From Brachybacterium halotolerans (GTDB taxonomy: Bacteria; Actinomycetota; Actinomycetes; Actinomycetales; Dermabacteraceae), in assembly GCF_016623465.1 (NCBI RefSeq), contig NZ_JAEDAJ010000008.1:62001-126000 (forward strand): a stretch of DNA of 64,000 nt, read 5' to 3'. Position 1 is the stretch's first letter. Every line of letters begins with the position of its first letter. The notes under the pieces were generated by a model. That model ran no database searches, was not told the DNA's origin, and saw only the letters and a list, made by a program, of their open reading frames with translations. Positions 1-64,000 of the stretch are shown here, in pieces. A program made the translations under genes and the position numbers.

Positions 1-1696
1 TCTTCTTCGGGAAGCCCGAGAAGTAGGTCGAGGTGTTCTGCGCGGGGTCGCCGCACACCAGCAGCAGATTCCAGGCGAAGGACGTCCCGGACTGCTTGCC
101 CAGCTCGTCGATCTCGACGACGTGGCCGTCGCGGTTGACGGTGCGGGGGTTGACCTCGTCGGGCCCGGCCTTGCCCTCGGTGCCGCGGCCGTCATTGTTC
201 GTGCAGGCCACGTAGACCTTGCGGCTCTTCAGCGAGGGCTCGACGTCCTCGCAGCGGTCCATCTTCGTGGGACCCACCTTGTCGGCCGCGAGACGGGTCT
301 TCACGAGCACCTCGTCGACGTCCATGCCCTCGACCTTGGACTTGCCGTCCACGATCAGCGGGATCCAGCGGCCGGTGCCGTCGAAGGCGCCGTCCTTCGG
401 GACCGCGCCCGAGCCGTTGATGGTGCCCGAGTTGCCGTCGAACTTCGCGACGTAGAGGTCACCCTCCTCGAGGAGGGTCATGTTGTGCTTGCGGTTGCCC
501 TCCTTGTACTTCTTCGCGGAGACGAACTTGTAGAGGTAGTCGAACTTCTCGTCGTCGCCCATGTAGGCGACCGCGTGGCCGTCCTCGGCGATGATGACGT
601 TCGCGCCCTCGTGCTTGAAGCGGCCCATGGCGGTGTGCTTGCGCGGGGTGGACTCGGGGTCCCACGGGTCCACCTCGACGATCCAGCCGAAGTGGTGGGC
701 GGAGTTCTCGTAGCCCTCGTTCGTGGTGTCGAAGCGCGGGTCCACGTTCTCCCAGCCGCGGGCGGTGGCCATGGCGCTCATGCCGTAGCGCTTGTCCTCG
801 TCGGTGTCGCCGGCGGTGCGGAAGTACCCGTTGAAGTTCTCCTCGCCGCTGAGCTGCGTGCCCCACGGGGTGAGGCCGCCCGAGCAGTTGCCGAAGGTGC
901 CGTGGGTGGCGTTGCCACGGGGGAAGTCCTTGGTCTTCAGCAGGTCGGAGAAGCGGGCGGGTCCGGTGAAGGCGTACTTCGTGTCGGCGAGGAAGCGGCG
1001 GTTCAGCTCGGCGTCGACCACGTACTCGTACGGCGAGTCGTGGTCCTCGCGCTGCAGCTCGACGACGGTCAGTCCGTGGGCGTTCAGGCCCACCTCGGCG
1101 ACGGTCTCGGCGTCGGTGTCCTCCGGCAGCATGATGTTCTCGTTCGTGTACTCGTGGTTCACGAACATCACGGCGCGCAGGCCGTCGGAATCCGGGATCT
1201 CCTGGATCTCCGTGTAGTCGTTGTTGTAGCCGAACTGGCGCTTCTGCGCCTCGCCGGTCTGGGCGCCCCAGTCGAAGTCGGGGGCGTCGGAGAACAGCTT
1301 GTCGCCCCACTTGATGATGGGGTGCCACTCGAAGCCCTCGGGGACGGTGAACTCGTCGACCGTGAAGTCCACGGGGTCGATCGCGTCGAAGCGCAGCGGG
1401 CTGCCGTTCGGGGCCTTGGGGCCCTTTCCGGCGTCGACCAGGGGGCCGACGGGGGCCGCATCGGCCGACGTAGCGCCCGCGGTGCCGGCGACGGCGATCG
1501 CGAGGGCGCCCGCGGCGGTGCCGCCGAGCATGGCGCGGCGGCTCAGCGCGGCCGAGGCGACATCACGGAAGTAGGAGTTCGACGAGCTGTTGCAGGTCTC
1601 GCCGAGGCACGCGTTCGCGCACTTCAGGGCACAGGTCACGGGCGACCGCTTGCCGGCCACGTGATCCTTCATGAGCAGAGGGAGCTGGATGACCAC
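1..1696 (-). CDS. PhoX-family (DUF839) secreted phosphatase, 3' end beyond the window
   Basis: Probable calcium-dependent alkaline phosphatase of the PhoX type, exported folded by the Tat system. The frame is open from a GTG at 1696 to the window edge, so the C-terminus is missing. GTG is chosen because GAAAGGA lies six bases upstream; an in-frame ATG at 1672 is the alternative. A cysteine cluster (C22, C26, C30, C35) precedes the Tat motif SRRAML at about residues 52-57 and a hydrophobic stretch ending near residue 75. The body carries family-typical segments such as FGNCSGGLTPWGTQLSGEEN and NNEGYENSAHHFGWIVEVDP-like text. Phosphatase activity is inferred from family membership; no Pho box was recognised upstream. 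The gene stands alone, 283 bases from the pxpBC stop. Confidence 0.85.
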   Translation of the reverse strand, partial: MVIQLPLLMKDHVAGKRSPVTCALKCANACLGETCNSSSNSYFRDVASAALSRRAMLGGTAAGALAIAVAGTAGATSADAAPVGPLVDAGKGPKAPNGSPLRFDAIDPVDFTVDEFTVPEGFEWHPIIKWGDKLFSDAPDFDWGAQTGEAQKRQFGYNNDYTEIQEIPDSDGLRAVMFVNHEYTNENIMLPEDTDAETVAEVGLNAHGLTVVELQREDHDSPYEYVVDAELNRRFLADTKYAFTGPARFSDLLKTKDFPRGNATHGTFGNCSGGLTPWGTQLSGEENFNGYFRTAGDTDEDKRYGMSAMATARGWENVDPRFDTTNEGYENSAHHFGWIVEVDPWDPESTPRKHTAMGRFKHEGANVIIAEDGHAVAYMGDDEKFDYLYKFVSAKKYKEGNRKHNMTLLEEGDLYVAKFDGNSGTINGSGAVPKDGAFDGTGRWIPLIVDGKSKVEGMDVDEVLVKTRLAADKVGPTKMDRCEDVEPSLKSRKVYVACTNNDGRGTEGKAGPDEVNPRTVNRDGHVVEIDELGKQSGTSFAWNLLLVCGDPAQNTSTYFSGFPKK

Positions 1697-1979
1697 GACG
1701 GGTCCTTTCGCGTGGGGACGAGGCCCCGGCGGAAGGATCTCCGGCGGCATGCGCAGCGCGGCACGGTCTCCGTCGCCGCACCATCGGGTGCAGCGCGGAC
1801 TCCGCCGCCGCACCGATGGGCGCGGCGAGATCCTGCGCGGACGGTCGTGTCGCAGTGGCGCGTCCGCACTCCCCCGGGGCGCGAGGGGCGGATCGAGCAT
1901 GTCGTCCCGGAATGTCCAGTGCCCCACGCCGACATGACAGGGAGGTGTCGGGACAGTGAGCGCGGCGGGGCCCGCCGCG

Positions 1980-3863
1980 TCAGTGAGCGGAGGACGCGAA
2001 GCGCAGCCCGGTGCCGGGCCGGAGCTGGGCGAGCAAGGGCAGATCGGCCTCGTCGACCACCGCGATCACGGGATACCCGCCGGTCACGGGGTGGTCCGCG
2101 AGGAACACGACGGGCAGACCGGAGGGCGGCAGCTGGACCGCTCCGGGGACCAGGCCCTCGCTCGCGAGCTCCTCGGTGCGCACCCGCCGCAGAGGAACGT
2201 CGCCGTCGGCCGCTTCGAGGCGGGCACCCACTCGGTCGCTGTCGCCGCCGACCACCCAGGTCCGCCCCAGCAGGGCGTCGTCCTCGGCCCAGTCCGCGCG
2301 CGGACCGCGGCGGATCCGGAGCACGGCGGCGATGCTCCCGCCGTCGCCCGCATCCTCGTCGAGGTCCGGGCCCTGAGGGGACTGCGGGGCCTCCGGGTCC
2401 TGAGGGGACTGCGGAATGACGGTCGCCGGCTCCTCGGGGGTGCCGACGCTGCGGTGCGCATCGGCCTGCCCGATGGTGAGCACGTCGCCGGCGGCGAGGG
2501 GGCGCGGGCCGAGTCCGGAGAGGGTGTCCGCCGCACGGCTTCCGAGCTGGGCCGGCACATCGATGCCTCCGCGCACCGCGAGATACCCACGCAGTCCCGA
2601 GGTCGGCGCGGCGAGGGCGAGGGTCTCGCCGTCGCGCAGGCCGAAGGGCTCGCACAGGGAGACGGGGAAGCCCGCGTCCTCGCGCTCGGCCGCCTCGTCG
2701 ACCTCGTCGAGATCGCTGTCGCCCTCCTCCGCGGCACCGGCATCGGCCCCACGGATCACGCTCTCGCCGATCGCGCCGGTGAGTGCGAGGACCAGGTCGC
2801 CGCGGGCGCGCACACGGAGTCCGCCCAGCAGCGTCTCCAGGACCGCCGCGCCCGGGCCGTTGCCCACCAGGCGGTTCGCCTGGCGGGCCGAGGGACCGTC
2901 GGCCGCCCCGGAGCCCGTGACGCCGAGGTCGCCGAGACCGGGCCGGCCGGAGTCCTCCACGAGGGTGCGCGGACCGGGGGCGAGGATCTCGAGGGCGGAC
3001 GCTCCCGCGGCCACCTCCGGGAAGGGGCGCGCCGCGGACGACGCGTCGCCGGCGGTCGCGACGTCCCCGCTGGTCGCGCCATCGCCGGACACCGCGGCCC
3101 CGACCGTCGCCTCGTCGGCCGTCGCGCCGCCGCGCCGCATCACCCGCGCGCTCTCGCGACGTGCCTCGAAGCGCACGGTGTCGCCGGGGCGGATCAGCGC
3201 GGGGTCCTTCGCGTCGGGGTCGAAGAGCACGGCGTCGGTGCGGCCGATGAGCTGCCAGCCGCCGGGCGAAGCCTTCGGGTAGACGGCGGAGAACTCGCCG
3301 GCGAGCGCGACCGCTCGCGCCGGGACCCGGGTGCGCGGGCTGTCCCGACGGGGCACCACAAGGCGCTCGTCGCCGCCGGTCAGGTACACGAACCCGGGGG
3401 CGAAGCCCCCGAAGGCCGCGGTCCAGGGCGTGCCGGTGTGGGCCGCGACGACGGCCTCGGCGCTCAGGCGGGTGGCGCGGGCGACCGCCTCGAGGTCCTC
3501 CCCGTCGTAGACGACGCCGATCCGGCGGGTCCGCCCCGTGGAGGCCTTTCCCGCTCCCGGGGTGCGCGCGGCGATCTCGTCGGCGGCCGCGAGGGCGTTG
3601 GCCGAGGTCGCGAAGCGCACGAGCACGGTGCGGGCGGCGACCACGCTCCACTCCTGGCCGGGCAGAGGCGCGGTGCACACGGAGTCGTTCCAGGCCAGGG
3701 CGTCCTCGAGGGTGGGCAGCTCGAGCAGCAGGGCCCGCTCCCCCATCGGCAGCACCTGCGCCGGGGCCGCGCCGGCGTCGTTCCCGCGCTTCGCGGCGCG
3801 TCCCCGTGCGGTCCTCCGGCTGGTGTCCCGGGTCTTCCCCGCCCGGTCCTCGCGGGGGCTCAT
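1980..3863 (-). CDS. pxpBC: Fused 5-oxoprolinase subunits B and C (PxpB-PxpC)
   Basis: ATP-dependent 5-oxoprolinase component that, with PxpA, opens 5-oxoproline to glutamate in the cytoplasm. It is 627 residues long. Residues about 35-235 are PxpB/KipI-like ([14 protein letters not shown] is typical). After a low-complexity linker, residues about 285-620 are PxpC/KipA-like, with [20 protein letters not shown] and ANRLVGN. In many bacteria these are two genes; here they are one polypeptide, with an extra acidic insert near residues 400-415. The ATG at 3863 overlaps the pxpA stop by four bases (ATGA), so the two are translationally coupled. The start was trimmed from a longer open frame whose upstream part is a shadow of pxpA. 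Function is inferred from family and operon partner. Confidence 0.88.
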
Positions 3864-4699
3864 GCGAAGCTCCGGACGTCCACGCCCGCGTCCTCGAGGC
3901 CGCGGCGCACGGCGCGGGCCAGGTCGACGGCCCCGGGGGTGTCGCCGTGCAGGCAGATGCTCGTCGCCTCGGGTCGCAGGACCGTGCCGTCGGTCGCCTC
4001 GATCTCGCCGCGGGTGGCGAACCGGACCATGCGCTCGGCGACCCGGACCGGGTCCTCGATCACCGCGCCGCTCTCCCGTCGCGGCACGAGCGTGCTCGAG
4101 GGGGTGTAGGCGCGGTCGGCGAAGGCCTCGCCGATCACCGCGAGCCCCGCCTCGCGCGCGAGCTCGGCCGCCCGGGAGCCGGGCAGCAGGAGCAGGGCGA
4201 GGGCCCCCGACCCTCCCGCGCCGTCGGGCCCGGCAGAGCCGCCGGCTCCGGCGGTCCCATCGGCCGCGCCGGAGTCGTCGGCCGCTCCGCCGACCTCGCG
4301 CACCGCCTCGACGACCGCGCGGGCATGCTGCTCGTGGTGGACGATCGTGTTGTAGAGGGCGCCGTGCGGCTTCACGTAGGCGACGCGGGCGCCCTCCGCG
4401 CGGGCCATGCCCTGCAGGGCGCCGATCTGGTAGATCACGTCGTCGGCGAGCTCGTCGGGGCTCGCGTCGACGAAGCGCCGGCCGAAGCCGGCGAGGTCCC
4501 GGTAGGAGACGTGCGCGCCGATCGTCACGCCGCGCGCGGCCGCCGCGCGCACCGTGCGCCGCATGTGCGAGGGGTCCCCGGCGTGGAAGCCACAGGCGAT
4601 GTTCGCGCTGGTCACGACGTCGAGGATCGCCTCGTCGTCCCCCATGGTCCAGGCGCCGAAGGACTCGCCGATGTCGCTGTTCAGATCGATCGTGCTCAT
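3860..4699 (-). CDS. pxpA: 5-oxoprolinase subunit A (LamB/YcsF family)
   Basis: Cytoplasmic PxpA subunit of 5-oxoprolinase, 279 residues. The N-terminus [20 protein letters not shown] and the following [11 protein letters not shown] are hallmarks of the LamB/YcsF family, and VKPHGALYN is also conserved. The start at 4699 is preceded by GGAGAGG at good spacing; a longer in-frame extension has no ribosome site and unusual composition. A Gly/Ala-rich insert lies around residues 150-180. It is the first gene of a pxpA-pxpBC operon transcribed away from a LysR gene, which may control it. Confidence 0.9.
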
Positions 4700-4851
4700 G
4701 GGGCCTCTCCGTCGACGCTCGTGGGACGCATCCTCGCTCCAAGGATCGCAGACTCCCCCGGGAGCCGGACCGCCCCGTCGGCCGGACACCCCGTCGGCAC
4801 GGAACGCCCCACCGGCACGGACCGTGATCCCGTACATTCTGCGCGACCGAT

Positions 4852-4896
4852 CGGGTGACATCGCGCCCAACCCATAAGCATTCCTAGGGTCACCCG
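4852..4896. promoter_or_regulatory. Inverted repeat in the pxpA/lysR divergent promoter
   Basis: CGGGTGAC (4852-4859) and GTCACCCG (4889-4896) form a perfect 8-bp inverted repeat separated by 29 bases. The less GC-rich centre contains CCCATAAGCATTCCTAGGG, itself partly symmetrical. It lies just upstream of the probable -10 of the LysR gene, so it is a candidate binding site for that regulator, acting on pxpA, on itself or on both. Function is inferred from position and symmetry. Confidence 0.45.
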
Positions 4897-4898
4897 AG

Positions 4899-4911
4899 TA
4901 CGCTCGTCCCC
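4899..4911 (+). promoter_or_regulatory. Leaderless -10 box for the LysR gene
   Basis: TACGCT at 4899-4904 is followed by seven bases and then the ATG. No ribosome binding site is visible, so transcription probably begins at or beside the start codon. Confidence 0.5.
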
Positions 4912-5826
4912 ATGGATCCTCGTCGTGTGCTCATCTTCCGGACGGTCGTGCGCAACGGCACCATCGGTGGTGGTGCCCGCGAGCTCGGCTGGACCCAGCC
5001 GGCCGTCTCCCAGCACCTCGCCGCCCTCGAGAAGGAGGTCGGCACCCAGCTGCTGCTGCGCTCCTCGAGCGGCGTCACGCCCACCGAGGCGGGCCAGCGC
5101 CTGTTCCGCCATTCCGAGCGGATCGCCTCCTCGCTGCATGCCGCCGAGGAGGAGCTCGCCGAGATCACGGCGCTGCGCCGCGGGCGCGTGCGCTTCGCGA
5201 CGTTCCCGTCGGCCGCGGCCCTGCTGCTGCCGCCCGCGCTCGCGCGCATGGGCCGGGAGGCCGAGGGCGTGGACGTCACCTTCGACGAGCTCGAGCCGCC
5301 GGACGCGATCCAGGGTCTGCTCAGCAACGATCTCGACCTCGCGCTCGTCTTCCGCTACGAGGGCACCACCGTGGACGCCGAGGGTGCCCTCGAGTGGACC
5401 CCCGTGCTCGACGACCGCGTGCTCGCGGTGCTGCCGAAGGACCACGTCCGGGCCGACGACCCCGACCTCACCATGGCCGACCTCGCCGAGGAGGAGTGGA
5501 TCGCCGGTTGTGAGCGCTGTCGAGCGAACCTGCTGGTCAACGCGCAGCGCGCGGGCTTCAGTCCGAAGGTCCGGCACACCACCGACGACGCGATCGTGGT
5601 GCAGCGCCTGATCCAGCACAGCGGCGGCATCGCCCTGCTGCCCGAGAGCGCGATCGAGGCTGCGCCCTGCGCGGATGTCACCGTGCGGCCGCTCTCCGGG
5701 CTCAACGAGCGCACCATCGGCCTGATCAACCGTCCCGGCGCGACCGCGATCCCCGCGGTCAAGGCGCTGCGGGACGCCCTCATCGACGTCGCGGCGGAGC
5801 GCTCGAGCGCCGCCGTGATGATCTGA
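4912..5826 (+). CDS. LysR-family transcriptional regulator
   Basis: DNA-binding regulator of 304 residues, the usual LysR length. An N-terminal winged helix ([20 protein letters not shown], then [12 protein letters not shown]) is followed by a linker helix and a periplasmic-binding-protein-like effector domain from about residue 90. It is divergent from pxpA across a 212-base gap holding an inverted repeat, so control of 5-oxoproline use is plausible but unproved; the ligand cannot be read from sequence. The ATG at 4912 has a -10-like box close upstream and no Shine-Dalgarno sequence. Confidence 0.88.
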
Positions 5827-5878
5827 GGTCCGACAGGGACCCGAGGATCCGAGGATCCGAGGACTCGAGGAGAAGCCG

Positions 5879-6373
5879 ATGGAGCCGACGATCGCCCCCG
5901 ATGCGGGCCGACGGATGAGCCGCGCGAGCCTGTGGGTCCGCCCGGTGCTGATGACCGTGGGCGGGCTCGCAGTGGCAGCCCTGCTGCTGCTCGCGGACCA
6001 GGAGATCGCCGCGGCGCTGCTCGTCCTCGCGGCCGTGTTCATGGGCTACTGGACCTCGCCGCTGCGCGCGGGGCGCCACGAGCCGTTCACCCAGGCATTG
6101 GCGCGCCGCGACGACGCCCACGCGATCATCCTCTGGGCTCCCGGCGATCCGCTCTCGGCGCGCCTGCAGACAGCCGTGCGCGGCGACCGCGAGGACGTGG
6201 CCTGGGTGAACGTGCTGCGCGATCCCTGCGCGGTCGAGTTCCTCGAGGCCCACGGCGGCCGCGGCGCGCTGCCGCTCGTGGTGGTCGGCTCGACGGTGCT
6301 GCGACGCGCGACCGCGAGCCAGTACCTCGAGGCGAAGGCCGAGGGCGAGCAACGAGCCGCCGCAGCGGGCTGA
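5879..6373 (+). CDS. Two-helix membrane protein with a cysteine-less glutaredoxin-like domain
   Basis: A 164-residue protein. Residues about 18-60 hold two hydrophobic segments, predicted to span the membrane. Residues about 72-155 read like an actinobacterial mycoredoxin/glutaredoxin domain: AIILWAPGDPLSARLQ aligns by eye with the CPxC active-site loop, followed by VAWVNVLRDPCAVEFLEAHG and a PLVVVGSTV strand. Both active-site cysteines are replaced (GDPL), so thiol exchange of the usual kind is unlikely. It starts 52 bases after the LysR stop, after GGAGAAGCCG, and probably shares its transcript. The role is unknown; the fold assignment is from memory of the family. Confidence 0.7.
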   Translation: MEPTIAPDAGRRMSRASLWVRPVLMTVGGLAVAALLLLADQEIAAALLVLAAVFMGYWTSPLRAGRHEPFTQALARRDDAHAIILWAPGDPLSARLQTAVRGDREDVAWVNVLRDPCAVEFLEAHGGRGALPLVVVGSTVLRRATASQYLEAKAEGEQRAAAAG

Positions 6374-6429
6374 CGCCGCGGCGCGGCCGATGGGCGGGAC
6401 CGTCCGAAAGGAGTGCTCGAGCGACCCGC

Positions 6430-7008
6430 TCAGGACCGGGCGTACTCGGCGAGCACCACGCCGGACGCGAAGGCGCGCGTGTCCTCGCGCGTCCACGCCG
6501 AGGGCGCGTACGGGCGGGGGCCGAAGAGCGGCACGCCCTCGCCGAGCAGGACCGGGTTGATCTTCAGGGCGAGACGGTCGATCTCGTCGGCGAGCTGCGC
6601 GGCGAGCGCGCCTCCTCCGCACAGCCAGATCCCCCTGCCCTTCTCCCGCTTGAGCGCTCGGACCGTCTCGACGGGATCGGCGTCGGTGAAGGTCACGCCG
6701 TCGCTGCCCGCGGGAGCCTCGTGGGAGCGGGTGAAGACGATCTGCCGCAGGTGCTCGTAGGGGTCGGCCAGATGATGATCGGGCAGTCCCACGCCGTAGG
6801 TGTTCCAGCCCATGACCACGGTGTCGAAGGGACCGTCCTCGACCTCGAGCCCGACGGCGCGGGCGAGCGCGGTGGGAGCCGTCCCGCGGTAGCGCTCCCA
6901 GAGCGGCCCCATGTGATCGCCTTCGGCCAGGAACGCATCGAACTCGCCGCCCGCACCGGCGATGAAGCCGTCCAGACTCACGGCGACGTAATAGGTCAGC
7001 TCACGCAT
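6430..7008 (-). CDS. Dihydrofolate reductase-like protein (RibD C-terminal fold)
   Basis: A 192-residue protein of the RibD-C/DHFR-like reductase family. The N-terminus RELTYYVAVSLDGFIAG is diagnostic, and GIWLCGGGALAAQL near residue 133 is the dinucleotide-binding loop. Such proteins are annotated as dihydrofolate reductase family, but most have no known substrate, and true folate reduction should not be assumed. It is convergent with the preceding gene. The ribosome site is weak. Confidence 0.82.
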   Translation of the reverse strand: MRELTYYVAVSLDGFIAGAGGEFDAFLAEGDHMGPLWERYRGTAPTALARAVGLEVEDGPFDTVVMGWNTYGVGLPDHHLADPYEHLRQIVFTRSHEAPAGSDGVTFTDADPVETVRALKREKGRGIWLCGGGALAAQLADEIDRLALKINPVLLGEGVPLFGPRPYAPSAWTREDTRAFASGVVLAEYARS

Positions 7009-7130
7009 GGGGTTCCGTTCAGGAGGGGCGGCGAGCGCCGTGGGATGCCGTAGGGCGGCGGGGCGACGAGTCGACGGGCCGAAAGTCGACGGGCGGCACG
7101 TCGACGAGGCTGGTCAGACGAAGGAGACGG

Positions 7131-7418
7131 TCACGCGCCGAGCGAGCCGATGACCACGTTCCAGGTGTGGATCTCGCGCTCGGCGATCAGACCCTCGCGC
7201 CGGAACGGATCGTCCTCGAGCGCCGACTCGACCGCGGCGACGTCGGCCGCCTCGACGAGCAGCAGCGCGAGAGCACCCTCGGTGTCGGAGTACGGGCCGC
7301 TCGCGATGATCGTTCCGCGCTCCTGCAGGCCGCCCAGGAACTCCCGGTGGGAGGGGCGGTGCTCGTCGAGACGGGCCGGATCGTCCGCGTAGTGGTAGGT
7401 GACGGCGAAGGTGGTCAC
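7131..7418 (-). CDS. YciI-like protein
   Basis: A 95-residue protein of the YciI/dimeric alpha-beta barrel family. The sequence FAVTYHYADDPARLDEHRP and LQERGTIIASGPYSDTEGAL are typical, including the His and Asp positions thought to form the active pocket. The start is a GTG at 7418 with GAGGAGAG upstream; a longer open frame continuing to 8477 is a shadow of uppP. The substrate is unknown. It may follow uppP on one transcript. Confidence 0.82.
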   Translation of the reverse strand: MTTFAVTYHYADDPARLDEHRPSHREFLGGLQERGTIIASGPYSDTEGALALLLVEAADVAAVESALEDDPFRREGLIAEREIHTWNVVIGSLGA

Positions 7419-7588
7419 GGGTGCTCTCCTCGTGCTCGACGGTCGGGCCCGGCGCCCGCCGGGGTGTCTCGCGGCGGCGCTGGTCACAGCAGGATAGGTC
7501 GTCGGCGCGAGCACCGGGAAGGGCCATCCGTCTGCCGTCGGCCCGAGCGACTCGCGCCGCGCCCCGCCGGCGGCTCGCGCCGCGCGCG

Positions 7589-8434
7589 TCAGGCGCTGAC
7601 GACCCCGCCCGCGAGCAGGCCCACGAGCACCAGGCCGACGATGATGCGGTACACGATGAACGAGGTGAACGAGTTCTTCGAGACGAACCGCAGCAGCCAG
7701 GCGATCGACGCGTAGGCCACGACGAAGGACACGACGGTGGCGATGATCGTCGGCCCCCATCCCACGGCCTCGGAGATGTCCCCGGCCGAGCCCACGGCCT
7801 CGAGCCCGCCCGCCGCGACCAGCGCGGGGATGCCCATGAAGAAGCTCAGGCGGGTCGCGGTGACCCGGTCGAAGCCGAGCATGAGCCCCGCGGAGATCGT
7901 CGCGCCCGAGCGGGAGACGCCGGGGAACAGCGGCGCGAGCGCCTGGAACACGCCGATGATCAGCGCGTCGAGCACCGAGACGTGGTGCATCTCCTTGGGC
8001 ACGATCTGGTTCGCCTGGATGCGGTCGGCCGCCCACATGGCGAAGGACCACACGAGCAGCGCGATCGCGATCACCCACATGCTGCGCAGCGGCCCCTCGA
8101 TGAGGTCCTTGAAGGCGAGGCCCACCACCGCCACGGGGATCGAGCCGACGATGACGCCCCAGCCCAGCGTGTAGTCGGGATCGGTGCGCGCCTCGGCGCT
8201 GAGCAGGCCGCGCACCCAGGCGACGGCGATCCGCACGATGTCCTTCCAGAAGTACAGGATCGCGGCGATGATCGCTCCGACCTGGATCACCGCCGTGAAC
8301 GCGGTCATGCCGCGGGAGTCGATGTCGTAGCCCAGGAGCTTCTCGACGATGTTCAGGTGGCCGGTGCTGGAGACCGGGAGGAACTCGGTGATCCCCTCGA
8401 TGATGCCGAGGAGGATCGCATGCAGCCAGTTCAC
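7589..8434 (-). CDS. uppP: Undecaprenyl-diphosphatase
   Basis: Integral membrane phosphatase (BacA family) that converts undecaprenyl diphosphate to undecaprenyl phosphate, recycling the lipid carrier for peptidoglycan; overproduction in other bacteria gives bacitracin tolerance. The protein has 281 residues. The two signature loops are present: EGITEFLPVSSTGHL near the N-terminus and FPGVSRSGATI in the middle, both contributing catalytic residues. Several hydrophobic helices alternate through the protein. The GTG at 8434 has GGAGA upstream; a longer frame to 8563 lacks a ribosome site. Confidence 0.95.
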   Translation of the reverse strand: MNWLHAILLGIIEGITEFLPVSSTGHLNIVEKLLGYDIDSRGMTAFTAVIQVGAIIAAILYFWKDIVRIAVAWVRGLLSAEARTDPDYTLGWGVIVGSIPVAVVGLAFKDLIEGPLRSMWVIAIALLVWSFAMWAADRIQANQIVPKEMHHVSVLDALIIGVFQALAPLFPGVSRSGATISAGLMLGFDRVTATRLSFFMGIPALVAAGGLEAVGSAGDISEAVGWGPTIIATVVSFVVAYASIAWLLRFVSKNSFTSFIVYRIIVGLVLVGLLAGGVVSA

Positions 8435-8671
8435 GGGGCGTCTCCGGATCTCGGTGCGGACAGGACGCCCGGAGCATATCGCCGAGGTGCGGGGCGAGCC
8501 TGAAGCCTCAGCGGCGTGGGCGGCGTCCTGGCCCGGGCGGCGGGCGGGACCGCGCCAGCGCACGACCTCATCTCACCCTTGTCAACTTCTCCGGATTTCC
8601 GTAACCTCAATGTCTGCAGGCGGCGCCCCGCGATCGGCACGGCCGACCGCATGTGACGACGAGGAGGAACG

Positions 8672-9346
8672 ATGGTCCGAGGAACGGCGAACAGCGAGGA
8701 AGCGTCCGCGCAACCACCGTCGGGCGCGTCCGGCCACGGCTCCACCCCCACCTCGCCGACGACCTCGACCTCGACCTCGACCTCGACGGGCAGCCTCGAG
8801 GACCGCATGGATCGGATGGAGCAGAGGCTCGAGGACGTCCTGACCCGACTGGAAACGGCAGCGGGAGAGACCTCCACGCCGTCGGCCAATGGCGCAGCGG
8901 CACCCTCGTCAGCCACCACCGATCCAGCCGACCCCACCGCCTCGGACCGCTTCTGGGCGCTCAACGCGTTGAAATCGCAGCTCCCCGCGCCCGGCGGCGT
9001 GGTCTACGCGGGCGCCGTCGACCTGCCGATCGGTCACGTCGAGTACCAGTGGGGCCGCCCCACCGATCCGCTGCTGCGCGCGGACTGGGCCGATCGAGCG
9101 GAGCGCGTCGCGGCCCTCGGCCACCCGCTGCGTCTCTCGCTGCTGCAGAAGCTGCTCGAGAGCGAGTGCACGGTCGCCCAGCTCGTCAACGAGCTGGACC
9201 TCGCCTCGACGGGCGTCGCCTACCACCACCTCCACCAGCTGCAGGCGGCCGGATGGGTGACCTCGCCCGCGCGCGGCACCTGGTCCGTCCCACCCACGCG
9301 CGTGGTGCCGCTGCTCGCGATCATCACGGCCCTCGAGGAGGCGTGA
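8672..9346 (+). CDS. ArsR-like HTH regulator with disordered Ser/Thr-rich N-terminus
   Basis: Predicted DNA-binding protein of 224 residues preceded by a clear AGGAGGAACG. Residues about 10-45 are low complexity (a TST run encoded by tandem ACCTCG hexamers at about 8760-8790). A short helix follows (EDRMDRMEQRLEDVLTRLE). Residues about 145-215 form an ArsR-type winged helix (ALGHPLRLSLLQKLLESECT, then VAYHHLHQLQAAGW). The middle segment beginning FWALNALKSQL is found, as I recall, in regulators next to serine hydrolases in related bacteria. No metal-binding cysteine pair is visible, so the signal is unknown. It is three bases upstream of the serine hydrolase gene and clearly in operon with it. 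Confidence 0.8.
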   Translation: MVRGTANSEEASAQPPSGASGHGSTPTSPTTSTSTSTSTGSLEDRMDRMEQRLEDVLTRLETAAGETSTPSANGAAAPSSATTDPADPTASDRFWALNALKSQLPAPGGVVYAGAVDLPIGHVEYQWGRPTDPLLRADWADRAERVAALGHPLRLSLLQKLLESECTVAQLVNELDLASTGVAYHHLHQLQAAGWVTSPARGTWSVPPTRVVPLLAIITALEEA

Positions 9347-9349
9347 GCG

Positions 9350-10510
9350 ATGAGCGAGAACCCGAAGAACGGCATTCCGGAGGTCGGCGTCCCGGGGCCC
9401 GAGGACCCGACGTCGGGCGGCCCTGACGTCGTCCGTCCCTCGCGCCGCACCGTGCTCGGGGTCGGCGCGCTCTCGGCCGTCGCTCTGCTGGGCACGGGCG
9501 CGCTCGCCGGTCCCCGGCCCGCGCGGCTCGGCGCACCGACGGGCAACCAGGATCTCGCGGCCGAGCTCGCCGACCACCTCACCGGCCAGCGCACCGTCGC
9601 GTGCGCGCTGATCGACGGCGACGACGTCCGCTTCGCGGGCTTCGGGACCGACGAGCACCGGGAGTTCGAGGTCGGCTCGGTATCGAAGACGTTCACCGCG
9701 GCCCTCGTCATGGACGCGGTCCGCCGCGGCGAGCTGGAGCTCGAGGCGACCGTGCAGGACGTGCTCGGCGCGAGCGCGAAGTGCTCGGCGATCCCGGACG
9801 TGACCGTGCGCGACCTCGCGAGCCACACCTCGGGCATCCCGTCGCTGCCGGCGCCGGTGATCGCGAAGAACCTCTGGCGCACGCCCCTGCACCGCGATCC
9901 GTACGCGGGCTTCGGCGCGCAGGAGGTCGTGGACCTCGCGCTGGACGTGACGCCCGTGGGCCGCGGCTCGGTCGCCTACTCCAACCACGGCGTCGCCCTC
10001 GAAGGACAGCTCGTCGCCCGCGCCGCCGGCGCGTCCTGGCCGGAGCTCCTCGCGGAGCGGGTGCTCACGCCGATGGGCCTCACGGCCACGCGCGCCCCGA
10101 TCACTGCATCACGGCTCGGGGCGAAGGCCCCGACGGGCTTCACGGGCACCGGCCACCGCAGTGCCGCGTGGACCATGGACGGCTTCGCTCCGGCGGGCGG
10201 CATCCGTTCGACCGCGGCCGACCTGGTCACCTGGGTGCGCTCGATGATGGACGGCTCCAATGCCGGGGCCGACGGGATCCGCCCCACTGCGCGGCAGGAC
10301 GAGAAGACCTCGGTGGGCGTCAACTGGTTCACGACCACGCTGGCGGGCGGCGGCCGCGCCGTCTGGCACAACGGAGAGACCGGCGGCTTCCACAGCTTCT
10401 GCGGCTTCTCGCCCGAGGCGAAGCGGGGGTGGGTCCTGCTCTCCGACACGGCCGACTCCGGGACCGACGACCTCGCCTTCCGGATCCTCGACGGGGAGGT
10501 CGCGGCATGA
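9350..10510 (+). CDS. Tat-exported serine hydrolase of the class C beta-lactamase fold
   Basis: A 386-residue secreted or membrane-anchored enzyme. SRRTVLG (residues 31-37) followed by a hydrophobic stretch is a Tat signal after an unusually long N-region. The catalytic triad of the serine beta-lactamase/DD-peptidase fold is visible: SVSK at 110-113, YSN at 210-212 and HNG at 340-342. Members include esterases, D-aminopeptidases and penicillin-binding-like proteins, so beta-lactam hydrolysis is not implied. It overlaps the next gene by four bases (ATGA). Confidence 0.88.
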   Translation: MSENPKNGIPEVGVPGPEDPTSGGPDVVRPSRRTVLGVGALSAVALLGTGALAGPRPARLGAPTGNQDLAAELADHLTGQRTVACALIDGDDVRFAGFGTDEHREFEVGSVSKTFTAALVMDAVRRGELELEATVQDVLGASAKCSAIPDVTVRDLASHTSGIPSLPAPVIAKNLWRTPLHRDPYAGFGAQEVVDLALDVTPVGRGSVAYSNHGVALEGQLVARAAGASWPELLAERVLTPMGLTATRAPITASRLGAKAPTGFTGTGHRSAAWTMDGFAPAGGIRSTAADLVTWVRSMMDGSNAGADGIRPTARQDEKTSVGVNWFTTTLAGGGRAVWHNGETGGFHSFCGFSPEAKRGWVLLSDTADSGTDDLAFRILDGEVAA

Positions 10511-10953
10511 ACGTCGCCGGCCTGCTGCTCGCCCTCGCCCCCTACGGGGCAGCACTGCTGCTCACGCTGCTGCTGATCCTCGAGCTCGTCCACATGCTGC
10601 TGAGGCGCCGCCATCCGCTGCGCATCCTCGAGCATGTGCTGAGCTGCGGGCTCTTCCTCCTTCTCGCGGGCCTGATGGTGCCGATCGGCGGCGCTCTCAC
10701 GATCGTCTGGTGGGTGTTCGTGGCGTTGTCGCTCGGCGCGGCGATCCTGGCCCTGACGCGCAGCCGGGTCGCGGCCCCGAAGGCGGCGTCGACGCCGCCC
10801 GAGGCGCTCCCGGCACGCGGCACCCCGGCGGCCGCAGAGGCTCGACGCAATCGTCGCCGCCTCCACCGCGCCACGCGGCCGACGACCCCCGAGGTCGCGA
10901 TCACCGTCGCCCTCTTCGCAGGCGCCGCGACCCTCTGGCTCCTCGCCGGCTGA
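10507..10953 (+). CDS. Small membrane protein, partner of the serine hydrolase
   Basis: A 148-residue protein, unrecognised by family. Hydrophobic segments at about residues 3-25, 43-62, 64-84 and 129-147 suggest four membrane helices, with a basic Ala/Arg-rich loop near 86-125. It is translationally coupled to the serine hydrolase by an ATGA overlap, so the two probably act together in the envelope. No function can be assigned from sequence. Confidence 0.75.
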   Translation: MNVAGLLLALAPYGAALLLTLLLILELVHMLLRRRHPLRILEHVLSCGLFLLLAGLMVPIGGALTIVWWVFVALSLGAAILALTRSRVAAPKAASTPPEALPARGTPAAAEARRNRRRLHRATRPTTPEVAITVALFAGAATLWLLAG

Positions 10954-11027
10954 TCCCGAGCTCCCCGCGCAGCCCTCCAACGCCCCGCGCAGCCCCGCGC
11001 CCGGCGCACCCCGCGCCCGGCGCAGCC

Positions 11028-11087
11028 CTCGAGAGGTACGAAGTTGTTGCCAAGAACCGTCTTGGCAACAACTTCGTACCTCTCGAG
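11028..11087. terminator. Perfect 28-bp hairpin between convergent genes (repeat family member 1)
   Basis: Two perfect 28-base arms (11028-11055 and 11060-11087) flank a four-base loop ACCG. The arm contains GGTACGAAGTTGTTGCCAAG. It lies at the 3' ends of two convergent units, so a bidirectional terminator without a U-tract is the likely role. A closely related hairpin is at 23945 and a more distant one at 43391. Confidence 0.75.
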
Positions 11088-11145
11088 CACCGAATGGCGG
11101 TTCGAGGATCGGATGGCTGCGGCTGAGCGGGTGGCGCCCCGCCCA

Positions 11146-11976
11146 TCAGCGGCCGCGAACCGGCAGCCAGTCCAGGACGTCCTGGATGCCGCGGTCCCAG
11201 AATTCCCAGGCGTGGGTGCCGGGGCGCAGTCGGGAGGTGAGGTCGATGCCGCGCTCCTCGGCCAGGTCGATGAACGCCTGGTTCTGGGTGACCAGGTGGT
11301 CCTCGGTGCCGCAGTCCAGGAACAGCTGCGGCAGGGCGGTCGGATCGGCCGAGCCCAGCAGTCCCATGAGGTCGTCGGACGTGCCGGCGATGTCCTGACC
11401 ACCCCAGATGCGCTGGGCGAGCTGACCCGCATGCTGGCTGAGGTCGAGGGCCACGGGGTCCAGCGCACCGGAGAGCGAGGCCGCGGCGGCGAAGCGCTCG
11501 GAGTGGTTCAGGGCGAGCTTGAAGGCGCCGAACCCGCCCATGGACAGGCCGGCGACGAAGGTGTCCTCGCGCGCCGTGGAGATCCGGAACGTGCGTGCGA
11601 GCAGCTGCGGCAGCTCCTCGGAGACGAAGGTCCAGTACTTCTCGCCGACGGCCTCGTCGGTGTAGAAGGAGCGGCGCACCTCGGGCATGACCACAGCGAT
11701 CCCGCGCTCGGCGGCATAGCGCTCGATCGAGGTGCGGCGCTCCCAGATCGTGCAGTCGTCGCTCAGCCCGTGCAGCAGGTAGAGCACGGGGACGCCGCGC
11801 GGGGCAACCACCTCGCCGCCCGCGTCGCCGCCTGCGGCGCCCTCACCACCGTCTTCAGCGCCGGCGCCGTCGGCCCCGCCCATCCCGATGCCGGCCGCCT
11901 GCTGCGGCATGAGCACCACCATCGAGGTGCCCATGCCGAGGGACTCGGCGAAGAAGTCGGTGCGCATGCGGATCAT
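11146..11976 (-). CDS. Esterase (alpha/beta hydrolase, S-formylglutathione hydrolase-like family)
   Basis: A 276-residue putative carboxylesterase without a signal peptide. The fold markers are YLLHGLSDD (oxyanion region), nucleophile elbow GLSMGG with Ser145, Asp226 in DCGTEDH and His255 in GTHAWEFWD. It resembles the esterase D/mycolyltransferase-like group of small acyl esterases. A Gly/Ala-rich acidic insert at about residues 30-57 is unusual. Its promoter region holds a 15-bp tandem repeat. The natural substrate is unknown. Confidence 0.85.
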   Translation of the reverse strand: MIRMRTDFFAESLGMGTSMVVLMPQQAAGIGMGGADGAGAEDGGEGAAGGDAGGEVVAPRGVPVLYLLHGLSDDCTIWERRTSIERYAAERGIAVVMPEVRRSFYTDEAVGEKYWTFVSEELPQLLARTFRISTAREDTFVAGLSMGGFGAFKLALNHSERFAAAASLSGALDPVALDLSQHAGQLAQRIWGGQDIAGTSDDLMGLLGSADPTALPQLFLDCGTEDHLVTQNQAFIDLAEERGIDLTSRLRPGTHAWEFWDRGIQDVLDWLPVRGR

Positions 11977-11987
11977 GGGGGCTCCTC

Positions 11988-12047
11988 GTGGCTCTGCGGT
12001 CAGCGGCTCTGCGGCCAGTGGCTCTGCGGTGAGTGGCTCAGCGGTCT
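11988..12047. repeat. Four 15-bp tandem repeats upstream of the esterase
   Basis: Units GTGGCTCTGCGGTCA, GCGGCTCTGCGGCCA, GTGGCTCTGCGGTGA and GTGGCTCAGCGGTCT run head to tail with few differences. The array ends 11 bases from the esterase start codon and occupies its expected promoter. It may have arisen by slippage or serve as a regulator array. Confidence 0.8.
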
Positions 12048-12096
12048 TGGGGTCTCGCCCGTCGCTCGTGCGCGGCGCCGCCCCGGTGGGTCGACC

Positions 12097-13548
12097 TCAG
12101 TATCCCAGCAGCCGCCCCACAGCGGGCTGCCTGCGGGCATAGGCGTCGACGAGCTTCCCGCCCAGGTCGACCGAGCGCACGAGGGGGTGCGTGGAGAAGC
12201 CCTCCCACGCGGCGCGGCGGGCGCGCACCGGATCACCGACGGTCGCGGCCTCGAGGATGCAGCGCTCCGCGCCGCGCTGCTGGGCCATCAGTCCGAGCTG
12301 CTCGAGGGGGACGGGGCCGACGGCCTGCGGATGGACGCCGTCGCCGTCGACCAGGCAGGGGAGCTCGAGGACGAGATCGGCCGGCAGCTGCGGGACGATG
12401 CGCCCGGAGAGGTCGACGGCGGTCGAAGATCCGGCCCGCGCATTGCCGACGTCCAGGATCATCCGCTCGGTGCGGCCGCTCGCGATCGCGGTCATCAGGC
12501 GCAGCGCGACCTCCTGGTAACCGCCCCCGGCGACGTCCTCGGGACGGCGCTCCTCGTCGGCCTCCCGGGACTCGGCCATGTAGGTCGCCTCGCGCTCGTG
12601 CAGCGTCGCGCGCCAGGCCGCGAGCGGTCTGTCACAGCAGGCCTCCGACCTCGCCCCCGACCCCTCCGCGGCCTGCCGGTAGAACCGTCCCTGCTGCTCG
12701 ACGAGGAACTCGCCGCGGGTGGTGCCGGCCTCGAGGATCCGCTCCCGGGCCTGCTGGGTGAACAGGTAGTAGTAGAGGTACTCGTTGGGCAGGGCGCGCA
12801 TGGCGCGCACCCAGTCGAAGCCCACGAGCCGCGCTTCCTCGATCTGCTCGAGGGCGGAGTCGTCGGCGAGGATCCCCGGCAGGCGGTCCTCGCCGTCGAC
12901 CGAGAGGCCGCGCAGCCAGCCCAGATGGTTCAGGCCCACGTAGTCGATGCCGATGCGGTCGAGGGCGTCGGGCGCGTCGACGTCCTCGCCGATCAGGCGG
13001 CTCACGCGCCGCACCAGGCCGATCGGGGTGTCGCAGATCCCCACCACGCGGTCGCCCAGCACCGAGCGCATGGCCTCCGTGACGATGCCCGCGGGATTGG
13101 TGAAGGTGATGGTCCAGGCGCGGGGCGCGACCTCGGCGATGGTGCGGGCGATTTCGAGGGCCACGGGCAGCGTGCGCAGCGCGTAGGCGAGGCCGCCGGC
13201 GCCCACGGTCTCCTGGCCCAGCAGCCCCAGGTCGAGGGCGACGCGCTCGTCGACCGTCCGCCCCTCGGCGCCGCCCACGCGCACGGCGCTGAACACGAAG
13301 TCCGCGCCGGCCACGGCCTCGCGCAGATCGGTGGTCGCGATCAGGCGGGGCAGGGGGCCGACGGTCCGCCCCTGCGCGCGCAGCTCGGCCCCGAGGTCCT
13401 CGACGACCCGTTCGATGGTGCGCAGGCGGGACGGTTCGACGTCCTGCAGGACGATCTCGTCGATCGTGAGCCCGGTGGCGCCGGTCGCGGCCGCCTCGTA
13501 GACGAGCGGGACGCGGAAGCCTCCGCCGCCCAGGATGGTGAGCTTCAT
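12097..13548 (-). CDS. Glycoside hydrolase family 4 enzyme
   Basis: NAD+- and metal-dependent glycosidase of 483 residues. The N-terminal MKLTILGGGGFRVP is the NAD-binding start of GH4; FTNPAGIVTEA, GICDTPIG (metal-ligand Cys) and YVGLNHLGW (metal-ligand His) follow in the expected order. The CDTP signature resembles the CDMP variant known from phospho-alpha-glucosidases more than the CN(V/I)P of phospho-beta-glucosidases, but specificity is not settled. The start overlaps the DeoR stop by ATGA. With no PTS nearby, its substrate is probably delivered by the divergent ABC importer and perhaps phosphorylated by the PfkB kinase (inference). Confidence 0.88.
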   Translation of the reverse strand: MKLTILGGGGFRVPLVYEAAATGATGLTIDEIVLQDVEPSRLRTIERVVEDLGAELRAQGRTVGPLPRLIATTDLREAVAGADFVFSAVRVGGAEGRTVDERVALDLGLLGQETVGAGGLAYALRTLPVALEIARTIAEVAPRAWTITFTNPAGIVTEAMRSVLGDRVVGICDTPIGLVRRVSRLIGEDVDAPDALDRIGIDYVGLNHLGWLRGLSVDGEDRLPGILADDSALEQIEEARLVGFDWVRAMRALPNEYLYYYLFTQQARERILEAGTTRGEFLVEQQGRFYRQAAEGSGARSEACCDRPLAAWRATLHEREATYMAESREADEERRPEDVAGGGYQEVALRLMTAIASGRTERMILDVGNARAGSSTAVDLSGRIVPQLPADLVLELPCLVDGDGVHPQAVGPVPLEQLGLMAQQRGAERCILEAATVGDPVRARRAAWEGFSTHPLVRSVDLGGKLVDAYARRQPAVGRLLGY

Positions 13549-14315
13549 GGGGTGAGGACCTCCAGGTCGGAGTCGGGGGGCAGGTCCAGCTCGCGGGCCG
13601 ACGGCGCTCTGTCCGTGACGAGCTGATCGAAGCGTGTGAGCGGCGCGACCTCGAGGTACCCGGTGCCGGGCAGCTTCTCGTGGTCGGCCAGCAGGCAGGA
13701 GACGGTCGCGATGTCGAGCAGGCCGCGCTTGATCGGCACCTCGCTGGGGGTCGTGTCCAGCACGGTCCCGTCGGCCCGGATCCCGGAGGTGCCCAGGAAG
13801 GCGCGGTCCACACGGATCTGGCGCAGCGCGGACTCGGTGAGGGGGCCGACGAGGCTGCCGTAGGTGGGGCGCAGGATCCCGCCGAGCACCACGAGCTCCA
13901 CGTCGCGCGCCCCCGCGAGCCCTCGCACGACGGCGAGGGACGAGGTCACCACGGTGATGGAGCGACCCAGCAGGAAGGGGCACATGGCGGCGACAGTGGT
14001 GCCGATGTCCAGGGCGATGACGTCGCCGTCGGCCACCTGGGCCGCCGCCCGCTGGGCCATCTCGCGCTTGGGGCCGACGGCGTCGCGGGCGACCTGCTCG
14101 AAGCGCCGCGGGTCGGGCTCGGGGTGCGCGTCGCCCCGCGGGTCGCACGCGCCGCCGCGCACGCGCCGCACCTGGCCGTCCGAGGCGAGCTGCTCGAGAT
14201 CCCGTCGGATCGTCGCCTCCGAGGCGGCGAAGGACTGCGCGAGATCGGCGACCGGGACCGAGCCGCGGCGGCGCACGGCGGCGACGATCCCACGGCGGCG
14301 GTCATCGGTGAGCAT
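13545..14315 (-). CDS. DeoR-family transcriptional regulator
   Basis: Sugar-phosphate-responsive repressor family, 256 residues. The N-terminal helix-turn-helix (RRGSVPVADLAQSFAASEAT, IRRDLEQL) and the linker sequence VRRVRGGA are typical, followed by a DeoR-C sensor domain (DGDVIALDIGTT, LVGPLTESAL). It is cotranscribed with the GH4 gene and divergent from the ABC operon, so it probably controls both. A TAGGTT box six bases upstream of the ATG and no ribosome site suggest a leaderless transcript whose -35 region falls in the direct repeats at 14341-14390. Confidence 0.9.
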   Translation of the reverse strand: MLTDDRRRGIVAAVRRRGSVPVADLAQSFAASEATIRRDLEQLASDGQVRRVRGGACDPRGDAHPEPDPRRFEQVARDAVGPKREMAQRAAAQVADGDVIALDIGTTVAAMCPFLLGRSITVVTSSLAVVRGLAGARDVELVVLGGILRPTYGSLVGPLTESALRQIRVDRAFLGTSGIRADGTVLDTTPSEVPIKRGLLDIATVSCLLADHEKLPGTGYLEVAPLTRFDQLVTDRAPSARELDLPPDSDLEVLTP

Positions 14316-14327
14316 GCGGTCAACCTA
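14316..14327 (-). promoter_or_regulatory. Leaderless -10 box for the DeoR gene
   Basis: On the minus strand, TAGGTT (14327-14322) is followed by six bases and the ATG at 14315. Confidence 0.5.
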
Positions 14328-14340
14328 GCACCGCGCACGC

Positions 14341-14390
14341 ATCTTCACGCAGTTCCGAACACGTCCATCCATCTTCTCGCATCCTCGCGC
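14341..14390. promoter_or_regulatory. Helically phased direct repeats, probable DeoR operator
   Basis: Three decamers with consensus ATCYTCNCGC occur at 14341 (ATCTTCACGC), 14371 (ATCTTCTCGC) and 14381 (ATCCTCGCGC). Their offsets of 30 and 10 bases place them on one face of the helix. They lie between DeoR and the importer operon; DeoR proteins commonly bind direct repeats. Role inferred. Confidence 0.6.
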
Positions 14391-14432
14391 AACCTGTGGG
14401 AAGCTGAGGTCCCCGCTCCCCTGGAGGACCTC

Positions 14433-15788
14433 ATGCACCGTCGCCAGTTCCTCGCCTCCGCCACCGCCGTCGGCGGCATGGCCGCCCTCGCCGCCTGCGC
14501 TCCCGGCACCGGCACCACCGACGACCCCACCGGCCCGTCGTCCGACGAGGTCGACACCGACGTCGCCGGACTCGGCGACATCACCCTGCGGGTGTGGGAC
14601 CAGGAGGTCCGCGGCTCGCAGGACGAGGCCATCACCGCCCTCATCAAGGCCTTCGAGAAGAAGTTCTCGAACGTGAAGATCGACCGCGTCAAGCAGTCCT
14701 TCGACGATCTGCAGAAGCAGACCGCCCTCACCCTCTCCGGGGCCGACGTCCCCGACGTCCTGCAGGTCAACAATGCGCGCGCCGACATGGGCGAGTTCGT
14801 GAAGGCCGGGCAGCTGCTGGACCTCTCGGGCTATGCGGAGGCGTACGGCTGGTCGAAGCGCTTCTCAGACTCCGTGCTCTCCAAGGCCCGCTACTCGAAG
14901 GACGCGAAGACCTTCGGCGAGGGCTCTCTCTGGGGCGTGCCGCAGACCGGCGAGGTCTGCGGCATCTACTACAGCGCGAAGGGGCTGAAGGGCATCGGCG
15001 CCGAGCCGCCGACCTCGTGGGACGAGCTGCGGACGGTCCTGGAGACGGCGGAGAAGGCCGGCGAGCTGCCGATCATGCTCGGAAACCTCGACAAGTGGCC
15101 GGCGCTCCACGTGTTCGGCCCGCTCCAGGCCGCCTACGTGGACCCCGAGCAGATCACGAAGCTCGCCATGGGCAACGCGGGCGGCGACTGGACCGACGCG
15201 AAGAACGTCGACGCCCTCACCGAGCTCGCCGACTGGGCGGAGAAGAAGTACCTGGGCGACTCCCCCAACGGCCTGGACTACGACGCCGCCTGGGCGGACT
15301 TCACCAAGGGCACGGGCGTGCTGCTGATCGGCGGCTCCTGGCTGGGCACCGACATGGCCAAGGCCATGGGGGACGACCTGCACTTCATGGCCCCGCCCGC
15401 CGGCGTCGGCGGGAAAGTCGCGACCACGGGCGGCACCGGTCTGCCGTTCTCGATCCCCGCGAAGGCGAAGAACCAGGTCGCGGCCGCGGCCTACATCGAC
15501 TTCATCACCAGCGAGGACGCGATGAAGCTGATCGCCGAGAACGGCGGCATGCCCGTGCTGGACACCGCCGACCTCGCTCCGGAGAAGGGCGTGAACAAGG
15601 AGATCTTCGAGGCCTTCGACACCGTCTCGAACGACGGCGTGCTGCTGCCCTACCTCGACTACGCGACCCCCACGTTCTCCGACACCGCGGGCGCGACCCT
15701 GCAGGAGCTGATCGGCGGGCAGTCCTCGCCCAAGGACGCCGCGGCGGCCCTGCAGAAGGACTACGCGGACTTCACGGGCGCCTCGTGA
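14433..15788 (+). CDS. ABC sugar importer, lipoprotein binding component
   Basis: Extracellular solute-binding protein of family 1, 451 residues. The signal peptide ends in the lipobox LAAC with Cys22; HRRQFL also fits a Tat-dependent lipoprotein. The mature protein has the typical two-lobe features (GDITLRVWDQE, GADVPDVLQVNN, YYSAKGLKGIGAEPPTSWDE, FSIPAKAKNQVAAAAYIDFI). Spacing to CTGGAGGACC supports the ATG at 14433. It heads an operon with two permeases, a kinase and a deacetylase. No ATPase gene is included, so a shared MsmK/UgpC-like ATPase elsewhere is expected. The ligand is probably an oligosaccharide; its identity is unknown. Confidence 0.9.
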   Translation: MHRRQFLASATAVGGMAALAACAPGTGTTDDPTGPSSDEVDTDVAGLGDITLRVWDQEVRGSQDEAITALIKAFEKKFSNVKIDRVKQSFDDLQKQTALTLSGADVPDVLQVNNARADMGEFVKAGQLLDLSGYAEAYGWSKRFSDSVLSKARYSKDAKTFGEGSLWGVPQTGEVCGIYYSAKGLKGIGAEPPTSWDELRTVLETAEKAGELPIMLGNLDKWPALHVFGPLQAAYVDPEQITKLAMGNAGGDWTDAKNVDALTELADWAEKKYLGDSPNGLDYDAAWADFTKGTGVLLIGGSWLGTDMAKAMGDDLHFMAPPAGVGGKVATTGGTGLPFSIPAKAKNQVAAAAYIDFITSEDAMKLIAENGGMPVLDTADLAPEKGVNKEIFEAFDTVSNDGVLLPYLDYATPTFSDTAGATLQELIGGQSSPKDAAAALQKDYADFTGAS

Positions 15789-16720
15789 GCACGCGCGCGG
15801 GGAACACGAGGACACGGCGCCGGAGCGCCCCGTCGGCCGTGGTCCGGGGCCGGCTCACGCCGTACCTGTTCCTGCTGCCCGGCTTCGTGGTCTACGCGGC
15901 GTTCGCGCTGTACCCGCTCGTGCGCTCGGCCCAGTTCTCGCTGTACGACTGGTCGGGGATCGGTGCCTCGACGTTCGTGGGGCTGGGCAACTACGCGGAC
16001 CTGCTGCACGACGGCGGCTTCCTCGCCGCGATCGGCAACGCGCTCGTGCTCATCATCTTCTACGCGCTGCTGCCGCTCGCGATCGGCCTGCTGCTCGCCG
16101 CGGTGCTGCGCCGTGCGCAGGTGCGCGGGCTCGGCCTCTTCCGCACCGTGATCTTCCTGCCGCAGGTGGTCGCGCTGGTCGTGGTCGCCGTCGCCTGGAA
16201 GCACATCTATGCGCCCGACGGCCCTTTGAACACCGTGCTGCGCGCCGTGGGCCTGGACTCGCTGGCCCGCGGCTGGCTGGGCGATCCCGGGGCGGCGCTG
16301 CCCGCCGTGGGGTTCATCGGCACCTGGCTCGAGATGGGCCTGGTGATGCTCCTGCTGCTCGCGGGCATGAGCCGCATCCCCGAGGACCTCTATGAGGCGG
16401 CGCGCCTGGACGGCGCCGGTCCGGTGCGCGAGTTCTTCGCGATCACCCTGCCCTCGGTGCGCGGGGAGATCGTCTCGGCGCTCGTGCTGACGATCATCGC
16501 CGCCCTGAAGACCTTCGACCTCGTCTACATGACGACCTCGGGCGGACCGGGCGACGCCACCACCGTGCCCAGCTACGAGGTCTACCGGCGCGCCTTCGAG
16601 CTCAAGGACGTGGGCTCCGCGAGCTCCGTCGCGATCGTGCTGACGATCCTCGTGTTCGCGATCAACCTGCTGGTCACGCGCATCGACGAGCGTCCGGAGA
16701 CGCGAGGGGGCCGACGATGA
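15785..16720 (+). CDS. ABC sugar importer permease (MalF-like)
   Basis: Inner-membrane permease of 311 residues with six predicted helices, beginning at LTPYLFLLPGFVVYAAFALY. The cytoplasmic coupling loop EAARLDGAGPVREFFAITLP is the EAA motif that contacts the ATPase. The GTG start overlaps the binding-protein stop by four bases, and the end overlaps the next permease, showing a tightly coupled operon. Confidence 0.92.
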   Translation: MSTRAGNTRTRRRSAPSAVVRGRLTPYLFLLPGFVVYAAFALYPLVRSAQFSLYDWSGIGASTFVGLGNYADLLHDGGFLAAIGNALVLIIFYALLPLAIGLLLAAVLRRAQVRGLGLFRTVIFLPQVVALVVVAVAWKHIYAPDGPLNTVLRAVGLDSLARGWLGDPGAALPAVGFIGTWLEMGLVMLLLLAGMSRIPEDLYEAARLDGAGPVREFFAITLPSVRGEIVSALVLTIIAALKTFDLVYMTTSGGPGDATTVPSYEVYRRAFELKDVGSASSVAIVLTILVFAINLLVTRIDERPETRGGRR

Positions 16721-17523
16721 GGGTCTCCCCCGCCGAGCGCACCATGAACTACGTCGTCCTCGCGGCGTTCGCCGTGTTCGCGCTGTTCCCCGTCGTCACG
16801 ATCCTGCGCGACGCCTTCTCCCCGCGCATCGGCGTCTCCGGCGGGATCCATCCGGAGAACCTGGTCGACGCCTGGCGGATCGGCGGCTTCGGGGCCTCGC
16901 TGGGGAACTCGCTCGTGGTCGCGCTGATCGTCGTGGTGGTCTCGGTGGCCCTGTCGCTGGGCACCGGCTACGCCTTCGGCACCATGCGCTTCCCGGGCTC
17001 GCGCGTGCTGTTCCCGCTGTTCCTGCTGGGGCTCATGATCCCCGCCGAGGCCATCGTGATCCCCCTGTTCTACGACCTGCGCACGGTGGGCCTCACCGAC
17101 ACCTACGCCGCGATCGCCCTGCCGCAGATCGCGCAGTCGATCGCCTTCGGCACCTTCTGGATGCGCGCCCAGTTCCGCGCCCTGCCGCAGAGCCTCGTCG
17201 AGGCCTCCGCGCTCGACGGGGCGGGTCCGCTGCGCACCCTGGTGCGGATCCTGGTCCCGGCCTCGCGGCCCGCGATCGTGACCCTCGTGGTGCTGGTGGG
17301 GCTGTGGACCTGGAACGAGTTCCTCATCGCCCTGGTGATGACCCCGTCGGGCCGTCACCGCACCGCCCCGCTGGGCCTGGCGAACTTCCAGGGCCAGTAC
17401 ACCGCCGACAACGCCCTGCTCGCCGCGGGCGCGATCATCGTCGCCGCGCCGATGCTGATTCTGTTCCTGGTGCTCCAGCGGCACTTCATCCGCGGCATGA
17501 TCGACGGCGCCTCGAAGGAATGA
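16717..17523 (+). CDS. ABC sugar importer permease (MalG-like)
   Basis: Second permease, 268 residues, with six predicted helices. The EAA loop reads EASALDGAGPLRTLVRILVP, and LWTWNEFLIALVMT near residue 196 is typical of the MalG group. It overlaps its neighbours on both sides or nearly so. It pairs with the preceding permease to form the import channel. Confidence 0.92.
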   Translation: MRVSPAERTMNYVVLAAFAVFALFPVVTILRDAFSPRIGVSGGIHPENLVDAWRIGGFGASLGNSLVVALIVVVVSVALSLGTGYAFGTMRFPGSRVLFPLFLLGLMIPAEAIVIPLFYDLRTVGLTDTYAAIALPQIAQSIAFGTFWMRAQFRALPQSLVEASALDGAGPLRTLVRILVPASRPAIVTLVVLVGLWTWNEFLIALVMTPSGRHRTAPLGLANFQGQYTADNALLAAGAIIVAAPMLILFLVLQRHFIRGMIDGASKE

Positions 17524-17540
17524 GAGACGGAGTGAGAGAG

Positions 17541-18707
17541 ATGGACGAGACCGCCCCAACGACCGACCCGTCGGCCGGCCCGTCGACCGGCCCCGCCCCC
17601 GCCATGACCTCGGCACCCGGGGACTGGGACCCGCTGGTCTCGCAGCGCACGCCCGAGGACCCGCCGCTGGACGTGCTGCTCTCGGGCACGGTCTTCTTCG
17701 ACATCGTGTTCACGGGTCTCGAGCGGATGCCCGCTCCCGGCGAGGAGCTGTGGTCCGAAGGGCTCGGATCGTGCCCCGGCGGGATCGCGAACCTCGCGAC
17801 CGCGACCGCGCGCCTGGGTCTGCGCACCGGGCTCGTCGCGGGCTTCGGGGACGACGCCTACGCGGACTGGATGTGGGAGACCCTCAGCCGCGACGAGGGC
17901 ATCGACCTGCACGCCTCGCGCCGCTTCCCCAGCTTCCACTCGCCGCTCACCGTCTCCGTCGCGACCCCGCAGGACCGCGCGATGGTCACGCACGGCCATC
18001 CCCTGCCCGAGCCCCTCTCGACGCTCATCGACAAGGCGCCCGCCGCCCGCGCGGCCGTCGTGGACCTCGCCGGTGAGACCGCCTGGTGGGCCCGCCTGGC
18101 GGAGGCGGGCACGATGATCTTCGCCGACATCGGCTTCGATGCGACCGGACGCTGGGATCCGGCCGACCTCGCCCCGCTGACCCACTGCCACGCCTTCACC
18201 CCCAACGCGGTCGAGGCCATGGGCTACACGCGCACCTCCACCCCGGGCGCCGCCGTGCGCGCGCTCGCCGAGAAGGTGCCGCTCGCGATCGTCACCGACG
18301 GTGCCGAGGGCGCCTACGCGATCGACTCCTCGACCGGCGAGGAGGAGTACTGCCCGGCCGTCCCCGTGCGCGCCCTGGACACCACCGGCGCGGGCGACGT
18401 GTTCGCCGCGGCGATCGTGCTGGGCACCCTCGCCGGCAGGCCTCTCGAGCAGCGCCTGAAGTTCGCCTCGCTGTGCTCGGCGCTGGCCGTCCAGCAGTTC
18501 GGCGGCTCGCTCGCCGCCCCCGGCTGGGGCGACATCACCGACTGGTGGAGGGCGCTGACCAGCTCGTCCGACGGCGGCGACCTGCGCGCCAAGCACACCC
18601 GCGACGGCTACTGCTTCCTCGAGGAGGTGATCCCCGACCACGCCGTCCAGGGCAAGCGCCGCGCCCAGGGCACCTTCGCGCTGCGCTCGGACGCCGGCGC
18701 GCACTGA
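17541..18707 (+). CDS. PfkB-family carbohydrate kinase
   Basis: Ribokinase/PfkB-family sugar kinase of 388 residues. The N-terminal region VLLSGTVFFDIVFTGLERMP and GGIANLATATARLG match PfkB signature 1, and DTTGAGDVFAAAIVLG is signature 2 with the catalytic Asp. It is longer than usual (about 300) because of a Pro/Ser N-terminal extension and a C-terminal tail of about 50 residues. The ATG at 17541 follows GGAGTGAGAGAG; an ATG at 17520 overlapping the permease stop is equally in frame. It probably phosphorylates the imported sugar or its hydrolysis product. Confidence 0.87.
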   Translation: MDETAPTTDPSAGPSTGPAPAMTSAPGDWDPLVSQRTPEDPPLDVLLSGTVFFDIVFTGLERMPAPGEELWSEGLGSCPGGIANLATATARLGLRTGLVAGFGDDAYADWMWETLSRDEGIDLHASRRFPSFHSPLTVSVATPQDRAMVTHGHPLPEPLSTLIDKAPAARAAVVDLAGETAWWARLAEAGTMIFADIGFDATGRWDPADLAPLTHCHAFTPNAVEAMGYTRTSTPGAAVRALAEKVPLAIVTDGAEGAYAIDSSTGEEEYCPAVPVRALDTTGAGDVFAAAIVLGTLAGRPLEQRLKFASLCSALAVQQFGGSLAAPGWGDITDWWRALTSSSDGGDLRAKHTRDGYCFLEEVIPDHAVQGKRRAQGTFALRSDAGAH

Positions 18708-18746
18708 GCGCTGGGCACCGCATCCCGAGGATCCGTTCGAGGAGGA

Positions 18747-21506
18747 ATGATGATCCCGATCCCCCAGACCACCACCCGCCCGTCCCGCCGCAGCGTCCTG
18801 CGCGGCGGCGCCGCCCTCACCCTCGCGGGCGGCGCCGGAGCACTCGCCGGCGGCGCGCTCACGCCCGCCGAGCAGGCCGCGGCCGCCGGCGCCGTCGACC
18901 TGGACGTGCTGTACATCGGCGCGCACCCCGACGACGAGGCATGGGCGCTCGCCGCCTTCGGCCAGTGGCACGAGTTCCACGACCAGGAGGCCGGGGTCAT
19001 CACGGTGACCCGCGGCGAGGGCGGCGGCAATGCCGTCGGCCTCGAGGAGGGCCCCGAGCTGGGCGTCATCCGCGAGGCCGAGGAACGCACCGCGGTGGGC
19101 ATCGCCGGCATCCGCCACGTCTTCAACCTCGACGCCGTGGACTTCTACTACACACTCTCCGCGCCGCTCACCCAGGACGTGTGGGGTGAGAAGGCCGTGC
19201 TCAGCCGCATCATCCGCGTCGTGCGCGCGACGCGGCCCGACGTCATCGTGACGATGAACCCGTCGGCCGTCGAGGGCAATCACGGCAACCACCAGCAGGC
19301 GGCGCGCTTCGCCCTCGAGGCCTACCTGATGGCCGGCCGCGAGGACGTCTTCCCCGAGCACTTCGACGAGGGGCTGAAGCCCTTCTCCCCCGCCCGGATC
19401 CTGCGCTCGGGCTCCGACGGCACGGGCGGCACCGGCCCGGACGCGGTGGCGGACGGCTTCGAGCCCACCGTCGCCTCCGACGTCGTCTTCGGCGCCTGGA
19501 ACGGGACGGAGTCCGCGGAGCACGGCACGCGCTGGAGCGCCCTGCTCGACGAGTCGATCCACTCCTACGCCACGCAGGGCTGGACGGTGAATCCGCCGTC
19601 GCCGACCGACCCCGCGAAGATCCCCGTCGCCTGGTTCACGCTCCTCGATTCCCGCACGCCGCTCGCGGATCCCACCAGCGGCGACGAGGCCGCCCTGCGC
19701 GGCGCGTCCCTGCCGTCGGCGAAGGGCGGGCTGCCCGAGGGAACCCGCCTGGAGATCACCGCCGACGCCTTCGAGGTGGTCCCCGGCGTCCCGTTCACCG
19801 TGGAGGTCACGGCGCGCGCCGGCCGCAGCGCCCTGCCGCGGGCGGAGGTGGCGCTGGAGACGCCGAAGGGCTGGACCGTTCGGGGTCGGACGTCCCTCGG
19901 CACGATCGCGACGGGACGCAGCGCGACGGCCCGGCTCACCGTCACGCCCGCCTCCGACGCCGAGACCGGGACGGCCGTGCAGGTGCCGGCGGCCCTGCGC
20001 TCTCGACACGGCGAGGGCCGCAATGTGCTCCCCCTGCAGGTCTCCGGCCCGGTGCGCGCGGGTCTGGCGCCCCGCTCCGAGATCGCGCAGTTCCTGGAGT
20101 GGACCGAGAGCCTGGGGATGCAGCGCCTGGACGCGCTGGTGCCGACGCAGCACGCGCTGGGATCGGGGCTCGCGAAGACGCTCGACGTCGAGCTCCGCAA
20201 CCTCACCGACGACCCCCGCTCCGCGGACGTCGAGCTCACCCTCCCCGAGGGCATCACGGCCGACCCCGCGACGCTCACCGGCACTTCGATCCCCGCCCAT
20301 GGGACGAAGACCGTGCAGGTCACCCTCGAGAACACGGACTCGTCCCTGCCCACCGCCAACCGGGCGCCGCACGGCGGGATCTACCCGGTGACCGTGCGCG
20401 CCGTGAGCGACGGCGCCGCGCACGTGGAGAAGCAGGGGCTCGTGCTCGTGCCCCGTCTGATCGCGAAGACCTCGGACGGGGTCGAGGTGGACGGTCGCCG
20501 GGAGGACGGCGAGTACCCCGGCGATCCGATCGACGTGGGCACCCTGTGGGAGGGCGCGGAGGTCACCGCGGCCGACGCCTCCGGCTCCGCCTGGGTCACC
20601 GTCGACGAGGATGCGCTCCACGTCTTCGTGCACGTCGTCGACGACGTCGAGGGCACTGTGCTCGGGGCCGACGACAACAAGCAGCGCTTCCGCACGGACT
20701 CCGTCGAGATCATGATCGACCCGCGAGGCGACTCGGAGTCGACGGCCTCGACGTTCATCCTGGGCATCCTCCCGGACACCCTCGACGCCGACGGGGCCTC
20801 GGCCGGTGTCGCCGCCGGCCGGGACCACGACCAGCACCAGGGCGCGCTCGCGGAGACGGCGCCGGGAGTGCGCGTCGCCTCCCGCATCAGCGACCCGTAC
20901 GAGGGCTACGACCTCGAGGCGACCATCCCCTTCGACGCCCTCCCCAACGGGATCGATCCCGAGCACATCGGCCTGAACGTCGTCGTGTACGACTCGGACA
21001 CCCAGGACCGCACCGGCCAGTCCCGCATCGGCTGGTCGACCTTCCCCGGTGTGCAGGCGGACCCGTTCCGCTGGGGCGTGCTGCAGCTCCCCCAGGCCGA
21101 AGCTGGGGACGACGCGCCGCAGGATCCGGTCATCCCGAACACGGCCGCCCGCTCGGTCGAGTCGGCCCAGTCGATCATCCAGTCGGCGGGCGACGGCGTG
21201 GGTCTCGGCGGACGGCCGAGCCTGGGGCGCTCCGTGCTGAGCATCCACGACGCCCACCGCTCCGGCGACCGTGTGCGCGCCCGCGTCCGCTCGCGCCGCA
21301 GCGGCACCCTCCGCGTGCTCGCCTGGGACGGCGAGCGCACGCTGGGGCGGGCGGAGGAGATCGAGGTCCGCGAGGGTCGGACCACGCACGTCTCCTTCGC
21401 GATCGAGGCACCGAAGGGCGGGTCGTCCGCGCGGCACCGGATGCTCCTCGCCGCGTCCCTCGAGGACTCCGACGGGGCGACGGCGGCCGCGACCGCGAAG
21501 GTGTGA
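18747..21506 (+). CDS. Secreted PIG-L deacetylase with accessory sugar-binding domains
   Basis: Large Tat-exported protein, 919 residues. SRRSVLRGG and a hydrophobic stretch form the signal. The PIG-L (LmbE) domain, about 50-330, shows the zinc motif AHPDDE and HGNHQQAARF, which in relatives deacetylate GlcNAc-type amino sugars. About 345-530 resembles NPCBM-associated NEW3-like beta domains, and about 560-770 a CBM9-like domain (DGRREDGEYPGDPIDVGTLW, SVEIMIDPRGD). A further beta module ends the protein. It follows the kinase by 39 bases, so the operon may import a deacetylated amino-sugar glycan (inference). GAGGAGG fits the second ATG (18750) slightly better than the first. Confidence 0.85.
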   Translation: MMIPIPQTTTRPSRRSVLRGGAALTLAGGAGALAGGALTPAEQAAAAGAVDLDVLYIGAHPDDEAWALAAFGQWHEFHDQEAGVITVTRGEGGGNAVGLEEGPELGVIREAEERTAVGIAGIRHVFNLDAVDFYYTLSAPLTQDVWGEKAVLSRIIRVVRATRPDVIVTMNPSAVEGNHGNHQQAARFALEAYLMAGREDVFPEHFDEGLKPFSPARILRSGSDGTGGTGPDAVADGFEPTVASDVVFGAWNGTESAEHGTRWSALLDESIHSYATQGWTVNPPSPTDPAKIPVAWFTLLDSRTPLADPTSGDEAALRGASLPSAKGGLPEGTRLEITADAFEVVPGVPFTVEVTARAGRSALPRAEVALETPKGWTVRGRTSLGTIATGRSATARLTVTPASDAETGTAVQVPAALRSRHGEGRNVLPLQVSGPVRAGLAPRSEIAQFLEWTESLGMQRLDALVPTQHALGSGLAKTLDVELRNLTDDPRSADVELTLPEGITADPATLTGTSIPAHGTKTVQVTLENTDSSLPTANRAPHGGIYPVTVRAVSDGAAHVEKQGLVLVPRLIAKTSDGVEVDGRREDGEYPGDPIDVGTLWEGAEVTAADASGSAWVTVDEDALHVFVHVVDDVEGTVLGADDNKQRFRTDSVEIMIDPRGDSESTASTFILGILPDTLDADGASAGVAAGRDHDQHQGALAETAPGVRVASRISDPYEGYDLEATIPFDALPNGIDPEHIGLNVVVYDSDTQDRTGQSRIGWSTFPGVQADPFRWGVLQLPQAEAGDDAPQDPVIPNTAARSVESAQSIIQSAGDGVGLGGRPSLGRSVLSIHDAHRSGDRVRARVRSRRSGTLRVLAWDGERTLGRAEEIEVREGRTTHVSFAIEAPKGGSSARHRMLLAASLEDSDGATAAATAKV

Positions 21507-21565
21507 GCGAGTCCGCGCCGCCGTCGCCTGCCGGCCGTCGGCCCCGGCCGATGGCCGCCGACCCC

Positions 21566-21600
21566 GTGACGCCGCTCACCGCACGGGGTAGCGTCGAGCC
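21566..21600 (+). promoter_or_regulatory. Promoter of dhaK, leaderless
   Basis: GTGACG at 21566-21571 (-35-like), a 17-base spacer and TAGCGT at 21589-21594 end six bases before the ATG. No ribosome binding site is present, so the dha transcript probably starts at the initiation codon and is separate from the PIG-L operon. Confidence 0.6.
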
Positions 21601-22599
<999 letters not shown>

Positions 22600-22603
22600 G
22601 CCC

Positions 22604-22661
22604 GTCGGCCGTACCCGTCGGCCGCCCACGTCGGCCTTACCCGGCGGTCGGCCCGTCGGCC
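22604..22661 (+). repeat. Five GTCGGCC heptamers in the dhaK-dhaL spacer
   Basis: GTCGGCC occurs at 22604, 22617, 22630, 22647 and 22655, three of them at exact 13-base steps. The same heptamer is common throughout the window, so this may be a compositional habit of the genome rather than a site. Confidence 0.5.
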
Positions 22662-22694
22662 GCCCCTCATCAGCCACCACGAAAGGAGCTGGCG

Positions 22695-23426
22695 ATGACC
22701 AGCGAGAACACCCCCGTCTCGGAGCTCGGGCTGCCCGAGCTGACCACCTGGCTGCGCCGCTGCACGGAGCTGGTCGACGAGAACGCCCCGTATCTCACCG
22801 ACCTCGACGCGGCGATCGGCGACGCCGACCACGGCGCGAACATGCAGCGCGGCTTCGACGCCGTCGCCGGGATCCTCGACGCCGAGTACGAGGACGTCCA
22901 GGCGCTCATGAAGAAGGTCGGGATGACGCTCGTCTCGAGCGTCGGCGGCGCGTCCGGGCCGCTCTACGGCACGTTCTTCCTGCGCTTCGCGACCAGCGCG
23001 AAGGGGGCCGACGCGCTCGACCTCCACGCCCTGTTCGCCGCGCTGCAGGCGGGCGTGCACGGCATCGAGGAGCGCGGCAAGTCGATGATCGGCCAGAAGA
23101 CCATGCTCGACGCCTGGGTCCCGGCGCTCGACGCCTACCAGCGGGCGGGCGAGACCCTGCAGGGCGCGGTCCTCGCCGGAGCCGCCGGTGCGCAGGAGGG
23201 CCGCGACGCGTCCGGGCCCATGGAGGCCACCAAGGGGCGTGCGTCCTACCTGGGCGAACGCTCCGTCGGGCACATCGATCCCGGCGCCGCCTCGACCGCG
23301 CTGCTCTGGGAGGCGCTGGCCGACGTGGTCCGCCCCGGCGGCCCGACGCCCGACGGCGAGGCCGGTGCCGACGGAGAGACCCGCGCCGACGGAGAAACCC
23401 GCGCCGACGGGGAGGCGGCCTCATGA
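22695..23426 (+). CDS. dhaL: Dihydroxyacetone kinase subunit DhaL
   Basis: ADP-binding subunit that transfers phosphate to DhaK-bound dihydroxyacetone, 243 residues. DAAIGDADHGANMQRGF supplies the aspartates that bind Mg-ADP, and GKSMIGQKTMLDAW is typical. The last 25-30 residues are an acidic repeat (units of GETRAD) not usual in DhaL, encoded by 18-bp near-repeats. AAAGGAG precedes the ATG. It overlaps dhaM by ATGA. Confidence 0.94.
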   Translation: MTSENTPVSELGLPELTTWLRRCTELVDENAPYLTDLDAAIGDADHGANMQRGFDAVAGILDAEYEDVQALMKKVGMTLVSSVGGASGPLYGTFFLRFATSAKGADALDLHALFAALQAGVHGIEERGKSMIGQKTMLDAWVPALDAYQRAGETLQGAVLAGAAGAQEGRDASGPMEATKGRASYLGERSVGHIDPGAASTALLWEALADVVRPGGPTPDGEAGADGETRADGETRADGEAAS

Positions 23427-23845
23427 CCGGCATCGTCGTCGTCTCGCACTCGCGTCCGCTCGCCGAGGCCGCCATCGACCTCGCCCAGCAGATGGTCCGC
23501 GACGGCGGGCCCCGCATCGAGATCGCGGCCGGCGTGCAGGACCCCGAGACCGATCAGCTGGGACTGGGCACCGACGCGGCGGCGATCAGCGCGGCGATCG
23601 AGAAGGCCGACGACGGCCAGGGCGTCGTCGTCCTCATGGACCTGGGCTCGGCGATCCTCTCCGCGCGCACCGCCCTCGAGTTCACCGAGCCCGACATCGT
23701 CGAGCGCACCCGCCTGAGCTGGGCACCGCTCGTGGAGGGGCTCGTGGGCGCGGTAGTCACCGCCGCGAGCGGCGCCGACCCCGCCGAGGTCGCCGCGCAG
23801 GCCGAGGTCGCCTCCGAGGCCAAGCACCAGCAGCTCGCGGACTGA
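23423..23845 (+). CDS. dhaM: PTS-type phosphotransferase subunit DhaM (EIIA-Man domain only)
   Basis: Phosphoryl donor for DhaL, 140 residues. GIVVVSHSRPLAEAAIDL places the phospho-accepting His at position 9, as in mannose-type EIIA domains. It is the short form without the fused HPr and EI domains of the E. coli protein, so general HPr and EI from elsewhere must feed it. MDLGSAILSARTALEF is conserved. Confidence 0.93.
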   Translation: MTGIVVVSHSRPLAEAAIDLAQQMVRDGGPRIEIAAGVQDPETDQLGLGTDAAAISAAIEKADDGQGVVVLMDLGSAILSARTALEFTEPDIVERTRLSWAPLVEGLVGAVVTAASGADPAEVAAQAEVASEAKHQQLAD

Positions 23846-23944
23846 CCGGCGCCGCTGCGCACCGCTGGCCGTCGGCCAGCCCGCGCCGCACCACACGGTC
23901 GGCCCCTTCGGCCCCGCTCCTTAGCGCACCCAGCCAGTCCGGCC

Positions 23945-24004
23945 CGTGAGAAGTACGAAACGGTTGCCAAGAGCGCTCTTGGCAACCGTTTCGTACTTCT
24001 CACG
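23945..24004. terminator. Perfect 60-bp palindrome between convergent genes (repeat family member 2)
   Basis: A fully symmetrical hairpin with GCGC at its centre. Its arm contains AAGTACGAAACGGTTGCCAA and matches the 11028 hairpin along most of its length. It lies between dhaM and the choline oxidase gene, both ending here, so a bidirectional terminator is likely. Confidence 0.75.
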
Positions 24005-24110
24005 CGGCATCCGCGCCCATGAGCGACGCCCCCGCGTCCGATCGGCGCGAAGTCGGCGTCCTATCGGTGCGAACGCCGCACCCATCAGCGCGAGCACCGC
24101 CGCCCCGGGA

Positions 24111-25673
24111 TCACTCCCCTGCGGTGATCATCTCCGCGCACTTCTCGCCCATCATCATCACGGTGATGTTGGGGTTGACGGTGACGATCTCGGGCATCGC
24201 GGAGGCGTCGACGACGCGCAGGCCGGTGACGCCCTTGACGCGCAGCTGCGGGTCGAGCGGCGAGTCGGCGTCGTCGAGCGGACCCATCCGGCACGTGCCC
24301 ACCGGGTGGTAGACCGTGTTGTGGGTGGCGCTGATGTACTCGGCGAGCTCCTCGTCGGTCTGCGCCTCGATGCCCGGGGACAGCTCGCGGCCCGCCCACT
24401 CGGCCATGGCCGACTGGGAGACGATCTCGCGGGCCTTGCGGATCCCGGCGATCATCACGCGCATGTCGTGGCCCTCGGGATCGGTGAAGTAGCGGGGATC
24501 GACTTTGGGCTTGTCGCGGAAGTCCCGCGAGCGCAGGCGCACGGTGCCGCGCGAGCGGGCGTGGGTGACGTTCGGGGTGAGGCAGAAGACCTCCTCCGCC
24601 GTCGGGTAGCCCGCGCGGTAGGTGTGCATGTCGAAGGGCACCGACCCGAAGTGCATCATCAGGTCGGGCCGGTCCAGGCCCTCCTCGGTGGGGGCGAACA
24701 CGCCGATCTCCCACCACTGGGTGGACTCGCGGACCATGGGCTGCTTCGACTCCCACTGGACCAGTCCCTCGGGGTGGTCCTGCAGGTGGGCGCCCACTCC
24801 CGGGGAGTCCACGCGCACGTCGATGCCGTGCTCCTCGAGGTGCTCGCGCGGGCCGATGCCGGAGAGCATGAGCAGCTGCGGGGTGTTGATCGCCCCGGCG
24901 GAGACGATCACCTCGCGCCGGGCCTCGATGAGCGAGGGCCGCCCGAAGGCGTTGTCGACGACCTGCACGCCGGTGCAGCGCTGGTCGTCGTCGAACTGGA
25001 GCTCCCGCGCCCAGGACCCGGTGAGGATCGTGAGGTTCTCGCGCTCGAGGATCGGGTGCAGGTAGGAGACGGAGGACGAGGACCGGGTGCCGTCGGCCCG
25101 ACGGTTGACCTGGAAGAAGTTCGCGCCGTTCACGACGGTCTGCCCGGCGTTGAAGCGCGTGCGGGGGATGCCCGCCTGCTCGCAGGCCTCGAGCAGGGCG
25201 ACGCCCGAGGGGTCCTTCGGCGGCACGTTCATGAGGTGCACGGGGCCGTCGTGCCCGTGGTGGGCGTCGGTGTCCTCGTTGGTCTCGAGCTTCGTGTACA
25301 GCGGGTAGGTGCGGTCGGACTCCCAGCCCTTGGCGCCGTGGACGTCGGCCCACTCGTCGAGGTCCTCGCGCGGCGCCCAGAAGGCGATGCAGGAGTTGTG
25401 GGAGGAGCAGCCGCCCAGCACCTTCGCGCGCGCGTGGCGCATGAACGAGTTGCCGTTCTCCTGCGGCTCGATCGGGTAGTCCCAGTCGAAGCCGGACTCG
25501 AGCAGCTCCATCCAGCGGTCCAGCTGGAGGACGACGTCGTGGTCCTGGTCCGAGGGGCCCGCCTCGAGGAGGCCGACGCTCACCTCGGGGTCCTCGCTCA
25601 GGCGGGCGGCGACGGCGGCGCCGGCGGAGCCGCCGCCCACCACCACGTAGTCGAAGGTGTGGGTGGTCTGCAT
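24111..25673 (-). CDS. codA: Choline oxidase-type GMC oxidoreductase
   Basis: Flavoenzyme of 520 residues that should oxidise choline through betaine aldehyde to glycine betaine with O2. The N-terminal VVVGGGSAGAAVAARLSED binds FAD. By recalled alignment to Arthrobacter choline oxidase, the key residues are kept: His92 (flavin link) and Ser94 in GGCSSHNSC, Glu302, His341, Val454, His456 and Asn500. Long identical stretches such as LQLDRWMELLESG and FMRHARAK make oxidase more likely than the membrane dehydrogenase BetA. The ATG at 25673 was trimmed from a frame running into betB. It is last in a BCCT-betB-codA operon. Confidence 0.88.
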   Translation of the reverse strand: MQTTHTFDYVVVGGGSAGAAVAARLSEDPEVSVGLLEAGPSDQDHDVVLQLDRWMELLESGFDWDYPIEPQENGNSFMRHARAKVLGGCSSHNSCIAFWAPREDLDEWADVHGAKGWESDRTYPLYTKLETNEDTDAHHGHDGPVHLMNVPPKDPSGVALLEACEQAGIPRTRFNAGQTVVNGANFFQVNRRADGTRSSSSVSYLHPILERENLTILTGSWARELQFDDDQRCTGVQVVDNAFGRPSLIEARREVIVSAGAINTPQLLMLSGIGPREHLEEHGIDVRVDSPGVGAHLQDHPEGLVQWESKQPMVRESTQWWEIGVFAPTEEGLDRPDLMMHFGSVPFDMHTYRAGYPTAEEVFCLTPNVTHARSRGTVRLRSRDFRDKPKVDPRYFTDPEGHDMRVMIAGIRKAREIVSQSAMAEWAGRELSPGIEAQTDEELAEYISATHNTVYHPVGTCRMGPLDDADSPLDPQLRVKGVTGLRVVDASAMPEIVTVNPNITVMMMGEKCAEMITAGE

Positions 25674-25771
25674 GTGTGGTGTTCTCCTTCGTTCGGTGTC
25701 CGGGGGTCGGGGCGCGGCGGGGCCGACGGGCCGGTCAGGTTCCCCGCTCGGTCCGGCGGCCGCTCGCGCGC

Positions 25772-27247
25772 TCAGTGCTGGGGGAACCAGCCGGTGACCG
25801 CGGGGCGCAGGTTCTGGTAGATGTGCTTGGCCTCCTGGTACTCCGCGAGGCCCGTCGGCCCCAGCTCGCGGCCGGAGCCGGACTGCTTGTACCCGCCCCA
25901 CTCGGCCTGCGGCAGGTAGGGGTGGAAGTCGTTGATCCAGATGGTGCCGTGGCGCAGCGCGCGGGCGACGCGCTGGGCGCGGCCGGCGTCCTGGGTCCAG
26001 ACGGCGCCGGCGAGGCCGTAGAAGGTGTCGTTGGCGATGGCGATCGCCTCGTCCTCGCTGGTGAAGGTCTCGACGGTGACCGTCGGCCCGAAGGCCTCGT
26101 CGCGCACGACGGACATGCCGCGGCGCACCTGGTCGATGACGGTGGGCTGGTAGTAGAAGCCCTCGTCCAGGCCCTCGCCGGTGGCGAAGGCGCCGCCGGT
26201 GCGCACGCGCGCGCCCTCGGCCTCGCCGGCGCGCACGTAGGCGTCGACCTTCTCGCGGTGGGCCTTCGAGATCAGCGGGCCGGTCTCGGCGGCCTCGTCG
26301 AAGGGGCCGCCCAGGCGGATCTGCTCGGCGCGGCGCACGAGCTCGTCGACGAACCTCTCGGCGATGGACTCCTCGACGATCAGCCGGGCGCCGGCGGAGC
26401 ACACCTGCCCCGAATGGACGAAGGCGGCGTTCATGGCGTTGTCCAGGGCCGCGTCGAAGTCGGCGTCGGCGAAGACCACGTTGGGGTTCTTGCCGCCCAG
26501 CTCGAGGGCGACCTTCTTGACGGTGCGCGCGGCGTTCTCCGCGATCAGGCGGCCGGTGACGAGTCCGCCGGTGAAGGACACCATGTCCACGTCGGGGTGC
26601 GTGGACAGCGGACCGCCGACGCTCGCACCGGCCCCGAGCACGAGGTTGCCCACGCCCGCGGGCAGACCCAGGTCCTCGAGCACCTGCAGCATGAGGATCG
26701 CGGTGTGCGGGGTGAGCTCGGCGGGCTTGAGCACGAAGGAGTTCCCGGCGGCGAGTGCGGGCGCGATCTTCCACGCGGCCTGCAGCAGCGGGTAGTTCCA
26801 CGGGGTGATCAGCGTGCACACGCCCACGGGCTCGTGCTCGATGCGGCTGGCCACGTCCGGATCGCCGGCGTCGACCACGCGGCCGGCGTCCTGCGCGGCG
26901 ATCCGCCCGAAGTAGTCGAAGCAGGCGGCGATGTCGTCCATGTCCAGGCGCGACTCGACGAGGCGCTTGCCGGTGTCCAGGGACTCGGCGCGGGAGAACT
27001 CCTCCTTGCGCTCGCGCAGCTGCTCGGCGGCGCGCAGCAGCAGGGCGCCGCGGTCGGCGGCCGGGACGGAGGTCCACACGCCGGAGTCGAAGGAGCGGCG
27101 GGCGGCCTCGATCGCGGCGATCGTGTCCGTCTCGGTGCCCTCGTCGACGACGGCGACGAGCTCGCCGTCCGCGGGGCAGCGGATCTCGCGCGTGCCGCCC
27201 TCGGCGGCGGCGCGCCAGGTCCCGTCGATGAACAGGGTGCTGGGCAT
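25772..27247 (-). CDS. betB: Betaine aldehyde dehydrogenase
   Basis: NAD(P)-dependent aldehyde dehydrogenase of 491 residues, typical length, that would turn betaine aldehyde into glycine betaine. Catalytic residues are in place: Asn151 in TPWNYP, Glu249 in ALELGGK and Cys283 in SGQVCSAG. GGGAGAG precedes the ATG. Its place between a BCCT transporter and choline oxidase supports the betaine role; choline oxidase can perform the second step itself, so BetB may mainly clear free aldehyde. Confidence 0.92.
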   Translation of the reverse strand: MPSTLFIDGTWRAAAEGGTREIRCPADGELVAVVDEGTETDTIAAIEAARRSFDSGVWTSVPAADRGALLLRAAEQLRERKEEFSRAESLDTGKRLVESRLDMDDIAACFDYFGRIAAQDAGRVVDAGDPDVASRIEHEPVGVCTLITPWNYPLLQAAWKIAPALAAGNSFVLKPAELTPHTAILMLQVLEDLGLPAGVGNLVLGAGASVGGPLSTHPDVDMVSFTGGLVTGRLIAENAARTVKKVALELGGKNPNVVFADADFDAALDNAMNAAFVHSGQVCSAGARLIVEESIAERFVDELVRRAEQIRLGGPFDEAAETGPLISKAHREKVDAYVRAGEAEGARVRTGGAFATGEGLDEGFYYQPTVIDQVRRGMSVVRDEAFGPTVTVETFTSEDEAIAIANDTFYGLAGAVWTQDAGRAQRVARALRHGTIWINDFHPYLPQAEWGGYKQSGSGRELGPTGLAEYQEAKHIYQNLRPAVTGWFPQH

Positions 27248-27328
27248 GGTCTCTCCCTTCGTGGTGGGGCGCGGGCCCCTGGGGGTGATGGTCGGTGCTG
27301 TCGGCGGGTGGGGTGGGGTCGGGCGGGG

Positions 27329-29545
27329 TCAGCGCACCGGGGCGGGCTCGTCGTCGGCCCGGTCCCCGCGCGCCGGATCCCCGTCGGCCGACGGGCCCTC
27401 AGGATCCTCCTCGACCGCCGGGAAGTCCTCGTGCCAGTCGGTGGTGACGGCCGAGGCGAGGGCCCCGTCGACCCCTCCCTGCGAGACGCGCAGGTACTCT
27501 AGGTGGGACTCGTAGAGGTCCAGGACATCGGTGATCAGGTGCTCCGAGGAGTAGCCGTACACGTCGTAGCCGCGCGAACCGGTCGCGGTGAAGACCTCGA
27601 GCCGGTAGTAGTCGTCGTCCTCGGGGGCGACGCGCACGGCGAAGGACGGCATGGGCTGGGCGACGGGGTGCACCTGGTAGACGAAGTCGTCGCATCCGGG
27701 CAGGCGCACGCGCAGCACGAGGCTGGGCACGGGATGGCCCTCGACGTCCTGCCGCTCGACGTCGACCTCAGCGCCGCCATCGCGCATCTCGGAGGCGACC
27801 TCCTGCAGGGCCGGGGCGACGGTGCGCTCGAGGTAGCGCAGGGTCGCGCCACGCTGCGGGTAGGACATGGAGCGGCGCAGTCGCGAGCGCCAGGAGTGCT
27901 CGGAGGCGCCGGGGCGGGCCACCAAGGTGGCCCGGAAGCTGTCGACCTGCTGGGTCTCGCTGCGCAGCGCGCGGTACAGGGAGATCATCACCAGGTACAG
28001 GACGATCGAGAAGGGCACGCCGATCACGAGCGTCGCCCCCTGCAGGGTGGTGATCCCCCCGACCAGCAGCATCGCGAGGGTGAGCACGCCGGTGAGGACC
28101 GCCCAGAACACGCGCAGCCAGGTGGCGCCGTCCTGCTTCGGGTCCTCGATCACGGAGGTGAAGTTCGCGAGGACGAGCGCGCCCGAGTCGGCCGAGGTCA
28201 CGTAGAACAGCAGGCCGGTGAGGGTCGCGAGGCCGATGAGCAGCGTCGCGCCCGGGTACTGGGCGAGCAGGTCGTAGAAGGCGCGCTCGGGTGTGGCCAT
28301 CGCGACCTGTCCGAAGGCGTCGTCCCCGCCGATCACGAGCTCGAGGGCGCTGTTGCCGAACACCGAGATGAACAGGGCGATGAACAGGAACGGCACCACC
28401 AGCACGCCCAGGACGAACTGGCGGAGCGAGCGGCCGCGGGAGATCCGCGCGAGGAACAGGCCCACGAACGGCGCCCAGGCGATCCACCAGGCCCAGAAGA
28501 ACAGGGTCCAGGTGCTCGACCAGGTGTCCGGCTGCTCCCACGCGAAGGTGTCCAGGAGCATGCCCGGGAAGCGCGAGAGGAAGTCGCCGACGTTCATCAC
28601 GAGGCCCTCGAGGATGCGGCGCGTGTTCCCGGTGGCGGCGATGTAGACGAGCAGCACGATCGCGAGGATGACGTTGAGCTCGGAGAGCCGGCGGATGCCC
28701 TTCTCGACGCCGCTCACGGTGGACACAGTCGCCATCAGCACGCTCAGCACGATGAGGCCGATCTGCGCGCCGACGCCCTCGGGTAGTCCGAAGAGCTGGT
28801 GCAGGCCGTAGTTCAGCTGCACCACGCCGATGCCCAGCGAGGTCGCGATCCCGAAGACGGTGCCCAGCACGGCGGCGATGTCGACCGTGTGGCCGGCCCA
28901 GCCGTCCATGCGCCGTCCGAACAGCGGCGAGAGCAGCGTGCGGATGCTCAGCGGCATGTTGCGCCGGTAGGCGAAGTAGGCGAAGGCCGCGCCCATCAGC
29001 GCGTACATCGCCCAGCCCACGGGCCCGTAGTGGAAGAGGGTCCAGACGATGGCCTGCCGGGCGGCCTCGAGGTTCTGCCCTCCGCCCGTGGGCGGCTCGT
29101 AGTACTGGGAGATCGGCTCGGAGACCGAGAAGAACATGAGGTCGATGCCGATGCCCGCGGCGAACAGCATCGCCGTCCAGGTGAACAGGTTGAACTGGGG
29201 CCGGGCGTGGTCGGGGCCGAGCTTGACGGCGCCGGTGCGGCCGAGGGCGAGGAAGAGCACGAAGGCGATGACGATGCCAGCGGTGACGATGTAGTACCAG
29301 CCCAGGTTCTGCGAGGTCCAGGTGACGATCGCTCCGATCACCACCCCCGCCTGGGCGGGGGCCAGGATCGCCCAGAGGGCGACCGCGCCGATCAGGGCGG
29401 CAGAGCCGATGAGGACGGGTGGGTTCGCACGAGGTCCGCGCGGAGCCCGCGGCGCCGGGCCGCTCGAATCGCTCGGCGGTGCGGCCGAAGGGGCCGTCCT
29501 CGGCGGTGCCGGGGTGGTCGGGGTGCGGTCGGTGCCTGCTGTCAT
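27329..29545 (-). CDS. BCCT-family choline/betaine transporter with long C-terminal domain
   Basis: Membrane transporter of 738 residues with about 12 helices (residues about 45-545). The tryptophan-rich segment WTLFFWAWWIAWAPFVGLFLARISRGRS is the BCCT signature region. A cytoplasmic C-terminal domain of about 190 residues resembles the regulatory tail of BetT-type choline transporters. GAGGAGCAG precedes the ATG at 29545; the frame extends further upstream without a ribosome site. First gene of the choline-to-betaine operon, so choline uptake is the likely role. Confidence 0.9.
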   Translation of the reverse strand: MTAGTDRTPTTPAPPRTAPSAAPPSDSSGPAPRAPRGPRANPPVLIGSAALIGAVALWAILAPAQAGVVIGAIVTWTSQNLGWYYIVTAGIVIAFVLFLALGRTGAVKLGPDHARPQFNLFTWTAMLFAAGIGIDLMFFSVSEPISQYYEPPTGGGQNLEAARQAIVWTLFHYGPVGWAMYALMGAAFAYFAYRRNMPLSIRTLLSPLFGRRMDGWAGHTVDIAAVLGTVFGIATSLGIGVVQLNYGLHQLFGLPEGVGAQIGLIVLSVLMATVSTVSGVEKGIRRLSELNVILAIVLLVYIAATGNTRRILEGLVMNVGDFLSRFPGMLLDTFAWEQPDTWSSTWTLFFWAWWIAWAPFVGLFLARISRGRSLRQFVLGVLVVPFLFIALFISVFGNSALELVIGGDDAFGQVAMATPERAFYDLLAQYPGATLLIGLATLTGLLFYVTSADSGALVLANFTSVIEDPKQDGATWLRVFWAVLTGVLTLAMLLVGGITTLQGATLVIGVPFSIVLYLVMISLYRALRSETQQVDSFRATLVARPGASEHSWRSRLRRSMSYPQRGATLRYLERTVAPALQEVASEMRDGGAEVDVERQDVEGHPVPSLVLRVRLPGCDDFVYQVHPVAQPMPSFAVRVAPEDDDYYRLEVFTATGSRGYDVYGYSSEHLITDVLDLYESHLEYLRVSQGGVDGALASAVTTDWHEDFPAVEEDPEGPSADGDPARGDRADDEPAPVR

Positions 29546-29819
29546 CTGCTCCTCGTCCTGCTGCGGGCGGTCGCGGATCCCGGCACCGGGACGCAGAGCA
29601 CCCGGGCACGCCATCGATCCTCCAGCACCATAGACGAGGCCCGCAGCGGGGCCAGCGACCGCGCGGTGCAGGTGGACAGCGTGCGGCAGCACGTGGTACA
29701 TACCCCGCGCCACCAGCGCGGAACCACACGCTCCCAGGGGTGCGGGGTCGCTGGGAGGTCAGGCGGGGATACTCGGAGACGACCCCTCGGATCGGGAGGC
29801 ACCTCACAGCGCGTGTCCG

Positions 29820-29831
29820 TACCATGGCCCG
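29820..29831 (+). promoter_or_regulatory. Leaderless -10 box for the GH13 gene
   Basis: TACCAT at 29820-29825 is followed by six bases and the ATG, with no ribosome site. Confidence 0.45.
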
Positions 29832-31394
29832 ATGGAGACCTCATCCGCCCCTGAGGCCCTGCCCCCGTTCGCCTCCGACACCCGCGCCGCGGCAGCCGCT
29901 GACCCCGCTGCGGGTGCCGGTGCCAGTGCCAGTGCCGCACCGTGGTGGCAGCACGCGATCTGCTGGCAGGTCTACCCCCTGGGATTCTGCGGCGCCCCGC
30001 TGCACCGCGAGGACCTGGGTGCCGAGACCTACGGCGAGCGCCAGGGCGACAACGTGGTCCATCGGCTGGACCGCATCGTCGGCTGGCTCGACCACCTGCT
30101 CGCGCTCGGCGCGGACGTGCTGATCCTGAACCCGATCTTCGACTCCGTCTCCCACGGCTACGACACCCTCGACCACCTGCGCGTGGACCCCCGGCTGGGC
30201 GACGAGGCGGACCTCGACGCGCTCATCGGGGCATGCCGCGAGCGCGGCATCTCGCTCGTGCTCGACGGCGTCTTCAACCACGTCTCGCACCTGCATCCGC
30301 TGGTGCGACGGGCGCTGGCCGACGGCCCCGACTCCCCCGCCGGCGCGTGCATCCGCTGGTCCGGCGCCCATCCGTACGGCTTCGAGGGCAACGAGGACCT
30401 CGTCGAGCTGAAACTCGCCGAGCCCGCGGTCCAGGAGCGGATCGCCCAGGTGATGAACCTGTGGCTCGACCGCGGGATCGACGGCTGGCGGCTGGACGCG
30501 ATGTACGCGGCGGGCCCCGAGGCCTGGGCGCCGATCCTGGACATGGTGCGGGCAGAGCACCCGGAGGCGTGGATCCTCGGCGAGGTCATCCACGGCGACT
30601 ACCGCGCCTTCGCCGAGGCCTCCGGCGCGGACTCGATCACCCAGTACGAGCTGTGGAAGGCGATCTGGTCCTCGATCCGCGAGACGAACCTCTTCGAGCT
30701 CGCCCACGCGATCGGCCGGCACGAGGCCTTCGTGCACGGCGGAGAAGACGACGGCGAGGGTGCCCCCTTCCTGCCGCTGACCTTCCTGGGCAACCATGAC
30801 ACCACGCGCATCGCCTCGCAGCTCGAGGACGGGCGTGACCTCGCGGTCGCGTTCGCCCTGCTCGCACTGCTGCCGGGCATCCCCGCCATCTATGCGGGCG
30901 ACGAGATGGGCGCCGTCGGCACCAAGGAGGAGCGCGCGGGCGGGGATGACGCCGTGCGTCCCCTGTTCCCCGCCTCGCCCGACGCCCTGCGCTCGGGCAT
31001 CGGACCCGACGGCACCTGGCACGGCGAGATCCCCGTCGGCACCTCCCCCTCGCTCGCGCTGCTCGCCCGCCCCGCCGCGCCGCGCCTCTTCGAGGTGCAT
31101 CAGCGCCTGCTCGGCCTGCGCCGCCGCGAGGGATGGCTCGCGACCGCCCGGATCCGCGTGGACGAGGACTCGCTGACCAACGCGTCCGTGCGCATCGTGC
31201 TCGAGCCCGACGGCCTCGCCCCGTCCGATACCCCGCGCGGCCTCGCCCTCTGGCTCAACCTCGGCGACGAGCCCCTCGACCTGCCGAACGACGCGGAGGT
31301 CCTCACGCAGGTCTCGGGCGCCGACATGCTCGATGCCGTCGGCCCCGCCGCTCCCGGCACCGTGCCCGCCCACGGAGCCGCCGCGGTGCGGTGA
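29832..31394 (+). CDS. Glycoside hydrolase family 13 (alpha-amylase family) enzyme
   Basis: Cytoplasmic alpha-glucan enzyme, 520 residues, no signal peptide. The (beta/alpha)8 barrel begins after an Ala-rich N-terminus at about residue 38. Conserved regions are GVFNHVS, GWRLDAMY with nucleophile Asp222, ILGEVIHG with acid/base Glu251 and FLGNHDTTR with Asp323. The fold most resembles maltodextrin glucosidase or neopullulanase-like proteins, though the exact substrate is open. It stands alone, divergent from the BCCT operon. Confidence 0.87.
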   Translation: METSSAPEALPPFASDTRAAAAADPAAGAGASASAAPWWQHAICWQVYPLGFCGAPLHREDLGAETYGERQGDNVVHRLDRIVGWLDHLLALGADVLILNPIFDSVSHGYDTLDHLRVDPRLGDEADLDALIGACRERGISLVLDGVFNHVSHLHPLVRRALADGPDSPAGACIRWSGAHPYGFEGNEDLVELKLAEPAVQERIAQVMNLWLDRGIDGWRLDAMYAAGPEAWAPILDMVRAEHPEAWILGEVIHGDYRAFAEASGADSITQYELWKAIWSSIRETNLFELAHAIGRHEAFVHGGEDDGEGAPFLPLTFLGNHDTTRIASQLEDGRDLAVAFALLALLPGIPAIYAGDEMGAVGTKEERAGGDDAVRPLFPASPDALRSGIGPDGTWHGEIPVGTSPSLALLARPAAPRLFEVHQRLLGLRRREGWLATARIRVDEDSLTNASVRIVLEPDGLAPSDTPRGLALWLNLGDEPLDLPNDAEVLTQVSGADMLDAVGPAAPGTVPAHGAAAVR

Positions 31395-31469
31395 GCGATG
31401 CGGTGCAGTGCGGTGACGGCCCGACCCCGCCGCCTCACACACCCCCTGCACCTGTCCAGCGTCGCGTCA

Positions 31470-31482
31470 TAGGCTCGGCCCC
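31470..31482 (+). promoter_or_regulatory. Leaderless -10 box for the small membrane gene
   Basis: TAGGCT at 31470-31475 is followed by seven bases and the ATG at 31483, without a ribosome site. Confidence 0.5.
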
Positions 31483-31821
31483 ATGAGCACCTCCACCGCG
31501 CTGAAGCCCGCCGAGTCCGTCCGCACCGCCCCCGTCGTCGCCACAGGTCTGCTGGGCGGCTGGATCACCGCGCGGGAGACGGGCATCCGCCCGCTCGGCG
31601 GCGTCGTCCTCGCCGCCGCAGGCGTCTATGCGGGCCGCACCTGGCTCGCCAAGCGCGGCGCCGGCACCACCGCGGCGCTGAGCGCGCTGTACGTGCTGGG
31701 CTTCGGGCTCTCCCACCCGCTCGCGAAGAAGATCGGCCCCTGGCCGTCCGTGCTGGCCGTCGCCGGCGCGAGCGCGGGCGCCGCGGCGCTGCTCTCGGAC
31801 GCGAAGCCCGCGCGGGACTGA
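31483..31821 (+). CDS. Small conserved-type membrane protein of unknown function
   Basis: A 112-residue protein. Hydrophobic segments near residues 16-32, 38-52, 60-75 and 84-102 suggest three or four short membrane helices rich in Gly and Ala. No motif is recognised and no function is proposed. It has its own leaderless-type promoter and stands alone before a 341-base gap. Confidence 0.72.
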   Translation: MSTSTALKPAESVRTAPVVATGLLGGWITARETGIRPLGGVVLAAAGVYAGRTWLAKRGAGTTAALSALYVLGFGLSHPLAKKIGPWPSVLAVAGASAGAAALLSDAKPARD

Positions 31822-31910
31822 ACCGCGCCGAGCGGCCGCAGCGACCGCACAGGACCGAGGGACCACCCGCGACGCCGCGCCGTCGTCCGGCCCGACTCGA
31901 CGTCCCGCTC

Positions 31911-31949
31911 CGATCACGCCTCGGAATCCTCTGGATTCCCACGTGATCG
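31911..31949. promoter_or_regulatory. Two-part palindrome, probable operator of the ABC exporter
   Basis: CGATCACG (31911-31918) pairs with CGTGATCG (31942-31949), and nested inside GGAATCC (31923-31929) pairs with GGATTCC (31933-31939). It covers the -35 position of the promoter whose -10 is TAGGCT at 31955-31960. The binding protein is unknown; no regulator gene is adjacent. Confidence 0.6.
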
Positions 31950-31954
31950 TTGAC

Positions 31955-31960
31955 TAGGCT
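31955..31960 (+). promoter_or_regulatory. -10 box of the ABC exporter operon
   Basis: TAGGCT just downstream of the palindrome. Transcription from here would give a leader of about 195 bases. Confidence 0.45.
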
Positions 31961-31963
31961 AAA

Positions 31964-32015
31964 GGGCCGGTCCGCACGAGGCTCCCGATGCCCCCGGAGC
32001 CCGCCGGACCGGCCC
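31964..32015 (+). ncRNA. Structured 5' leader hairpin of the ABC exporter mRNA
   Basis: GGGCCGGTCCG (31964-31974) pairs perfectly with CGGACCGGCCC (32005-32015), and inside it GGCTCC pairs with GGAGCC. It forms at the very 5' end of the expected transcript. It could be an attenuator, an RNA-protecting stem or an unclassified riboregulator; I do not recognise a known riboswitch. Confidence 0.5.
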
Positions 32016-32162
32016 GCCCCGCATCCCGCCCCTTCTCAGCCTCAGCCCGGTGCCCCGACCCGTCGGAGCATCCGGGCTGGACCGTCCTCCCCGCCCGCTC
32101 CGCCTCCTCAGCCCGCGCCGCACTCCCCCGCCCATCACCGCACAGCGAGGTGCCGCCTCTTC

Positions 32163-34004
32163 ATGATCGCGTCCATGGGCCGTCTCTGGCAGACGGTCCG
32201 CCCCATCCGCTTCCGCCTCTTCCTCGGACTCCTCAGTGCGCTCGTCGCCTCCACGAGCGCCCTGCTCATCCCGCAGGCCCTCGAATGGATCATCAACCGC
32301 CTGGACGCCGATCCGACCGCCGCCGCGGTGTGGACCGGCGGCGCGCTGGTGATGGGCATCGGGCTCCTCGAGGCCTCCCTCATCTGGCTGCGACGCATGT
32401 TCGCCGTCTCGCCCTCGACCACGGTCGAGAAGGAGATGCGCGTCAGCTTCTACCGCAAGGTCATCCACCTGCCCGTCGCCTTCCACGACGCCTGGGGGTC
32501 CGGCCAGCTGCTCTCGCGCATGATGAGCGACATCAGCCTGATCCGCCGCTGGGTCGCCTTCGGCATGATCATGATCGTCACCGACGTGGTCACGATCATC
32601 GTCGGCATGGTGCTGCTGTTCCGCTCGAGCTCGCTGCTCGCGCTGATCTTCGTCTGCGCGGCGGTGCCGGTGTGCATCCTGGCCTTCCGCTTCAACCAGC
32701 GCTTCGCCTACCTCTCGCGCCTCTCGCAGGACCAGAACGGCGACCTCGCCACCACCATCGAGCAGTCCGTGCAGGGCATCCGCGTGCTCAAGGCCTTCGG
32801 CCGCGGCCCGACGGCCCTCGAGGGCTTCACCGCGCAGGCCGACGAGCTGCGCCGCACCGAGGTGAAGATGGCGACGGCCATGGCCACCTTCAACATGTTC
32901 ATGTTCATGCTCCCCGAGCTCGCCCTCGGCCTCGCGCTGCTGCTGGGGCTGTACGAGACGGCGCACGGGAACATGACCGTGGGGCAGATGGCCTCCTACT
33001 TCGCGACCGCGACGATGGTGATCGGCCCGGTGCGGATGCTCGGCAACCACCTGGGCCAGGCGATCAACACGAACACGGCGCTCGACCGCCACTTCGAGGT
33101 CATGGACCTGTCCAACGACATCACCTCGCCCGAGAGCGCGGACGAGCCCGCCCCCGCCGGCTCGCGCGGCGACGTGCGCCTGACCGGCGTCCACTTCCGC
33201 TACGCCGACGCCCCCTCGCGCATCCCCGACGTCATCGACGGCGCCGACCTGCACATCCGCCCCGGGGAGACCATGGCGCTGGTGGGCGTCACCGGCAGCG
33301 GCAAGTCCACGCTGCTGCAGCTGATCCCCCGCCTCTACGACGTCACCGCCGGCCGCATCACCATCGACGGCGTCGACGTGCGCGACATGGACCTCGTGGA
33401 CCTGCGCTCGCTGACGGCGGTCGCCTTCGAGGACGCCACCCTGTTCTCCGACACCGTGCGCGGCAACGTCATGCTCGGGGCCGACGAGACGCTCACCCCC
33501 GAGCAGTCCGAGGAGCTGCTGCACCTCGCGCTGCGCACGGCCGACGCGGGCTTCGCCCTCGATCTGCCCGACGGCCTGGACACCCGCATCGGCGAGGAGG
33601 GCATGAGCCTCTCCGGCGGCCAGCGCCAGCGCCTGGCGCTCGCCCGCGCGATCGCGGCGCGGCCCTCGGTGCTGCTGCTCGACGACCCGCTGTCGGCCCT
33701 GGACACGAAGACCGAGGAGCGGGTGACCGACCGTCTGCGCGAGGTGCTCGAGGGCACCACCACGCTGATCGTCGCCCACCGCACCTCGACGGTGGCCCTC
33801 GCCGATCGCGTCGCGCTCATCGACCACGGGGAGATCGTCGCGGTGGGCACCCACACCGACCTCATGCGCAGCTCCGCCCGCTACCGGTACGTGATCGCCA
33901 ACCAGGAGGAGGAGGCCCGCAGCAACCAGGACATCGAGACCCTCACCGGGGAGCTCGATCTGCGGGAAGTCCAGGAGACCGCAGGGAAGGAGGGCGAGCG
34001 ATGA
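32163..34004 (+). CDS. ABC exporter half, degenerate-site subunit
   Basis: Type IV ABC exporter half-transporter, 613 residues: six membrane helices (about 18-300) then an ATPase domain (about 340-580). Walker A is VGVTGSGKST and the signature LSGGQ is canonical, but Walker B reads LLLDDPLSAL, with Asp in place of the catalytic Glu. This is the pattern of the non-hydrolysing site in heterodimeric exporters. It overlaps the next gene by ATGA. It probably exports drugs or lipids; the substrate is unknown. The start was trimmed from a frame beginning at 31950. Confidence 0.92.
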   Translation: MIASMGRLWQTVRPIRFRLFLGLLSALVASTSALLIPQALEWIINRLDADPTAAAVWTGGALVMGIGLLEASLIWLRRMFAVSPSTTVEKEMRVSFYRKVIHLPVAFHDAWGSGQLLSRMMSDISLIRRWVAFGMIMIVTDVVTIIVGMVLLFRSSSLLALIFVCAAVPVCILAFRFNQRFAYLSRLSQDQNGDLATTIEQSVQGIRVLKAFGRGPTALEGFTAQADELRRTEVKMATAMATFNMFMFMLPELALGLALLLGLYETAHGNMTVGQMASYFATATMVIGPVRMLGNHLGQAINTNTALDRHFEVMDLSNDITSPESADEPAPAGSRGDVRLTGVHFRYADAPSRIPDVIDGADLHIRPGETMALVGVTGSGKSTLLQLIPRLYDVTAGRITIDGVDVRDMDLVDLRSLTAVAFEDATLFSDTVRGNVMLGADETLTPEQSEELLHLALRTADAGFALDLPDGLDTRIGEEGMSLSGGQRQRLALARAIAARPSVLLLDDPLSALDTKTEERVTDRLREVLEGTTTLIVAHRTSTVALADRVALIDHGEIVAVGTHTDLMRSSARYRYVIANQEEEARSNQDIETLTGELDLREVQETAGKEGER

Positions 34005-35809
34005 GCGCCCCCGCACGTGAGGAGGACGAGGAGCAGCGCGTCCTCTCCCCCGAGGAGAACAGGCAGGCCCGGTCCCGCTCGCTGACCCTGCTGCGCGAGC
34101 TGCTGCACCCCGTGCGCGGCCAGTTCGCCGCCATGAGCGTGATGGTCGTGATCGCCCAGCTCGCGGTCGTCGCGGGCCCCGCGATCATCGCCTGGGGCAT
34201 CGACAACGCCCTCACGCCGATGGTCGAGGGCAACCCCGCGCCCGCGCTCGGCGCCGCCGCCCTGCACCTGAGCTGCGCGATCGTCGGCGGCGTGCTGACC
34301 TTCGGGTACGTCCGCCAGGGCACCGTGGTCGGCGAGCGGATGCTGCTGAGCCTGCGCCGGAAGGTCTTCCGCTTCACCCAGAAGCAGGACCTCGAGTTCC
34401 ACGAGCGCTACACCTCCGGCCGCATGGTCTCCCGCCAGACCTCCGACATGGAGGCCCTGCGGGAGCTCGTCGACTCCGGCGTCGACATCCTCGTCGGCTC
34501 CACCCTCTCGATGGTGTTCACGGTGATCCTCATCGTCACCATGGACTGGGTGACCGGCGTGGTCATGCTGCTGATGCTGATCCCCGGCGTCATGCTCACC
34601 AGCTGGTTCCAGAAGCGCTCGCGCGAGCAGTACCGGCAGATCCGCACCCATTCCGCGCGGCTCATCGTCCACTTCGTGGAGACCATGGGCGGCATCCGCG
34701 CCGTCCAGGCCTTCCGCAAGGAGCCGGCCGACGAGAAGCGCTTCGACGACCTCGCCCAGGACTATCGGGACGCCTCGCTGGCCTCGACGATGACCTTCGG
34801 CATCTACCAGCCGGCCCTGCGCATCCTCGCCAACGCGACGATCGCGGTGGTGCTGCTCGTGGGCGGCTTCCGCGTGCTCGGCGGCCACCTCGAGGTGGGG
34901 TCGCTGGTGGCGCTCGCGCTGTACTCGCGGCGCTTCTTCCAGCCCATCGACCAGCTCGCGAGCTTCTACAACACGCTGCAGAGCGGGCTGTCGGCCCTCG
35001 AGAAGATCGCGACGCTGCTCGCGGAGTCGCCGAGCGTCAAGGAGTCCGAGCACCCCACGCCGATGCCGGCCTCCACCGGGCGCGTCGACTTCGAGGACGT
35101 CTCCTTCCGCTACACGGCCGACGGCCCCCTCGTCCTGAAGCCCCTGGACCTCCACATCCCTCCGGGGCAGACGATCGCCCTGGTGGGGCAGACGGGCGCG
35201 GGCAAGTCGACGGTCGCGAAGCTCATCAGCCGCTTCTACGACGCGACCGAGGGCGAGGTGCTGCTGGACGGCGTGGATCTGCGGGACATCTCCATGGAGG
35301 ACCTGACGCGCAACATCGTCATGGTCACCCAGGAGGCCTACCTGTTCTCCGGGACGGTCGCGGACAACATCGAGCTGGGCATGCCCGGTGCCCCGCGCGA
35401 GGACATCGAGCGGGCGGCCCGCGCCATCGGCGCGGACGACTTCATCGAGAACCTCCCCGACGGCTACGACACCGACGTGAACAAGCGCGGCGGCCGCGTC
35501 TCCGCCGGTCAGCGGCAGCTGATCTCCTTCGCCCGCGCCTTCCTCGCCGATCCGCGCGTGCTGATCCTCGACGAGGCCACGAGCTCGCTGGACATCCCCA
35601 GCGAGCGCATGGTCCAGGAGGGGCTGACCAAGCTGCTCGGCGAGCGGACGGCGCTGATCATCGCCCACCGCCTCTCGACGGTGATGATCGCCGACCGGGT
35701 GCTCGTGGTCCACGGAGGCGAGGTCGTCGAGGACGGCTCCCCCGCCGAGCTGGTCGCCGCCGGCGGCCGCTTCGCCGCGCTCTACCGGGCCTGGCAGGAG
35801 TCCCTCTGA
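34001..35809 (+). CDS. ABC exporter half, catalytic-site subunit
   Basis: Partner half-transporter, 602 residues, same architecture. Walker A VGQTGAGKST and Walker B LILDEATSSLD with catalytic Glu are intact, whereas the signature is the altered VSAGQ instead of LSGGQ. Combined with the partner, one ATP site is complete (this Walker A/B with the partner's LSGGQ) and the other is degenerate, as in TM287/288- and BmrCD-like exporters. The operon ends in a strong hairpin at 35811. Confidence 0.92.
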   Translation: MSAPAREEDEEQRVLSPEENRQARSRSLTLLRELLHPVRGQFAAMSVMVVIAQLAVVAGPAIIAWGIDNALTPMVEGNPAPALGAAALHLSCAIVGGVLTFGYVRQGTVVGERMLLSLRRKVFRFTQKQDLEFHERYTSGRMVSRQTSDMEALRELVDSGVDILVGSTLSMVFTVILIVTMDWVTGVVMLLMLIPGVMLTSWFQKRSREQYRQIRTHSARLIVHFVETMGGIRAVQAFRKEPADEKRFDDLAQDYRDASLASTMTFGIYQPALRILANATIAVVLLVGGFRVLGGHLEVGSLVALALYSRRFFQPIDQLASFYNTLQSGLSALEKIATLLAESPSVKESEHPTPMPASTGRVDFEDVSFRYTADGPLVLKPLDLHIPPGQTIALVGQTGAGKSTVAKLISRFYDATEGEVLLDGVDLRDISMEDLTRNIVMVTQEAYLFSGTVADNIELGMPGAPREDIERAARAIGADDFIENLPDGYDTDVNKRGGRVSAGQRQLISFARAFLADPRVLILDEATSSLDIPSERMVQEGLTKLLGERTALIIAHRLSTVMIADRVLVVHGGEVVEDGSPAELVAAGGRFAALYRAWQESL

Positions 35810-35810
35810 C

Positions 35811-35857
35811 GGCACCCCTGGGCGATGTCGCGCAGACGACATCGCTCAGGGGGTGCC
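35811..35857 (+). terminator. Hairpin terminator after the ABC exporter operon
   Basis: GGCACCCC-TGGGCGATGTCG and its near-complement separated by six bases form a stem of about 20 pairs with one bulge and one wobble. It starts one base after the stop codon and lacks a U-tract. Confidence 0.7.
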
Positions 35858-35875
35858 GGCCTCCGTTCCGGGTGC

Positions 35876-35881
35876 TATCTT
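35876..35881 (+). promoter_or_regulatory. -10 box upstream of the lamin-tail protein gene
   Basis: TATCTT, 76 bases before the ATG. No convincing -35 box was found. Confidence 0.35.
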
Positions 35882-35957
35882 CCGACATATCCCCGTCGGA
35901 CCGGGTCCCCGCAGGACGATGACGCCCCGCGGCCCCTCAGATCCTCCAGAGGTCACC

Positions 35958-36491
35958 ATGCATCTGCCCCTCCTCCAGCGCGCCCGATTCCAGGACGTCC
36001 GCGTCCGGCCCCTGCTCGCCCTCATGCTGCTGCTCGCGCTCGTCGCGGGCCCGATCGCGGTCGCCCCGTCGGCCGATGCGGCGACGAAGAAGCCGCTGGA
36101 CATCGTGAAGATCGTCTACGACCCCTCGGGCCGCGACACCTGGAAGAACGGCCACCTGAACAAGGAGTACATCGTCCTCAAGAACACGGGGAAGAAGACC
36201 CTCTCGCTGACCGGGTACACGCTGCGCGACAACGGCCCGCAGCGCTTCCGCTTCCCCAAGGGCACCAAGATCAAGCCCGGCAAGACCCTCACGATCCGCT
36301 CGGGCAAGGGGAAGAACACCTCCTCCACCCTGTACTGGGGCACCAAGAGCTACATCTGGAACAACACCCACGACACCGCCCGGACGTACAACTCCAAGGG
36401 CAAGAAGCTCGAGTCCTGCTCGTACAAGAAGCTCACCAAGAAGGCGACGAAGAAGTACGTGCGCACCACCGCGACGACCGCCTACTGCTGA
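35958..36491 (+). CDS. Secreted lamin-tail domain protein
   Basis: A 177-residue exported protein. Residues about 15-42 form a Sec-type signal (LLALMLLLALVAGPIAVAPS), with cleavage expected near ADAA. The mature part is a single lamin tail (LTD) domain: KEYIVLKNTGKKTLSLTGYT, then LRDNG and FRFPKGTKIKPGKTLTIRSG. It is very rich in lysine and ends in a cysteine, with a second cysteine near residue 158, allowing a disulfide. LTD domains are adhesion or nuclease-associated modules; alone, its role may be extracellular binding to polyanions. AGAGG precedes the ATG. Confidence 0.85.
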   Translation: MHLPLLQRARFQDVRVRPLLALMLLLALVAGPIAVAPSADAATKKPLDIVKIVYDPSGRDTWKNGHLNKEYIVLKNTGKKTLSLTGYTLRDNGPQRFRFPKGTKIKPGKTLTIRSGKGKNTSSTLYWGTKSYIWNNTHDTARTYNSKGKKLESCSYKKLTKKATKKYVRTTATTAYC

Positions 36492-36558
36492 CGCCGCCGG
36501 GTCGTCCTGCGGCACCTGCACGTCCAGCCGGCGAGCAGGTGCCGCACGGGCCGGGCGA

Positions 36559-36564
36559 TAGAGT
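36559..36564 (+). promoter_or_regulatory. -10 box upstream of the CPA1 antiporter
   Basis: TAGAGT about 120 bases before the ATG, leaving a C-rich leader. Confidence 0.35.
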
Positions 36565-36682
36565 GGGAGGGCTCCCGCGACCTCGGACCCCACCGGCGGT
36601 GTGTGTCCGCTTCGCCCGAAGCCCCTGACCGCCCGTCGCTGCCGGTCCCGCGCAGCCGGCGCCCACGACCCCGGAGCCGCCC

Positions 36683-38338
36683 ATGATCAACCTGGCGCTG
36701 GTCATCGGCCTGCTCGCCGTCACCGTCGTCTGCGTCGCCCTGGGCGAGCGTCTGCGACTCCCCTATCCGATCCTCATGCTCCTGGCGAGCTCCGCGATCG
36801 CCTGCATCCCCGGTCTCCAGCACCTCGAGATCGACGAGGACCTGATCCTCCCCCTGTTCCTGCCGCCGCTGCTGTTCGCGACCGCGCAGAAGACCGACTG
36901 GTCCGTCTTCCGCTTCCGCTGGCGCACGCTGCTGTTCCTCGCCGTCGGGCTCACGGCGACCACGGCCGTGCTCGTGGCGGGCGCCGTGTTCTTGCTCGTG
37001 CCGGCCGTGTCCATCCCGCTCGCGCTGATGGTGGGAGCGATGGTCGCCCCGCCCGATCCGGTCGCGGTCGAGGCCGTCGCCGGCCCCGCGCGGATGCCGA
37101 GGCGGCTGCTGTCGATCCTGCAGACCGAGGGCCTGTTCAACGACGCCGTCGCGATCGTGCTGTTCACCGCCGCGCTGAGCGCGCTCACCGGCCCGGACAC
37201 CCTGGGTGTGGGCCAGGGCGTGGGCCTCGTGCTGAACTTCTTCGTGGGCGCCGCGATCGCCGTCGCGATCGGCCTCGTGATCGGCTTCCTCTACCGCTTC
37301 GCCTCGCACCGCGTGACCACGACGGCCGCGCGCACCGCGATGAGCGTCGTGGTCCCCTTCGCCGCCTACATGCTCGCCGAGGAGCTGCACGCCTCCGGGG
37401 TGATCGCCGTGGTGGTCACCGCGCTGGAGACCCGCCGCCGCGCCCGCGCGGAGGACTCCGAGGCCCGGATCTCGCGCGCGACCTTCTGGGACGTGGCGAA
37501 CCTGCTGGTCACCGGCCTCGCCTTCGGTCTGATGGGCATGCAGCTGCGCGACATCGTCGCGAACGAGGGCGCGGACGTGCTCCGCTACCTCCCCGTCGCG
37601 GCCGTGGCCTGCGTGATCGTGGTGGCGGTGCGACTGGTGGGCATGCTCCTCATCAAGCCGATCGTCCGCTTCGACGCCGGCGAGGTCCTCTCGCTCAAGG
37701 ACTCCTCGGTCCTCACCTGGTGCGGGATGCGCGGCCTGGCGACCCTGGCCCTGGCCCTCGCGATCCCCACCTCGGGGGTCTCCGGGGCGGAGGCCGACGC
37801 CCGCAACATGATGGTGATCGTGGCCTGCTCGGTGCTGCTGGTGACCCTGGTGCCGACGGGCCTCGGGCTGGGCTGGCTGCTGCGCCTGCTCAAGCTCCAG
37901 GACGACGGCACGGTCGCCGACCAGGAGATCGCCGAGCTCACCCACCGTGCGCAGCGCGCCGCCCTGGGTGCGATCCACGAGCGCTTCGAGGAGACCGGCG
38001 AGCTCACCGAGGAGCAGATGCGCGCGGTGAAGAAGCGCTTCAAGGGCCTGCGCCAGGAGCTGGACTCCACGACGCAGGCGATGAGCGCGATCAACCCCGA
38101 CGGCTCACCGGTGGACCCCGAGGCGCAGAAGGCCCTCGCCGCGCGGCGCAAGAAGATGAAGCGGGGGCGCGAGCTCATGGTCGCCGCGCAGACCGTGGGC
38201 CTGGACGCCGCGCGCACCGAGGTGCTCCTGGCGCGATCGGAGCCCGGCATCGACCCCGAGGCGGCCGACGTGGTGCTGCGTCAGCTGGACCTCCAGATGC
38301 TCGCGGCCCCGCCGCGCATGCGCGCCCGCAAGCACTGA
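36683..38338 (+). CDS. CPA1-family Na+/H+ antiporter
   Basis: Membrane antiporter of 551 residues with about 12 helices in residues 1-410 and a cytoplasmic tail of about 140 residues with charged helices. GAMVAPPDPVAVEAVAG and ILQTEGLFNDAVAIVLF contain the ion-binding Asp and ND residues typical of NhaP/YjcE-type proteins. It exports Na+ (or K+) in exchange for protons. GGAG lies upstream of the ATG. It is monocistronic and convergent with lldD. Confidence 0.88.
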   Translation: MINLALVIGLLAVTVVCVALGERLRLPYPILMLLASSAIACIPGLQHLEIDEDLILPLFLPPLLFATAQKTDWSVFRFRWRTLLFLAVGLTATTAVLVAGAVFLLVPAVSIPLALMVGAMVAPPDPVAVEAVAGPARMPRRLLSILQTEGLFNDAVAIVLFTAALSALTGPDTLGVGQGVGLVLNFFVGAAIAVAIGLVIGFLYRFASHRVTTTAARTAMSVVVPFAAYMLAEELHASGVIAVVVTALETRRRARAEDSEARISRATFWDVANLLVTGLAFGLMGMQLRDIVANEGADVLRYLPVAAVACVIVVAVRLVGMLLIKPIVRFDAGEVLSLKDSSVLTWCGMRGLATLALALAIPTSGVSGAEADARNMMVIVACSVLLVTLVPTGLGLGWLLRLLKLQDDGTVADQEIAELTHRAQRAALGAIHERFEETGELTEEQMRAVKKRFKGLRQELDSTTQAMSAINPDGSPVDPEAQKALAARRKKMKRGRELMVAAQTVGLDAARTEVLLARSEPGIDPEAADVVLRQLDLQMLAAPPRMRARKH

Positions 38339-38426
38339 CGAGCACCGAGATCGGCGGGAGCTTTCCACCCCCGGGGCGGGTGCCTGCCCGGTCTGCAGCG
38401 CGCAGGCCCCGGCCCCGGGTCGGACG

Positions 38427-39689
38427 TCACCCCTCGGCACCCTCGTGCACGCCGGGCTGGGGGATCGGCTCGAGGTCACGCAGCTGCGTGACGTGGCGCG
38501 GCTCGAGCTCCTCGATCGAGTGCACCTGGAGCAGGCGCATGGTGCGGGCGACCTCCTCGGAGAGGATCTCGATGGTGCGGTCCACGCCGCGACGTCCGCC
38601 GGCCATGAGGCCGTAGAGGTAGGCGCGGCCCACGAGCGTGAAGTCGGCGCCGAGGGCCATCGCGGCGACCACGTCGGAGCCGTGCATGATGCCGGTGTCC
38701 ACGATGATCTCCGTGGCCGAGCCGACCTCGCGCTTGACCTCGGGCAGCAGGTGGAAGGGCACGGGCGCCCGATCGAGCTGGCGGCCGCCGTGGTTGGAGA
38801 GCACGATCGCGTCGACGCCCAGGTCGGCGAGCTTCTTCGCGTCCTCGACGTTCTGCACGCCCTTGATGGCGATCTTCCCGGGCCACATCGCGCGGATCTC
38901 GCGCAGGTCGTCGTAGTCGATCGACGGGTCCATCGCGGAGTCCAGCAGCTCGCCGACGGTGCCCCCCGTCGAGGTGAGCGAGGCGAACTCGAGCTTCGGG
39001 GTGGTCAGGAAATCGATCCACCACCAGGGCCGCGGGATCGCGTTGATGACCACGCCGGGGGTGAGCTGCGGCGGGATCGAGAAGCCGTTCTTCTTGTCGC
39101 GCAGGCGGGCGCCCGCCACGGGGGTGTCGACGGTGAAGAAGAGGGTGTCGAACCCGGCCTTGGCGGCGCGCTCGACCAGCCCGTAGGAGATCGACCGGTC
39201 CTTCATGACGTACAGCTGGTACCAGTTGCGCCCGTGCGGGTTCGTGGCGTGCACGTCCTCGATCGAGGTGGTGCCCAGGGTGGACAGCGTGAAGGGGATG
39301 CCCGCGGCGCCCGCGGCGCCCGAGCCGGCGATCTCGCCCTCGGTCTGCATGAGCCGGGTGAAGCCCGTGGGGGCGATGCCGAAGGGCTGCGCCGAGGGGC
39401 CGCCGAGGATCTCCACGCTCGGATCGACGTGGGAGACGTCGGTGAGGATGCCCGGATGGAACTCGACGTCCTCGAAGGCCTTGCGGGCACGGTGCATCGA
39501 GATCTCGCGCTCGGCGGCGCCGTCGGTGTAGTCGAAGGCCGCGGCCGGAGTGCGGCGCTTGGCGATCTTCCGCAGGTCGTAGATGGACTGCGCCTTCTCC
39601 AGTCGGGTCCCGGTGAAGTCGAGCGAGGGCTTGCGGAACTTCATCAGCTCGAAGATCTCGTCGGGCTTGGGGAACTGGCGGGTGACCAT
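38427..39689 (-). CDS. lldD: L-lactate dehydrogenase (FMN-dependent alpha-hydroxy acid dehydrogenase)
   Basis: FMN enzyme of 420 residues that oxidises L-lactate to pyruvate, probably passing electrons to menaquinone. [32 protein letters not shown] (catalytic His and Arg) and [19 protein letters not shown] are hallmarks of the family. AGGAGG precedes the ATG. Lactate oxidase or another 2-hydroxy acid substrate cannot be excluded. No lactate permease or regulator lies next to it. Confidence 0.85.
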
Positions 39690-39835
39690 GGAGCCTCCTT
39701 GTGCGAGGTGCGGTGCCGGGGCATCGCGTGCGGATCTTTCCTGGACCTCGGGTCGACGACGGCGGCACGTCGCCGTCGGCCGGGCGGGCGGGGATCGGGA
39801 GGGCCGGCGGTGTGGGACACCGTCGGCCCGCCCTC

Positions 39836-42037
39836 TCAGCGTGTCACGAGTTCGAGCACGGGGACGCCGGGCGGGGTGAAGCCGAAGACCTGTCCGTAGA
39901 AGGACAGCGAGGACTCGGTCGCGCGGATGATGCTCTCGGCCTTGCGGAAGCCGTGCTGCTCGCCGTGGAACAGCAGGTAGGCGTGCGGAATGCCCTTGGC
40001 GGCGAGCGCGTCGCGGAACATCTCGGACTGGCTGGGCGGGACGATGCGGTCCTCGTCACCCTGCAGCAGCAGCACGGGGCACTCGAGCTCGTCGACGTGG
40101 CTGAGCGGGGCCCGCTCCGCGTAGAGGTCCTTCCGCTCGGGGTAGGGGCCGACGAGCCCGTCGATGTAGCGGGACTCGAAGTCGTGGGTGTCGCGGATGA
40201 AGTTCTCGAGCTCGGCGACCCCGAAGCTCGAGACGCCCGCGGAGAACGTGCTGGTGCGGGTCAGGCATGCGAGCGTGGTCCAACCGCCCGCGCTGCCGCC
40301 CTCGATGCCGAGGCGGCGGCCGTCGGCCAGTCCGGAGGCGACCAGGTGGTCCATGACGGCGACGGTGTCGGCGACGTCGACCACGCCCCACTGGCCCTTC
40401 AGGCGGTCGCGGTAGGCGCGCCCGTAGCCGGTGGAGCCGCCGTAGTTGACCTCGACAACGCCGATCCCCCGCGAGGTGTAGTAGGCGACCGGGAGGCTGA
40501 GCACGGGAGGCACGACCGACGTGGGTCCGCCGTGCACGCGGGCGATGACGGGCGGGAGCTCGTCGGCCGGGCCCTCGATGCCGCTCTGGCGCGGAGCGAA
40601 CCAGATCGCGTGGACGGTGCCGCCGTCGGGCAGCGGCACCTCGATCTCCTCTGCGCTCGGGAGGACGTCGGGGTCGGGGGCGTCGTCCCGCGAGGAGCGC
40701 ACCTGGCGGAGGGCGCCCATGTGCGGGGCCGCGAACCCGCCCTCGATGCGGGTGAGATAGATGGCGGAGAAGCGGGCCGGGGAGGCGCCGAGCAGGACGA
40801 GGCCGCCGTCCTCGCACACGTCCATCCCGGCGATCGAGGTGAGCGGCAGGTCGAGGTCGACGACCTCCCCGCTGGAGATCGTGAGCACTCCCAGGGTCTC
40901 GCCGGCGTGCCTGTGGGCGACGAGCGCGTGATCGGCGTCGAGCACGGCGTACCACGTGGTGCCGAGCCCCCACATGGCGCCGCCGAACTCCTGCCGCGCG
41001 AAGGGCGAGTCCGCGGGGAGCACGGCGCGGCTCCCGTCGGCCGCGGACCACACGCGCGGGTTCCACCAGCCGGACTCGTCGGAGACGAACATCAGGCGCT
41101 CGTCGTCGAGCCACTCGGGCTGCAGCACGGAGATCTCCCGGTCCCCCTCGGCCGCGCCGCCGGGCCCGCCGGAACCGTCAGGGCCGACGGGCCCGCCGGG
41201 CCCACCGGGTCCGCCGGCGACGATCTCGCCGGTCCCGGCGCTGCCGCCGATGAGCGGGGCGACATGCAGGAGCGTCCCGTCCCAGGGCATGCGCGGGTGC
41301 TCCCAGCTGATCCAGGCGACGAGCGTGCCGTCGGGGCTGAGGCGTGGGTAGGCGACGAAGCGGGAGGCGGGGGTGACGCGGCGGATCGCGCCCGGGTCCT
41401 CGGCGGCCGAGCCGTCCAGCGGGACCGCGGCGACGAAGCGCTCGATGTGCGGGGCGCCGTCGGGATCCGCGCGGGGCCCCTCGACCCCGCCGGTGTGGTC
41501 CTCGCAGATCCACCAGATCTCGCGGGAGCCGTCGGCGAGGGTCACCGGGGTGGGGCAGGCCCAGCGCAGCGAGGGCCCGTGGGCGGACTCGACCTCGGGG
41601 CCGACGGGGGTCAGGGGACGCGGCTCGCTGCCCTCGGTGAACGCATAGACCCGCTGGTCATCGAAGTTCACGAAGAGCACGAGGGGGTCGCGGAGGACGG
41701 CGGGGTCCTCGTCGACGAGGGCGTCCGGGATGGCGGCCCACGACCCTCCGCCGTACTCGTGCACGCGGGAGCGCGCGTTGAAGGGCGCGGGCAGCACGGT
41801 GACCGTCCCGGCGTCCTCGGGGACCGGCACGGGAGAGCGCCCACCCGCGCCGGTGGGCGTGGCGACGGCATCGGCGGTGCGCACGATCGCCTGCCGCCCT
41901 CCCTCGGCGGCGATGCCCTCGACCCACCACAGCTGCTCGCCGACGAACACCGGGCCGCCCAGACGCGCTCCCCCGGTGGCGAGCTGCTGGGCGGTGATGG
42001 GCGAGGGCCAGGTGCCGTACGGGAGCGTCGTCGTCAT
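39836..42037 (-). CDS. S9-family prolyl oligopeptidase-like serine peptidase
   Basis: Cytoplasmic peptidase of 733 residues: an N-terminal beta-propeller (about 1-470) that filters substrates, then an alpha/beta hydrolase domain. The nucleophile is in [12 protein letters not shown] (about residue 580), with Asp in [12 protein letters not shown] (about 660) and His in HGEQHGF (about 694). It resembles dipeptidyl aminopeptidase/acylaminoacyl peptidases. A Gly/Pro-rich insert near residue 280 is unusual. The ATG at 42037 has TACTCT six bases upstream and no ribosome site. The upstream half of the longer frame is a shadow of the NYN gene. Confidence 0.9.
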
Positions 42038-42049
42038 GGGGCCAGAGTA
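42038..42049 (-). promoter_or_regulatory. Leaderless -10 box for the S9 peptidase
   Basis: On the minus strand, TACTCT (42049-42044) stands six bases before the ATG. It overlaps the -35 box of the divergent NYN gene. Confidence 0.5.
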
Positions 42050-42082
42050 TGACGGGCGGCGCGGAGCGGGCAGACTGGACCC
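42048..42082 (+). promoter_or_regulatory. Leaderless promoter of the NYN-LOTUS gene
   Basis: TATGAC (42048-42053), 17 bases, CAGACT (42071-42076), then six bases to the ATG at 42083. The two divergent genes are only 45 bases apart. Confidence 0.5.
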
Positions 42083-43321
42083 ATGGCAGACTCCACCGAC
42101 CCCCGCGTCGCCGTCTACCTGGACTTCGACAACATCGTCATGTCCTGGTACGACCGCGTGCACGGGCGCCACTCCTTCAGCCGCGACCGCCAGAAGATCG
42201 CCGCCGACCCCACCGACCCCGAGGTCGCCGAGCGCCTCGCCGAGGCCACGGTCGACGTGGGCGCACTCATCGACCACGCCGCATCCTTCGGCTCCATCAT
42301 GCTGACCAGGGCGTATGCCGACTGGTCGGCGCCCGTGAACGCCGAGTACCGCTCGCAGCTGGTCGCGCGCGCCGTGGACCTCGTGCAGCTGTTCCCGGCC
42401 GCCGCCTACGCGAAGAACGGCGCGGACATCCGCCTGGCCGTCGACACCGTCGAGGACTGCTTCCGGATCCCCGACCTCACGCACGTCGTGATCGTCGCCG
42501 GGGACAGCGACTACGTCCCGCTCGCCCAGCGCTGCAAGCGCCTGGGCACCTACGTCGCCGCGGTGGGCGTGGCCGGCTCGACCGCGAAGTCCCTGGCCGC
42601 GGCCTGCGACCAGTTCGACTCCTACGAGACGCTGCCCGGCATCGAGCTGCCCGAGAAGCCGGCGAAGTCCCGCTCCGCGCGCGGCGGCTCCGGCACGAAG
42701 AAGGGCCGGGGCGGGGTCGACGGCGGGAACGGATCGGACGGAACGAACGGCGCGGGCGGGTCGAGCGGGTCCGACGGGTCCGACGGGTCCGACGCTCCCG
42801 GTGCCGGGTCCACCGGCGCCGAGACGCCCGACGGCTCCGGTTCCGCTGCCAAGGGGTCGAAGGGCGCCAAGGGCTCCGCCGGGAACGGCGGCAAGGGCGG
42901 CAAGCACAAGGGCTCCGAGCGCGGGGGCGATGCTGCTGACGGCGCGGACCAGGTCGAAGCTGCCTCCTCCGATGCGGACCTCGTTGCTCTCGATGCGGAT
43001 CTGGACATCGACGACTCCGACGACATCAGCCCCGAGGAGGCGCAGGCGGCGGCGAGCAGGCTGCTGGGCCGCGCCCTCCAACTGGGCGAGCGGGACGACA
43101 CCGAGTGGCTGCACAGCTCGCTCGTGAAGACCTACATGCGCCGCATGGACCCCTCGTTCAGCGAGAAGCTGCTGGGCTTCCGCTCGTTCTCCGACTTCCT
43201 CAAGGCCAACGACGACATCGCCGAGCTCGAGGAGACCGGGCACGAGCGCCTGGTGCGCGCGATCGAGCCGCCGGTGAAGCAGACGGCCAAGCGCTCGGGC
43301 AGGCGCCGCCGCACCAGCTGA
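42083..43321 (+). CDS. NYN-domain (PIN-like) nuclease with C-terminal LOTUS/OST-HTH domain
   Basis: Predicted RNA-acting protein, 412 residues. Residues 8-185 form a NYN/LabA-like PIN domain: VAVYLDFDNIVMSW (Asp14, Asp16), KNGADIRLAVD and VVIVAGDSDYVPLA give the acidic cluster that holds catalytic metal. A disordered Gly/Ser/Lys-rich linker of about 110 residues (SGSDGSDGSD-like) follows. Residues about 320-395 form an OST-HTH/LOTUS domain (LLGRALQLG, SLVKTYMRRMDPSFSEK, LGFRSFSDFL), a fold that binds RNA. The pair suggests a ribonuclease with RNA targeting; its targets are unknown. Leaderless start. Confidence 0.88.
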   Translation: MADSTDPRVAVYLDFDNIVMSWYDRVHGRHSFSRDRQKIAADPTDPEVAERLAEATVDVGALIDHAASFGSIMLTRAYADWSAPVNAEYRSQLVARAVDLVQLFPAAAYAKNGADIRLAVDTVEDCFRIPDLTHVVIVAGDSDYVPLAQRCKRLGTYVAAVGVAGSTAKSLAAACDQFDSYETLPGIELPEKPAKSRSARGGSGTKKGRGGVDGGNGSDGTNGAGGSSGSDGSDGSDAPGAGSTGAETPDGSGSAAKGSKGAKGSAGNGGKGGKHKGSERGGDAADGADQVEAASSDADLVALDADLDIDDSDDISPEEAQAAASRLLGRALQLGERDDTEWLHSSLVKTYMRRMDPSFSEKLLGFRSFSDFLKANDDIAELEETGHERLVRAIEPPVKQTAKRSGRRRRTS

Positions 43322-43390
43322 GCGGCCCCGTCGGCCGACGCGATCGGCGGGCGAGGTCGGCGCACGTGATCGGCGCACGCGATCGGCCGG

Positions 43391-43447
43391 CGAGAGGTGA
43401 GTTGTTGCTCTTATAGAGCCCGAATAGCAGCAACAACTCACCTCTCG
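43391..43447. terminator. Long hairpin (repeat family member 3)
   Basis: CGAGAGGTGAGTTGTTGCT (43391-43409) pairs perfectly with its complement ending at 43447, with a further imperfect part near the loop. The arm shares CGAGAGGT and GTTGTTGC with the hairpin at 11028. It lies 70 bases after the NYN stop and may terminate that transcript. Confidence 0.65.
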
Positions 43448-43469
43448 GTGCTCGGTCCGTCGGCCGTCA

Positions 43470-43497
43470 GTCGTCGGTCGTCGGTCGTCGGTCGTCG
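43470..43497. repeat. Four tandem GTCGTCG heptamers
   Basis: Exact head-to-tail copies in the spacer upstream of the ArsR-SRPBCC gene. Confidence 0.8.
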
Positions 43498-43613
43498 AGA
43501 TCGGCCGGCTCTCGGCGTTGCGGCTCTCCTTCGCCGTCCGGTTCCTCGGCTCCACCTCGCCCCCGGACCCTCGGCTCTCCCCTTGACTCCTGACCCCGGC
43601 AAGCGCATGCTCG

Positions 43614-43637
43614 ACATGTGCGGATTTCCGCACATGT
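43614..43637. promoter_or_regulatory. 11-bp-arm dyad, probable ArsR operator
   Basis: ACATGTGCGGA, two bases, TCCGCACATGT: a perfect inverted repeat ending 17 bases before the ATG of the ArsR-SRPBCC gene. Size and position fit an ArsR-type autoregulatory operator (inferred). Confidence 0.7.
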
Positions 43638-43654
43638 CTTGGCGGAGGTCCCCG

Positions 43655-44476
43655 ATGGCCGATCCCGATGCCCGTGCACGGCACACGTCGGTCTGGGACG
43701 CCCTCGCCCATCCCGCACGGCGCCGGATCGTCGAGATCCTGCGGGGCGCTCCCGCGCCCACCGGGCGGATCCACGAGACCCTCGAGGACGAGGGCCTCTC
43801 GACCAGCCGCTTCGCGACCCTGCGCCATCTGGAGCAGATGCGCGAGGCGGATCTCGTGCTCGCGACCCGCAGCGGCCGTGAACGCATCAACGCCCTGAAC
43901 GGCTCCGCCCTCTACGAAGCGACGATCGGCTGGCTCGCTCCGCCGGATCGCTCTCTCGCCACCTCCCTGCACCGACTGCGACTCAGCGCCGAGGAGAACG
44001 CCATGTCCGAGGTACGCCACCTCTCCGTCCACCAGTCGATCCTGATCAGCGCCCCGCGCGAGCGGATCTGGTCCCTGCTCACGCGGGACACCCGCTCGTG
44101 GTGGCGCCCGCCGTTCGCACTGCTCGGCGACGCCGACGAGGTCGAGCTCGTGATCCCCGAGCGCGCCGGCGGGTCGGTGATCGAGCGCTCCGGGCCAGGT
44201 CCCGAGCGGACCGCAGCATGGGGCATGCTCGTGCGGCGCGAGGAGGGCACCCTCCTGGAGTGGACGAGCGTCGTGTGCGGTGCCCCAGGGGCGAGCGGCA
44301 CCGTGCGCATCACCCTCGAACCCACTGAGGAGGCCGCTGCGCGCCTGACCGTGACCCAGGACGCCGTGGGAGCCCTGCCGGATGGCATCGACGCCGACAT
44401 CGAGCTGGGCTGGTCGAACAAGCTCACCACGATCTCGGGCCTTCTCGCGGGGCCCGACGGGCAGGATGCCGGCTGA
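43655..44476 (+). CDS. ArsR-type HTH fused to an SRPBCC (AHSA1-like) domain
   Basis: A 273-residue fusion. Residues about 8-90 are an ArsR-type winged helix (VWDALAHPARRRIVEILRGA, then TSRFATLRHLEQMREADLV) without metal-binding cysteines. Residues about 117-265 are an SRPBCC lipid- or ligand-binding domain (VHQSILISAPRERIWSLLTR, TRSWWRPPF). GGAGG lies seven bases upstream of the ATG. At the domain junction an internal ATG (44003) is preceded by GAGGAGAACGCC, a near-copy of the ribosome site of the next gene, so the fusion may derive from two cistrons or allow internal initiation. It probably senses a hydrophobic ligand and represses itself and the next gene. Confidence 0.87.
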   Translation: MADPDARARHTSVWDALAHPARRRIVEILRGAPAPTGRIHETLEDEGLSTSRFATLRHLEQMREADLVLATRSGRERINALNGSALYEATIGWLAPPDRSLATSLHRLRLSAEENAMSEVRHLSVHQSILISAPRERIWSLLTRDTRSWWRPPFALLGDADEVELVIPERAGGSVIERSGPGPERTAAWGMLVRREEGTLLEWTSVVCGAPGASGTVRITLEPTEEAAARLTVTQDAVGALPDGIDADIELGWSNKLTTISGLLAGPDGQDAG

Positions 44477-44532
44477 GCGGGCTCCGCGCCTCTCGACACC
44501 GCCCGCACTCCTCCACCGGTGGCCACACGCCC

Positions 44533-44637
44533 CTCACCGCTCACCGCTCACCGCTCACCGCTCACCGCTCACCGCTCACCGCTCACCGCTCACCGCTCAC
44601 CGCTCACCGCTCACCGCTCACCGCTCACCGCTCACCG
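44533..44637. repeat. Fifteen tandem CTCACCG heptamers
   Basis: An exact 105-base microsatellite-like array between the ArsR-SRPBCC stop and the next SRPBCC gene, ending 38 bases before its ATG. An open frame through it would encode a PLTAHRS repeat but is not considered a gene. Copy number may vary between strains. Confidence 0.9.
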
Positions 44638-44675
44638 GACGGATCGTCCCGCATCGCATCACCCAGGAGAACGCC

Positions 44676-45161
44676 ATGTCACTCACGACCATGCACGTCA
44701 CCCAGTCCATCGTGATCGCCGCGTCCCGGGAGGCCGTGTGGCGCGCCTTCCGCGAGCACCCCTCTCAGTGGTGGGGCGCGCCCTACACCCTGCTCGATCA
44801 GCCCGGGTCCGCGATCGAGATGCCCGTCGAGGTCGGTGCGCCGATCGTCGAGCACTCCGGATCCCACCGCGCCGCATGGGGCATCCTCACCGAGATCGAC
44901 CACGAGCGCACCTACGCCTGGACGGGGAACATGGGGATGGGCGGTCCCAGCTGGGGCACCGTCTCCTACGTCTTCGCCGACGAGGGCGAGGGCACGCGCG
45001 TCACCGTCGACCACGTGCAGATGGGCGAGATCCCCGATGGCGTCGCCGCCGGCTACGACGCGGGCTGGCTGGACCTGAACGAGCGGCTGCGGCTGTTCGT
45101 CGAGGAGGGCGAGGCGTACGGGCTCGCGGGCACCAACACGGCTCCGCCGTCGATCGGCTGA
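44676..45161 (+). CDS. SRPBCC-domain protein (AHSA1-like)
   Basis: A 161-residue single-domain protein of the START/Bet v1-like superfamily. THHVTQSIVIAASREAVW-like N-terminus and EHPSQWWGAPYTLL parallel the SRPBCC half of the preceding fusion, so they are paralogues. AGGAGAACGCC precedes the ATG. The fold encloses hydrophobic ligands; no enzymatic role can be read. It probably follows the ArsR fusion in the same regulatory unit, with a heptamer array between them. Confidence 0.83.
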   Translation: MSLTTMHVTQSIVIAASREAVWRAFREHPSQWWGAPYTLLDQPGSAIEMPVEVGAPIVEHSGSHRAAWGILTEIDHERTYAWTGNMGMGGPSWGTVSYVFADEGEGTRVTVDHVQMGEIPDGVAAGYDAGWLDLNERLRLFVEEGEAYGLAGTNTAPPSIG

Positions 45162-45285
45162 CCCGACGCGAAGCGTCCTGACCCGGCCGATCAGCGCAGT
45201 TCGGGCCCGGCCCGGAATGCAGATCCGTCCTCGCCGAATAGGTGCTGCCGGCCCACCGGGTCCACCGGGCCCACGGAACCGGGCC

Positions 45286-46269
45286 TCAGACGAGGATCTC
45301 GCCCTGGATGCCGGTCCTCACCGTCCCGCCGATCCAGATCGTCCCCTCGGCGTCGACGTCGACGAGCACGCGGCCGTGGCGTCCCAGCCGGGTGCCCTGC
45401 CGGACCGTCCACGGCGGGGCGAACCGTCCCCGCTCGAGCATCCACTGCGCGATGCCGGCGTTGAGGCTGCCGGTCACGGGGTCCTCGTAGCCGGGCGTGC
45501 CGGAGACGGGATCGGGCGCGACGAAGCCGCGGACCTCGTAGGCGGGCCCGTCGGCGCCCGTGGTCGGGGCGTCCGCTGTCGCCCCGACAGCACCGAGCGC
45601 GCCGATCTTGCGCCCCGGGATCACCGCGAGATCGGGCTCGAGGTCGAGCACGTCCTGCGCCGAAGCGAGCTCGAGCACGCACCAGCCGGCGCCGTTGTCG
45701 ACCCAGGCGTGATCGAGGACGTCCGCGGGGTCGATGCCGAGCGCCGCGGCGGCGTCCGCGAGGTGGTCGGCGTCCATCGGTCCGCTGCGCACGAGGGGCG
45801 GGGCGGCGAAGGCGAGGTCGTCGCCGTCCACCCGCACCTCGACGAGTCCCGCACGGCATTCCTGCACGAGGATGCGCTCGTCGGCCGAGCCCGTCGCCTC
45901 CCCGCCGTCCGCCTGAGCAGCGAGCCAGGCGAAGGCGCTGCCGAGGGTCGGGTGGCCGGCGAAGTCGAGCTCGGTCGAGGGGGTGAAGATGCGGACGCGG
46001 TAGTCGGCGCCGGGTCGGGTGGGGGCGAGCAGGAACGATGTCTCGGAGAGGTTCGTCCAGGACGCGATGCGCTGCATCTGCTCATCGCTCAGACCGTCGG
46101 CATCGACGACGACGGCGAGGGGATTGCCGGCGAACGCATCCGCCCCGAACACGTCGACCTGTCGGAAGCGCCGGGTGCTCGGCGTCCTCCTGGTCTCGGT
46201 GCTCGGGGCGGATGCGGATGCTGCGGCGTCGGCCGCACGGGCGCTGGAGGCCGCGGAGGGCGAGGTCAT
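45286..46269 (-). CDS. PhzF-family isomerase/epimerase-like protein
   Basis: A 327-residue protein of the PhzF/DapF fold. RRFRQVDVFGADAFAGNPLA at about 33, SETSFLL, RVRIFTPSTELDFAGHPTLG and DPVTGSLNAGIAQWM are diagnostic; the catalytic Glu is in LSETSF. Phenazine synthesis is not implied because most members have unknown substrates. CAGGAT stands six bases before the ATG with no ribosome site. Confidence 0.88.
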   Translation of the reverse strand: MTSPSAASSARAADAAASASAPSTETRRTPSTRRFRQVDVFGADAFAGNPLAVVVDADGLSDEQMQRIASWTNLSETSFLLAPTRPGADYRVRIFTPSTELDFAGHPTLGSAFAWLAAQADGGEATGSADERILVQECRAGLVEVRVDGDDLAFAAPPLVRSGPMDADHLADAAAALGIDPADVLDHAWVDNGAGWCVLELASAQDVLDLEPDLAVIPGRKIGALGAVGATADAPTTGADGPAYEVRGFVAPDPVSGTPGYEDPVTGSLNAGIAQWMLERGRFAPPWTVRQGTRLGRHGRVLVDVDAEGTIWIGGTVRTGIQGEILV

Positions 46270-46281
46270 GGCTCGATCCTG
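46270..46281 (-). promoter_or_regulatory. Leaderless -10 box for the PhzF-family gene
   Basis: On the minus strand, CAGGAT (46281-46276) is followed by six bases and the ATG. Confidence 0.4.
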
Positions 46282-46312
46282 TCAGACCTGCCGTGCCTCG
46301 GTCCGCTCGCGG

Positions 46313-47752
46313 TCAGCGGCCGCAGTCGTCGAGGGCCTGGGTCTCGGCGGTGATCGCCTCGACGCCGTAGTCCTCGCGCTGGGATTCGGGGACGTCGGTG
46401 CCCACCAGCGAGGCGCCCGCGGTCTCCTTGAGGAAGAACAGGGCGACGATGCCGAAGAGGCAGCCGAACATGACGTACACGGCCGGGAACTCGAGGAACC
46501 CGGTCGCGCTCACCACGGCCTCGTTGATCGGCGCGGCGGTGCCGCCGAAGACCGACGTGAAGACGTTGTACGTCACCGCGAAGCCCGCGAAGCGCACGTG
46601 GGCCGGGAACATCGCGGGGAACGTCGCGGAGATCGTCGAGAGCTGCGGGATGTACAGCAGGCCCAGCACCGCGAAGGCGATGATCGCCCACACGAAGCCC
46701 TGGCCCATGAGGTAGTACATCGGAAGGGCCATGACGAACAGGCCGATCATCGATGTCCACCACATCTTCTTGCGGCCGATGACGTCGGAGAGACCGCCGC
46801 AGAACGGCAGCAGCGCCATCATGATGACCTCGCCGATGAGGATCGTCGCCAGCGATTGGTTCGCCGACATGTTGATCTTGGTCTCGAGGTAGCCCGGCAT
46901 GTACGTGAGCAGGGTGTAGTTCGCGATGTTCAGCGGGATCACGAGGCCCGCCATCGTGAGGATCGGCTTCCAGTAGTCGCGGATCAGGCTGACGAACCCG
47001 TGGACGGCGGACTGCTGCGCCTCGCCCTCGTGCTCGAGGTCCTGGAAGACCGGGGTCTCGTCCAGGCGCGACCGCAGGTACAGGCCGATCAGACCCATCG
47101 GCAGCGCGAGGAAGAACGGCAGGCGCCAGCCCCACGAGGCCATGGCGTCCTCGGAGAGGATGAGCTGCAGGATCAGCACCACGATGGTGCCGAGCGCGAA
47201 GCCGCCGAGCGTGCCGAACTCGAGGAAGCTGCCGTAGCGGCCGCGACGCTTGTCCGGCGCGTACTCGGCCATGAACGTGGCCGCGCCGCCGTACTCGCCG
47301 CCCGTCGAGAAGCCCTGCACGATGCGCAGCACCGCGAGCAGGATCGGCGCGAGGATGCCCACCTGCTCGTAGGTGGGGAGCACGCCGATGAGGGTCGTGG
47401 CCAGGGACATGATGATGATCGTGAGGGCGAGGACGTGCTTCCTGCCCAGACGGTCGCCGAGCGGCCCCCAGATGAAGCCGCCGAAGGGGCGGGCGATGAA
47501 GGAGATCGCGAGGAACGCGTAGGTCCAGAACTGGGCCGCGGAGCCCTCGGGGAAGAAGTGCGAGGCGATGTAGGTGGCGACCACGGCGTAGACGCCGTAG
47601 TCGTACCACTCGGTGGCGTTGCCCATCGCCGAGGCCGCGACCGCTTCCTTGATGGTCTTGCGAGGCGGGAGATCCGCGAACGGGGTCCCTCCCGTCGTCG
47701 TCGTGGGAGGTTCGTCCGGGTGCTTGAACGGGGCTGCGGATGACGTGTTCAC
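46313..47752 (-). CDS. MFS transporter of the metabolite:H+ symporter (MHS, ProP-like) family
   Basis: Membrane symporter of 479 residues with 12 predicted helices. The first helix segment MGNATEWYDYGVYAVVATYI and the loop GPLGDRLGRKHVLALT mark the MHS family, which includes proline/betaine and dicarboxylate carriers. The GTG at 47752 follows GGAGAAAC. With the betaine operon in the same window, osmolyte uptake is possible, but the substrate is not determined by sequence. Confidence 0.9.
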   Translation of the reverse strand: MNTSSAAPFKHPDEPPTTTTGGTPFADLPPRKTIKEAVAASAMGNATEWYDYGVYAVVATYIASHFFPEGSAAQFWTYAFLAISFIARPFGGFIWGPLGDRLGRKHVLALTIIIMSLATTLIGVLPTYEQVGILAPILLAVLRIVQGFSTGGEYGGAATFMAEYAPDKRRGRYGSFLEFGTLGGFALGTIVVLILQLILSEDAMASWGWRLPFFLALPMGLIGLYLRSRLDETPVFQDLEHEGEAQQSAVHGFVSLIRDYWKPILTMAGLVIPLNIANYTLLTYMPGYLETKINMSANQSLATILIGEVIMMALLPFCGGLSDVIGRKKMWWTSMIGLFVMALPMYYLMGQGFVWAIIAFAVLGLLYIPQLSTISATFPAMFPAHVRFAGFAVTYNVFTSVFGGTAAPINEAVVSATGFLEFPAVYVMFGCLFGIVALFFLKETAGASLVGTDVPESQREDYGVEAITAETQALDDCGR

Positions 47753-47943
47753 GTTTCTCCGATCGACGATGACGCACGGGACTCGCCCCCGCACTCGGAT
47801 TCGGCCGACGCCTCAGCGTATGTGGCCTACCAGACACATGCCAGAATGCACAGCTTCTTACGATTGTGTTCACCGGACATTGCGGGCGGACACGCCCGGA
47901 CTCATCCGGTCATCGGGCCCCGCGCCGCCCGGGCCATCGCCCG

Positions 47944-47955
47944 TACAGTGGGCCC
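47944..47955 (+). promoter_or_regulatory. Leaderless -10 box for the M20 peptidase
   Basis: TACAGT at 47944-47949 is followed by six bases and the ATG at 47956. Confidence 0.5.
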
Positions 47956-49248
47956 ATGACCTCGTCTTCCGCTGTTCCGACCCCTGATCCGACCCTGCCG
48001 TCGACCGCTCGCGAGTTCGTCGAGGCCCTCCTCGCGCTCGACACCACCTCGGACACCGGCAACCTGCCCGCGATCGAGCTCATGGAGCGGGCGCTGCGGG
48101 AGGCCGGCGCCGAGGTGCACGTGCTGCCCAGGGGCGACGGGAGGAACGCGAACCTCGTGGCGACCTTCCCTGCGAACGAGGAGGGCGATCCCAGCGCCGA
48201 CGATCCCAGCGCCGACGCTCTCTTCGTCGACCCCGAGGACCCGACGCGCCGCGGCGTCCTGCTCGCCGGGCACGCGGACTGCGTGCCGGTGACGGGCCAG
48301 GACTGGGCATCGGACCCCTTCACGCCCACCGAGCGCGACGGACGGCTCTACGGCCGCGGCACCGCGGACATGAAGTCCTACCTCGCGATCGCGACGGCGC
48401 TCGCCCCCGAGTTCGCGGCCGCCCGGCGCACCGTGCCCGTGCACATCGCGGCGACCTGGGAGGAGGAGACCACCTGCAACGGCGCCCGCGCGCTCGTCAC
48501 CCAGCTCGAGGAGCTCGGGATCCGGCCCGCGGTCGCCTTCGTGGGCGAGCCGACGTCCATGCGGGCCGTGCCCGCCCACAAGTCGATGAACGTGCTGCAT
48601 GCCGATTTCCACGGCGTCGCCGCACACTCGAGCCTGCTCCCCCACGGCCTGAACGCGATCCGCTACGCCGCGCGATTCGTGGACTGGTTCCACCGCGAGA
48701 TCATCGACGACCTGCGCGAGAACGGCCCGCACGATCCCGCCTTCCCCGTCGCCTGGACCACGGGCGGCGTGAACCTCTTCGACGGCGGCATCGCCACCAA
48801 CACCGTCCCCCAGGACGTCCATCTGAAGTTCGAGTTCCGCGCCCTCCCGCAGGTCGACGTCGAGCCGATCGTCGCCCGCATCCAGGAGGAGATCGACCGC
48901 CTCGATCAGCAGATGAAGGCCGACGCCCCCGCTGATCCCTCGGACCCCGCCGCCGCCCAGCGGGTCGGCGCGCAGCTCGACGTCGTCTCCCTGCTCTACG
49001 GACTCGACGGCTCGGCCGACGGCCCGGCGGCCCGCGCGGCCGTGGCCCTCGGCGCCGAGCGCACGGAGAAGAAGGTCACCTACGGCACCGAGGCGGGCAT
49101 CTACGAGCACGCGGGCATGGCCGCCGTGGTCGTGGGGCCCGGCGACATCGCCCAGGCCCATGGCACCGACGAGTTCGTGGAGATCACCCAGCTCGAGTGG
49201 TGCGAGCGGTTCCTGCGGAACGTCGCGGGGGCGCTCGCGGCCTCCTGA
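47956..49248 (+). CDS. M20-family metallopeptidase, acetylornithine deacetylase-like
   Basis: Zinc amidohydrolase of 430 residues. GVLLAGHADCVPVTG (first metal His and Asp), LYGRGTADMKSYLA, WEEETTCNGA (catalytic Glu pair), VGEPTSM and IAQAHGTDEFVEI (distal His) follow M20 order. ArgE-type N-acetylornithine deacetylase fits best among known members, yet no arginine genes adjoin, so another N-acyl amino acid is possible. Two short acidic inserts occur near residues 75-95 and 320-335. Confidence 0.87.
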   Translation: MTSSSAVPTPDPTLPSTAREFVEALLALDTTSDTGNLPAIELMERALREAGAEVHVLPRGDGRNANLVATFPANEEGDPSADDPSADALFVDPEDPTRRGVLLAGHADCVPVTGQDWASDPFTPTERDGRLYGRGTADMKSYLAIATALAPEFAAARRTVPVHIAATWEEETTCNGARALVTQLEELGIRPAVAFVGEPTSMRAVPAHKSMNVLHADFHGVAAHSSLLPHGLNAIRYAARFVDWFHREIIDDLRENGPHDPAFPVAWTTGGVNLFDGGIATNTVPQDVHLKFEFRALPQVDVEPIVARIQEEIDRLDQQMKADAPADPSDPAAAQRVGAQLDVVSLLYGLDGSADGPAARAAVALGAERTEKKVTYGTEAGIYEHAGMAAVVVGPGDIAQAHGTDEFVEITQLEWCERFLRNVAGALAAS

Positions 49249-49367
49249 GCACCGGCGCGGCTCGCCCGCATCCGCGCCTTCCCATCTCCCGGACGCCTCT
49301 CCGGGGCCTCGAGCCCCGTGGCACCATGGACTGCGGTGAGCCGGGAAGTCTGGTCGGCATCGGGGCA

Positions 49368-49373
49368 TAGAGT
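49368..49373 (+). promoter_or_regulatory. -10 box upstream of the antiporter pair
   Basis: TAGAGT, 37 bases before the ATG at 49411, followed by a TGGAGG ribosome site. Confidence 0.4.
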
Positions 49374-49410
49374 GCCCTGATCCCCGACCCCGTCCTGCCC
49401 TGGAGGCCCG

Positions 49411-50916
49411 ATGACATTCCCGGCCTGGACGATCGCCCCGTTCGTGCTGATGCTCGCGGCGATCGCGATCGCACCGCTCGTCCCCTCGCTCTCGAAGCTC
49501 TGGGACCGCCCGCGCAACCAGCTGATCTACGCCCTCCTGCTGGGCCTGCCCGTCGCGATCGGCGTGATCGCCGTGGGCGAGTGGCACCTGGTCGTCGACG
49601 CGCTCGTGGAGTACGGGCAGTTCATCGCGCTCCTCCTCGCCCTGTTCATCGTCTCCGGCGGCTTCTTCCTGCGCGGCGACATCGCGGCGACGCCGCGCGT
49701 GAACACGATCTTCCTCGCGATCGGCGGGGTGCTCGCGAGCTTCATCGGCACCACGGGCGCCGCCATGCTGCTGATCCGCCCGCTGCTGAACACGAACCTC
49801 GAACGTCGGCACAAGGCGCACACCGTCGTCTTCGCGATCTTCATCGTCGCCAACTGCGGCGGCCTGCTCACCCCGCTCGGCGACCCGCCGCTGTTCCTGG
49901 GGATGCTGCGCGGCGTGCCGTTCACCTGGACCTTCCACCTGCTGCCGATGTGGCTGTTCGTCAACGCCCTGCTGCTGCTGACGTACTGGGCACTGGACCG
50001 CCGGATCATCGCGCACGAGGCGAAGGAGGACGTCTACGCGGACACCGTGAACGTGATCCCGCTGAAGCTCGTGGGCGCGAGCAACGCCATCTGGTTCGCG
50101 ATCATCATCCTCGCGGTCGCGCTCATCCCCTCGCTGGATCCCGACGCGATCGTCGAGGGCGATGCGACGTGGACCCAGTACGTGCCCTGGCGGGAGATCG
50201 TCATGATCGGCGCGGCCCTGTGCTCGCTGTTCCTGGGCAGCCGCAGCATCCGCTACGACGAGAACGAGTTCGAGTTCGGGCCCATCCAAGAGGTCGCGGC
50301 GCTCTTCGTCGGCATCTTCCTCACCATGATCCCGGCGCTCGCTGTGCTGCGCTCCGCCGCCCCGTCGCTCCCTCTGAACGAGATCACGCTGTTCGTGTTC
50401 ACGGGCGGTCTGAGCTCCGTCCTGGACAACGCCCCCACCTACGCGACCTTCTTCGAGATGGCCTCGCAGCTGCCGGGCGAGCCGCGCGTGGCCGACGTCC
50501 CCGAGCTGTACCTGATGGCGATCTCGCTGGGCGCCGTGCTCTGCGGAGCGATGACCTACATCGGCAACGGCCCGAACTTCATGGTGAAGTCGCTCGCCGA
50601 GACCTCGGGCGTGAAGATGCCCAGCTTCGGCGGCTACGTGCAGCGCGCCGTCATGTACCTCGCGCCCACGCTGATCGCGATGATGCTGCTGTTCATCGCC
50701 CAGCCCCTGTGGCTGAAGGCCATCGGGCTCGCCCTCACCCTGCTGCTGCTGGGCCGCATCGTCATGCTGTTCGTGACGACCGACGGCGAGGTCGGCGCGG
50801 CGCTCGCGCATCTCGACCCCGACGTGCGCGGCACGCGCCCCGCCGTGCCGCCCGTCGGCCGCAGCCGGAAGCCCGCAGGGGCCTTCGACTCCCCGCCCCG
50901 GCCCGATGAGCCCTGA
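49411..50916 (+). CDS. NhaD/CitMHS-type sodium:proton antiporter
   Basis: Membrane protein of 501 residues with about 12 helices, from the ion transporter superfamily. GTTGAAMLLIRPLL, ANCGGLLTPLGDPPLFLGML and GGLSSVLDNAPTYATFFEMA are shared with NhaD-like Na+/H+ antiporters. TGGAGG precedes the ATG. It lies 36 bases upstream of nhaA and is probably cotranscribed, giving two different antiporters in one unit. Confidence 0.87.
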   Translation: MTFPAWTIAPFVLMLAAIAIAPLVPSLSKLWDRPRNQLIYALLLGLPVAIGVIAVGEWHLVVDALVEYGQFIALLLALFIVSGGFFLRGDIAATPRVNTIFLAIGGVLASFIGTTGAAMLLIRPLLNTNLERRHKAHTVVFAIFIVANCGGLLTPLGDPPLFLGMLRGVPFTWTFHLLPMWLFVNALLLLTYWALDRRIIAHEAKEDVYADTVNVIPLKLVGASNAIWFAIIILAVALIPSLDPDAIVEGDATWTQYVPWREIVMIGAALCSLFLGSRSIRYDENEFEFGPIQEVAALFVGIFLTMIPALAVLRSAAPSLPLNEITLFVFTGGLSSVLDNAPTYATFFEMASQLPGEPRVADVPELYLMAISLGAVLCGAMTYIGNGPNFMVKSLAETSGVKMPSFGGYVQRAVMYLAPTLIAMMLLFIAQPLWLKAIGLALTLLLLGRIVMLFVTTDGEVGAALAHLDPDVRGTRPAVPPVGRSRKPAGAFDSPPRPDEP

Positions 50917-50952
50917 GACCCCGGCACCCCCACACCCGAGGAGAGCCGCATC

Positions 50953-52326
50953 ATGACCAGTCGACGACGCACCGAGCACGAGTCCCGACGACGCCGAAGG
51001 ATCCTCGAGCGCGGCACCTACCGCGAGCACCTGCGCATCGAGCGGATCCTCACGCAGGAGACCACCGGCGGATTCGTGCTTCTGGGGGCGACCGTGCTCG
51101 CCCTCGTGCTCGCGAACTCTCCGCTCGCCCCCGCGTACTTCGGGGTGCGCGATGCGCATCTGGGCTTCGACGTGGGCAGCTTCCACCTGAACCTCAGCAT
51201 CGGGCACTGGGCGGCCGACGGACTGCTCGCGATCTTCTTCTTCCTCGCGGGCCTCGAGCTCAAGATGGAGTTCACGGTGGGCGACCTGCGCTCACCGGGG
51301 AAGGCGCTGGTGCCCGTCGTCGCCGCGGCCGGCGGCGTCGCCGTGCCCGCCGTCATCTTCACGGTCATCAACGTCTTCGGTCCGCCGGGGGCGCTCACGG
51401 GCTGGGCGATCCCCGCCGCGACGGACATCGCCTTCGCCCTCGCCGTGCTCGCCCTGCTGGGCTCGCACCTGCCCAGCGCCGTGCGCACCTTCCTGCTGAC
51501 CCTCGCGATCGTCGACGACCTCATCGCGATCCTCATCATCGCGATCTTCTACTCGAGCGACCTGCACCTGCTCTACCTGGTGCTCGCGATCGTGCCGATC
51601 GCCGCGTACCGTCTGCTGGCCACGCGCGCCGAGTCCCTGTTCCGGATCTCCTACGGCGCGGCATGGTTCCTGCTGCTGCCGCTCGGGGCGATCACCTGGG
51701 CGCTGTTCCTGAACTCGGGCGTGCACGCGACGATCGCCGGCGTGGTCCTCGCCTTCATGGTGCCGGTGCGCTCGCGCACCCGCCTGGGCGCGCAGTACTC
51801 GCTGGCCGAGACCTTCGAGCACCGCTTCCGGCCGCTGAGCAGCGGGATCGCCGTGCCCGTGTTCGCGTTCTTCAGCGCGGGCGTGGCCGTGGGCGGCGCC
51901 AGCGGACTCCTCGAGGCCTGGGAGTCGAGCGTCGCGATCGGCGTGGTCGTGGGGCTCGTGTGCGGCAAGATCCTCGGCATCGTCGGCTCGACGTTCCTGG
52001 TCACGCGTCTGCAGCGCGCGAACCTCGATCCCGATGTGCGCTGGATGGACCTCGTGGGCATGGCCGCCCTCGCGGGCATCGGCTTCACCGTCTCGCTGCT
52101 CGTCTCGGAGCTCAGCTTCGAGGCGTCCGACCCCATGCACGACCACGCGAAGGTCGGAGTGCTCACCGCCTCGGTGCTCGCCGCCGTGGTGGGCGCGGTG
52201 ATCCTGCTGCCCCGGGACCGGCACTACAAACAGGTCGCCGAGCGCGAGGCGGCCGACGCGGACGCCGACGGGGTCCCCGACGTGTTCGGTGGGGATGCGG
52301 AGGAGCCCTCGGATCAGCGCCCGTAG
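50953..52326 (+). CDS. nhaA: Na+/H+ antiporter NhaA
   Basis: Pore-type antiporter of 457 residues, 12 helices, exchanging one Na+ for two H+. PAATDIAFALAVLALLG and LTLAIVDDLIAILIIAIFY hold the conserved aspartates of the ion pathway. N- and C-terminal tails of 40-60 charged residues are longer than in E. coli NhaA. Its last 13 bases overlap the convergent SDR gene. Confidence 0.94.
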   Translation: MTSRRRTEHESRRRRRILERGTYREHLRIERILTQETTGGFVLLGATVLALVLANSPLAPAYFGVRDAHLGFDVGSFHLNLSIGHWAADGLLAIFFFLAGLELKMEFTVGDLRSPGKALVPVVAAAGGVAVPAVIFTVINVFGPPGALTGWAIPAATDIAFALAVLALLGSHLPSAVRTFLLTLAIVDDLIAILIIAIFYSSDLHLLYLVLAIVPIAAYRLLATRAESLFRISYGAAWFLLLPLGAITWALFLNSGVHATIAGVVLAFMVPVRSRTRLGAQYSLAETFEHRFRPLSSGIAVPVFAFFSAGVAVGGASGLLEAWESSVAIGVVVGLVCGKILGIVGSTFLVTRLQRANLDPDVRWMDLVGMAALAGIGFTVSLLVSELSFEASDPMHDHAKVGVLTASVLAAVVGAVILLPRDRHYKQVAEREAADADADGVPDVFGGDAEEPSDQRP

Positions 52327-53111
52327 GCGCGGGCCGGGATCTGGGTGGCGAGCTTGCCGCCGGAGACGTCCAGCAGCGTGCCGGTGATGTAGCCCGCGGC
52401 GTCGCTCGCGAGGAAGATCAGCAGGTTCGCGACGTCGTCCGGCCTCTCCCAGCGCCGCAGCGAGAGCGTGTCCAGGAGGCGGTCCTGGGCGTCCTGGGGC
52501 ATCTCGGCGAAGCCGTTCATCGCGGTGGGGACCATGCCCGGCGCATAGGCGTTCACCGTGATGTCCCACGGACCGAGCTCGGACGCGAGCACCCGCGTGA
52601 ACTGGACGACCGCCGCCTTCGAGGCCGCGTAGGCGGCGCTGCCGACGCTCGGCACGATGGCCGCGAACGACGCCGCGTTGAGGATCCGCCCGCGGCCGGC
52701 CTCCTGCATGACCGGGGCGACGGCCCGGCTCATGAGGAACACGCCGCCCATGTTCACGTCGAAGCACGCGCGCCAGCGCTCCCACTCGAGGTCGGCGACG
52801 GACCCCTCGACGTTGATGCCCGCGTTGTTCACGAGCACGTCGATCGTGCCATGGCGCTCGACGATCTCCGAGACCGCGGCGGAGACCGACTCCGGGTCGG
52901 CCACGTTGCAGGTGACACGGGTGATCGCAGGGGCCGACGGGGCGCTCGGCGGAGCCGGATCCGCGGCACCGTCGGATGCGTCCTCGGGGAAGGCGAGGTC
53001 CAGGGCGACCACGCGCGCGCCCTCCGCGGCGAAGCGCCCGGCGATCACCGCGCCGATGCCGCGTGCGGCGCCCGTGACGACCACGACGCGGTCCTTGAGA
53101 TCCAGCTCCAT
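52314..53111 (-). CDS. SDR-family oxidoreductase
   Basis: NAD(P)-dependent short-chain dehydrogenase of 265 residues. TGAARGIGA binds the cofactor, NNAG is present, and the active site is Ser in AASFA with YAASK. The C-terminal YITGTLLDVSGG is typical of classical SDRs. GAGGAGGAGCG precedes the ATG. It is divergent from a second SDR and a FadR-type regulator, suggesting a sugar-acid or polyol pathway (inference). An Ala/Pro-rich insert lies near residues 48-62. Confidence 0.88.
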   Translation of the reverse strand: MELDLKDRVVVVTGAARGIGAVIAGRFAAEGARVVALDLAFPEDASDGAADPAPPSAPSAPAITRVTCNVADPESVSAAVSEIVERHGTIDVLVNNAGINVEGSVADLEWERWRACFDVNMGGVFLMSRAVAPVMQEAGRGRILNAASFAAIVPSVGSAAYAASKAAVVQFTRVLASELGPWDITVNAYAPGMVPTAMNGFAEMPQDAQDRLLDTLSLRRWERPDDVANLLIFLASDAAGYITGTLLDVSGGKLATQIPARAYGR

Positions 53112-53208
53112 CGCTCGCTCCTCCTCGGTGGTGCGCGTCGAGTCCCCGGTGCTGAGCGCCGACGCCTCGGTGGTGTGCGTCGACGCTCTCTGCCCGGTGT
53201 CCAACGCC

Positions 53209-53232
53209 GTGTAGAAAAAGCATACTATTCAG
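53209..53232. promoter_or_regulatory. AT-rich divergent promoter island between the two SDR genes
   Basis: The stretch GTAGAAAAAGCATACTATTC is strikingly AT-rich against its surroundings. It offers TACTAT (53223-53228) as a plus-strand -10 and TATGCT as a minus-strand -10, so it is the likely control point for both SDRs and the FadR-type regulator. Confidence 0.5.
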
Positions 53233-53288
53233 AGCGACGCGCACGGCACTCCGCTCGCCGCGCGCACGACGACCCTCCGGAGGACGCC

Positions 53289-54050
53289 ATGACCACGCAC
53301 GACACCCCGCAGTCCCGAGCGGCCGACGCGCCCGCGGGCCGGGTCCTCTGGGTGACCGGCGGCGGCAGCGGCATGGGTCGCGCGAGCGCGATCGCCGCCG
53401 CCCGCGCAGGGTGGGACGTGGCCGTGAGCGGCCGTCGGGCGGCTGCTCTCGAGGAGACGGTCCGCGCGATCGAGGACGTCGGCGGGACCGGGCTGGCCCT
53501 CCCGCTCGACGTCCAGGACCGCGAGGCCGTGCGGGAGGCGGTCGAGCAGGTCACCGGCCGCTTCGGACGGCTCGACGGGCTCGTGCTCGCGGCCGGTCTC
53601 AACGCGCCGCACAGGCGCTGGGAGGATCAGGACCTCGGCGAGTTCGACCAGGTCGTGGCCACGAACCTGACCGCCGTGGCGAGTGCGCTGGACGCCGCCC
53701 TCCCCCACCTGCGCACGAGCGGCGGCGTCGCCGTCGTCATCTCATCGTTCGCGGGCTGGAGCTTCCAGCCGGGGGCCGGCGTCGCCTACTCGGCGTCCAA
53801 GACGGCGCTCGGCTCCCTGGTGCGCACCCTGAATCAGCAGGAGGCGGGTCACGGCGTGCGCGCGTGCCACCTGTGCCCGGGCGACGTCGCGACCGACTTC
53901 CTCGACCAGCGCCCCGAGGTGCCCGACGCCGCGGCCCGCGCCGTGATGCTCAGCCCCGAGGACGTGGCGCACGCCGCCTGCTTCGTGCTCGACGCCCCGG
54001 CGCACATGCGCGTGGACGAGCTCGTCGTCTCGCCGGTCTCGCAGGCGTGA
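53289..54050 (+). CDS. SDR-family oxidoreductase
   Basis: A 253-residue short-chain dehydrogenase. TGGGSGMGRAS is the cofactor loop, SSFAGW and YSASK the catalytic Ser, Tyr and Lys. The C-terminus lacks the common GG-substrate loop and ends VDELVVSPVSQA, as in 3-hydroxy acid or YdfG-like dehydrogenases. GGAGG lies upstream. It overlaps the regulator gene by GTGA. Confidence 0.87.
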   Translation: MTTHDTPQSRAADAPAGRVLWVTGGGSGMGRASAIAAARAGWDVAVSGRRAAALEETVRAIEDVGGTGLALPLDVQDREAVREAVEQVTGRFGRLDGLVLAAGLNAPHRRWEDQDLGEFDQVVATNLTAVASALDAALPHLRTSGGVAVVISSFAGWSFQPGAGVAYSASKTALGSLVRTLNQQEAGHGVRACHLCPGDVATDFLDQRPEVPDAAARAVMLSPEDVAHAACFVLDAPAHMRVDELVVSPVSQA

Positions 54051-54802
54051 GCGGGCACGACGGGCTGCCGCCGGCGCGCGGGCACGACGACCGGACCGGC
54101 GCGCATCCGACGCGCTTCGACCGGGCGCTCGACGAGCTGGGAACGGCGATCGTCCGCGGCGACCTGCCCGCGGGGCACGCGGACACCGTCGAGGGCCTGG
54201 TCGGGCGCACGGGCGCCTCGCGCAGCGTGGTCCGCGAGGCCACGCGCGTGCTGACCGCCCTGGGCATGCTCAGCGCCGGGCGGCGCGTGGGCCTGCGGGT
54301 GCGCGGCCACGAGCACTGGGATGTGCTGGATCCGCTCGTGATCCGCTGGCGCCTCGCCGGACCTGAACGGACGACGCAGATCGCCGAGCTGCGCGCCCTG
54401 CGCCGCGCAGTGGAGCCGGAAGCCGCCGCCGCGGCGGCGAGGCGGGTCGCCGCCGGTGAGGCCACGGGAGTGAGCCTCCGTGCGCTCGAGGGCGCGGCCG
54501 CGCAGATGCGTCAGTGGGCGGGCGTCGGCGCGGTCCCCGGGGCCGACGGCCCGGACTCGTTCCTCGCCGTCGACAGCGCCCTGCACGCCGCGGTCCTTGC
54601 ACTCTGCGACAACGCGATGTTCGCGCGGCTGCGCATGGTGATCGAGGAGAGCCTGCGCGAGAGGGCGCTCGTGGAGCGCGCTGATCTGCCGCCCGAACCG
54701 CACGACGTGGACCTGCATCTGCAGGTCGCCCGCGCGATCAGCGAGGGCAGTGCCGAGGATGCCGCACGGGCCATGCGCGAGATCGTGGTGCGGACGGGGT
54801 GA
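54047..54802 (+). CDS. GntR-family (FadR subfamily) transcriptional regulator
   Basis: A 251-residue regulator. The N-terminal winged helix (GRTGASRSVVREATRVLTAL) is followed by WDVLDPLVIRWRLAG, a linker seen in sugar-acid regulators such as DgoR, and an FCD effector domain (AVDSALHAAVLALCDN with Asp and His, DLHLQVARAI). The GTG overlaps the SDR stop by four bases, so the regulator and SDR are coupled. A hexonate or related acid is a plausible effector. Confidence 0.87.
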   Translation: MSGHDGLPPARGHDDRTGAHPTRFDRALDELGTAIVRGDLPAGHADTVEGLVGRTGASRSVVREATRVLTALGMLSAGRRVGLRVRGHEHWDVLDPLVIRWRLAGPERTTQIAELRALRRAVEPEAAAAAARRVAAGEATGVSLRALEGAAAQMRQWAGVGAVPGADGPDSFLAVDSALHAAVLALCDNAMFARLRMVIEESLRERALVERADLPPEPHDVDLHLQVARAISEGSAEDAARAMREIVVRTG

Positions 54803-54835
54803 GTGCTAGCCCGGATGGGTGCTGAGCTCGTCCCC

Positions 54836-55234
54836 TCAGCGCCCCCGCGTCTTCGGCTTCACGCACACCACGGGGCACGGAGCCTCCATGATCACGCGCT
54901 GCGCGGTGGACCCCAGCAGCATCTTGCCGATGGGGGTGCGGCGGCGCACCCCCAGCACGACCTGGTCGATCTTCTCGTTGTCGATGGTCTGCAGGATGTC
55001 GTCGGCCGCGTCGTCGCGCCGCGGCACGACCCGCAGCTCGAAGTGCACGCCGCTGGCCTCGAGCCGCTCGTGGAGGGGCTCGCGCCCGGCGTCGCCCGCG
55101 TTCTTGCGGGGATCGTCGCTGCGCTCGGAGGCGAGCACCACGAGCGTGGCGTCCTTGGTCCTCGCCTCCTCCAATGCGTACTCGAGGGCGGCTTCGCTGG
55201 TGGGGCTGGGCACGTAGCCGAGCAGGATCTTCAT
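54836..55234 (-). CDS. Universal stress protein
   Basis: UspA-fold protein of 132 residues. The ATP-binding motif reads GVRRRTPIGKMLLGSTAQRV, i.e. the G-x2-G-x9-GS/T pattern, so nucleotide binding is likely. It follows the APC permease by 103 bases on the same strand; permease-Usp pairs are common and suggest control of transport or survival under stress. Confidence 0.88.
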   Translation of the reverse strand: MKILLGYVPSPTSEAALEYALEEARTKDATLVVLASERSDDPRKNAGDAGREPLHERLEASGVHFELRVVPRRDDAADDILQTIDNEKIDQVVLGVRRRTPIGKMLLGSTAQRVIMEAPCPVVCVKPKTRGR

Positions 55235-55337
55235 CGTCGACTCCAGGTGTCTCGGGGTGGCTCGGATTGCTCAGGTTGCTCGGGGAGGATCGGGATCTCG
55301 AGGTCTCGACGGGCGCCGTGACCAGGCACCCGGCCGC

Positions 55338-56825
55338 TCACTCGCGGCCGATCTCGTCCTGGTCGTGGAAGCGCGTGCGCCGGCCCTTGATCGCGGAGTT
55401 GTACAGGTAGGTGATCACGTACAGCACGAGGCCCACACCGAGCAGGCCGCCCGCGATGTAGTAGTTCTCCTTGGGCTGGGCGATGGGGGTGACGAGGATC
55501 AGCGAGGTGACCCCGCCGATCACGGCCACCACGATGGGGGTGCGGAAGTGCCCCTTCGCGCCCGGGTCCTTGCGGAGCACGATCACGGAGACGTTGACCA
55601 GGCAGAACACGATCAGCAGCAGCAGCGCCGTGGTGCCGCCGAGGTTCTTGATGATGGTCTCCGGCAGGGCGTAGCTGACGACCACCACGAGCGCGAAGGC
55701 GAGGAGCGTCGAGAAGACGATGCCTCCCACGGGGCTGCGGCGCCCCTTGAGCACGACCCCCAGGAACGGCGGGAGCACGCCCTGCTTGGCCATGCCGTAG
55801 AGCAGGCGCGAGGCCATCATCATGTTGATCAGCACGGTGTTGGCGACCGCGAAGATCGAGATGATCGGGAAGATCGTGTCCATCGGCAGGTTCGGCGCGC
55901 CGTGCGAGACCACGCTCAGCAGCGGCGTGGTGGCGGTGGTGAGCTCGCCGATCGGGACCACGGCGACCGCAGTGAGGGAGACCAGCACGTAGACCACGCC
56001 CGTGATCGACAGGCCGCCCAGCAGCATCTTCGGGAAGTTCTTCGAGGGGTTCACGGTCTCCTCGGCCATGTTCACCGAGTCCTCGAAGCCGACCATCGAG
56101 AAGAACGCGAGGGCGGTCGCACCGATCACGGCCATGAACATGCTCTTGTCCTCGGGCGCCTCGAACAGCACCACGCGCGAGAAGTCCGCGTCGCCGCGAC
56201 CGATCGCGAGGAAGCCGATGATCAGCACCATCGCCAGGCCGCTGAGCTCGATCAGCGTGAGCACCACGTTGGCCTTCACGGACTCGCTCACGCCGTAGGA
56301 GTTCACGCAGGCCACCACGGCGATGAAGACGAGCGCGATGATCACGGCGACGTGATGGGAGCCGGCGGCCCCGAGGGTGTCCTCGAGGTGGAAGACGGCC
56401 AGCACGTTCTCCGCGAGGAAGATCGCGCTGTTCGAGGCCGAGGTGATGCCCGAGGACAGCACCGCGAAGGTCACCATGAAGGTGACGAAGTGGATGCCGA
56501 AGGCCTTGTGGACGTACAGCGCGGCGCCCGCGGCCTGCGGGTACTTCGTCACCATCTCCACATAGGACAGCGCCGTCATCATCGCGACCACGAACGCGAG
56601 GATCACCGGCAGCCATCCCGCGCCGCCCACCTGGCCGGCGACCTGGCCGGTCAGCGCGTAGACGCCGGTGCCGAGGATGTCGCCGACGATGAACAGCAGC
56701 AGCAGGCCGGGGGTGATGGCCTTCTTGAGCTCGGTGCCCTGGCCCGGGGACGAGCCGTCGCCGTCGGGGGCGGTGAGGGTGGGATCGCCGGGTGCGCCGG
56801 AGCCGGCGCCGGTTTCCTGGGTCAT
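55338..56825 (-). CDS. APC-family amino acid permease
   Basis: Membrane transporter of 495 residues with 12 predicted helices. GLLLLFIVGDILGTGVYALT at about residue 40 is the unwound first helix of the APC fold, and GFEDSVNMAEETVNPSKNFP is the conserved loop after helix 6. It carries amino acids or polyamines; specificity is unknown. The ATG at 56825 has GGGAG upstream; a longer frame to 56879 does not. Confidence 0.9.
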   Translation of the reverse strand: MTQETGAGSGAPGDPTLTAPDGDGSSPGQGTELKKAITPGLLLLFIVGDILGTGVYALTGQVAGQVGGAGWLPVILAFVVAMMTALSYVEMVTKYPQAAGAALYVHKAFGIHFVTFMVTFAVLSSGITSASNSAIFLAENVLAVFHLEDTLGAAGSHHVAVIIALVFIAVVACVNSYGVSESVKANVVLTLIELSGLAMVLIIGFLAIGRGDADFSRVVLFEAPEDKSMFMAVIGATALAFFSMVGFEDSVNMAEETVNPSKNFPKMLLGGLSITGVVYVLVSLTAVAVVPIGELTTATTPLLSVVSHGAPNLPMDTIFPIISIFAVANTVLINMMMASRLLYGMAKQGVLPPFLGVVLKGRRSPVGGIVFSTLLAFALVVVVSYALPETIIKNLGGTTALLLLIVFCLVNVSVIVLRKDPGAKGHFRTPIVVAVIGGVTSLILVTPIAQPKENYYIAGGLLGVGLVLYVITYLYNSAIKGRRTRFHDQDEIGRE

Positions 56826-57152
56826 GAGGGACTCCCGGGGTCGGAGGTGGGGGAAGGTCTCGGGGCGGGTGCGGCGCACGGCGCGGTCTCGCGCTCAGGG
56901 ACGCCGACTCGGGCGGGCGGGGCACCCGCGGTGCGGACCTGGGCCCGCGATCTGGGGATCCTACCTCAGCGTGAGCGCGCTCACCCGATCAGCGCGACCG
57001 GCCCTAGGGTGGAGGAGTCCGTGCGCAGCGCGGCGTCGACCGCCTCTCCCCGGAGCGTCGGCCCCGCGTCGCATCCGGCGCACGCCCGCACCACCGCCCC
57101 ATTTCCCGCATCTCCGCCCGCACCCGCACCCGAACCCGCACGAGGAGTCCCC
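56826..57152. other. 327-base divergent intergenic region
   Basis: Contains GC-rich sequence without clear genes, the palindrome at 56971-56984 and a TAGGGT -10 box at 57005-57010. From a GTG at 57021 an in-frame 44-codon Pro/Ala-rich extension of the aldo/keto reductase is open (see that gene). Confidence 0.5.
56971..56984. promoter_or_regulatory. 14-bp palindrome GTGAGCGCGCTCAC
   Basis: A perfect palindrome 20 bases upstream of the TAGGGT -10 box, so it lies across the expected -35 region of the aldo/keto reductase promoter. It resembles LacI-type operators in form; the binding protein is unknown. Confidence 0.5.
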
Positions 57153-57989
57153 ATGAGCAGCGTCGCGAACATCGCCCTGGCCGACGGCAACACCATCCCC
57201 CAGCTCGGCTACGGCGTCTGGCAGGTCGAGGACGAGGTCGCGGCCGACGTCGTCGGCCAGGCCCTCGAGGCCGGCTACCGCCACATCGACACCGCCAAGG
57301 CGTACGACAACGAGGAGGGCGTGGGCCGCGCGCTACGCGCTTCCGGCCTCCCGCGCGAGGACGTCTTCGTCACCACCAAGCTGTGGAACGACGACCACGA
57401 CTACGACCGTGCGATCGCCGCTCTCGACGCCTCGCTCGAACGCCTGGGCCTCGAGTACGTGGATCTCTACCTCATCCACTGGGCGAAGCCCAAGCAGGGC
57501 AAGCACGTGGAGGCCTGGAAGGCGCTCGTCGAGCTGCAGAAGCAGGGGAAGGCGCGCTCGATCGGCGTCTCGAACTTCCCCAAGGCACAGCTCGAGGAGA
57601 TCATCGAGGCCACGGGCGTGACCCCGGTGATCCATCAGATCGAGCTGCACCCCGACTTCGCCCAGGAGGAGCTGCGCGCCTTCGGCCGGGAGCACGGCAT
57701 CCTCACCGAGGCCTGGTCGCCCCTGGGCCAGGGCGGCGAACTGCTCCAGGACGCGGTGATCACGGAGATCGCCGCCGCGCACGGGGCAACCCCCGCGCAG
57801 GTCGTCATCGCCTGGCACCTCGCGATCGGGAACATCGTGATCCCGAAGTCCGTGACCCCCGAGCGCATCGTCTCGAACCTGGCCGCCGCCGAGCTCGAGC
57901 TCAGCGACGAGGACCTCGAGCGCCTCGCGGCCCTCGACCGGGCCGAGGCGGGCCGGATCGGCGCCGATCCGGCGGGCATCGAGTTCTGA
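57153..57989 (+). CDS. Aldo/keto reductase (2,5-diketo-D-gluconate reductase-like)
   Basis: NADPH-dependent reductase of 278 residues. The catalytic tetrad is readable: Asp and Tyr in HIDTAKAYDNE, Lys in VTTKLWN, His in LYLIHWA; IPKSVTPERI is the cofactor loop. Substrates in the family are small aldehydes and ketones. CGAGGAG supports the ATG at 57153. A GTG at 57021, with its own GGAGGAG and a TAGGGT box, would add 44 low-complexity residues; homologue length argues against it. Confidence 0.9.
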   Translation: MSSVANIALADGNTIPQLGYGVWQVEDEVAADVVGQALEAGYRHIDTAKAYDNEEGVGRALRASGLPREDVFVTTKLWNDDHDYDRAIAALDASLERLGLEYVDLYLIHWAKPKQGKHVEAWKALVELQKQGKARSIGVSNFPKAQLEEIIEATGVTPVIHQIELHPDFAQEELRAFGREHGILTEAWSPLGQGGELLQDAVITEIAAAHGATPAQVVIAWHLAIGNIVIPKSVTPERIVSNLAAAELELSDEDLERLAALDRAEAGRIGADPAGIEF

Positions 57990-58011
57990 GCCGCCGCGGC
58001 CCGAAGGGACG

Positions 58012-58836
58012 CTAGTCCTCGGCGCGCTCCTCGCGGGGGCGTCGGCCGGTCGCGGCGCGGGCGACCTCCTCGGCCGCGGCCTGGACGGCGCGCGTGCACT
58101 CGGCGACCCTGTCCTCGCCCAGGCGGTTGGACTGCCAGGTCAGGCCGATGGCCGCGATCGGCCAGTCGGCGTGGTCGAGCACGGGCGCCGCGACCGAGCG
58201 GTACCCGGGGGTGATCTCGCCGTCCTCGCGGGCGAAGCCGTCGCGGCGCACCTGCTCGAGGATCGCGGCGAGCTGCGCGGGCGTCGTCGGCCCGACCCCG
58301 GGCCGACGGGGCACGAGGTCCTCGCGGGAGATGAACAGGCTGCGCAGCTGCACGAGGGGCAGGGCCGCGAGCATCGCCCGGCCGGTGGCGGTGAGATGCG
58401 CGGGAAGGCGCACGCCCTGATCGGTGACGAGGCTGCCGCGCCCCTTCGCGCGGTCCTCGACCACGTAGAGGACGTCGCGGCCGTGGAGCACCGCGAGGTG
58501 CCCGGACTCGCCGATGGCGTCGACGGTGCGCTCGAGGACGACCCGGCCCACCCGCGCGAGCGGCGCATGGCGCATGTACCCGACGGCGACCTCGTAGGCC
58601 GCAGGCCCCAGCGCGTACAGCCTCTCCTGCGGAAGATGCAGCGCATAGCCGTGGGCGACGAGCGTCCCGAGCAGGTCGTACGTGGTCGACCGGGGCAGCT
58701 CGAGGTCCTGGGCCACGCGCGCGGCGGCGACGGGCGCCCGCCGTGAGGAGAGGTAGGTCAGCACGCGCAGGGTGGCGTCCGCGGCCGGCGCCTTGGGCGG
58801 CTTCGGGGACGTCTGGTCCGGGGTTCGGGATGCCAT
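58012..58836 (-). CDS. IclR-family transcriptional regulator
   Basis: A 274-residue regulator with N-terminal winged helix (SSRRAPVAAARVAQDLELPR, then STTYDLLGTL) and C-terminal IclR effector domain (HLTATGRAMLAALP, GYRSVAAPVLDH). It is divergent from a dicarboxylate symporter whose -35 box overlaps a symmetrical element, so it probably controls that gene. Start at 58836 is the best of several; no strong ribosome site is visible. Confidence 0.87.
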   Translation of the reverse strand: MASRTPDQTSPKPPKAPAADATLRVLTYLSSRRAPVAAARVAQDLELPRSTTYDLLGTLVAHGYALHLPQERLYALGPAAYEVAVGYMRHAPLARVGRVVLERTVDAIGESGHLAVLHGRDVLYVVEDRAKGRGSLVTDQGVRLPAHLTATGRAMLAALPLVQLRSLFISREDLVPRRPGVGPTTPAQLAAILEQVRRDGFAREDGEITPGYRSVAAPVLDHADWPIAAIGLTWQSNRLGEDRVAECTRAVQAAAEEVARAATGRRPREERAED

Positions 58837-58947
58837 AGTCCGACCAGGATGCCATCGCTCGCCCGGAACGTCGGACTCGTCGGCCCGATCTCCTCCGCCG
58901 CGCACCGCCCGGTTCCAGGCGCACGCACCGAGGTCGACCGGCCAGAT

Positions 58948-58989
58948 CCATAGCCTTGCTTATGTGACCCTATGGTCAAGGCATTGACC
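58948..58989. promoter_or_regulatory. Nested inverted repeats, probable IclR operator
   Basis: CCATAG (58948-58953) with CTATGG (58970-58975), and GGTCAA (58974-58979) with TTGACC (58984-58989). The last half-site is the -35 box of the symporter promoter, so a bound regulator would block RNA polymerase. Role inferred. Confidence 0.6.
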
Positions 58990-59020
58990 TCGCCGGGGCG
59001 TGCTCCTAACGTCGTCCCTC
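58984..59020 (+). promoter_or_regulatory. Promoter of the dicarboxylate symporter, leaderless
   Basis: TTGACC (58984-58989), exactly 17 bases, TAACGT (59007-59012), then eight bases to the GTG at 59021. This is the best-matching promoter in the window and also fixes the start codon. Confidence 0.7.
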
Positions 59021-60538
59021 GTGAGCACCACGACCCCCTCCCCCGCCCCGCGCAGCACCCGCAACCCGCTGCGCGCGATCGCGCGCATCCCCTTCGGCTG
59101 GCAGGTCCTCATCGGCCTGGTCCTCGGCGTCGCCCTCGGCCTCGTGGCCTCGGCGATAGGCCCCGGCAGCGGAGAGGAGGGCGCCAACTGGCTGACCACC
59201 ACCCTGGACACCATCGGCACCGCCTTCGTCACGCTGCTGAAGGCCCTCGTCCCGCCGCTGATCTTCCTCGCGATCGTCACCTCCATCGCGAACCTGCGGA
59301 AGGTCACGAACGCCGCCCGCCTCGCCTGGAAGACCCTGCTCTGGTTCGCGATCACCTCGCTGATCGCCGTGCTCATCGGCATCGGCCTGGGCGCGATCAC
59401 CAGCCCCGGCGCGAACTCGAGCGTCTCGGCCGACGCCGCGCAGGCCTCGGACACCCAGGGCACCTGGCTCGACTTCCTCATCGGCCTGGTCCCCTCGAAC
59501 TTCCTGGGCATCGAGGGCAGCGCGGGCGACGACGGCTCGGTCTCCCTGAGCTTCAACGCCCTGCAGATCCTCGTCATCTCGATCGCCGTGGGCATCGCCG
59601 TGCTCTCCGTCGGCGAGAAGGCCGAGCCGTTCCTGAAGATCACCGGCTCCGCCCTCGAGATCGTCCAGAAGCTGCTGTGGTGGGTCATCCGCCTGGCCCC
59701 GATCGGCACCGTGGGCCTGCTGGGCAACGCCGTGGCCAGCTACGGCTGGGACGCGATCGGGCAGCTCGGCGTGTTCGTGGCCGACGTCTACATCGGCATG
59801 CTGCTGGTGCTGCTCGTCGTCTACCCGATCCTGCTGCGCACCAGCGGCCTCTCGATCGGCTCGTTCTTCCGCGGCGTGTGGCCCGCGACCTCGCTCGGCT
59901 TCGTCTCCCGCAGCTCGCTGGGCACCATGCCGATGACCCAGACGGTCACCGAGCGCATGGGCGTGCCGCGCCACTACGCCTCCTTCGCGATCCCGCTGGG
60001 CGCGACCACCAAGATGGACGGCTGCGCCGCCATCTACCCGGCGCTCGCCGCGATCTTCGTGGCGAACTTCTTCGGCGTCCCGCTCGGGATCACCGACTAC
60101 CTGCTGATCGTGCTGGTCTCCGTGCTGGGCTCGGCGGCGACCGCCGGCATGACCGGCGCGACCGTCATGCTCACCCTGACCCTGTCGACCCTGGGCCTGC
60201 CGCTCGAGGGCGTGGGCCTGCTGCTCGCGATCGACCCGATCCTGGACATGGGCCGCACCGCCCTGAACGTCACCGGCCAGTCCCTGGTCGCCGTGATCGT
60301 CGCCAAGCGCGAGAAGATCCTGGACCAGAGGGCCTACGACGACTCCGTGCGCACCTCCTTCGCCGAGATCCAGGCCGATCAGAAGGCCGAGGCGGACGCG
60401 TTCGCCGAGGTCGAGGCCGAGGTGGCCGAGCAGGAGGCCGGCGCCCCGGCACCGGACGCCCTCGCGGATCCCGCTGCGCACGCCGCGGGCGGCGAGAGGC
60501 GCACCGAGGCCGCCGAGGCGGCGCGCCCACAGGCCTGA
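59021..60538 (+). CDS. Dicarboxylate/amino acid:cation symporter (DAACS family)
   Basis: Membrane symporter of 505 residues, GltP/DctA-like. Hairpin and substrate motifs SRSSLGTMPMT, PLGATTKMDGCA and AIDPILDMGRTALNVTGQ are present. It takes up C4-dicarboxylates or acidic amino acids with Na+ or H+. The C-terminal tail of about 60 residues is acidic and Ala-rich. GTG at 59021 is chosen because it sits directly after the promoter; an in-frame start at 59000 would lie upstream of the -10 box. Confidence 0.92.
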   Translation: MSTTTPSPAPRSTRNPLRAIARIPFGWQVLIGLVLGVALGLVASAIGPGSGEEGANWLTTTLDTIGTAFVTLLKALVPPLIFLAIVTSIANLRKVTNAARLAWKTLLWFAITSLIAVLIGIGLGAITSPGANSSVSADAAQASDTQGTWLDFLIGLVPSNFLGIEGSAGDDGSVSLSFNALQILVISIAVGIAVLSVGEKAEPFLKITGSALEIVQKLLWWVIRLAPIGTVGLLGNAVASYGWDAIGQLGVFVADVYIGMLLVLLVVYPILLRTSGLSIGSFFRGVWPATSLGFVSRSSLGTMPMTQTVTERMGVPRHYASFAIPLGATTKMDGCAAIYPALAAIFVANFFGVPLGITDYLLIVLVSVLGSAATAGMTGATVMLTLTLSTLGLPLEGVGLLLAIDPILDMGRTALNVTGQSLVAVIVAKREKILDQRAYDDSVRTSFAEIQADQKAEADAFAEVEAEVAEQEAGAPAPDALADPAAHAAGGERRTEAAEAARPQA

Positions 60539-60588
60539 GCCACCCCGCGACCAGTGGAAATCGGTCGCCGTGCTCGGACTCTGCGCGA

Positions 60589-60601
60589 TACCGTCCCCGG
60601 C
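60589..60601 (+). promoter_or_regulatory. Leaderless -10 box for the APH-fold kinase
   Basis: TACCGT at 60589-60594, seven bases before the GTG at 60602. Confidence 0.45.
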
Positions 60602-61432
60602 GTGGAGACCGGAGACGACGCCCGCGAGATCCCGCTCGGCGGAGGCAACGCGAGCGCGGGTGTGCTGCGCGTCGGCGACACCGTGCGCAAGCCGTGGCTC
60701 GCGGGCACGCCGCTCGTCGCCCGGTTCACTGAGGCGCTGCGCGCGGCGGGCATCGACGTCCCCGCCCACCTGGGCCGCGACGACAGGGGCCGACAGATCA
60801 TCGAGCACGTGCCGGGCGTCCTCGCGATGGACATGGGCCAGCTCGACGTCGGCCGGCTGGAGCGCGTCGGCCACCTGGTGCGCGCCGTGCACGAGGCGAG
60901 CGCCGCGCTGCCGAGGGACCGGTTCCCGCTCGGATCGACGTCGGAGACCGCGGCCGACCTGCATGAAGGACCCCGGCCGGACGGCGCCCGCTGGGAGGTG
61001 CTGCTTCCCGCCCCGACACCGCCCGAGCTGATCTGCCACCACGACATCGCTCCCTGGAACCTCCTGGTGGACGGCGAGCGGATGATCCTCATCGACCTCG
61101 ACGGCGCCGGGCCGAGCACTCGCGCCTGGGACCTCGCCTATGCGGCGCAGTCGTTCTCGGGCATGGTCGCCGGGGCCGACCCGGCGGACGTCGCCGTGCG
61201 CCTGCGGGCCCTCGTCGTGGACGGCTACGGGGCCGACGCCGACCTGCGCGTCCAGCTGCCGCGGCTCGTGGCCGAGCGCGCGCAGGCGATGCACGACCTG
61301 CTCGCGCGCTCGCACGCCGAGGGCAGGGAGCCGTGGGGGTCGATGTTCGTGACGGGGCACGGCGAGCACTGGCGGGCGGCGGCCGCGTTCGCCGCCGCCC
61401 ATGAGGAGGCGTGGCGCGACGCGCTCAGCTGA
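60602..61432 (+). CDS. Aminoglycoside phosphotransferase-fold small-molecule kinase
   Basis: A 276-residue protein of the APH/choline kinase-like fold. The catalytic loop is CHHDIAPWNLL (H-x-D-x4-N) and the metal-binding Asp is in ILIDLDGAG, followed by RAWDLAYA. The N-terminal nucleotide lobe is short. Substrate could be a sugar, amino alcohol or antibiotic; resistance should not be assumed. GTG at 60602 is preferred for its adjacent -10 box; an earlier GTG at 60554 is in frame. Confidence 0.83.
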   Translation: METGDDAREIPLGGGNASAGVLRVGDTVRKPWLAGTPLVARFTEALRAAGIDVPAHLGRDDRGRQIIEHVPGVLAMDMGQLDVGRLERVGHLVRAVHEASAALPRDRFPLGSTSETAADLHEGPRPDGARWEVLLPAPTPPELICHHDIAPWNLLVDGERMILIDLDGAGPSTRAWDLAYAAQSFSGMVAGADPADVAVRLRALVVDGYGADADLRVQLPRLVAERAQAMHDLLARSHAEGREPWGSMFVTGHGEHWRAAAAFAAAHEEAWRDALS

Positions 61433-61459
61433 GCGCGCGGAGGCCGTCGGCCGCCCCGG

Positions 61460-61472
61460 TACCCTCCGGGAC
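61460..61472 (+). promoter_or_regulatory. Leaderless -10 box for the MerR gene
   Basis: TACCCT at 61460-61465, seven bases before the ATG at 61473, without a ribosome site. Confidence 0.5.
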
Positions 61473-61991
61473 ATGGAGGCCGCCGACCAGCCCCGCACCG
61501 CCGCCGACCCGGACCGCGCCGACCGCTCCCCCGCGGACGCCGCCGCCGCGACCGGGCTCAGCCTCGACACCCTGCGCTACTACGAGAGGGAGGGGCTGAT
61601 CGGCCCGATCGCACGGGACGCCGGCGGCCGTCGCCGGTATTCCGCCGACGACGTGGCCTGGATCGGCATCGTCACCTGCCTGCGCGACGCCGGCCTCGGC
61701 ATCGAGGACCTGCGACGGTTCACGAGGCTGCTCACGCAGAGCGCGGATCCCACGGATCGCGTCGCCTTCCTGGAAGAGCGCCGCACCGAGCTCGAGGAGC
61801 GGCAGCGGGCGACGCGGAAGGCCCTCACGGTGCTCGACGACAAGATCGCCTACTACGGCGCGCGGACCGAGCGCAGGGGTGACGGTCGGGGGCGAGTCCG
61901 CCCCTCCGACGGCGTCGGCCCTCACCCCGCAGCGTCAAGGGTCTCTCTCTCCTCCGCCGTGAGCACGGTGGTCGCTCCTCGCCATGCCTGA
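61473..61991 (+). CDS. MerR-family regulator, AdhR/NmlR-like
   Basis: A 172-residue regulator. The helix-turn-helix and wing read TGLSLDTLRYYEREGLIGP and GGRRRYS; a dimerising coiled coil follows (FLEERRTELEERQRATRKA). Cys69 in WIGIVTCLRDAGLG matches by recall the conserved cysteine through which AdhR/NmlR proteins sense aldehydes and electrophiles. The last 24 codons overlap the convergent aldo/keto reductase. The likely target is the MerR-type operator at 62917-62932. Binding and signal are inferred. Confidence 0.87.
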   Translation: MEAADQPRTAADPDRADRSPADAAAATGLSLDTLRYYEREGLIGPIARDAGGRRRYSADDVAWIGIVTCLRDAGLGIEDLRRFTRLLTQSADPTDRVAFLEERRTELEERQRATRKALTVLDDKIAYYGARTERRGDGRGRVRPSDGVGPHPAASRVSLSSAVSTVVAPRHA

Positions 61992-62899
61992 TCGAGCTGC
62001 GAGATCCTGCTGCCGCCGATGATGGGCACCAGGGCGGGGGCACCGCCGGTGAGCCAGGCGAGCGCCACCTGGCCGCGGCTGAGCCCGCGCGCGCCGGCCA
62101 CCTCGGCGAGGGCGGTCATGCGCCTCTCGTTGCCGGGGTACCGGTACTCGGGGGCGAGCGGACGATCCGCGCGGTCGTAGGCGCCGCGCAGCAGCGGCGT
62201 GTAGACCCAGCCGGTCAGCGCGGGGTCCCGGCGCAGCAGGTCGAGCCCGTCGGCGCCGAGCATGCCGAGCTCCACGGGCTGGCCCTCGACCTCGGTGCCG
62301 GGCAGGGGCTGCAGGTAGGAGAAGCGCTGCTGGTAGGCCGACGGACCCGCCAGACCCGCGTCCCGGGCATGGAGCCGGGCCTCGGCGGCGCGCCAGGAGG
62401 GATGGTTCGACAGGCCCCAGGCGCGCACGCGCCCGTCGGCCACGAGGGACCCGAACGTCTCCACGACGTGCGTGAACGACACGTCATGGTCCTCGATGTG
62501 CGCCCAGTAGAGGTCGACGGCGTCGAGGCCGAGACGCTCGAGGCTGCGGGAGAGCGCGCGGTCGACCGCATCCGGCGACAGTCCCTCGAGATCGTCCGGG
62601 AACCCGCCGGGACGGTTCGGCTCGGCGCCGACCTTGGTGCCGATGCGGACCGGGGCGCCGGGGTTCGCGCGCAGCCAGCGGCCGATGACGGCCTCGCTCT
62701 GCCCGCCGAGGCCCGAGGGGTCCTGGTCGAAGTAGTAGTTGTCGGAGGTGTCGAGCCAGCGTCCGCCGAGCTCGACGAAGCGGTCCAGGAGCGCGAAGCT
62801 CTCGCGCTCGTCGAGGCGCGTGCCCATGTGCATGGTGCCGAGAGCGGGCGGTGCGGGCGTCGTCGGGAGGGCGGGTGCGGGTGCTGCGATGCGTGCCAT
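61922..62899 (-). CDS. Aldo/keto reductase, probable MerR target
   Basis: A 325-residue NADPH-type oxidoreductase. Family marks are WLDTSDNYYFDQ (Asp, Tyr), IGTKVG (Lys), YWAHIEDHD (His) and VPIIGGSRISQL (cofactor loop). It resembles Tas/YghZ-like or aldose dehydrogenase-type members; reactive aldehydes are plausible substrates. Three nearby ATGs are in frame (62911, 62905, 62899); 62899 is chosen because it lies seven bases after the -10 box of a clear MerR-type promoter, giving a leaderless message. Confidence 0.86.
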   Translation of the reverse strand: MARIAAPAPALPTTPAPPALGTMHMGTRLDERESFALLDRFVELGGRWLDTSDNYYFDQDPSGLGGQSEAVIGRWLRANPGAPVRIGTKVGAEPNRPGGFPDDLEGLSPDAVDRALSRSLERLGLDAVDLYWAHIEDHDVSFTHVVETFGSLVADGRVRAWGLSNHPSWRAAEARLHARDAGLAGPSAYQQRFSYLQPLPGTEVEGQPVELGMLGADGLDLLRRDPALTGWVYTPLLRGAYDRADRPLAPEYRYPGNERRMTALAEVAGARGLSRGQVALAWLTGGAPALVPIIGGSRISQLDQAWRGATTVLTAEERETLDAAG

Positions 62900-62937
62900 G
62901 CGCATGAGCATGGATGCTGGAGCGCGCTCCAGGTCAA
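62900..62937 (-). promoter_or_regulatory. MerR-type promoter of the aldo/keto reductase
   Basis: On the minus strand TTGACC (62937-62932), a 19-base spacer and CATGCT (62912-62907), then seven bases to the ATG at 62899. The long 19-base spacer filled by a dyad is the hallmark of MerR-activated promoters. Confidence 0.7.
62917..62932. promoter_or_regulatory. 16-bp MerR-type operator
   Basis: CTGGAGCGCGCTCCAG, a perfect palindrome. It occupies the spacer of the minus-strand promoter and overlaps the -35 position (62927-62932) of the plus-strand promoter. It resembles the CTTGGAGTTAACTCCAAG-type site of NmlR/AdhR. Confidence 0.75.
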
Positions 62938-62949
62938 GGGACCTCCGCG

Positions 62950-62961
62950 TAGCCTTCTCGG
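62950..62961 (+). promoter_or_regulatory. Leaderless -10 box of the uORF-EamA unit
   Basis: TAGCCT at 62950-62955 is followed by six bases and the ATG of a 15-codon ORF at 62962. Confidence 0.6.
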
Positions 62962-63009
62962 ATGCCACCCCGCACCTGCGCGACCACGAGGCCGGCCGAG
63001 CGCCCATGA
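62962..63009 (+). CDS. Leaderless 15-codon upstream ORF overlapping the EamA start
   Basis: ATG at 62962, six bases after a TAGCCT box, encodes MPPRTCATTRPAERP and stops at a TGA that shares bases with the ATG of the EamA gene (ATGA at 63006-63009). As the EamA gene itself has no good ribosome site, translation of this ORF could deliver ribosomes to it. The single Cys and the Arg/Pro/Thr-rich makeup may allow sensing by stalling, which is speculation. It was too short for ordinary gene finding. Confidence 0.55.
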   Translation: MPPRTCATTRPAERP

Positions 63010-63872
63010 CGCCCTCCGCCCTGGCGCTCGTGCTCACCGCCGCGGTGCTGCATGCCCTGTGGAACCTCGCCGCGAAGCGCGCGAGCGGCGACGGGTACGT
63101 GTTCGTGTGGTGGTACAACGTCTTCTCCGCGGTGCTGTGGCTGCCGCTGGGGCTCGTGCTCCTCGCCCGCGCAGGGTGGCCCTGGGGCTGGGAGCTGCTG
63201 GTGGGCCCCGCGGTCTCCGCGGTCTTCCACATCGCCTACCAGCTGTGCCTGCAGACGGGCTACCAGCGCGCCGACCTGGGCGTCGTCTACCCCGTCGCCC
63301 GCGGGACGGGCCCTCTGCTGACCGTCGTGCTCGCCCTCACGGTGCTCGGGGAGCGCCCCGGGTGGCCGGCGATCGCGGGCGCCGTGGTGGTGATCGCCGG
63401 CATCGTGGTGGTCGCGACCGGAGGTGCGCGCTCGCTGCACCATCGGGCATCGACGGGCATCGCCTGGGGCGCCGCGACCGGCGCCGGCATCGCCGCGTAC
63501 ACCCTCTGGGACGACCACGCGGTGACCACGTGGTCCCTCGCGCCCGTCGTCTACTTCTCCTTTGGCTGCACCCTGCAGGCGCTCGCGATGACGCCCGGCG
63601 CCCTGCGTCGAGGGCGCGCCGCGCCGGTGGGCGGGGTGCTGCGCCGGCGGTGGCGGGAGGTCGGCGTGGTCGCCGTGCTCTCGCCGCTCGCGTACGTCCT
63701 CGTGCTCGAGGCCATGCGGACCACGCCGGTCTCGCTCGTGGCACCCGCGCGCGAGTCCTCGATCGTGGTGGGATCGCTGCTGGCCTGGTGGCTGTTCCGC
63801 GAGCCCGACCCGGTGCGACGGGTGCTCGGGGCGGCGATCGTGCTGGGCGGCATCATCCTCATCGTGTCGTGA
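63006..63872 (+). CDS. EamA/DMT-family membrane exporter
   Basis: A 288-residue protein of the drug/metabolite transporter superfamily with ten predicted helices in two EamA repeats: ALALVLTAAVLHALWNLAAK opens the first, and GIAWGAATGAGIAAYTLWDD the second. It probably exports an amino acid or metabolite. The start at 63006 is placed by its ATGA overlap with the upstream ORF and by the family N-terminus; a longer frame to 62739 is antisense to the reductase and rejected. Its promoter faces the MerR operator. Confidence 0.87.
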   Translation: MTPSALALVLTAAVLHALWNLAAKRASGDGYVFVWWYNVFSAVLWLPLGLVLLARAGWPWGWELLVGPAVSAVFHIAYQLCLQTGYQRADLGVVYPVARGTGPLLTVVLALTVLGERPGWPAIAGAVVVIAGIVVVATGGARSLHHRASTGIAWGAATGAGIAAYTLWDDHAVTTWSLAPVVYFSFGCTLQALAMTPGALRRGRAAPVGGVLRRRWREVGVVAVLSPLAYVLVLEAMRTTPVSLVAPARESSIVVGSLLAWWLFREPDPVRRVLGAAIVLGGIILIVS

Positions 63873-63902
63873 TCCGGCCGGGCCTGTCGCGGACGGGCCA
63901 CG

Positions 63903-63940
63903 GGTGAGGAGCCGTGGCGATATCGCCATGGCTCCTCACC
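63903..63940. terminator. 38-bp near-perfect palindrome after the EamA gene
   Basis: GGTGAGGAGCC, TGGCGATATCGCCA and GGCTCCTCACC form a palindrome with one mismatch pair, 30 bases after the stop. It is a likely terminator without a U-tract. Bases 63941-64000 show nothing more. Confidence 0.65.
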
Positions 63941-64000
63941 AGCGGCCCTTCCGTGACAACCACCCGCCGACGCCCGGCCCGGCCCGGGTGCCCGTGCTCC

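Follow-up and report, generated by a model that had tools for sequence, protein, structure and literature searches.

A putative leaderless fore-cistron overlapping the start of an EamA-family exporter gene in Brachybacterium

How do ribosomes reach the start codon of an exporter gene whose ATG overlaps the stop codon of a frame of only 15 codons? The question is raised by a locus close to the end of the DNA analysed here, a stretch of 64,000 nucleotides from Brachybacterium halotolerans, to which we refer as the window. A preliminary description of this DNA had read there a -10-like hexamer, six bases, an ATG, 15 codons and a TGA/ATG overlap, and had named the downstream gene an EamA exporter; a re-reading of the sequence and a Pfam match (Table 1) bear out both the layout and the name. 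We consider it probable, from sequence comparison, that the 15-codon frame, hereafter the mini-ORF, is a leaderless fore-cistron serving to deliver ribosomes to the exporter by termination-reinitiation.

The proposed sequence of events is as follows. Transcription would start at, or no more than one base from, the ATG at 62962. Ribosomes would enter at the resulting 5'-terminal AUG without a Shine-Dalgarno (SD) sequence, read 15 codons of arbitrary sequence, stop at the TGA within ATGA (63006-63009), and then reinitiate at the exporter AUG that overlaps this stop. The exporter would then depend on translation of the mini-ORF, a step for which the basis is indirect, namely that the frame has been kept through at least seven changes of distance, and the peptide would have no function of its own.

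Layout of the locus and the weight of a single case

Table 1. Features of the exporter locus, in window coordinates
Feature	Position	Strand	Remarks
MerR-family regulator gene	61401..61991	+	Pfam MerR_1 8.1e-16; link to the operator putative
Aldo/keto reductase gene, divergent	61922..62899	-	Pfam Aldo_ket_red 1.1e-40; probable start ATG 62899
Putative MerR-type reductase promoter	62907..62937	-	Sequence reading: TTGACC, 19-nt spacer, CATGCT; palindrome CTGGAGCGCGCTCCAG at 62917-62932
-10-like hexamer TAGCCT	62950..62955	+	Six bases (TCTCGG) ahead of the mini-ORF ATG
Mini-ORF (putative fore-cistron), 15 codons, MPPRTCATTRPAERP	62962..63009	+	ATG 62962-62964, TGA 63007-63009
Weak SD-like GAG within the mini-ORF	62998..63000	+	5 nt ahead of the exporter ATG; by eye
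ATGA start/stop overlap, proposed reinitiation point	63006..63009	+	Common to mini-ORF stop and exporter start
EamA-family exporter gene, 288 aa	63006..63872	+	Pfam EamA 1.3e-22; full-length relatives align from residues 1-4

The nearest named relatives of the exporter are those of B. subflavum (91% identity) and B. endophyticum (80%). The hexamer TAGCCT recurs at the identical 6-nt spacing in genomes G026 and G017, and by eye no canonical -35 element was evident.

Taken alone, the arrangement in the window is not beyond chance, because control spacings in G026, a close relative, couple as often and open frames are cheap at this G+C content. The survey covered 560 kb of G026, with 359 genes having at least 20 nt of upstream sequence. 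With TANNNT at 5-8 nt, two of six mini-ORFs were coupled, one being the exporter locus and the other a one-codon ORF, while control spacings, taken in sets of four, gave 2/8, 2/14, 2/8 and 3/12; there was thus no excess of TANNNT-led couplings over the controls in these 560 kb, and coupled mini-ORFs as a frequent class in Brachybacterium were not seen there. The corresponding counts were one of two in 154 kb of G000 and one of three in 120 kb of G017, the coupled case being the exporter locus both times. An earlier version of the gene calls gave another coupled TANNNT frame in G017, of 44 codons, and coupled GANNNT frames in 7 of 22 cases (G000, G026 and G017), a figure that comes without control spacings. 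All of these surveys used a custom codon-usage caller rather than a standard program, and the three genomes have orthologous genes in common, so that junction and spacing counts are not fully independent. We also dropped CGA as a special last codon of the mini-ORF, since it is the commonest anyway (21 of 88 RTGA junctions between called genes).

Conservation of the overlap among Brachybacterium exporters

As judged from the orthologous loci, the conservation of the frame and of the 6-nt spacing, unlike the lone case, exceeds chance. A search of 38 Brachybacterium genomes returned an exporter match at E<=1e-30 in 22, of which 19 are close orthologues whose upstream sequence could be read. The three left out are L019 (genome G006), a partial match at a contig end without upstream sequence, and L020 and L021, distant homologues of 38-43% identity in which the start/stop overlap is absent. 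A short upstream frame whose stop overlaps the exporter start is present in all 19 close orthologues, related genomes that do not amount to 19 independent tests; the junction is RTGA in 18 and TGATGA in the remaining one (L007).

In 17 of the 19, the upstream frame is a mini-ORF of 9-23 codons (9 codons in three, 13 in one, 14 in two, 15 in seven, 16 in two, 18 in one and 23 in one). In every one of the 17 its RTG stands exactly 6 nt past a hexamer of the form [TG]ANNNT: GATACT in eight, TAGCCT and GAGACT in three each, GACACT in two and GACAAT in one. The start codon is ATG in 16 and GTG in L003. The preliminary description had proposed to look among relatives for a conserved frame and ATGA overlap, and had held that frame-breaking differences would speak against its reading; the frame is kept in 17/17 mini-ORFs, the stop forming RTGA in 16 and lying one codon earlier, as TGATGA, in L007, and no frame-breaking difference was seen among them. 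That description's reading, entry through a leaderless mini-ORF coupled to the exporter, is therefore supported by comparative evidence, that is, by frame and overlap in 17/17.

The start-to-start distance has changed at least seven times on the maximum-likelihood tree of the exporter, and the frame was kept each time. The chance of seven frame-keeping changes would be (1/3)^7 = 4.6e-4, a figure based on parsimony on one tree in which some forks are unresolved. In a tree-free version, the seven distinct distances require at least six changes, which gives 1.4e-3.

Is the spacing of the hexamer that of a leaderless gene? In spacing histograms (spacings 0 to 20) over 834 kb from G000, G026 and G017, TANNNT precedes an in-frame RTG 46, 34 and 15 times at 6, 7 and 8 nt, respectively, and the other spacings have counts of 0-6. 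Of 548 genes whose upstream sequence is 20 nt or longer, 79 have the motif at 6-7 nt, about one in seven, with orthologues counted more than once. Because TANNNT peaks 6-7 nt ahead of in-frame RTG, leaderless genes of this geometry seem to be common in Brachybacterium, as the sequences suggest. The hexamer of the window (TAG..T) is of the usual type. The hexamers of 14 of the 17 loci (GATACT, GACACT, GAGACT and GACAAT) do not fit TANNNT, and hexamers of the GANNNT class show no enrichment ahead of gene starts in the DNA sampled from G000, G026 and G017; therefore, the leaderless reading is weaker for these fourteen other genomes. In one of the fourteen, genome G016, GATACT N6 ATG nevertheless occurs 11 times if the exporter locus is counted; spacings apart from 6 and 7 average 2.6 occurrences, with 6 as the largest count (Poisson p ~8e-5; sites counted regardless of reading frame).

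Peptide, ribosome site and competing readings

If frame, spacing and overlap are conserved, is the peptide as well? Substitutions were compared in nine pairs of mini-ORFs of equal length, five of which have no branches in common: L001/L002 (from an unresolved trio), L008/L014, L009/L050, L012/L015 and L013/L016. In these five pairs, substitutions at codon positions 1, 2 and 3 number 12, 18 and 13 in the mini-ORF and 96, 72 and 293 in the exporter (third versus other positions, Fisher p = 2.9e-5), and the third-position excess is absent from the other four mini-ORF pairs too. Because substitutions are flat over codon positions, the peptide of the mini-ORF is, in these alignments, under no visible selection. 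The 12-nt block of hexamer plus spacer differs at 0-3 positions in the nine pairs, and the 40 bases ahead of it at 2-29, an ungapped count that is overstated where there are upstream indels (L001/L002, L003). The comparative evidence thus indicates that selection keeps the frame and the overlap rather than the peptide, and annotating such ORFs as translation-entry devices may be preferable to annotating them as small proteins.

These properties recall the 'coupled' leaderless small ORFs described in mycobacteria by Shell et al. (2015; PMC4633059). The sections of that paper used here define small ORFs of 5-50 codons, a range that includes the 15 codons of the window and the 9-23 of all 17 mini-ORFs, and an RTGA overlap, of which the ATGA at 63006-63009 is an instance. 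They also give one example of a conserved linkage with a peptide that is not conserved; a linkage kept while the peptide diverges, as in Brachybacterium, is what is reported for some members of the class. As far as those sections go, the class differs in being mycobacterial and in having mapped transcript starts, with the RTG at the transcript start, whereas the Brachybacterium frames are known from sequence comparison and their transcript starts are placed solely by the -10 spacing. In addition, a coupling excess is reported there (RTGA coupling in 23 of 220 leaderless small ORFs, compared with 32 of 1000 random sites), whereas the 560-kb sample of G026 has none. To what those sections hold, the present work adds 19 orthologues, length changes that stay in frame, and replacement by other short frames. 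The mini-ORF most likely belongs, on these likenesses, to the same class in another genus.

The principal alternative is that the mini-ORF is unused, that ribosomes start on the exporter directly, at its own AUG, and that ATGA is a by-product of Ser/Thr at codon 2. The four bases do arise easily when codon 2 is AGC or ACG, the 560-kb sample is without a coupling excess, and missing stops are uninformative; indeed, the openness of the frame was dropped as evidence, stops accounting for 1/230, 1/213 and 0/213 codons across the three frames, all equally open. The preliminary description had argued that the exporter lacks a good one, and the pairing with the anti-SD in the window is indeed weak but not exceptional: -4.9 kcal/mol over -18 to -4 (15 bases), with 45% of 351 called starts equal or weaker, and -2.2 kcal/mol over the narrower -14 to -4, with 38% equal or weaker. 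Since the window has middling SD pairing and L006 and L016 have good pairing, direct initiation could contribute. The pairing is nearly nil in L003, L007, L009 and L011, and the argument from a missing site is, by these estimates, a better fit to some relatives than to the window strain.

Against direct initiation stand these four loci, the frame kept through all of the distance changes, the persistence of the start codon and the 6-nt spacing while the mini-ORF diverges, and the presence in two lineages of another overlapping ORF in its place. On balance, direct initiation as the whole explanation is unlikely, and we retain the coupled mini-ORF as the preferred reading.

Could the exporter start be misplaced, or its accessibility be governed by folding? 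An N-terminal extension of the exporter was rejected, since the open exporter frames of 302-303 in L006, L008, L011, L014 and L016 extend only some 15-16 codons ahead of the start. In the window, folding around the start is ordinary (its openness falls at the 55th percentile of 250 sampled gene starts), as it is in 12 of the 17 loci; L006, L010, L016, L049 and L050 belong to the most closed 12%. In view of the lack of a consistent pattern over the 17 loci, mRNA folding was dropped as an explanation.

It could be argued that the chief role of the mini-ORF is to keep Rho from terminating transcription in a C-rich 5' leader, with reinitiation as a secondary matter. C does make up 52% and G 27% of the DNA of the 17 mini-ORFs, whereas generic leaders of 45 nt have 40% C and 31% G. 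Protection alone, however, would not call for a stop and a start that overlap exactly and in a single frame, and the shortest mini-ORFs, of 9 codons, would shield very little RNA, so that we regard this explanation as very improbable.

There is also the matter of cysteine. Canestrari et al. reportedly described cysteine-responsive leaderless attenuators in mycobacteria in 2020; these resemble the present case in being short leaderless ORFs that contain Cys, but the Brachybacterium mini-ORF has no conserved Cys and no Cys run. The window peptide does have one Cys, the relevance of which had been raised in the preliminary description, but Cys occurs in only 2 of the 17 peptides (L001 and L010), neither conserved Cys codons nor a Cys run was found among the 17, and the peptide is not conserved; the suggestion finds no support, and Cys sensing by the mini-ORF was dropped. 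That the mini-ORF acts as a sensor, attenuating in a peptide- or codon-dependent way and responding for instance to cysteine through its TGC codon, is hardly credible in spite of the mention of Cys-rich leaderless small ORFs in the mycobacterial paper (PMC4633059, in the part used here), given also the flat substitutions, the unremarkable fold of the window start region, and the eight Rfam matches listed (E<=1, 62700-64000), all of which fall below the gathering score and lie at 63872-63970, no earlier than the exporter stop, none of them overlapping the mini-ORF; a known RNA element was rejected as well.

Replacement frames and neighbouring genes

The two orthologues in which the mini-ORF is replaced deserve separate consideration. 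In B. endophyticum (L004/L030) a 57-codon frame (L030, 2331-2504) occupies its place, preceded by TAGCGT N6 ATG and ending in ATGA at the exporter. This frame aligns with the N-terminal portion of a G009 protein of the OsmC family (54% over residues 4-55; the L092 protein, Pfam OsmC 4.7e-12) and departs from it after SADPAFRG. The 57 residues alone have no Pfam match. The frame is possibly, to judge from this resemblance, a gene remnant kept for ribosome delivery. In genome G020 (L017), GGGAGGA leads a 5-codon ORF that ends in ATGA at the exporter, and the exporter AUG, with the spacing estimated by eye, is too distant from GGGAGGA for direct use. The OsmC-like stump and the SD-led 5-mer are ready-made comparisons for pure ribosome delivery by a short ORF, which is a proposed function of short ORFs according to the part consulted of a 2025 review (PMC12548453).

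Outside the genus we counted 15 loci (L018, L031, L032, L034, L037-L039 and L041-L048). This count leaves out the distant L022-L025 and L027 of other genera. Also dropped before any counting were L028 and seven duplicates that match a counted locus without a difference over 950 bases (L026, L029, L030, L033, L035, L036 and L040). The exporter start overlaps an upstream gene or relay in 4 of the 15. In L018 it overlaps the stop of an aldehyde dehydrogenase gene; in L034 (A. rupis) and L039 it overlaps genes for RpiR/SIS regulators (Pfam), directly so in L034; and in L037 (Actinocatenispora comari) the GTGA of an RpiR-family gene opens a 15-codon relay ORF, its region beginning 47 nt ahead of the exporter start, which ends in TGATG at the exporter. 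The other 11 showed no convincing upstream gene overlapping the exporter start. RTG frames do end at the exporter RTGA in L031, L041, L042 and L044, with 51, 119, 32 and 5 codons, respectively, from the nearest start, and were dismissed by eye as genes. On these comparisons, coupling of the exporter recurs beyond the genus, yet it is not universal.

It is tempting to go further and propose, as a tentative extension that we rate somewhat doubtful, that the exporter start is reached mainly through an overlapping upstream frame and that evolution fills this slot with whatever is available, making it a natural, swappable bicistronic entry module. The fillers would be the leaderless mini-ORF in 17 genomes, the OsmC-like stump, the SD-led 5-codon ORF and, at some loci beyond the genus, the RpiR regulator, the aldehyde dehydrogenase, or the regulator with its 15-codon relay (L037). 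If true, such a module would tie exporter synthesis in Brachybacterium to leaderless initiation.

Two further systems provide precedents for the preferred reading of a fore-cistron coupled by termination-reinitiation. In M. tuberculosis, uPPE2 is coupled to PPE2 by AUGA termination-reinitiation, and the dependence was measured by reporters (PMC11260477); there, too, the upstream ORF overlaps an SD-less start by AUGA, but uPPE2 has an SD of its own and sits in a B12 riboswitch leader. In C. glutamicum, a leaderless bicistronic design has been engineered (PMC10367133) which likewise couples a leaderless fore-cistron to a downstream gene; it differs in being engineered, in its built-in SD and in its TAATG junction. 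A limited literature search found no publication on the present exporter/mini-ORF locus.

The surroundings of the exporter vary. Exporters of the window group adjoin the reductase and MerR genes, and in L033, the sole locus of the other group that was read, the exporter adjoins a gene for a small membrane protein; no reductase or MerR match was found in fourteen loci of that group (1.5-2.5 kb flanks). We take the reductase promoter to be of the MerR type from its architecture and from the nearby MerR gene. TTGACC and the palindrome are also present in G026 and G017, with CATGCT as the hexamer in G026 and CAGGCT in G017. The reductase ATG stands 7 nt past CATGCT (62897-62937, minus strand), and the reductase may itself be leaderless and MerR-controlled, to go by these motifs. 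MerR control of the exporter in general is unlikely, the palindrome being at the place expected for the exporter's -35 element in L001 and L002 and well upstream in L003.

A second start/stop overlap was observed elsewhere in the window, at a gene that runs downwards from about 4893 on the minus strand and that we presumptively call LamB/YcsF-like from its sequence. In the window, as in G026 and G017, a GTG ORF precedes this gene, and its stop overlaps the start of the gene as ATGA; the ORF has 65, 49 and 67 codons in the three species, and the overlap is constant.
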